Assembly (NCBI GenBank): GCA_913063365.1
Contig: CAJXYC010000004.1
Location: forward strand, 1-32,920
Direction: 5' to 3'
Length of the DNA stretch: 32,920 nt
DNA from: an uncultured Cellulomonadaceae bacterium
Lineage (GTDB): Bacteria > Actinomycetota > Actinomycetes > Actinomycetales > Microbacteriaceae
This document shows positions 1 through 32,920 of this stretch, piece by piece. Made by a program: the position numbers and the translations under genes. The notes below the pieces were generated by a model. The model was given only the letters and a program-made list of their open reading frames with translations. It was not told where the DNA came from and did no database searches. The first letter of the stretch is position 1; the number at the start of each line of letters is the position of its first letter.

Positions 1-263
1 GGCTCAGGAGCCGTCTCGACAACTGGAGGGGCAGGAGGCGCAGGCGCGGGGGGAGCAGCAGTCTCCGGCACGGCGGTCGCAGGCGGCGGGGTCGCCGGGG
101 CCGCAGGACCGCCGTGGCTTTCGAAGTACGGGTGCCAGGAGGGGTCCACCGAGCTGGGGTCTTTTTGATAGGCCTGCCACATCTCGTCGACTAGCCACTG
201 GTTCGCACCAAAGCTGTTGTCGTCGGTGGAGACGGGGGAATGTGAAGTGTCAGGCTCCGACAC
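1..263 (-). CDS. kgd: 2-oxoglutarate dehydrogenase E1 / multifunctional 2-oxoglutarate metabolism enzyme, N-terminal part (truncated by window edge)
   Basis: Reverse strand from GTG at 263 reads VSEPDTSHSPVSTDDNSFGANQWLVDEMWQAYQKDPSSVDPSWHPYFESHGGPAAPATPPPATAVPET..., the typical E1o/Kgd N-terminal 'NxWLVDEMxxxYxxDPxSVDPxWxxYF' followed by an Ala/Pro linker. In-frame TAA upstream; SD-like AGAAGG 9 nt before GTG. Missed by the ORF track, which lists 4..198 in another frame. Confidence 0.88.
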   Translation of the reverse strand, partial: MSEPDTSHSPVSTDDNSFGANQWLVDEMWQAYQKDPSSVDPSWHPYFESHGGPAAPATPPPATAVPETAAPPAPAPPAPPVVETAPE

Positions 264-342
264 GTCCTGATGCCTTCTCTCAGCTCTCGATTACCAGGCG
301 AATGCCCCTAGTCTACTGACGCTTACGGGGGTGGATGACATC

Positions 343-371
343 TTGGGCGGGCCTGTCTCGACTGATATCCT
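343..371 (+). promoter_or_regulatory. Putative sigma-70-type promoter TTGGGC-N17-TATCCT for the CorC-family operon
   Basis: -35-like TTGGGC at 343-348 and -10-like TATCCT at 366-371, spacer exactly 17 nt. Confidence 0.4.
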
Positions 372-380
372 GAGCCCACA

Positions 381-449
381 ATGGACGAACCTCCGTCTAC
401 GAGACCGCAGCAGCTGCGGCCGACCGGCTTCCCGAAGGACGTCCGGTGA
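381..449 (+). CDS. Putative 22-aa leader peptide/uORF (MDEPPSTRPQQLRPTGFPKDVR), possibly leaderless
   Basis: ATG lies 9 nt after the -10-like TATCCT. The TGA stop (447-449) overlaps the downstream GTG start (446-448) as GTGA. Short ORF with no homology evidence. Confidence 0.25.
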   Translation: MDEPPSTRPQQLRPTGFPKDVR

Positions 450-1765
450 CGACAGAACTCATCCTCCTCATCACAGGAGTGGTACTTGCCCTTGGTACCG
501 GGGTCTTTGTGGGAAGCGAGTTCGCGCTTCTCAATCTTGACCGTTCCGAGTTAGAAGCCAGACGGGAACGCGGACAGCGCGGTTACGGACCGACTATCGC
601 CGCGCTGAAGCGCACCTCCACACACCTCTCCAGCGCCCAGTTAGGCATCACGCTCACCACGCTTCTCACCGGCTACACCCTCGAACCGGCCATCAGCTAT
701 TTCTTGGCTGGCCCCTTGGGAGCAATTGGGGTGGGCGAGGACTTCATTCGCCCGATTGGGGCGGTGCTGGCCATTGTCTTCGCCACGTTCCTGTCCATGA
801 TTGTGGGGGAGCTCGTCCCGAAAAACTATGCGCTGGCAGTCCCCGAGCAAACAGCGAGGGTGTTAATTCCGCTCCAGCTTGCCTTCACCTGGACCTTCCG
901 GCCCGCAATTGCCCTGCTCAACGGCACCGCAAACCGCATTCTCCGCGCAATGGGGATCGAACCAAAAGAGGAACTGACGTCTGCCAGAACGGCAGACGAG
1001 TTGTCGTCTCTGGTGCAACGCTCCGCATTGCAGGGGCTGTTGGAGCACGACACCGCCACCCTGCTCTCTCGAACCCTCGCCTTTTCCGAACTAAACGCCC
1101 AGGACGTGATGACACCGCGGACGACTGTCGAGGCCGTCCACCGAAGTGACACGGCCACCCGAATCGTCGAGCTAGCCGCAGAAACTGGGTTTTCTCGCTT
1201 TCCGGTCATCGACGAGTCAATCGACGATGTCCGAGGAGTCGTCCACGTCAAACAAGCCGTCGCGGTTCCCCCCGAGAAAAGAGATGACGTTCCCGCCTCT
1301 GCCCTTCAGTCGGAAGTCGTGCGGGTGCCAGAGACCATGTCTCTCGATGCGCTGTTGACGGAGCTCCGAGGACGCGGATACCAACTGGCCATTGTTGTCG
1401 ATGAATACGGCGGAACCGCAGGAATCGCGACCTTGGAAGATCTTGTCGAGGAACTGATTGGTGAGGTCTCCGATGAACACGACCGCCGACCACTCGAAGT
1501 GGTGCGGGCCAGAGACTGGTTTACCTTCCCCGGCCGCTGGCGCCCGGATGAATTAGAAGACCACACGGGGGTCAAGCTCCCCGACGACGGTCACTTTGAC
1601 ACGGTCGCGGGCTTCGTCATTGAGCAGTTGGGTCGCCTCGCGGAAGTGGGCGACACGGTCTCCATCGATACCGGAGAAATCCGTGTGGAGCGTCTCGACG
1701 GCAGGCGCGTAGAGCGCCTCCGGTTCACCCCCTCGATTCGTGCGGAGGAGGTGGAGTTGCTGTGA
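446..1765 (+). CDS. Hemolysin-family CNNM transmembrane / CBS-pair / CorC_HlyC domain protein
   Basis: 439 aa; GSEFALLNLDRSELEARR, SSAQLGITLTTLLTGYTLEP, GELVPKNYAL, CBS segment QDVMTPRT...FSRFPVIDE, VVDEYGGTAGIATLEDLVEELIGEVSDEHD. Confidence 0.92.
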   Translation: MTTELILLITGVVLALGTGVFVGSEFALLNLDRSELEARRERGQRGYGPTIAALKRTSTHLSSAQLGITLTTLLTGYTLEPAISYFLAGPLGAIGVGEDFIRPIGAVLAIVFATFLSMIVGELVPKNYALAVPEQTARVLIPLQLAFTWTFRPAIALLNGTANRILRAMGIEPKEELTSARTADELSSLVQRSALQGLLEHDTATLLSRTLAFSELNAQDVMTPRTTVEAVHRSDTATRIVELAAETGFSRFPVIDESIDDVRGVVHVKQAVAVPPEKRDDVPASALQSEVVRVPETMSLDALLTELRGRGYQLAIVVDEYGGTAGIATLEDLVEELIGEVSDEHDRRPLEVVRARDWFTFPGRWRPDELEDHTGVKLPDDGHFDTVAGFVIEQLGRLAEVGDTVSIDTGEIRVERLDGRRVERLRFTPSIRAEEVELL

Positions 1766-2820
1766 GTGAAGACTGGTGGGGTCTTTTCTGGCTGGTGTTC
1801 TTGCTGGCCGGAAACGCCTTCTTCGTGGCCGCCGAATTTGCGGTGATTTCTGCCAAACGAAGCCAAATCGAACCGCGCGCGGAAGACGGGTCAAAACGCG
1901 CGAAGACGGCGCTGTGGGCGATGGAGCACGCCACGTTGATGCTCGCAACATCGCAATTTGGAATCACCGTGTGTTCGCTGTTGATCCTGCTGGTGAGTGA
2001 ACCTGCTTTGCATCACTTGCTCGAGGTGCCTCTGGGTGCGGTGGGTCTTGACCCGAGCTGGGTCTCTCCGATTGCTTTTGCCATTGCGTTGATTGTGGTG
2101 AGCTACTTGCACGTGGTTCTGGGCGAAATGGTGCCAAAAAACATCTCGTTTTCTCTTCCCGACCAGGCCGTGTTGATCCTGGCGCCGCCTCTGGTCGTGG
2201 TTTCCCGCGTGCTCTCGCCGATTATTCGAGGCTTAAACGCGGTGGCAAACGGCATTCTGCGGGTGACCGGAGTCGAGCCAAAACAGGAAGCCACCAGCGC
2301 CTACACCTTGGATGAAGTGGCCACGATTGTCGCGGAATCCCAAAAAGAGGGAATCCTGCACGACCAGACAGGTGCTCTCTCGGCAGCGTTCGAGTTCACC
2401 GAGAAAACAGCGGCCGACGTGACGATTCCGGTGTCGAGTCTGGTGACACTTCCCGAAGATGCCGCGGTGACCGATCTCCAGCAAGCCGTCGCCCAACACG
2501 GCTTCTCCCGCTATGTGCTGGTCGACGACCAATCCCGGCCAACCGGCTATCTGCACATCAAAGATGTTCTAGACATTGATAGCGACGAAGCGGACTATCC
2601 GGTGCCACCCGGGCGGATTCGTCAGCTGGTCTCCCTGACCGACGACACCGATTTGGAAGACGCCATGGCGATGCTTCGTCGGACGCGTTCGCATGTGGCG
2701 AGAGTGGTGGCCTCAGACGGTTCGCTCCGCGGTGTTCTTTTCTTGGAAGACATCATCGAAGAACTAGTCGGTGAGGTGCGCGATGCCACCAGAAAACGGG
2801 TGGAGGCGAAGAAAGGCTAA
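1762..2820 (+). CDS. Second hemolysin-family CNNM/CBS protein, tandem paralogue
   Basis: 352 aa; AEFAVISAKRSQIE, ATSQFGITVCSLLILLVSEPALHHLL, GEMVPKNISFSLP, LEDIIEELVGEVRD. GTG start overlaps the preceding stop (GTGA). Confidence 0.92.
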   Translation: MSEDWWGLFWLVFLLAGNAFFVAAEFAVISAKRSQIEPRAEDGSKRAKTALWAMEHATLMLATSQFGITVCSLLILLVSEPALHHLLEVPLGAVGLDPSWVSPIAFAIALIVVSYLHVVLGEMVPKNISFSLPDQAVLILAPPLVVVSRVLSPIIRGLNAVANGILRVTGVEPKQEATSAYTLDEVATIVAESQKEGILHDQTGALSAAFEFTEKTAADVTIPVSSLVTLPEDAAVTDLQQAVAQHGFSRYVLVDDQSRPTGYLHIKDVLDIDSDEADYPVPPGRIRQLVSLTDDTDLEDAMAMLRRTRSHVARVVASDGSLRGVLFLEDIIEELVGEVRDATRKRVEAKKG

Positions 2821-3656
2821 TGCGGCCTGACCTGACTCTCGACGATGTCCAAGGCTTTCTTCCTGCCCCAGGACCAGACGACGATAAATACCGTCGCGGC
2901 GTGGTGGGCCTTGCGGTTGGCTCAGAAGAATTTCCGGGTGCAGCGGTGTTGGCTACTGAGGCCGCCTACCGTTCAGGGTGCGGAATGGCCCGGCTCATCG
3001 CGCCGGAGTCGGTGGGGTCTCTCGTGCTCCACGCCAGACCGGAAGCCGTGGTTGTGCCAGGCCGCATCGATTCTTTGGTCATCGGCTCAGGACTGCCCGA
3101 TGGCTCCTCCGCCGACGTTACGGCGCGTCTCGCACTCTGCGAACTGAGCGAGGCAGTGCCGCGGATTATCGACGCTGGCGCACTCATCGACACTCCGCAT
3201 ATCGCCGGCCCCCGGATTCTGACCCCGCACGCCGGCGAAGTATCCAGGCTCGCCGAAGCGCTCCAACTTCCAGGCGATTCGCCCCGTGCCTGGGCAGAAG
3301 CACTGGCCTCGCATTGGTCGGTGGTTGTAGTGCTGAAGGGTCACCGGCCCGAGGTCTTTACACCAGACGGCCTTGCCTATTCCCTTCCCCCGGGCACCGC
3401 GTGGCTCGCAAGCGCTGGAACAGGAGACGTGCTCGCGGGCTTGATGGGGACGCTTGCCGCCCTTCAGCGCCGGGCGGAGTGGACTGTGGAGGAGCTTGCC
3501 CTGACGGCTGCCGTCGCGGTCTTGGTCCACCAGGAAGCAGCCCACCGGGTGAGCAGGACCGCAGGTGCGGGAGTACCTGGGCCCCTTCTGGCCATGGACC
3601 TGGCGCGAGAGCTCTCGCCCGTGGTGGCGACGATTGTGGCTCGCGAGGACGCTTAG
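2820..3656 (+). CDS. nnrD: ADP-dependent NAD(P)H-hydrate dehydratase (YjeF C-terminal/carbohydrate-kinase-like domain)
   Basis: 278 aa; ILTPHAGEVSRL, VVVLKGHRPEVFTPDG, SAGTGDVLAGLMGTLAAL motifs. Confidence 0.85.
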   Translation: MRPDLTLDDVQGFLPAPGPDDDKYRRGVVGLAVGSEEFPGAAVLATEAAYRSGCGMARLIAPESVGSLVLHARPEAVVVPGRIDSLVIGSGLPDGSSADVTARLALCELSEAVPRIIDAGALIDTPHIAGPRILTPHAGEVSRLAEALQLPGDSPRAWAEALASHWSVVVVLKGHRPEVFTPDGLAYSLPPGTAWLASAGTGDVLAGLMGTLAALQRRAEWTVEELALTAAVAVLVHQEAAHRVSRTAGAGVPGPLLAMDLARELSPVVATIVAREDA

Positions 3657-4861
3657 GCCGGGTGGTCTAACAGTCGCCTGATTTCCTCACCGACGGCTTC
3701 TGCTTCGATCAAGAAGCCATCGTGCCCGAAAGGTGAGGACACAACGGTGGCGTGGTTGGCACCGTCCAACACGGTGGGGATGTGTTGGGCCAGCTCGTGT
3801 TGTTGCTCAAGCGGAAATAGCCGGTCCGAGTCGATTCCCAGCACCAGTGTGGGGGCAGTGATTCCGCCCAGAACGCCCGAGAGCTCCCCACGGTCTCTGG
3901 TCACGTCGTGGCTGTTCATGGCGTCGACAAGAACCAGGTAGCTATTGGCGTCAAACCGGCGGGTGAATTTGTTTCCGTGGAAATCCAGGTAGCTCTCGAC
4001 CGCAAAGCGTCCGTCATCACCCAGAGGAGACTTCTTGCCCTGCCAACTGCGATGAAAACGCTCATTGAGCTCCGTCGGGGAGCGGTAGTTCAGCAGCGCC
4101 ATTCTCCTCGCCAGTGCAAGACCCCGGTAGGGGCCGCCGTCTTCGTCGTAATAGTCCCCGCCATAGAACGCGGGGTCGGAGGTGATGGCTTCGATTTGGA
4201 CCGAGTTCACTCCCAACTGATCCGCACTCGTGACCGCGGTCGTCGCAATCAGACCGAGCCGGGCGGTTTGTTCGGGGTATTCGAGTGCCCATTCGAGAGC
4301 GTGCATTCCGCCCATCGAGCCGCCGATGACCGCCGCAAATCTCTCGATGCCAAGCTCCTGTCGAAGCGCTTGGAGCGGACGAATTTGGTCGCGGATCGTG
4401 ACATAGGGAAATGATGACCCCCATTCCCGTCCCTTTGGGGAAACAGACGAAGGTCCTGTTGATCCCTGGCAGCCGCCGAGGATGTTCGGAACAATGACCG
4501 CGTAGTGGTCGGTGTCGATGGCGAGACCAGAACCGACGATGCCCGACCACCAGCCACCAGTGTCGTGGCCAGCTCCAGCCGGCCCGGTGACGTGGGAATC
4601 ACCGGTGAGAGCGTGGAAGACTAAGACGGCGTTGGAGCGGTCGTCGTTTAGTTCCCCAAACACTTCATAGGCGATGCGCACATGAGGCAGTGAGCCACCG
4701 GTCTCGGTCTCGAGGGGTCCTGCCTGGCAAAACTTCCTGTTTCCCAGATGGTCGCCGTCGCGCCAGGCTCCGGTCACCGGGGGAGTTCCGCGCAACGACG
4801 CCTGAACCGCCTCTGGAACAAAGGCGGTCGGAACCGAGTCGGAGGGAAGCTGCCAATCCAT
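3653..4861 (-). CDS. metX: Homoserine O-acetyltransferase
   Basis: 402 aa alpha/beta hydrolase: IAYEVFGELNDDRSNAVLVFHALTGDSHVTGPAG, GGCQGSTGPSS, VIGGSMGGMHALEWALEYPE, C-terminal DGANHATVVSSPFGHDGFL. Confidence 0.93.
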   Translation of the reverse strand: MDWQLPSDSVPTAFVPEAVQASLRGTPPVTGAWRDGDHLGNRKFCQAGPLETETGGSLPHVRIAYEVFGELNDDRSNAVLVFHALTGDSHVTGPAGAGHDTGGWWSGIVGSGLAIDTDHYAVIVPNILGGCQGSTGPSSVSPKGREWGSSFPYVTIRDQIRPLQALRQELGIERFAAVIGGSMGGMHALEWALEYPEQTARLGLIATTAVTSADQLGVNSVQIEAITSDPAFYGGDYYDEDGGPYRGLALARRMALLNYRSPTELNERFHRSWQGKKSPLGDDGRFAVESYLDFHGNKFTRRFDANSYLVLVDAMNSHDVTRDRGELSGVLGGITAPTLVLGIDSDRLFPLEQQHELAQHIPTVLDGANHATVVSSPFGHDGFLIEAEAVGEEIRRLLDHPA

Positions 4862-4902
4862 TGTCTGGATATTCTCGCAGGCTTCCCCCCGACCGAGGGA
4901 GA

Positions 4903-6195
4903 CTAGACCTTGGCCGCGGCAAATCCTTGCTCGAGGTCGGCCAGGATGTCGTCGATGTGCTCGAGTCCGACAGACAGCCGCACCAGTCCCGGAGTGACTC
5001 CCGCGGTGAGCTGCTGCTCAGGAGTCAACTGCGAGTGGGTGGTGGAGGCCGGGTGGATGATCAAGCTGCGGACATCACCGATATTTGCCACGTGGCTGTG
5101 GAGCTGCACGGCGTCGACCAGTTTCCGACCGGCTTCGACACCGCCCTTGATCTCGAACGACAAGACAGCTCCCGCTCCGCGCGGAGTGTATTTCTCCGCG
5201 TGGGCGTGGGAGGGGCTGGAGGCGAGGCCCGCGTAGTTGACGCTTGCCACCTGCGGGTGGGCTTCCAGCCACTCGGCAACTTTCTGTGCGTTGTCGCAAT
5301 GGCGCTCCATCCGCAACGACAGCGTCTCGATGCCCTGCAACAGAGCAAAGGCGTTATCTGGGGAGACTGCTGCGCCCATGTCGCGCAGTAACTGCACGCG
5401 CGCTTTCACGATGTAGGCAATCTCGTTGCCGAGAACACCGGTGTAGCTCGCGCCGTGGTAGCTGGGGTCTGGTTCGGTCAGGCCAGGGAACTTCTCGACG
5501 TGTTCTGACCAGGGGAACTTTCCACCGTCGACGATGGCGCCCACCACGACCGTGCCGTGGCCACAGAGGAACTTCGTGGCGGAGTGGATCACGATGTCTG
5601 CGCCGTGCTCGAGAGGACGGAGCAGATATGGAGTGGGAACCGTGTTGTCGACCATCAGCGGCAGGCCGTGATCGTGGGCCACCTTGGCCACTTTCTCGAC
5701 GTCAAGGACGTTGATGCGGGGGTTCGGGATGGCCTCGCCGAACAGGGCCTTGGTGTTGGGCTTAATGGCACGAGCCCATTCCTCCGCGTCGTCCTGATCT
5801 TCGACAAAGGTGACCTCGATACCGAGCTTCGGCATCGTGTACTTGAACAGGTTGTAGGTCCCGCCATACACGCTGGACGAGCTCACAATGTGATCACCGG
5901 CATTGGCGATGTTCAACACGGCGGTCGTGGCGGCGGCCTGGCCGGAGGCCAGCAGCAGGGCGGCGGTGCCACCCTCCAGCGCGGCGATGCGCTGCTCCGC
6001 CACATCCTGTGTGGGGTTCATGATGCGGGTGTAGATATTGCCGAATTCGGCAAGCGCGAACAGGTTTTGGGCCCGTTCCGCACTGTCGAAGACGTAGGCC
6101 GTGGTGCGGTAAATGGGGGTGGCCCGCGCCGTAGTGGTGGGGTCAGGGCTTGCTCCAGCGTGGATTTGCTGGGTCTCAAACTTCCAATCGGACAT
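4903..6195 (-). CDS. metY: O-acetylhomoserine sulfhydrylase / aminocarboxypropyltransferase (Cys/Met metabolism PLP enzyme)
   Basis: 430 aa; ETQQIHAG...[86 protein letters not shown]. Confidence 0.93.
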
Positions 6196-6207
6196 GGGAA
6201 CCTTCCG

Positions 6208-6238
6208 GTGTCTAGTAGGTGAGCATCACAGTAGACAC
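6208..6238 (-). promoter_or_regulatory. Nested inverted repeat (putative operator or mRNA hairpin) upstream of metY
   Basis: GTGTCTA-gtag-GTGA-gca-TCAC-ag-TAGACAC: 7-bp outer and 4-bp inner perfect arms, ending next to the metY SD (GGAAGG on the minus strand). Confidence 0.5.
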
Positions 6239-6287
6239 AGTTCTGAGAGATGTCACTTACGCCCTGTCACACGGCGTAACAGAGGGA

Positions 6288-6866
6288 TTAGCGCAGAGAC
6301 TTTTGCATCATCACGATGCCGATCCAGCGCCCAAATTTAAAGCCCACTTTGCCCATCCGGCCGGATTCGGTGAATCCGAGACTCTTGTGCAGCGCGAGAG
6401 AAGCATCGGCGCCCGAGTCCGCAATGACGGCAATCATTTCTTTCATACCCGCCTCCCGGCACGCATCAATCAGCGCGGCCAGCAGGGCTTTGCCGAGGCC
6501 GCGCCCGGTGGAGGCGGGGCCGAGGTAAATCGTGGATTCGGCGGTGTGGCGAAACGCTGACTTGTCCCGGAACAGCTGGGCTCGCGCGTAGCCAAGAAGG
6601 TCACCGTTTGGCGATTCGGCGAGAAGAAAGGGAAAGCCCAGTTTGGTGTTGTGGGCAAATTGTGCGCGGAATTTACGCAAAGTCGGGGGCTTCTCGTCAA
6701 AGGTGACGGCGGAGTTGCGCACATAGTGGCGGTAGAGCTGCAAGATGCCAGGCAGGTCTTCTTCGGTCGCCGGACGAATTGAGTATTGAAACGTGGCCGG
6801 TTCAGACGCGGGAGCGGTCTTGTCGCGGGGCGGCCGGCGGCGCTTTTGGTATTCGGATTCCAGCAT
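6288..6866 (-). CDS. GNAT-family N-acetyltransferase, phosphinothricin/methionine-sulfoximine acetyltransferase-like
   Basis: 192 aa; IRPATEEDLPGILQLYRHYVRNSAVTFDEKPP, LGPASTGRGLGKALLAALIDACREAG, LHKSLGFTESGRMGKVGFKFGRWIGIVMMQK. Confidence 0.85.
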   Translation of the reverse strand: MLESEYQKRRRPPRDKTAPASEPATFQYSIRPATEEDLPGILQLYRHYVRNSAVTFDEKPPTLRKFRAQFAHNTKLGFPFLLAESPNGDLLGYARAQLFRDKSAFRHTAESTIYLGPASTGRGLGKALLAALIDACREAGMKEMIAVIADSGADASLALHKSLGFTESGRMGKVGFKFGRWIGIVMMQKSLR

Positions 6867-6877
6867 TCGTGTTCTCG

Positions 6878-7588
6878 CTATGAGGCTACCGGCTCAGGCG
6901 GCAGACTCCAGTCCACTGGCTCTTGCCCCCGGGCTTCGAGGAGGTCATTTGTTGTACTAAACGGCTTCGAGCCAAAAAATCCGCGGTGTGCCGAGAGGGG
7001 GCTTGGGTGAGCAGATTGCACGACAGCCGCACTGCCAAATCGCGGAATCAACTGAGCGGCCTGTTTTCCCCAGACAATGCCCACCCAGTTATCGTGCGTC
7101 TCTGCCAGCACATCAATAATTCGGTTGGTGACGGTGTCCCAACCGAGTGACTGATGAGCGCCGGGAGAGCCCACCGCCGAGGTGAGGTGGCGGTTTAACA
7201 GCAGCACCCCTCTCTCGACCCAACTGCGAAGGTCAAAGTGGTCGGGCAGGGCGAGGCCGAGATCACTTGCGAGCTCCGTGCGAATATTCCTGGCGCTACC
7301 CGGAAGCGGTGTGGTCCCCGCCGGAACTGAGAACGACAAGCCCATCGCGTGTGAGGAATTGGGGTAAGGGTCCTGTCCCACAATGACGACTCGAACATCC
7401 TCTGGAGCTATTTGGAGCGCGCGAAACACGTGGTCAGGGTGGGGGACAATCTGTTCGGTGCCTACTCGCTCGGCCAGGCGGTTACCAATGGTCTGGATGG
7501 CGCCTTTCACGTCCTCGCCAATGCGTGACGCCCACGGTTCAGGGAAGGCGTCTCGAAGCCTCGACCCCCAGTCCGGCTTATCCGACAA
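6878..7588 (-). CDS. ung: Uracil-DNA glycosylase, family 1
   Basis: 236 aa; VVIVGQDPYPNSSHAMGLSFSV, GVLLLNRHLT, SAHPSPLSAHRGFFGSKPFSTTNDLL. Confidence 0.95.
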   Translation of the reverse strand: MSDKPDWGSRLRDAFPEPWASRIGEDVKGAIQTIGNRLAERVGTEQIVPHPDHVFRALQIAPEDVRVVIVGQDPYPNSSHAMGLSFSVPAGTTPLPGSARNIRTELASDLGLALPDHFDLRSWVERGVLLLNRHLTSAVGSPGAHQSLGWDTVTNRIIDVLAETHDNWVGIVWGKQAAQLIPRFGSAAVVQSAHPSPLSAHRGFFGSKPFSTTNDLLEARGQEPVDWSLPPEPVAS

Positions 7589-8198
7589 CGACGGTGGTGT
7601 GGTCGCGCATTTGTGCCACGAGAGATTCGCTCTGCTCGTAGGCGATACGTCCGCCGGGGAAAATCAACACTTCGTACCACGCGTCGTCATACAGCGCGTT
7701 GTAAATCGCTGGCACTGTGGCTTGGTCTCCCTGAATCCAGTAGGTGAGCACCCCGTCGGCCGTTTGACCGGGGTTTAGCTGCTGGTCGAGAAGGCCGTCG
7801 ATGACCTCGGCGCGGGACGCCTGCGTCATCGGCGCGATGCTGATGGTGTAGGTCTCCGTCTCGTCCGCATTGGCAAAAAGGCAACTAATGCCGCCTCGCT
7901 CTTCCTGCGGCGAAGGGCCCTCTGGATAGACAGATTCGGTTGACCCACTGCCTGGCCCACGCAGCAAGTCAAGATCTCCGGCCACCAACTGATCAAATCT
8001 CTCCAGTGGCAGAATCTCGCGACAAGAGCCGGGGAGCGCAAAAATCCGAGGAAGATCCTCTTCTGGTTCCTCTGCGACGACTTCTTCCTCGACGACTTCT
8101 TCGGGCTCTTCTTCAGGAGCTGCCTGACAGGCGGTAACGAGGGCGAGGATGCCCAGGCCAGCCACCAGCGATGGGGTGGGGCGACGGGCAGCGCGCAT
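7578..8198 (-). CDS. Putative lipoprotein with Glu-rich linker, uncharacterised
   Basis: Start chosen at ATG 8198 (MRAARRPTPSLVAGLGILALVTAC, lipobox LVTAC) rather than ORF-track 8273. Acidic linker EEEPEEVVEEEVVAEEPEED, then a ~150-aa domain with two Cys. Confidence 0.7.
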   Translation of the reverse strand: MRAARRPTPSLVAGLGILALVTACQAAPEEEPEEVVEEEVVAEEPEEDLPRIFALPGSCREILPLERFDQLVAGDLDLLRGPGSGSTESVYPEGPSPQEERGGISCLFANADETETYTISIAPMTQASRAEVIDGLLDQQLNPGQTADGVLTYWIQGDQATVPAIYNALYDDAWYEVLIFPGGRIAYEQSESLVAQMRDHTTVVVG

Positions 8199-8275
8199 GG
8201 CGGAAAATCCTCTCTTGGGCAGAAAGTATAGGGATAGTTGAGCCCTCTCCACGATGTTCTCGGTACTCTCCAAGG

Positions 8276-9640
8276 GTGTCGGATTTGAGTGTGGCCGGGC
8301 TCCACCGGGACCTCTCCAACGGCAATCGCACAGTCACTGAGGTTGTCGACCATTTCCTCCAGGTCATCGACGAGAAGAACCCCGATATCAACGCGTTGGT
8401 GCACATCGATGCCGATCGTGCACGCGCCCGTGCAGCAGAACACGATGCGAGCGGGTCTCCGGCAAGTGTCCTCGCCGGGTTACCGACGGCGGATAAAGAC
8501 CTGGTGCAACGAGCGGGAATGCCCACCCGCTATGGGACGGCTGTCACGTCTCAGGACAACTCGGAAACATCGGACCCGATGGCGCTGTGGGTGGATGATG
8601 TTGGTGCAATAAGCGTCGGCAAGACGTCGACGTCAGAGTTTGGGCTTTCCGCCTCTACCGAGGCGCGTGCGTCAGGACCCACCCACAACCCGCATAACCT
8701 GTCGCGAATTGCGGGAGGCTCGAGCGGGGGAGCGGCAGCGGCAGTGGCCGCTGGAATGCTCCCCTTTGCTCCAGGCTCTGATGGTGGGGGATCCGTTCGG
8801 ATTCCTGCGTGGGCATGCGGGGTGACCGGCTGGAAACCCTCGCGCGGTCTGATTCCAGCCGGCAGTGGGTTCGAGTACTTAGCAGGCCTGGTGGTCCCGG
8901 GGCTTCTCACCCAAAGCGCCGCAGACATGCAGCTGATTGCATCCCTGCTCACTAGAGGTGAGTGGCATTGGTCAACGCGGGCAGATGCCGATTGGTCCCG
9001 GCTGGAATCGTCGGCACGCCGTCCTCTTCGAATCGGCAGAACAGCGTCCACACCGTGGCCGACAGACTGGGGGCTTGTTTCCTCTGACGATGCGCTGTCG
9101 GCCTGGGAACAGGCCACCTCGGCCCTGCGCGGGGCGGGACACGAGGTGGTGGATCTGGACTGGAGCCCCGACCAGAGCTATGCCGATCATTTCTTCTCGG
9201 TCTGGATTGCCAATGCCTCACAGATTCCCGTGCCAGACGACAAAGTGGCTAATCTCGAGCCTCTGACGCAGTTTCTGATTGAGCGCGGCCGGGCCCTTCC
9301 CGCATCGGAACTCGCTCGGGCACTTGGAGCTCTGAAGGACTTCGAGCGTCAGACGATTTCCGCTTTCTCCTCGGTGGACCTTGTCCTTACTCCAGGGCTC
9401 GCAATGGAGCCGCCTGAAATCGGTTGGTTTCACGAGAGTGACCCGGAAGAAAACTTCCGCCAGCAGGTGGCCTTTACGCCCTGGTCGAGTTTTGTGAACG
9501 TGGCTGGTCTGCCGGCGCTCGCGCTTCCCGTCAGCACGACTACCTCGGGGATGCCGATGGGGGTGCAGTTGATTGGCGCCCCTGGAGGAGACCCGGAAAT
9601 GATTCGGCTGGCAGCCGAGCTCGAAGGGGTGCTCGACTAG
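8276..9640 (+). CDS. Amidase-signature family enzyme
   Basis: GTG 8276 (VSDLSVAGLHRDLS...) preferred over ORF-track 8171. PTADKDL (catalytic Lys), GGSSGGAAAAVAAGMLPFAPGSDGGGSVRIPAWACGVTGWKPSRGLIP, C-terminal GMPMGVQLIGAPGGDPEMIRLA. Confidence 0.9.
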   Translation: MSDLSVAGLHRDLSNGNRTVTEVVDHFLQVIDEKNPDINALVHIDADRARARAAEHDASGSPASVLAGLPTADKDLVQRAGMPTRYGTAVTSQDNSETSDPMALWVDDVGAISVGKTSTSEFGLSASTEARASGPTHNPHNLSRIAGGSSGGAAAAVAAGMLPFAPGSDGGGSVRIPAWACGVTGWKPSRGLIPAGSGFEYLAGLVVPGLLTQSAADMQLIASLLTRGEWHWSTRADADWSRLESSARRPLRIGRTASTPWPTDWGLVSSDDALSAWEQATSALRGAGHEVVDLDWSPDQSYADHFFSVWIANASQIPVPDDKVANLEPLTQFLIERGRALPASELARALGALKDFERQTISAFSSVDLVLTPGLAMEPPEIGWFHESDPEENFRQQVAFTPWSSFVNVAGLPALALPVSTTTSGMPMGVQLIGAPGGDPEMIRLAAELEGVLD

Positions 9641-10371
9641 TTCAGCGCGCCGAACACGCTGGCGGCGTCACGGGTCAGCTCCTCTGAGCTCCCAGCCGAG
9701 TTCGTGGAGGTAATCCAGACCGAACAGTCGGTCTCTGCGAGTGACTGCGGGCACGGAGTCGGTGCGATGAAGTGGGCTTCGTTCGCGATGTATTCGCCAG
9801 AGATATTTGAACTGCTGGAGTCCAGTGTCCAGAGAGATCCATCGCCAAGCGGTATCTCCGAGTCGGCCACGCCGGAGAGTGTGGTCTGCACGTCGCCTAC
9901 TCGCTCGGTCGCGAGAACAGCGATGGTGGTGGTGGAGCCAAACTCGGGTGGGAGATACCAGGTGCAGGACACGCTGAGGTCGTCTCGCACCGCTTCCAAC
10001 ACGGTAATGAGGTCCTGGTTGGTCGTGCCGTAGTTGTAGCCATCACCGCTACGGTCACCCTCTGGCTGGCGGCCTTCAGATTCAAACGCGCTTCGCTGCT
10101 CCGCGCTGAACATATCCGGGCATTCGGGAACGGCCGCGACAACGGTCGGCGAATCAGTCTCTGCCGCTTCCTGCTCGGTCACTTCAGTGTTGTCGCCTGC
10201 GTCGGTGTCGGTCTGCGAACTGTCCGCAGTGTCGGCGGTAGATTGCTCGTCCTGACCAAACAGGGCACTTACGTCGCCGACAAGGCCTTCAACAGTGGCG
10301 CATCCGGAAAGAGTGAATCCAGCCACAACGAGGGCTGCTAGACCCGACAAACGCCTCCGGCGCATCGACAA
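9637..10371 (-). CDS. Putative lipoprotein with acidic Asp/Glu/Thr-rich linker, uncharacterised
   Basis: MSMRRRRLSGLAALVVAGFTLSGCATVEG: signal peptide with lipobox LSGC, low-complexity acidic linker, then a Cys-containing domain. SD-like AGGGAGG upstream on the minus strand. Confidence 0.72.
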   Translation of the reverse strand: MSMRRRRLSGLAALVVAGFTLSGCATVEGLVGDVSALFGQDEQSTADTADSSQTDTDAGDNTEVTEQEAAETDSPTVVAAVPECPDMFSAEQRSAFESEGRQPEGDRSGDGYNYGTTNQDLITVLEAVRDDLSVSCTWYLPPEFGSTTTIAVLATERVGDVQTTLSGVADSEIPLGDGSLWTLDSSSSNISGEYIANEAHFIAPTPCPQSLAETDCSVWITSTNSAGSSEELTRDAASVFGALN

Positions 10372-10394
10372 CCTCCCTAGGTTTCCGCTGACTC

Positions 10395-11198
10395 TCAGCC
10401 TACGCGAGCACTCAGCTCCTCCCAGTAACGCTCGATCGTTCCGGGGTGTCGCGCCAGCCGGTGGGTGGGGCCTTGGGGGCGCAGGCCGTCAAAGTATGTG
10501 CCGTTGTCGACGCCAAGCTCGGGGGTATCCGCCAAGTGCACAATCGGTGCGGCGCCTGCCTGTGCGCTGATCTGTAGTCGACGGGAGAGTCGCAGGACGG
10601 CCTGGGAGAGTTTCGTGCCGGGGCCAAAACCAGTGGCGACGTAACCGGGGTGCACGGGGAAGCTTTCTAGTCCGGTCCGCTCGGCGAGAGAGCGCGCATA
10701 CAAAATGACGCCCAGCTTGGCATCGGCATAGGGCTGCCACCCGCCTTGGAAATTTCGACGCCGGTAATCCAGGTCGTCGAGCTGAAGCCTGGCAATCCGG
10801 TTCATCACCGACGAGACGTGCACGATGCGGGCACGATTGTCGGTCAGCTGCGGGAGCAACGCCTCTGTCAGAACAACAGAGCCCAACACGTTTCGTTGGA
10901 GAGTGAGCTCGAAGCCGTCTTCTGACTCTTTTCTGGCGCCCAATATTCCGCCCGCGTTATTAATCAGCACATCAATTCGCGGGAGTTTTTTCGCGAGGTC
11001 GCGCGCGAGCCCTCTGACTTCGTCGAGGCGGTCGAAATCAGCGACAAAAGCCGTTCCACCCACCTGCGCGGCAACGTCTTTCGTGCGCTGAGGGTCTCGC
11101 CCCGCTACGGCCAAGCGCCATCCGCGCCTGGCTAACTCGACGGCGACTTCACGCCCAATACCGGCGCTCGCGCCAGTAATGACCGCAACGCGTTGCAT
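10395..11198 (-). CDS. Short-chain dehydrogenase/reductase
   Basis: Start at ATG 11198 (MQRVAVITGASAGIGREVAVELARRG); the longer track ORF to 11342 overlaps pckG. TGxxxGIG, NNAGG; active-site region degenerate (HVSSVMNR, YADAKLG). Confidence 0.85.
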   Translation of the reverse strand: MQRVAVITGASAGIGREVAVELARRGWRLAVAGRDPQRTKDVAAQVGGTAFVADFDRLDEVRGLARDLAKKLPRIDVLINNAGGILGARKESEDGFELTLQRNVLGSVVLTEALLPQLTDNRARIVHVSSVMNRIARLQLDDLDYRRRNFQGGWQPYADAKLGVILYARSLAERTGLESFPVHPGYVATGFGPGTKLSQAVLRLSRRLQISAQAGAAPIVHLADTPELGVDNGTYFDGLRPQGPTHRLARHPGTIERYWEELSARVG

Positions 11199-11241
11199 AG
11201 TGCCAGTCTGTCGTATCGGGCCCCTCTGGGGCGGGGAAAAA

Positions 11242-13104
11242 TTACGCCTGAAGCTTGGCGCGAGCGTGGTCGAGTTGTCGGCGGATGCCCTCCGGCAACT
11301 TCGATCCGAAGCTCTCGAGGAATTCGCTCGAGGCGTCGACATCTGCGGATGCCTTCGCGGGGTTCACGCTGAGCAACCCCGCGAGGGTGTCCTCGTCGAT
11401 ATCGGCAGCGTCGATGTCGATGTCTGCGGTGTGGGGGGTGAGGCCCAGGGCGGTGTCGTTAACACCGACGTGACCTTCGATGCGCTTGACCATCCACTCG
11501 ACGACACGAATGTTGTCGCCAAAGCCCGGCCAGATGAAGCGACCGTTGTCATCTTTCTGGAACCAGTTGACCTGGAAGATACGCGGCATCTTGCCGCCAG
11601 CCCGCAGTGTCTCTCCGATGGAGAGCCAGTGGGCCATGTAGTCGCCCATGTGGTAGCCGGCAAACGGCAACATGGCGAAGGGGTCACGTCGGAGTTCTCC
11701 GACAGTGCCCTCGGCGGCCGCCGTCTTTTCACTAGCCACTGTCGCGCCGAGGTAGACACCATGATCCCAGTCCCGTGCCTCCATGACCAGTGGCACCGTG
11801 TCAGAACGGCGGCCGCCGAAGATAATTGCGTCAATCACCACACCCTCTGGGTTGTCCCAGTCCTCCGCGAGGCTTGGGCACTGCTCGATTCCAACCGTGA
11901 ATCGAGCGTTGGGGTGTGCGGCGGGGTCACCGGACTCGGGGTTGTGTGCTTCCCCGCGCCAGTTGGTGAGGCCGGTGGGGGCCGGCTTGCTCATGCCTTC
12001 CCACCACACGTCACCGTCTTCGGTGACCGCCACATTGGTAAAGATGGTGTTTCCCCAGAGCGTGTCCATCGCGACGGGGTTTGTCGAGGTCGATGTGCCG
12101 GGGGCGACGCCGAAGAATCCTGCCTCGGGGTTAATCGCCCGCAGGTTTCCGGAATCGTCCACGGCGAGCCAGGAAATGTCATCGCCCAGTGTCTCCACTG
12201 TCCATCCCGGCAGCGACGGCTGCATCATGGCGAAGTTGGTCTTACCGCACGCACTGGGGAAGGCCGCCACCATGTGGTAGCGCTTGCCTTCGGGGCTGGT
12301 GATGCGGACTAGCAGCATATGTTCGGCGAGCCATCCTTCATCCCGCGCCATCACCGAGGCAATTCGCAGCGCAAAGGCTTTCTTCGGAAGGAGCGCGTTA
12401 CCGCCGTAGGCGGAGCCAAAAGACCAGATTTCTCTCGATTCTGGGAAGTGCGAAATGTATTTCGTGTCGTTGCACGGCCATGCCACATCCTTTTCACCCT
12501 CAGCCAGAGGGGCTCCGACGGTGTGGAAGCACTTAACCCAGTTCGCTCCTCCGCTGATCGCGTTCAAGATGCGGTTTGAGACCCGCACCATCAGGTGCAG
12601 GCTGACCACAACGTAGGGCGAATCGGTGATCTGCACGCCATAGCGAGCCATGGGGGAGTCAATCGGGCCCATCGAGAAGGGGACGACATACATGGTCCGG
12701 CCGGCCATGGCGCCTTGGGAGAGTTCGAGCAGCTCGGCTCGCATGTCGTCTGGAGCCATCCAGTTATTGGTCGGCCCGGCGTCGTCTTCTGACTCAGAGC
12801 ACACGAACGTGCGGGATTCCACACGGGCGACGTCGGTCGGCTCGCTTCTGGCGACGAAGCTGTAGGGACGAAGGTCAGGATTCAGCGCCTCAATGGTTCC
12901 GGTGGACTGCATGAGCTCAATGAGTTCGTTTCGCTCTCGGGCTGACCCGTCGCACCAGACGATGTCGGTGGGAGTGAGGATCTCGGCCCAGGAGTTCACC
13001 CACTCAGATACATCGGCGGGGGGAGTGGTGAGGGCGGTAGTGGGGGTGTCCATGAGGAGCGTCATTGCCGTCGCTTTCGGGTCGGGAGGGATCGTGTTCC
13101 CCAT
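11242..13104 (-). CDS. pckG: Phosphoenolpyruvate carboxykinase (GTP)
   Basis: About 620 aa; YHMVAAFPSACGKTNFAMMQP, LGDDISWLAVDDSGNLRAINPEAGFFGVAPGTS, NWFQKDDNGRFIWPGFGDNIRVVEWM. Start uncertain: TTG 13113, ATG 13104, or a further internal ATG. Confidence 0.96.
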   Translation of the reverse strand: MGNTIPPDPKATAMTLLMDTPTTALTTPPADVSEWVNSWAEILTPTDIVWCDGSARERNELIELMQSTGTIEALNPDLRPYSFVARSEPTDVARVESRTFVCSESEDDAGPTNNWMAPDDMRAELLELSQGAMAGRTMYVVPFSMGPIDSPMARYGVQITDSPYVVVSLHLMVRVSNRILNAISGGANWVKCFHTVGAPLAEGEKDVAWPCNDTKYISHFPESREIWSFGSAYGGNALLPKKAFALRIASVMARDEGWLAEHMLLVRITSPEGKRYHMVAAFPSACGKTNFAMMQPSLPGWTVETLGDDISWLAVDDSGNLRAINPEAGFFGVAPGTSTSTNPVAMDTLWGNTIFTNVAVTEDGDVWWEGMSKPAPTGLTNWRGEAHNPESGDPAAHPNARFTVGIEQCPSLAEDWDNPEGVVIDAIIFGGRRSDTVPLVMEARDWDHGVYLGATVASEKTAAAEGTVGELRRDPFAMLPFAGYHMGDYMAHWLSIGETLRAGGKMPRIFQVNWFQKDDNGRFIWPGFGDNIRVVEWMVKRIEGHVGVNDTALGLTPHTADIDIDAADIDEDTLAGLLSVNPAKASADVDASSEFLESFGSKLPEGIRRQLDHARAKLQA

Positions 13105-13145
13105 TTTTGTCAAAGCGACACGGTGTTTTTCGACGATTTGCTTGT

Positions 13146-13163
13146 CAAAAAATGCGTTTTTTG
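13146..13163. promoter_or_regulatory. A6/T6 inverted repeat in the pckG/RamB-like divergent region, candidate operator
   Basis: CAAAAAA-TGCG-TTTTTTG, perfect 7-bp arms. TTGTCAAA occurs at 13107-13114 and 13142-13149. Confidence 0.4.
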
Positions 13164-13178
13164 CGTTATTGTGAGGAA

Positions 13179-14618
13179 ATGGCTTCTCTCGACGTACTTG
13201 GACAGCGCATTCGCCACTACCGCACCGACCGCGGCTTCACCCTCGATGAGCTCGGCGAAAAGGTGGGCGTCACCGCCAGTCAGCTCTCCCTGGTGGAAAA
13301 CGGCAAGAGAGAAGCCAAAGTGTCGCTTCTTAATTCACTCGCCGAACACTTGGACGTGGAGCTGACGGATTTACTCGATAGCTCGCCACCGAGCAAGCGC
13401 GCCGCCCTCGAGCACGAATGGCGCCACGCCACCGAGCAACCTCTCTACCGCTCACTGGGGCTTCCGGACACGAAAATTTCTCGGTCCACTCCAGACGAGA
13501 TGTTGGAAACCCTGACAGGTCTCTACGACGAGATTCATCGGCGTGAGGAACAAGCGCTCGCCACTCCCGAAGAGGCACGGCGTGCCAACACCGAGCTTCG
13601 ACTCCGGATGCGGGAGAAAAACAACTACCTGCCCGAGCTCGAGGAGATCGCAGAGAAACTCGTGGCCGACAGTGGACACGGCCAAGGAGCCATTACTCAC
13701 CGCGAGGTGGCCCTGATGGCCGAGTCCCTGGGCTTCCACATCGTCCACGTCAATGACTTGCCGCGCACTGCGCGCTCGGTGACGGACCTGGAAAACGGAC
13801 GGCTGTATTTGCCTCCGGCCTCCATCCCTGGAGGCCACGGTCTTCGATCGATGGCGCTGCAGGCAATGGCGCATCTGCTGCTGAAACACCCCGTGCCACA
13901 GACCTATGAAGAGTTCTTGCAGCAACGCCTAGAAATCAACTACTTCGCCGCGGCCTGTCTGATGCCCCGGACCAGTGCTGTCGCGTTTTTGCAGGAGGCG
14001 AAGAAAGATCGGAACATCGCGGTGGAAGACTTCCGAGACGCGTTCGGTGTCACCCACGAAGCCGCCTCACTGCGGTTTACCAACCTCGCCACCGAATTTC
14101 TCGACATCCGCCTCCACTTTCTCCGGGTGGGAGATGACGGTGCTGTCTACAAGGCGTATGAAAACGACGGCCTTCGCCTCCCCACCGATGTCACCGGGGC
14201 GACAGAGGGTCAAATTGTTTGCCGGCACTGGTCGGCCCGCGAAGCCTTTACGCGAACGAACCGGACCACCGAGTACTACCAATACACCGACACACCCGAG
14301 GGGACCTTCTGGGAGTCCACCCAGATCGGCACCGCCGAAGGCGCCGAGTTTTCCATCACCGTTGGAGTGGCCTTTGACGACGCCAAATGGTTCCGCGGTC
14401 GGGAAACCACCGAGCGCACCCATTCCAGTTGCCCCGATTTGGATTGTTGCCGCCGACCCGATGAACATATGCGGGGCAAGTGGGCCGGGAAAGCGTGGAC
14501 CTCAGCGAGGCTCCAAGCGCACGCCCTCTCGCCCTTGCACGGGGGGCTGTTCCCGGGGGTCTCCGATGTGGAGCTGTTCGAGTTCTTGGAGCGGCACGAA
14601 GCGCCAGACGCCGAGTAA
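13179..14618 (+). CDS. XRE-family regulator with ImmA/IrrE-like (DUF955) and DUF2083-type C-terminal region; RamB/ScfR-like
   Basis: Start at ATG 13179 after SD-like GAGGAA. HTH: LGQRIRHYRTDRGFTLDELGEKVGVTASQLSLVENGKREAKVSLLNSLA; long C-terminal region with FAAACLMPRTSAVAFLQEAKKDR and CPDLDCC. Confidence 0.85.
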   Translation: MASLDVLGQRIRHYRTDRGFTLDELGEKVGVTASQLSLVENGKREAKVSLLNSLAEHLDVELTDLLDSSPPSKRAALEHEWRHATEQPLYRSLGLPDTKISRSTPDEMLETLTGLYDEIHRREEQALATPEEARRANTELRLRMREKNNYLPELEEIAEKLVADSGHGQGAITHREVALMAESLGFHIVHVNDLPRTARSVTDLENGRLYLPPASIPGGHGLRSMALQAMAHLLLKHPVPQTYEEFLQQRLEINYFAAACLMPRTSAVAFLQEAKKDRNIAVEDFRDAFGVTHEAASLRFTNLATEFLDIRLHFLRVGDDGAVYKAYENDGLRLPTDVTGATEGQIVCRHWSAREAFTRTNRTTEYYQYTDTPEGTFWESTQIGTAEGAEFSITVGVAFDDAKWFRGRETTERTHSSCPDLDCCRRPDEHMRGKWAGKAWTSARLQAHALSPLHGGLFPGVSDVELFEFLERHEAPDAE

Positions 14619-14637
14619 ACGGTCAAGAAGGCTGATC

Positions 14638-14713
14638 TGGCGCCCCCAGTAGGATTCGAACCTACGGCCTTCTGCTCCGGAGGCAGACGCTCTATCCCCT
14701 GAGCTATGGGGGC
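14638..14713 (-). tRNA. tRNA-Arg, anticodon CCG, CCA encoded
   Basis: Minus strand: GCCCCCATAGCTCAGGGGATAGAGCGTCTGCCTCCGGAGCAGAAGGCCGTAGGTTCGAATCCTACTGGGGGCGCCA. Acceptor GCCCCCA/TGGGGGC, anticodon loop CTCCGGA, T-loop GGTTCGAATCC. Confidence 0.97.
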
Positions 14714-14757
14714 GGCTGACCCCAGACTATACCGGCGAGGCACGGCGTGCCCGCGGT

Positions 14758-14763
14758 TAGGAT
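14758..14763 (+). promoter_or_regulatory. Putative -10 element (TAGGAT) placing the TSS on the argS GTG (leaderless)
   Basis: TAGGAT ends 6 nt before GTG 14770; no obvious SD or good -35. Confidence 0.35.
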
Positions 14764-14769
14764 GGCGGG

Positions 14770-16437
14770 GTGGATCCGGCCTCTCTGGCGTGGCGTATCG
14801 CCCAACTCGCTGAAAAGTATGTCGTCGAGCAGACCGGTTCCGCCAACCCTCCAGTGGCTGCCGACGATGTGGCTCTGGAGCGGCCGAAAAAGGCCGAATT
14901 TGGTGACTGGGCCACCTCAATCGCGCTCAAACTCGCGGGTCCGCTGGGTGCCTCGCCTCGGGATATCGCTACTGCTCTGCAACCTCGGTTAGAAGCGATT
15001 GACGACATTGCTCGCGTGGATATCGCCGGTCCAGGGTTTTTGAATATCACCCTCGACACCTCGCGCCTCGGCCAAACGGCTGCGCAGATTCTCCAGGCAG
15101 GTGAGACCTACGGCCACTCTGACGGGTTGGCAGGGACCACAGTCAACCTCGAGTTTGTGTCTGCGAACCCGACCGGGCCGCTGCATATCGGGCACACGCG
15201 CTGGGCAGCACTCGGGGACTCACTCGCGCGGGTGCTGCGGGCTGCCGGAGCCGACGTAGCGGCCGAGTTTTACATCAACGACCAGGGCTCCCAGATGGAC
15301 CTATTCGGCGAATCAGTGTTGGCAGCAGCCCTCGGTCAGGACCCACCGGAGGATGCCTACCAAGGGGCATATATCGCGGAGTTGGGGAAAGCTGTCGCCG
15401 AGGAGTTCCCGACATTGGCCGAGATGAGCCATGACGAAGCGCTCGTGTGTGTGCGGGAATCGGCGTATCACCGACAACTAGGAGCCATTAGAACCTCACT
15501 CGAAGAATTCAACGTCCACTTCGATGTGTGGTTCTCGGAGAGACAACTCCACGTGATGAGCACCCCAGAAGGGTTGAGCCTTGTCGACAGGTCGGTGGAG
15601 AGGCTCCGCGAGCAAGGCCACGTCTTCGACGAAGACGGTGCTGTCTGGGTCCGCACTACCGACTTTGGTGATGACAAAGACCGGGTCATCAGACGCGCCA
15701 ACGGCGCCTACACCTACTTCGCCGCCGACGCCGCCTACTACCTCTCCAAAAAAGACCGCGGATTCGACCTCACCATTTACCTCCTTGGCGCCGACCACCA
15801 CGGCTATGTCCACCGCCTGAAAGCGATTGCCGGGGCCGCCGGCGATGATCCGGCTGTCGACATCGAAGTGCTGATTGGGCAGTTGGTGAGTGTGAATGGG
15901 GCAAAGCTCAGCAAGCGGGCAGGCAACATCATCGAACTAGACGACCTTCGAGAGTGGCTCGGTACGGACGCCCTTCGCTACTCACTGGGCCGATCACCGG
16001 CCGATTCGCCGCTCACTCTGGAGCCGGATGTCCTTCTCAGCAAAACAAACGACAACCCCGTCTTCTACGTCCAATACGCCCACGCCCGCACCCACCAGGT
16101 GGCCCGCAATGCCGAGGCCGCAGGCGTCACCGGGGAGCCCTTCGATCCGGCAACCCTGAGCCACGCCACCGAGGCAGAACTGTTGACCGCGCTCGCTGAC
16201 TTCCCGCGGGTGGTCGCCCACGCCGCCGAATTGCGCGAGCCACACCGCGTGGCGAGGTATCTCGAAGACCTCTCTGGCTCCTACCACCGCTGGTATGACG
16301 CCTGCCGGGTCACCCCGAAAGGCGACGACCCGATTGGACCCGAACATCACGCGAGAGTGGTGCTCAACAACGCCACCGGCCAGGTGCTTCGAAACGGACT
16401 GGGCCTGCTGGGAGTTTCTGCGCCCGAGCGAATGTGA
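14770..16437 (+). CDS. argS: Arginyl-tRNA synthetase
   Basis: 555 aa; VNLEFVSANPTGPLHIGHTRWAALGDSLARVL (HIGH), QLVSVNGAKLSKRAGN (KMSKS region), C-terminal anticodon-binding domain with LRNGLGLLGVSAPERM. Confidence 0.96.
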   Translation: MDPASLAWRIAQLAEKYVVEQTGSANPPVAADDVALERPKKAEFGDWATSIALKLAGPLGASPRDIATALQPRLEAIDDIARVDIAGPGFLNITLDTSRLGQTAAQILQAGETYGHSDGLAGTTVNLEFVSANPTGPLHIGHTRWAALGDSLARVLRAAGADVAAEFYINDQGSQMDLFGESVLAAALGQDPPEDAYQGAYIAELGKAVAEEFPTLAEMSHDEALVCVRESAYHRQLGAIRTSLEEFNVHFDVWFSERQLHVMSTPEGLSLVDRSVERLREQGHVFDEDGAVWVRTTDFGDDKDRVIRRANGAYTYFAADAAYYLSKKDRGFDLTIYLLGADHHGYVHRLKAIAGAAGDDPAVDIEVLIGQLVSVNGAKLSKRAGNIIELDDLREWLGTDALRYSLGRSPADSPLTLEPDVLLSKTNDNPVFYVQYAHARTHQVARNAEAAGVTGEPFDPATLSHATEAELLTALADFPRVVAHAAELREPHRVARYLEDLSGSYHRWYDACRVTPKGDDPIGPEHHARVVLNNATGQVLRNGLGLLGVSAPERM

Positions 16438-16462
16438 CGAGCTAGAAACTGCCCGGTATCCT
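16434..16462 (+). promoter_or_regulatory. Putative promoter GTGACG-N17-TATCCT for lysA-hom-thrC-thrB
   Basis: Hexamers at 16434-16439 (overlapping the argS stop) and 16457-16462, 17-nt spacer, in the only sizeable gap before lysA. Confidence 0.4.
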
Positions 16463-16528
16463 TATCACCAGGCTTCAGGGGCCAATCCGGGTCCGCTCGT
16501 CTGACCTGACCGTGGTTTGAGGTGTGTT

Positions 16529-17959
16529 GTGTCTAATCCGTTGGCTCCCGACTGGCTGAGTGTGCCGGGAGACGCCAACCTGCTCGATTCCAGGCTGTGG
16601 CCCGACGGAGTCGCGCGCGGAAACCGCGATGAGCTCACCATCCACGGCGTTCCCGCGTCTCGCCTGGTCGCCGACTACGGATCGCCGTTGTATGTCGTCG
16701 ATCTCGATACAGTGCGCCGACGCGCAGCCTGGATTCGAGACGTGATGACCAGCGCCTTTGAGGCACCTGGTCGCCGGGTCCGCGTCTACTACGCGACAAA
16801 AGCGCTCCTCGCCGGCGATGTCCTGCACGTCATCCGGCAGGAGGGCCTTGGCGCCGATGTCTCCAGCGCGGGGGAATGGACTGCTGCAACCCGCGCGGGA
16901 ATCGACCCCAGCGATATCGAATACCAGGGCAACAACAAATCTGATGCCGAGCTGCACCAGGCCGTGCAGGCGGGAGTCGGTGCGATTGTTCTGGACTCTG
17001 CCCAAGAGGTTCGGCGCGTCGCCGCTGTCGCGACCGCCGTCGGAGTGACCCAACCGGTGATGATTCGGGTGAACACGGGTGTTCACGCGGGAACCCACGA
17101 TTACTTGGCGACTGCCAGAGAAGACCAAAAGTTTGGGATTGCCCGCTCCGATATTCCGGAGGTGGCAGACGCGATTCGCGCGGAATCGTCGCTGACGCTG
17201 ATTGGCCTGCATTCACACATTGGCTCTCAGATTGTGTCGCCTGACGGTTTTGTCGAGGCCACCACACGAGTGTTGGAGCTCTACGAGCGCCTCAGTGCCG
17301 ATCACCCGCTGGGTGTGCTGAACATTGGTGGGGGTTTTGCCATTCCCTACACTCCCTCTGACCCCGAGTCGAATGTCGAGGTCATCGCAGGGCGCATTGC
17401 TGCGGAGGTCAATGGATTCTGCGACCGAACGGGAATTGATATTCCGGTGGTGGCGTGTGAACCGGGTCGAGTGATCGTGGGGCCTGCCGGCATCACGCTG
17501 TATTCCGTCGGCACCACCAAGTCAGTGACCGTGGAGAGCGAATCTGGTGAAGCCGAGCGGCTCTATGTGAGCGTGGATGGGGGAATGAGCGACAACCTCC
17601 GGCCGGCTCTCTACGGAGCGAACTACACCGCCCGGCTCGCGAATAGAGCCTCGAGCGCCGCACCGGCTTTAGTGCGGGTCGTCGGAAGCCACTGCGAAAG
17701 TGGGGACATCGTCGTGCACGCCGACTATGTCCCAGGCGATGTGGCACCAGGCGACATTCTCGCCGTGGCGGGAACCGGCGCCTACTGCCATTCACTTGCG
17801 TCGAATTACAACGGTTTTGGCCGCCCGGCTTTAGTCGTGATTGAGGGGGGCGAAGCGCGAGTGGGTATCCGGGCTGAGTCTGTCGACGACGTTCTCTCCC
17901 GCGACCTCGGGTTAGCCTTGGGCGTTCAGCATTCGCAAAGCGGGGAGTCGGGTCAGTGA
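16529..17959 (+). CDS. lysA: Diaminopimelate decarboxylase
   Basis: GTG 16529 (track start TTG 16517). YYATKALLAGDVLHVIRQEGLGADVSSAGEW, GLHSHIGSQI, LNIGGGFAIPY, CEPGRVIVGPAG, VSVDGGMSDNLRPALYGA. Confidence 0.95.
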   Translation: MSNPLAPDWLSVPGDANLLDSRLWPDGVARGNRDELTIHGVPASRLVADYGSPLYVVDLDTVRRRAAWIRDVMTSAFEAPGRRVRVYYATKALLAGDVLHVIRQEGLGADVSSAGEWTAATRAGIDPSDIEYQGNNKSDAELHQAVQAGVGAIVLDSAQEVRRVAAVATAVGVTQPVMIRVNTGVHAGTHDYLATAREDQKFGIARSDIPEVADAIRAESSLTLIGLHSHIGSQIVSPDGFVEATTRVLELYERLSADHPLGVLNIGGGFAIPYTPSDPESNVEVIAGRIAAEVNGFCDRTGIDIPVVACEPGRVIVGPAGITLYSVGTTKSVTVESESGEAERLYVSVDGGMSDNLRPALYGANYTARLANRASSAAPALVRVVGSHCESGDIVVHADYVPGDVAPGDILAVAGTGAYCHSLASNYNGFGRPALVVIEGGEARVGIRAESVDDVLSRDLGLALGVQHSQSGESGQ

Positions 17960-19263
17960 GGGAGAACTATCGCGACTTGAAAGTCGCTGTTCTTGGCTCC
18001 GGCACGGTCGGTGCCGAGGTGGTCCATCGCCTGCTCGCTGAACGAGAAGAATTAGGCGCTCGTATTGGGGCTGAGCTGGACGTGGTTGGCGTGGCAGTTC
18101 GGGACGTGAAAAAGCAGCGGAATCAGTCGATTCCCAAAGAGCTTCTCACCACTGACGCCGAATCATTAGTTGTCCAAGCAGACATCGTCGTGGAGCTCAT
18201 GGGAGGCATTGAGCCTGCTAAAACGCTCATTCTTCGCGCCCTGGAGTCGGGCGCAGATGTGATCACCGCGAATAAAGCGCTCTTGGCCGCCCACGGGCCA
18301 GAGTTGTTCGACGCCGCAGGAAAAGTTGGCGCACAGCTTTATTACGAAGCAGCTGTCGCAGGAGCCATCCCGATCATTAGACCCCTGCGCGATTCGCTCG
18401 CGGGCGACGAAGTCAATCGAATCCTCGGCATCGTCAACGGCACCACGAACTTCATTTTGGATCTGATGGATTCTGAAGGGCAGTCGATGGACGCTGCGCT
18501 GCAGACCGCGACCGAGCTCGGTTACGCCGAAGCAGACCCCACCGCCGACGTCGGTGGGCACGATGCCCAGCAAAAAGCAGCACTCTTGGCCCAACTTGCC
18601 TTCCACACCGCCATCGATTTGGACGATGTCGCGAGAGAGGGCATCACCGAGGTGACCTTGGAGCAGGTGCAGCAGGCGAGGGCGGCTGGCTATGTCATCA
18701 AACTGCTCGCAATTTGCGAGCGGATTGACGGGCACGGTGTGTCAGTCCGAGTTCACCCAACTTTGGTCCCGCGAGACCATCCCCTCGCCGCCGTACACGG
18801 CGCCAATAACGCTGTCTTTGTCGAGGCGGCCGCTGCGGGTTCGCTCATGTTCTATGGCGCGGGAGCCGGAGGGCCAGAGACGGCCTCGGCTGTGTTGGGA
18901 GATATCGTCTCGGCCGCCAGGCGCCACGTTGTCGGTGGCCCCGGGGTGGCCGAGAGCACGCACGCCGACTTGCCGATGGCAGATCCCGGTGTGGTCCCGA
19001 CCAGCTACCACGTGTCTCTGCACGTCAAAGACGAACCAGGTGTGTTGGCCCAAATCGCCGGAGTGTTCTCCGCCGAGGACGTGTCGGTCGAGGCGCTGAA
19101 CCAGTCGACCCCAGAACACGCAGAGGGCGAGCCTGGTCTCGCTACTCTGGTCATCCAGACACACCGTGCAGCCGAAGCGCAGCTTCAGCGTTGCGTCGAC
19201 AAGCTCGCCGAATTGTCCGTGGTGGACGCCGTCGCCGGCGTTATTCGAGTCGAGGGGTCCTAA
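17956..19263 (+). CDS. hom: Homoserine dehydrogenase with C-terminal ACT domain
   Basis: 435 aa; [123 protein letters not shown]. Confidence 0.96.
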
Positions 19264-20345
19264 TGGCACATCAGTGGCGCGGGGTCATCCGCGAATACTG
19301 GGACCGGCTCGATGTGAGCAAGAAGACCCCGGTGATTACCCTCGGCGAGGGCGGCACGCCGCTTATTCCTGCACCTGCTCTGTCCGAGCGGACTGGCCTG
19401 TCGGTTCACGTGAAGTTCGAGGGGATGAACCCGACCGGAAGTTTTAAAGACCGCGGGATGACCATGGCCATTTCCAAGGCGATGGAAGCCGGAGCCAAAG
19501 CCGTGATCTGCGCGTCCACGGGGAACACTTCAGCGGCGACCGCCGCGTATGCGGCGTGGGCGGGAATCACCTCTGCTGTTCTGGTGCCGGATGGAAAAAT
19601 CGCGATGGGCAAGCTCTCCCAAGCCGTGGCACACAACGCCAAAATCATTCAGGTCGAGGGCAACTTTGACGATTGCCTTGTGTTGGCCAGGGAACTCGCG
19701 GAAAAATACCCGGTTCACTTGGTGAACTCGGTCAACAACGACCGTATTGAAGGCCAGAAAACGGCGTCTTTTGAAGTCGTCGATGTCCTCGGCCGTGCGC
19801 CGGACTACCACTTTTTGCCCGTCGGCAACGCAGGCAATTACACCGCGTACCACCGCGGCTACACCGAAGAACTGGCCCGCGGCCGCACCGATCGCATGCC
19901 GCGGATGTTTGGCTTCCAAGCTGCGGGGTCAGCGCCGTTTGTGGTGGGGGAAAAAGTGACCTCTCCCGACACCATCGCCAGTGCCATCCGGATTGGGAAC
20001 CCCGCTTCCTGGGATCTGGCGCTCGCCGCTCAGGCCGACTCCGATGGGTATTTCGGAGCGATCGACGATCCGGGAATTCTTGCTGCCCACCGCCTGCTCT
20101 CCAGGGATGTCGGCATTTTCGTGGAGCCCTCCTCAGCAATCAGCGTCGCCGGGCTTCTGGAGCGAAGCGATGCCGGGGTGCTCGACAAAGGTGCCACCGC
20201 CGTCCTGACCGTTACCGGTCACGGTCTGAAAGACCCGCAGTGGGCATTGAAAGACGCTGATGGCGCTGACATTCAACCCACCAAACTGCCGGTGGATGTG
20301 GACTTGGTCGCTGAAGAGCTCGAATTGACAGGAGACCGCTCGTGA
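19263..20345 (+). CDS. thrC: Threonine synthase
   Basis: ATG 19263 overlaps the hom stop (TAATG). [26 protein letters not shown] (PLP Lys), [19 protein letters not shown]. Confidence 0.96.
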
Positions 20346-21283
20346 CCTCCATTCCTCTCGGCACCGCCGTGCGCGTGGTCGTTCCGGCCACCACGGCGAA
20401 CTTAGGCCCTGGTTTTGACACTCTTGGCATGGCGCTCACCATCTACGACCAGGTCGATGCCGAAGTCGTTAAAGGCTCTGGGGTGACCGTAGAGGTACAC
20501 GGTGTGGGTGCCGGAGATGTACCGACCGATGAGACCAACCTGGTGGCCTCATCTCTTCGTCACGCCCTGACAGCCTGGGGTGTGGATCTGCCCGGACTCA
20601 AACTGGTCGCCACCAACCGCATCCCTCATGGCCGAGGAGTGGGATCGTCCGGTGCCGCGATTGTGGCCGGAGTTCTCGCGGCCAAAGGCCTTGTCGACGG
20701 AATCGTTGAGGTGAACCAAGCAGAGCTTCTTCGGCTCGCCACGGAGTTGGAAGGCCATCCCGACAACATTGCTCCGTCTCTGTTTGGGGGGCTCACCATC
20801 GCCTGGATGACCGACGAAGGACCACGGCACAAGAAACTCTCTGTGCACCGTGGAGTCTCTTTGTTGGTAGCGATTCCCACCACCAGCAAAATGTCTACCC
20901 AATTGGCCAGAAGCCTCCAGCCTGAGACGGTTCCCCACGAAGACGCCATCTTCAACCTCTCCCGAGCATCGCTGCTGATTGCGGCACTGCTCAACAGCCC
21001 CGAGCTGTTGCTGGAGGCCACAGAAGACCGTTTGCACCAGGGCTACCGCGCCAGCGCCATGCCTGAAACCGACGAGCTCATTCGTACCCTCCGGGACAAG
21101 GGCTACGCCGCTGTCGTCAGTGGCGCAGGGCCGTCGATCCTGGTGTTGTGCAGTGATCCCGCCCAGCGCCCGGAAGTAGAGGCGCTCATTGCTGCCCACC
21201 AAAAGAGCCCCTGGGAGTGCCACACGCTCACCGTGGATGAGCGTGGTGCTACAGTAGAAGCGCTTCCGGCGCTCGCCGACTGA
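20342..21283 (+). CDS. thrB: Homoserine kinase (GHMP family)
   Basis: 313 aa; [57 protein letters not shown]. Confidence 0.95.
21247..21255 (+). promoter_or_regulatory. Putative extended -10 (TGCTACAGT) for rho inside the thrB 3' end
   Basis: TGNTANNNT pattern; would give a rho leader of about 170 nt. Confidence 0.25.
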
Positions 21284-21434
21284 ACCCAGTTAGCACTCCG
21301 GAATTCTCACCGGCTCCTCCGGTCACTGTCTCTCTTCGCGGAGCGGTAGTTGTCAGGAATCGCCAGTCGACCCCCACTAGGAGTCGAGGGCACTGGGCCG
21401 ATGCGGAGAACCACTCAACACAAAGGAGACCCAG

Positions 21435-22913
21435 GTGGCTGACACCGAACAATCAGAAGTAACTGAGCCCGAAAAGAAGGCTCCCGCACGCGGTTCTCGG
21501 CGTGCCAAGACCGACGACGTCGTCACTCCGGAGGCCTCGGCTGAGGCGCCGGCAACTGACGACGCACCCAAGAAGACCACTCGTGGTCGTCGCCCGGCGA
21601 AGAAAGCTGACGCCGAGGGTGAGTCGACCGAAAGCTCAACCGACTCGACCGAGTCGTCTGACGAGCAGACCGAGCAGGAATCGAATGGTCGGGGTCGTGG
21701 ACGCGGTCGGGGTCGTGACCGCCGCCGCGGTCGGGGCAACCACGATGATGTCGATCCAGAAATTTCGGATGACGATGTCCTGATTCCGATTGGCGGAATC
21801 CTGGACGTGCTCGATAACTACGCCTTTGTCCGCACCACTGGTTACCTTCCAGGCCCGACAGACATTTACGTGTCTCTCGGACAGGTGAAGAAATACAACC
21901 TGCGCAAGGGTGACGCCGTCATTGGCTCGATTCGCCAGCCGAAAGAAGGTGAGCTGCAGGGGCGTCAGAAATACAACGCTCTCGTGGCGCTGGACACGGT
22001 GAACGCGCAAACCGCTGAAGAAGCACAAAAGCGTCCTGAGTTTGCGTCGCTCACGGCCGTTCACCCGACGAAGCGTCTGACTGTCGCTGGCGGCACCGAT
22101 ATCAAGGCCATGGGTCTTGTCGACATTTTCTCCCCGCTTGCCATGGGTCAGCGTGGCGTGATTGTGGCACCACCGAAGTCCGGAAAGTCGACGATGGTGC
22201 AGCGCCTTGCTGAATCGATTGCGGCCAACCACCCGGATGTGCACCTCATGGTGGTCCTGGTCGACGAAAACCCGGAGACGGTGACGGAATTGCAGCGAAG
22301 CGTGAAGGGTGAGGTCATCGCCTCCACCTTCGACCGGCCCGCTGACGACCACACCACCATCGCCGAGCTTGCGATTGAGCGCGCAAAGCGACTGGTCGAG
22401 CTCGGACACGATGTGGTGGTGATTGTCGACTCGATTACCCGTCTGGCCAGGGCCTACCAGCTGACCGGCACGCACTCGCGTGGCAGCCAGCAGGCTGATG
22501 CCGCCTGGCTCTATCCCACCAAGCGTCTGGTGGGCGCTGGTCGCCAGGTCGAAGGCGGAGGCTCTCTCACTGTGCTGGGGACTCTGCTGGCTGATTCTGG
22601 TCAAGCAATTGATGACCAGGTTGCCCACGAGATCTCGCAGCTTGCCACCGTGGAGCTCGTGCTCTCACCGGAGGCTTCTCGTGCCAGGTTGTTCCCGGCC
22701 ATCGATGTGGTGCGCTCTGGAACAAGCCGGGATGAGGCACTGGTGGGTCATAAAGACGCCATGGTGACCGATGAGTTCCGTCGTCACGCTCTCCACGCCG
22801 ACCCGGTAGAGGTCTTGGGGTATTTGATGGAGCTGTCCGAGAAGACAGGGGGCGCCGACAAGATGGTCGACGCGCTGTCGACATCGGAGGCCACGTTCCG
22901 CCAAGGTTCCTAA
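21435..22913 (+). CDS. rho: Transcription termination factor Rho with low-complexity acidic/RGR-rich N-terminal extension
   Basis: 492 aa; N-terminal NGRGRGRGRGRDRRRGRGNHDD; core GILDVLDNYAFVRTTGYLPGPTDIYVSL, GQRGVIVAPPKSGKSTMVQRLA, VDSITRLARAYQ. Confidence 0.97.
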   Translation: MADTEQSEVTEPEKKAPARGSRRAKTDDVVTPEASAEAPATDDAPKKTTRGRRPAKKADAEGESTESSTDSTESSDEQTEQESNGRGRGRGRGRDRRRGRGNHDDVDPEISDDDVLIPIGGILDVLDNYAFVRTTGYLPGPTDIYVSLGQVKKYNLRKGDAVIGSIRQPKEGELQGRQKYNALVALDTVNAQTAEEAQKRPEFASLTAVHPTKRLTVAGGTDIKAMGLVDIFSPLAMGQRGVIVAPPKSGKSTMVQRLAESIAANHPDVHLMVVLVDENPETVTELQRSVKGEVIASTFDRPADDHTTIAELAIERAKRLVELGHDVVVIVDSITRLARAYQLTGTHSRGSQQADAAWLYPTKRLVGAGRQVEGGGSLTVLGTLLADSGQAIDDQVAHEISQLATVELVLSPEASRARLFPAIDVVRSGTSRDEALVGHKDAMVTDEFRRHALHADPVEVLGYLMELSEKTGGADKMVDALSTSEATFRQGS

Positions 22914-23990
22914 ATGTGGGATTCGATCGATCAGCTCCGTAGCGAACACGGGGAGCTTCAACAGAAGCTCGCCGACCCCGCGGTGCACCAAAACCCGGGG
23001 ATGGCGAGGAAGCTCAACCGACGCTATTTGGAGCTCGATCGGATCGTCACTACCCACAACACCCTGGTCGGTCTTCAGGACGATCTCCAGGCGACGAAAG
23101 AACTCGCCGACGAAGACCCGAGCTTCGGCGAGGAGCTTCCGGAGCTGGAGCAGAGAATCCAGGAGACCGAGGATCACCTGCGGAATCTGTTGATCCCGAA
23201 AGACCCTGATGACGGCCGTGACGTCATTATGGAAATCAAAGGTGGCGAAGGGGGCGAGGAATCCGCGCTGTTCGCGGCCGATTTGCTCCGGATGTATCTG
23301 CACTACGCCGAGTCACGAGGTTGGAAAACAGAGGTCTTGGATTCCACCGAGAGTGACTTAGGCGGCTACAAAAACGTCCAAGTCGCCATCAAGTCCTCGT
23401 CGGCTGACCCGGCGGAGGGTGTCTGGGCGAGACTCAAATACGAAGGCGGTGTCCACCGCGTGCAGCGGGTTCCCACCACCGAGTCCCAAGGCCGCATTCA
23501 CACCTCCACCACTGGAGTCCTGGTGTTTCCTGAAGTGGACGAACCAGAAGAGGTCGAAATTAACCAAAACGATCTGAAGATCGATGTGTTCCGCTCGAGC
23601 GGTCCTGGAGGACAGTCGGTGAACACCACCGACTCAGCTGTCCGAATTACCCACGTGCCAACCGGAATCGTGGTCTCGATGCAGAACGAAAAGTCTCAGC
23701 TGCAAAACCGTGAAGCAGCCATGCGAGTCCTCCGCGCCAGGCTTCTTGCGAAGCAGCAGGAAGAGCAAGAGGCGGAAGCGTCAAACCTGCGCAAATCCCA
23801 AATTCGAGGCATGGACCGCTCCGAGAGAATCCGGACATACAACTTCCCCGAGAATCGACTGGCTGATCACCGCACCGGCTTCAAGGCATACAACCTGGAT
23901 CAGGTCATGGCTGGTGCGCTGGACCCCGTGATCGATTCCTGTGTGGCACACGACGAAGAAGCACAGCTCCAGGCTCTCGGCGAGGAATAG
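22914..23990 (+). CDS. prfA: Peptide chain release factor 1
   Basis: 358 aa; [23 protein letters not shown] (RF1-type PxT), [25 protein letters not shown] (GGQ). Confidence 0.96.
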
Positions 23991-23993
23991 TCG

Positions 23994-24866
23994 GTGACGC
24001 TCGAGCAGATTGACCGGGCGCTCTCCAGGCTCCAGGCAGCAGGTGTCGCCTCTCCTGAGGCGGACGCCTGGCATCTGCTCTCTTTCGCCACCGGGATTTC
24101 GCGTGGTGAACTCCATGCACAGACCATCGCCGGCCGCCTCGAATTATCGGACGAAGTCCTCGACCGCTTCGAGGAGGCGGTCAGTCGCCGTGAGCAGCGT
24201 GAGCCGCTCTGGCACATCACCGGCCTGGCGCCTTTTCTCAATCTGGAGTTATCGGTGGGACCGGGAGTGTTCACCCCCAGACCAGAAACCGAGCTGTTGG
24301 CTGAGCAGGCGAGGACTGAGCTGGAGCTGATGCCACCACGTGATGGTGTGATTCAGGTCGTCGATTTGTGTGCAGGGTCTGGAGCAATTGGATTAGCAAT
24401 TGCCCATGCCTCACCCCATGCACAGGTCCTTGCGGTCGAGGTTTCCCCCGAGGCCTCGGACTACCTGCGCTCCAATGTCGCTCGCCTGGCACCGGAGTCT
24501 GTCGAGATTCTGATCGGTGATGTGACTGACGCCCTCGGGGTACGGGGGGAAGGGTCAGTAGACCTGGTGGTCTCCAATCCGCCGTATCTCGTTGAGGGAG
24601 TCGATGAACTCGATGCTGAGACGCGCGAGTCAGACCCGGATATTGCCCTCTTTGCCGATCAGAGGGGCCTTGCCGTCATCGACACCGTCATTGCGGTGTC
24701 GTCGACATTGCTCCGAGATGGGGGAGTGGTGCTCATCGAACACGGCATCGACCATGCCGCAGAGGTTCGGGAGATGCTCGGCGGGTCCGGATTTGCCCGA
24801 GTGGAGACGATGACCGATTTGCTCGGTCGTCCCCGTTTTACCCGCGCTGAGCGCGCTCGTCGATAA
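23994..24866 (+). CDS. prmC: Release factor glutamine N5-methyltransferase
   Basis: 290 aa; PGVFTPRPETELLAEQA, VVDLCAGSGAIGLAIA, DLVVSNPPYLVEGVDELD. Confidence 0.94.
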   Translation: MTLEQIDRALSRLQAAGVASPEADAWHLLSFATGISRGELHAQTIAGRLELSDEVLDRFEEAVSRREQREPLWHITGLAPFLNLELSVGPGVFTPRPETELLAEQARTELELMPPRDGVIQVVDLCAGSGAIGLAIAHASPHAQVLAVEVSPEASDYLRSNVARLAPESVEILIGDVTDALGVRGEGSVDLVVSNPPYLVEGVDELDAETRESDPDIALFADQRGLAVIDTVIAVSSTLLRDGGVVLIEHGIDHAAEVREMLGGSGFARVETMTDLLGRPRFTRAERARR

Positions 24867-25467
24867 AGCCCTGCATCGCCTGCTGTAGTTCGCCAGCGGT
24901 CTGGCCGGGATTGAACCAATGCCCGGTGATGCCAATGGCTTCCGCGCCTCGAACATTTTCTGGAATGTCGTCGACAAAGAATGTTTCTGACGCTGGAATT
25001 CCTAAATGATCAACGGTCCGTTGGAAGACGGTGGGCTCTGGTTTTCTCTCAAAGAAATGGGCTGTCGCAAACAAATTCTCCCCAAACACATCGGCGAGCT
25101 CGGGGGCAATAGTGTCGGCAAGGTGCTCGCCGATGAGCGCTCCGTTATTGGTGAGAACTGCAATGTCCCCGTGCTGAGCGGCGAACTGAGCCACCGCCAC
25201 AATGTCAGGTCGTAGCTCCATCGCCGAGCGCCGGTGAAATAACCATTGCTCTCTCGTGACCTCACGCTCAAAAGCGGCGTTTGCCCGCTGGAGGTATTCC
25301 TCACCGGTTGGTGGATCGCCGCGCTCCGCGGCCCACTCACCGTCGTCATGCCACCACCGACGACGAAGCTCGTGAAAGTCGTGACCGGTGACCTCGCTCA
25401 AGCCGTCCATTCGCCGACGCCACTGATAGTCGTAGAGGACATTGTCCATGTCGAACAGAAAGAGCAT
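24838..25467 (-). CDS. HAD-superfamily hydrolase (subfamily IA)
   Basis: ATG 25467 (MLFLFDMDNVLYDYQWRRRMDGLSE), DxD motif, VLTNNGALIGEHL, FERKPEPTVFQRTVDHLGIPASETFFVDDIPENVRGAEAIGI. Track start 25503 is an extension. Confidence 0.88.
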   Translation of the reverse strand: MLFLFDMDNVLYDYQWRRRMDGLSEVTGHDFHELRRRWWHDDGEWAAERGDPPTGEEYLQRANAAFEREVTREQWLFHRRSAMELRPDIVAVAQFAAQHGDIAVLTNNGALIGEHLADTIAPELADVFGENLFATAHFFERKPEPTVFQRTVDHLGIPASETFFVDDIPENVRGAEAIGITGHWFNPGQTAGELQQAMQGFIDERAQRG

Positions 25468-25506
25468 CACGGTAAGCCTAGGGCCCCTGCGTAGACTGAC
25501 CATCTG

Positions 25507-26175
25507 ATGGCCACCTTGTTCGATGTGCGCGATGAAGAGGCCCTAATGGCCGGTCTTCACCAGGCTCACGCCGCGCTATCCCGCGGTGAAATCGTCGTGG
25601 TCCCCACCGATACCGTCTACGGCATCGGTGTCTCCCCTCGGGTTCCAGGCGCCATCGACCGCGTGGTGGGGGCGAAGGGACGCGGCCGGGATATGGCGCC
25701 GCCCATTCTGGTCTCGGGTTCCGATCAAGTGTCAGGCCTGGTGGCGGAAGGGGCCGTTACCGACCACGTACAAGACCTCATGAAACAGTTCTGGCCAGGG
25801 GCACTCACGGTCGTCCTTCCTGTCTCGCCTGATCTGGACATCGACATTGGAGAAACTCCAGGGACCATTGCTCTTCGAGCTCCAGACCAAACGGCTTTGT
25901 TAGAGCTTCTCCGCATGCACGGCCCGCTCGCGGTGACCAGTGCCAATCGGCACGGTGAACCCCCGGCGACGAGTGTGTTTCACGCCATCAACACCTTTGG
26001 GGACGAGGTCGCGGTGTATTTGAATGCGGGCTCTGGCTCGGACACCGACCACACCCCCTCCACCATCGTTGACGCGACAGACCTCGCGACTGGCGGCACC
26101 CGCCTGGTGATTCTCCGCGAGGGAGCAATTTCGGCCAAAGAGCTCACATCGGCCGGTTTTGAGGTGGGCCAGTGA
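25507..26175 (+). CDS. tsaC: L-threonylcarbamoyladenylate synthase (Sua5/YciO/YrdC family)
   Basis: 222 aa; VVVPTDTVYGIGVSPR, GAKGRGRDMAPPILV (KxR), LAVTSANRHGEPPATS (SxN). Confidence 0.92.
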   Translation: MATLFDVRDEEALMAGLHQAHAALSRGEIVVVPTDTVYGIGVSPRVPGAIDRVVGAKGRGRDMAPPILVSGSDQVSGLVAEGAVTDHVQDLMKQFWPGALTVVLPVSPDLDIDIGETPGTIALRAPDQTALLELLRMHGPLAVTSANRHGEPPATSVFHAINTFGDEVAVYLNAGSGSDTDHTPSTIVDATDLATGGTRLVILREGAISAKELTSAGFEVGQ

Positions 26176-27299
26176 CGTTCTACGCCCTGGTGCTGATTGT
26201 GGCGGCTGTCGTCAGTTTTGCGGTGTCGCTTGTGATGTGGCGTCTCAACCCGCGGTGGGCGGTCCGGCGCGATATTCGTCAGCGAGATGTCCACGAAAAC
26301 CCCACACCGCGGCTGGGGGGTCTGGCGCTTTTCTCGGCACTGCTCGTCGCCACGATCGTGGCGAGTCAGGTGAGTTGGTTCGAGGGAGTCTTTGCGACCC
26401 AGCGCACGGTCTGGGCGCTCGTGGGAGCGGCAGCCATCGTCGTGCTGATTGGGTTCTTGGACGACCTATTTGATTTGGATTGGTTGACCAAGCTCGCCGG
26501 TCAAATTCTGGCGGCGGGCGTTGTCGCATGGCAGGGCGTTCAGATTGTGTCGGTCCCGATCGGTGGCTTGACCCTGTTTTCTCCAACTCTCTCGCTCGTG
26601 CTCACTGTTCTCGCGGTGGTGCTAGTGATGAATGCCGTGAATTTCATCGACGGGCTTGACGGACTAGTCGCTGGCGTGACGCTGATTGCGAGCAGTGTCT
26701 TCTTTATCTACAGCTTCCTTCTCGCCACCAGCGAAGCGGACACCCCCTACTTCAACTACGCCTCGCTGTTTACGGCCATCCTGCTCGGCGGAATGCTGGG
26801 CTTTGTGCCGTTTAATTGGCATCCGGCGAAGCTCTTCCTCGGTGACTCCGGTTCCCTCTTAGTGGGACTGATTATGGCCACCACGGCGATTTCGGTGACA
26901 GGCCAGATTGATCCGGCGTTAGTGAGCGCCTCGCAGTTGTTGCCGGCCTTTATTCCCGTCTTGCTGCCGCTTGCGGTGCTGGTGGTGCCGCTTCTGGACT
27001 TCCTGCTTGCGGTGCTACGGCGCCTGCGAGCCGGAATGAGTCCCTTCGAGGCAGACCGGCAACACCTGCACCACCGTCTCCTGGATATGGGACACACGCA
27101 TCTGCAAGCAGTGTTGATTTTGTATGCGTGGACATCTGTCCTGGCGATCGGCACACTCATGTTCCTCTTTGTCGAGTGGTATGTCGCGGTGGGCATCATT
27201 GCGCTCGGATTAGTCGGATCTGCCGTGGTTACCCTGTCACCCGATAACCGCCAGAAAAATGACCCACTCGCGGTCCCTGGTGGGACAGGAAAGGGCTAA
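26172..27299 (+). CDS. MraY/WecA-like undecaprenyl-phosphate glycosyl-1-phosphate transferase
   Basis: 375 aa polytopic; LGGLALFSALL, GFLDDLFDLDWLTKLAGQ, NAVNFIDGLDGLVAGV, FNWHPAKLFLGDSGSLLVG, DRQHLHHRLLDMGHTH. Confidence 0.92.
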   Translation: MTFYALVLIVAAVVSFAVSLVMWRLNPRWAVRRDIRQRDVHENPTPRLGGLALFSALLVATIVASQVSWFEGVFATQRTVWALVGAAAIVVLIGFLDDLFDLDWLTKLAGQILAAGVVAWQGVQIVSVPIGGLTLFSPTLSLVLTVLAVVLVMNAVNFIDGLDGLVAGVTLIASSVFFIYSFLLATSEADTPYFNYASLFTAILLGGMLGFVPFNWHPAKLFLGDSGSLLVGLIMATTAISVTGQIDPALVSASQLLPAFIPVLLPLAVLVVPLLDFLLAVLRRLRAGMSPFEADRQHLHHRLLDMGHTHLQAVLILYAWTSVLAIGTLMFLFVEWYVAVGIIALGLVGSAVVTLSPDNRQKNDPLAVPGGTGKG

Positions 27300-27302
27300 A
27301 TC

Positions 27303-27740
27303 GTGAGCGTCGAGCTACTGATCAGACGGACATGGCTGTGGGGGATTGTCGGAATCTCGCTGGTCGCTGTTGTCTCGAGTGTGGCCGGGGCCCTGGTGGC
27401 AGAGCTAGAAGGTGTTCTGGGCGCACTCCTTGGCACCGCGGTTGGCTTCGCCTTTCTGGCCCTCACACCCCTGTCCATCACGTGGGCGCTTCGGGCGGGG
27501 CGAGGAGATGTGCTCCGGCCAGGTTTCTTTGCCGTGGTACTCGGTGTCTGGTTAGCGAAGTTTGTCGTGTTCCTTGCCCTGGTGTTCTGGTTAGGTGACG
27601 TCGCGTGGGCAGATTCCACCACGCTGTTTCTGACGATTGTGGCGGCGCTGCTCGTGGGCCTGATTGTGGAGGTCACGGTCGTAATCCGCTCGAGGCCCCC
27701 CGAAATTGACGTCGAGCTCCCCAGCTCCTCACACACATGA
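27303..27740 (+). CDS. AtpI-like small membrane protein
   Basis: 145 aa, about 4 hydrophobic helices, immediately upstream of the ATP-synthase genes. Assigned by position and topology only. Confidence 0.6.
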   Translation: MSVELLIRRTWLWGIVGISLVAVVSSVAGALVAELEGVLGALLGTAVGFAFLALTPLSITWALRAGRGDVLRPGFFAVVLGVWLAKFVVFLALVFWLGDVAWADSTTLFLTIVAALLVGLIVEVTVVIRSRPPEIDVELPSSSHT

Positions 27741-28378
27741 GTCCCGCCGACGTTCTCAGTATTGACACTCCACGAGGAAAATCTGAGGCGCTACTGCGGG
27801 CGTCGAGAGAACTGGGACGTGGACAGGTCGTCGTTCTCCCCACCGACACCACGGTCGCGGTCGCAGCCGACGCTTTTTCGGCTGTGGGGAGGTCTCGTCT
27901 CGCGGCACTGAAAGGCTGGGATCAGCCAGTGGCACTGCAGATTTTGTTCTCCAGACCAGAAGCGCTGCACGCGCTCGCCGCGGAGGTGACGCCGTTAATG
28001 ACGACACTGACAGAAGCGCTCTGGCCAGGACCGCTTAGCATCATGACGCCTGTCAACCCGTCGCTCGCGGGTGGCCTCGCCGACTTTGCTCCGGTGGTCT
28101 CACTCCGCATTCCCGATCACGACGTACTGAGGGAGCTCCTGGCGGACACTGGTCCGCTGGCGGTGAGCGGAGTCCAGGGTGTGGAGATGAGTTCGGAGGC
28201 GATTTCTCTGACGTTGGAGGCCACAGTGCCTCCCGGCTCCAGGCGCTCCACGGTGATTGAACTGGACGAGGAGCACGAAGACGGCCCGGTTATTCGGATC
28301 CTTCGACGGGGAGCGGTGACGAAAAAAACGCTGCAGGACACAGTCGGGCGCGCAGCACGAGTCGAGATTGCCGACTAG
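27737..28378 (+). CDS. Divergent Sua5/YrdC-domain paralogue, function unclear
   Basis: 213 aa; QVVVLPTDTTVAVAADAFSAVGRSRLAALKGWDQPVALQILFSRPEALHAL...ALWPGPLSIMTPV...VSLRIPDHDVLRELL...LAVSGVQG: YrdC fold landmarks with altered KxR and SxN motifs. ATGA overlap with the upstream gene. Confidence 0.8.
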   Translation: MSPADVLSIDTPRGKSEALLRASRELGRGQVVVLPTDTTVAVAADAFSAVGRSRLAALKGWDQPVALQILFSRPEALHALAAEVTPLMTTLTEALWPGPLSIMTPVNPSLAGGLADFAPVVSLRIPDHDVLRELLADTGPLAVSGVQGVEMSSEAISLTLEATVPPGSRRSTVIELDEEHEDGPVIRILRRGAVTKKTLQDTVGRAARVEIAD

Positions 28379-28422
28379 ACCGTTTTTCTCCCAGCTAACT
28401 GGTAGCAGGGGGCCTCAGGGAT

Positions 28423-28431
28423 TGATAGGGT
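28423..28431 (+). promoter_or_regulatory. Putative extended -10 (TGATAGGGT) for the atpB-onward transcript
   Basis: TGNTANNNT pattern in the 134-bp gap before atpB; no convincing -35. Confidence 0.25.
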
Positions 28432-28512
28432 CATTAGACACGTAGCCGCCGCGCGACTCTGTGCGCCACGACTCGGGAGACAACGCTGTTCGCGACACTC
28501 AGTAGCCGCCTG

Positions 28513-29301
28513 ATGCCTCTGGCCGGCGGCGAGACCGGTGAGTTCTCCCCACCGACCATTGCGGAATTCTTCCCCCCCGCGATTCTTTTTGAAGGCACCA
28601 TCTTCGAGATGAACCGGATCGTATTGATCCGTTTGCTCGCCGTGTTGGTGCTCTTCCTCGTGTTCTATTTCGGCACCCGGAAGATGACCGTGATTCCTGG
28701 CCGCTTCCAGGGCGTGATTGAAATGGCGCTGGACTTGGTCCGCAGCGGAATTGCGATCAACGTGTTGGGAGAGAAAGACGGGAAGCGTTTCCTCCCGCTG
28801 ATCTCCAGCATCTTCTTCCTGGTGTTGTTTATGAACCTCACCGGAATCATTCCGGGGCTCAATATCGCTGGCACCAGTGTGATTGGAATGCCGCTTGTCC
28901 TGGCGGTGACCGCCTATCTGGCCTTCATCTACGCCGGGTTGCGAAAACATCCGGGAACCTTCCTTCGAAACTCGCTGTTCCCACCGGGTGTGCCCTGGCC
29001 CCTCTACATCATCGTCACACCCATTGAAATCGTCTCGACGTTTATTCTCCGACCAATCACGCTGACTCTTCGTCTGTTGATGAACATGGTCGTGGGTCAC
29101 TTCTTGCTCGTGCTGTTTTTCTCCTCGACGCACTTTTTCATCCTGTATTCCGGCAACATCCAAGCCCTCTTCGGCATCGGCACGATTGCCTTCAGCATCG
29201 TGTTCACCTTTTTTGAAATTTTTGTTGCCATCCTGCAGGCCTATGTTTTTGCCCTCTTGACCGCCGTCTACCTCCAGCTCGCGCTGGCGGAAGAACACTA
29301 A
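28513..29301 (+). CDS. atpB: F0F1 ATP synthase subunit a
   Basis: 262 aa; ISSIFFLVLFMNLTGIIPGLNIAGTS, LRPITLTLRLLMNMVVGHFLLVLFF, FALLTAVYLQLALAEEH. Confidence 0.95.
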   Translation: MPLAGGETGEFSPPTIAEFFPPAILFEGTIFEMNRIVLIRLLAVLVLFLVFYFGTRKMTVIPGRFQGVIEMALDLVRSGIAINVLGEKDGKRFLPLISSIFFLVLFMNLTGIIPGLNIAGTSVIGMPLVLAVTAYLAFIYAGLRKHPGTFLRNSLFPPGVPWPLYIIVTPIEIVSTFILRPITLTLRLLMNMVVGHFLLVLFFSSTHFFILYSGNIQALFGIGTIAFSIVFTFFEIFVAILQAYVFALLTAVYLQLALAEEH

Positions 29302-29571
<270 letters not shown>

Positions 29572-29581
29572 GAGGCCAGGA

Positions 29582-30178
29582 ATGCTGCCCTACAGCGCAC
29601 TTCTCGCGGCCGAAGGGGAGGCCCAGAACCCTCTCCTGCCCGCGATTTACGACATCGTGTGGTCGATCATCCCGTTCGCCCTCGTGTTGGTGCTGTTCTG
29701 GCGTGTGATCCTGCCCCGACTCCAGAAGGTGCTGGATGAGCGCTCCGAAGCCATCGAAGGTGGCATCGAAGACGCCCAGTCAGCCCAGAAGGAAGCTCAA
29801 GAGGCTCTGGAGAAGTACACCAAGCTTCTGAACGATGCCCGCGACGAAGCCGCGTCTATTCGCGACGAGGCCAGAAGCGAAGGCCAGGCCATCCTCAAAG
29901 AAATGCGGGAACAGGCCGAAGCCGACGCGGAGCGCATCGCCCAGACTGCCCAAGCGCAGATCGAGGCCGAGCGTCAAGCCGCCGTGGTGTCGCTTCGAAA
30001 AGAAGTGGGATCTCTCGCCCTGGATCTTGCCGGTGCGGTTGTCCGCGACCAGCTCGGTCAGGACAAGAAAGCGAAGGCCGTTGTGGACTCCATGTTGAAA
30101 GACCTGGAGAAGCCAGCCAAGCCTGCCGCGAAGAAAACAGCCACCAAGAAGACGACAGCGAAGAAGACAGCCAAGTAA
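29582..30178 (+). CDS. atpF: F0F1 ATP synthase subunit b with Lys-rich C-terminal tail
   Basis: ATG 29582 (MLPYSALLAAEGEAQNPLLPAIYDIVWSIIPFALVLVLFWRVILPRLQKVLDERSEAIEGGI); coiled coil; C-terminal KPAKPAAKKTATKKTTAKKTAK. Track start 29510 is an extension. Confidence 0.95.
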   Translation: MLPYSALLAAEGEAQNPLLPAIYDIVWSIIPFALVLVLFWRVILPRLQKVLDERSEAIEGGIEDAQSAQKEAQEALEKYTKLLNDARDEAASIRDEARSEGQAILKEMREQAEADAERIAQTAQAQIEAERQAAVVSLRKEVGSLALDLAGAVVRDQLGQDKKAKAVVDSMLKDLEKPAKPAAKKTATKKTTAKKTAK

Positions 30179-30967
30179 ATGGGTGCACAAACGAGGGAAT
30201 CACTGGCGGCGGTCACCGACCGCGCCCAGTCAGTGACGGGCGTCACGCAAGACGCGGTGTCGGGTCTTTTCCAGGCCGGTCGCGCCATTGCCGCCTACCC
30301 TTCGTTGCTCTCAGCCCTGGCTGACCCGGGTCACGACCCCGCCGATCGCAGCACATTGCTCGATGGCGCCATGGGCTCTCTCCCCGCTGCTTCCAGGCAA
30401 TTACTCGATCACGTCGTGGAGCTGTCCTGGTCAGCTCCTGCGGATCTTCTTGCCGGAATCGAACACTTAGGGGTTCGAGTGAGCGCGGGTCTCGCCGATG
30501 TCGACACGCTGGCCTCGGAGCTTCTGCAAGCAAGCCGCGTTATTCGCGGGCACGCAGAGCTGCAGCTTGCCCTCTCCGACAAGCGCGCGACGACAGAGTC
30601 GAAGGTGTCGATTGTGGAGGCGATTTTCTCCAAGAAAGTTGACCCCGCCTCGCTCGCGGTGATTGCCCATGTCGTGGCACAACCCCGAGGACGCCGCGCA
30701 AGCGACGCACTGCAGGAGGCAGCGGAACTGGTGCTGGACCACGACGGCCGTGGCTTGGCCGAGGTCCAGGTCGCGCAGGCGCTCAGTGCTGCGCAGCAGA
30801 AAGACGTCGGCGCGTTACTCCAGAAGAAATTTGGCCGCGATCACTACCTCGATGTGGTGATGACCCCGGAGGTGATTGGGGGTGCCCGCATTCGTGTGGG
30901 AGACCTGGTCATGGACGGCAGCGTGTCGACCCAACTAAACGAAATGAGACTTCAGCTCGCTGGCTAG
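30179..30967 (+). CDS. atpH: F0F1 ATP synthase subunit delta
   Basis: 262 aa; C-terminal [52 protein letters not shown]. Confidence 0.93.
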
Positions 30968-31001
30968 ACAGACGTCTAGTCGACAACACAAGGATGGAAT
31001 G

Positions 31002-32639
31002 ATGGCAGAACTGACAATCAACCCCGGAGATATCCGCGACGCGTTGAAGAAATTCGCGTCGAGTTATGAGCCAGGGAGCGCCGACGCCACCGAGACCGGC
31101 ACGGTCGTCGATGCGGCAGACGGTATTGCCCACGTCGAGGGCCTTCCGGGCTGTATGGCCAACGAGTTGGTGCGCTTCGCTGACGGCACGCTCGGTATCG
31201 CTCAGAACCTGGACGAGAACGAAATCGGTGTCGTTATCCTCGGTGAGTTCTCCGGTGTTGAGGCGGGTCAGGAAGTCACCCGGACCGGTGAGGTTCTCTC
31301 GGTTCCTGTCGGCGATGGCTACATGGGCCGTGTGGTGGACCCACTCGGCCAGCCGATTGACGGCCTGGGTGAGATTAAGTCCTCTGGTCGTCGCGCACTG
31401 GAGCTGCAGGCCCCGGGTGTGATGGCGCGTAAGTCGGTGCACGAGCCGATGCAGACCGGTATTAAGGCCATCGACGCGATGATTCCGATCGGTCGTGGAC
31501 AGCGTCAGCTGATTATTGGTGACCGCCAGACCGGTAAAACCGCGATTGCCATTGACACGATCATCAACCAGAAGGACAACTGGGCATCTGGTGACCCAGA
31601 GAAGCAGGTCCGCTGTATTTATGTGGCTGTCGGTCAGAAAGGCTCGACAATCGCCGCGGTGAAGGGCGCCCTGGAAGACGCCGGAGCGATGGAGTACACG
31701 ACAATCGTCGCTGCCCCCGCGTCTGACCCCGCCGGGTTTAAATACCTCGCCCCCTACACCGGTTCAGCCATCGGACAGCACTGGATGTATGACAGCAAGC
31801 ACGTGCTGATCATCTTTGACGACTTGTCCAAGCAGGCCGAGGCGTACCGCGCGGTGTCGCTTCTGCTGCGTCGCCCACCGGGCCGTGAAGCCTTCCCCGG
31901 TGACGTCTTCTACTTACACTCCCGTCTGCTGGAGCGTTGCGCGAAGCTCTCCGATGAGATGGGCGCGGGATCGATGACGGGTCTGCCGATTATCGAAACC
32001 AAAGCCAACGACGTCTCGGCGTTTATTCCGACCAACGTGATTTCGATTACTGACGGTCAGATCTTCCTGCAGTCAGACCTCTTCAACGCCAACCAGCGTC
32101 CCGCTGTGGATGTCGGTATTTCGGTGTCTCGTGTCGGTGGTGACGCGCAGGTGAAGTCGATTAAGTCGGTGTCTGGAACATTGAAGCTCGAGCTCGCGCA
32201 GTATCGCTCGCTGGAGGCCTTCGCAATGTTCGCCTCCGACTTGGATGCGGCGAGCCGTGCACAGCTGGCCCGTGGAGCCCGGTTGACCGAGCTTCTCAAA
32301 CAGCCCCAGTACTCCCCGTATCCGGTGGAGGAGCAGGTGGTCTCGATTTGGGCTGGAACCAACGGAAAGCTCGACGAGATTGAGGTCGAAGAGGTCCTGA
32401 AGTTCGAGTCCGAGCTTCTCGACCACCTGCGTCGCAACACCAAGATTCTCGACAAGATCCGCAAGTCCGAGAAGCTCGAAGACGACGTGAAAGACGAGCT
32501 CGAGAAGGAAGTCGACAAGTTTGTTGTCTCCTTCCGTGGCGCGGGATCAGAAGGCCTCGGCCACCCCGGGTCGGAGCAGTTCGATGCGTTGGAAGACGAC
32601 GACATCGAGCAGGTAAAGATCGTCAAGGGCAAGCGCTAG
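31002..32639 (+). CDS. atpA: F0F1 ATP synthase subunit alpha
   Basis: About 545 aa; [19 protein letters not shown] (Walker A), [55 protein letters not shown]. Confidence 0.98.
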
Positions 32640-32661
32640 GTCGATAGGGAACTAACAACTC

Positions 32662-32920
32662 ATGGGTGCACAACTTCGGGTCTACCGGCAGAAGATTCGC
32701 TCTGCCAAAGCGACCAAGAAGATTACGCGAGCGATGGAGCTGATCTCCGCCTCGCGTATTCAAAAAGCCCAGCAGCGGATGTCGGAGGCTGGGCCGTATG
32801 CCCGTGCGGTCACCCGCGCGGTCTCGGCGGTGGCCACCTACTCCGATATTGACCACCCTCTTCTCACCGAGTCCGAAAATCCGAAGCGGGCGGCCGTGGT
32901 GGTCTTCGCCGCCGACCGCG
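32662..32920 (+). CDS. atpG: F0F1 ATP synthase subunit gamma, N-terminal part (truncated by window edge)
   Basis: ATG 32662: [68 protein letters not shown]... Not in the ORF track because it runs off the end. Confidence 0.95.

Follow-up and report, generated by a model that had tools for sequence, protein, structure and literature searches.

A conserved TsaC-derived paralogue lacking the ATP-site motifs lies upstream of atpB in Pontimonas

Gene order at the atpB locus

The window (the whole stretch of DNA analysed here, 32,920 nucleotides) comes from an assembly (G000) of 1.37 Mb and 84% completeness, and its source is taken to be a small marine bacterium of the genus Pontimonas (Microbacteriaceae). 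A canonical TsaC of 222 aa is encoded at 25507..26175; it contains all motifs (PTDTVYG, KGR, TSAN), clears the cut-off of the TIGR00057 TC-AMP synthase equivalog (140.7 bits) and is likely the working TC-AMP synthase. The next gene, for a WecA/MraY-like glycosyl-phosphate transferase (PF00953; 26172..27299), overlaps tsaC and is followed by one for an AtpI-like membrane protein (NCBIfam NF053722, 'Cg1360 family ATP-synthase-associated protein'; 27303..27740). The second TsaC-like gene, referred to here as the paralogue, is a complete open reading frame of 213 aa with an ATG start (27737..28378), defined by the frame itself, profile searches, alignment and a predicted model. It overlaps the AtpI-like gene by ATGA (27737-27740) and stands directly before atpB (ATP synthase subunit a; 28486..29301). 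All these genes lie on the forward strand. An earlier note on this DNA had correctly read the frame, its kinship with TsaC, the canonical copy upstream and both flanking junctions; its spacing of the copies ('two genes later') is corrected to two genes between them, the WecA/MraY-like and the AtpI-like one.

The stretch between the paralogue and atpB contains, on the same strand, a promoter-like extended -10 element (TTGATAGGGT, 28422..28431), recognised by the pattern TTGnTAnnGT in 14 Pontimonas species, and a small conserved hairpin of the atpB leader (28447..28470) that shows weak covariation. This downstream side is constant: the 14 aligned species have the extended -10-like TTGnTAnnGT, the small hairpin, GGAG and then CTG, and GGAG with CTG also precedes atpB in several other Microbacteriaceae genera. 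In the window GGGAG stands ahead of the CTG, which shares its frame with an ATG at 28513; the sister species (G302) has ACG in place of this ATG. The start of atpB is probably the CTG at 28486, after the promoter-like element, rather than the ATG at 28513. A sigma-70 consensus scan of the window did not call the element at 28422..28431, and the promoter is therefore deduced from the comparison between species. Since a conserved -10-like element and leader intervene before atpB, the atp genes appear to be transcribed from their own promoter.

A gene for a HAD-family hydrolase (24838-25503) lies on the opposite strand and separates prmC from tsaC; it recurs in the Pontimonas loci and was undetected in the seven loci read from other genera.

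Fold and active-site residues

The two copies in the window share 29% identity. The paralogue matches PF01300 (Pfam) over residues 26-145 (E=5e-20, 72.2 bits, with a gathering score of 25.1) and falls below the TIGR00057 cut-off (69.4 vs 123.2 bits). Its TsaC domain reaches the end of the protein, with no C-terminal SUA5 domain. The AlphaFold2 model, built from the genus alignment, has a pLDDT of 88 and a pTM of 0.86, and pLDDT drops below 50 only at residues 146-149, the site of a ~12-residue deletion following the former SxN motif. In Foldseek the predicted model matches the Sua5/YciO/YrdC family (E 3e-16), in the order Sua5 of P. abyssi, TsaC2 of T. maritima, Sua5 of S. tokodaii, then YciO and TsaC of E. 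coli.

In TsaC/Sua5 enzymes the KxR and SxN residues bind ATP, while T33, S181 and R195 (P. abyssi Sua5) bind threonine; yeast Sua5 required all these ATP- and threonine-site residues (PMC10321239). The motifs were compared after aligning the 18 paralogues to 56 TsaC proteins, and the threonine triad was numbered by profile alignment to the solved P. abyssi chain. The Arg of KxR is kept in none of the 18 paralogues (Met in 14, Trp in 4), nor is the Asn of SxN; the Lys of KxR remains in 4 and the Ser of SxN in 3. The next conserved Arg is replaced by E, D, Q or A in all 18, mostly by an acidic residue or Gln. The T33 equivalent, on the other side of the site, is present in 17/18 (Ala in G303), the S181 equivalent in 16/17 (G030 has no aligned Ser) and the R195 equivalent in 17/17. 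The window paralogue has all three, as T36 (27842-27844), S171 (28247-28249) and R190 (28304-28306; all on the forward strand). With the tetrad lost and the threonine triad nearly always kept, it is mainly the ATP half of the site that has degenerated. This ATP/Mg half (KxR with the Arg and PP after it, and SxN) is replaced, and the same losses recur in all 18 genus orthologues, hence not by chance.

In the window copy KxR reads KGW (27911-27919, forward strand; K59 at 27911) and PTDTVYG has become PTDTTVA, both as described in the earlier note. The SxN site needs a finer reading: Ser and Asn are indeed both gone, with Gly (G145) for the former and a gap or Q147 for the latter, but the visible Ser of 'VSG', taken before as the remnant of SxN, aligns with Thr/Ser138 of the TsaC signature. 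Catalytic residues at shifted positions were looked for and rejected, since no other conserved Arg or Asn lies near either motif. The window lineage additionally lacks the Tyr of PTDTVYG and the WDLGDTxGT stretch, and the main group of paralogues shows new conserved residues in the former ATP site (RxM, Q142, and W, Y or F in place of Asn).

The retained fold and threonine residues, together with Lys or Arg at the position of the KxR Lys, could be taken to mean that TC-AMP is still made with substitute residues. We regard this as extremely improbable: the KxR Arg and the SxN Asn, which yeast Sua5 required (PMC10321239), are lost in 18/18, and the same genomes also encode a normal TsaC whose motifs are all intact. 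The earlier view that the copy is probably no normal t6A enzyme is thereby borne out by the loss of the ATP-binding tetrad.

Distribution, neighbours and selection

A second PF01300 copy occurs in 18 of the 19 Pontimonas genomes examined, and the one genome without it (G308) likewise has no match to atpB. Wherever the junction is assembled (17/17 genomes), the paralogue lies immediately 5' of atpB. The family sample comprised 300 genomes from 85 genera, and 294 genomes gave a match. Eleven non-Pontimonas genomes gave two matches, the second being mostly a Sua5-type protein of ~320 aa or a fragment of a split match, and the seven loci from other genera read prmC-tsaC-wecA-atpI-atpB with no second copy. 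Because these loci lack the second copy and the double matches are mostly explained otherwise, this sample marks the paralogue as a genus trait of Pontimonas. The t6A genes tsaD and tsaE were found in near-complete relatives; their loss from the window's genome is not believed, tsaD being absent from four incomplete assemblies only.

The assembly of the window also holds a third PF01300 gene, a Sua5-type frame of 334 aa on another contig (L203, G000:C87, 2997-3998). It clusters with Sua5 proteins of other genera, the remaining Pontimonas genomes have no third match, and it is either a late gain or a contaminant contig.

The upstream neighbour of the paralogue varies. In many Pontimonas species a polyamine cluster of ~10.5 kb (L084 5409-15938) lies between atpI and the paralogue; it encodes an FAD oxidoreductase, a class III aminotransferase, an Lrp-type regulator and an aminobutyraldehyde dehydrogenase, followed by a PotF/D-like binding protein, PotA, two permeases and a class III transaminase. 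This last gene overlaps the paralogue by GTGA in most species; it stands directly 5' of it in 11 genomes and is left as decayed remnants in two more (G295 and G104). The cluster is absent from the window's genome, G302, G030, G310 and G311. A TatB-like gene separates atpI from the paralogue in G104 (L088 10276-10644), G310 (L077 2928-3314) and G311, where it was assigned through a near-identical locus. An ATGA overlap joins the paralogue to atpI in the window and G302, and G030 has the paralogue directly behind atpI. The location between atpI and atpB is therefore conserved on the atpB side, and varies on the atpI side.

The paralogue might serve polyamine uptake and transamination as a member of the operon whose last gene it overlaps, which would fit the GTGA junction, the transaminase or its remnants upstream, and the fastest evolution being seen in the mostly operon-less window group. 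Yet the gene persists in the five genomes without the operon and the two with a decayed one, G104 and G301 break a simple rate rule, and the flanks (~1.5 kb each side) of 29 Pot-transaminase operon loci outside Pontimonas contained no TsaC-like gene; we give this reading little credence.

The constant neighbour is atpB, and its adjacency held in 17/17 junctions despite several changes upstream, as would be expected if F0F1 required the protein for its assembly or regulation and the gene were for that reason fixed before atpB. This too seems a poor candidate: the conserved -10-like element and leader separate the gene from atpB, synteny at the level of a genus needs no functional cause, and the family's other genera, as sampled, manage without the paralogue. 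The suggestion in the earlier note of a regulator of ATP-synthase expression draws on adjacency alone, and it meets the same element and leader ahead of atpB, and an overlap that in most species is with the polyamine operon and not with atpI. The earlier reading of the enzyme holds; the proposed link to ATP synthase was its weak point.

The paralogues form a single clade (support 97/97) among the Microbacteriaceae TsaC proteins, and the gene was probably fixed in the Pontimonas ancestor. The AU tests reject neither Pontimonas tsaC as one clade (p 0.45) nor its grouping with the paralogues (p 0.35), so that they allow both a local duplication and an origin in which the present tsaC was acquired in place of an older one. 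Replacement of tsaC by a foreign gene was also considered: the tree sets Pontimonas tsaC apart from the paralogue, but a single clade is compatible with the AU tests, so that such a replacement is no more than possible. The working TsaC copies of Pontimonas themselves fall into two separate tree groups rather than one clade.

Purifying selection, which the earlier note proposed to look for across Microbacteriaceae, is apparent in most of the genus, where dN/dS is ~0.05, below the ~0.08 of tsaC (maximum-likelihood values of 0.046 for the 12 paralogues of the main group and 0.082 for their tsaC). For the window group (the window, G302 and G030) the values, which are rough because synonymous sites are near saturation, are 0.10 for the paralogue against 0.016 for tsaC, and 0.18 against 0.077 in the pairwise comparison with G302. 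In the tested sets omega=1 is rejected (2dlnL 160-1497). Selection is thus relaxed in the window lineage (0.10-0.18), yet far from 1. In the window's species the gene evolves faster, has lost its ancestral upstream neighbour, the polyamine operon, and now overlaps atpI.

The long branches, extra losses, deletion and relaxed dN/dS of the window group would suit a relic on its way out in this lineage. This appears improbable, given that the frame is open in the window, G302 and G030 and that dN/dS of 0.10-0.18 is accompanied by the rejection of omega=1. A strain-specific, decaying copy, which the earlier note had allowed for, is excluded by the genus survey (18/19) and by dN/dS; with genus-wide conservation and purifying selection, neither this nor a shift of the catalytic residues therefore applies. 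The paralogue is a real, conserved and degenerate branch of TsaC, confined to one genus in this sample.

Proposed role and known systems

Our preferred reading, held with moderate confidence from the residues kept and lost, is that the paralogue is a genus-specific pseudoenzyme derived from TsaC, which would make no TC-AMP, would probably still bind a threonine-like ligand and would act by binding. With the half of the site that binds ATP and Mg replaced and the fold and threonine-binding residues retained, the protein would be unable to adenylate, and L-threonine or a similar amino acid may still be bound, though the kept residues may instead serve folding. Its action would then be that of a ligand-responsive partner, exerted on another protein and not through TC-AMP catalysis. 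The extra losses and higher rate of the window lineage could, against this reading, mean slow loss. A sensor of ATP, one form of the nucleotide sensor suggested earlier, is improbable, since it is the ATP site that was lost.

The main rival is a neofunctionalised enzyme, in which the kept amino-acid pocket and the new residues would carry out a different, ATP-independent chemistry with an amino acid or carbamate as substrate. It draws on the conservation of these residues in the main group (R and M at KxR, Q142, the aromatic residue at Asn) and on a dN/dS below the value for the active TsaC. However, the window copy is without most of them (W for M, V for Q, the deletion at the aromatic position), and a catalytic set is not recognisable; we consider this rival unlikely, if worth keeping in mind.

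As to what the proposed pseudoenzyme would control, TsaC and t6A are our first guess and ATP synthase the second, in this order because the kept pocket is that of the TsaC substrate and the atp genes seem to be self-promoted. A more specific version, in which a dedicated pseudoenzyme branch of TsaC acts as an ATP-blind, threonine-binding regulator linking amino-acid or t6A status to translation or energy genes in this streamlined marine genus, is a speculative extension that we would not expect to hold in full.

Almost all organisms have TsaC/Sua5. A copy without the ATP half, found throughout a genus and in most species more constrained than the canonical TsaC, provides a natural experiment on the capacities of the fold in the absence of ATP, and P. 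salivibrio CL-TW6, a cultured member of Pontimonas, makes it experimentally usable. A large survey kept TsaC/Sua5 hits by a filter on the KxR/SxN tetrad (PMC10321239); with such filtering in at least one large survey, conserved copies without the tetrad are omitted or misnamed as TC-AMP synthases. The main text of the P. salivibrio CL-TW6 genome paper (PMC6106888) does not mention Sua5, YrdC, threonylcarbamoyl or ATP synthase, and among the papers searched none dealt with a YrdC/TsaC pseudoenzyme or an operon link between TsaC and ATP synthase.

Compared with the Microbacteriaceae TsaC, the paralogue has the same fold, length, origin and most of the core (PTDT, WPG, LRxP, GPLA, STV, RxG), and differs in lacking KxR, the following Arg/PP and SxN and in scoring under the TIGR00057 cut-off. 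The best structural matches are Sua5/TsaC2 of P. abyssi (6f87), T. maritima (9d3h) and S. tokodaii (3aje), with which the threonine triad is common; the SUA5 domain and the ATP-site residues are missing from the paralogue.

YciO (1k7j) offers a parallel, being likewise a TsaC paralogue and one that does not stand in for TsaC in vivo, but its active-site residues are largely intact and its surface bears a basic patch (PMC12506659). The window paralogue has lost the ATP residues, so it is not a YciO, and it is acidic (pI 5.0, net charge -7; two relatives have pI 8.9, all computed from sequence). At the locus, YciO neighbours rnm whereas the paralogue neighbours atpI and atpB. RNA binding of the YciO type seems improbable, as neither the motifs nor the net charge fit, and the RNA sensor proposed earlier finds no support, a basic YciO-like surface not being indicated by the charge. 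The YrdC-like domains of HypF and TobZ belong to the same fold family and are weaker matches; unlike the paralogue, they are users of carbamoyl phosphate within multidomain proteins.
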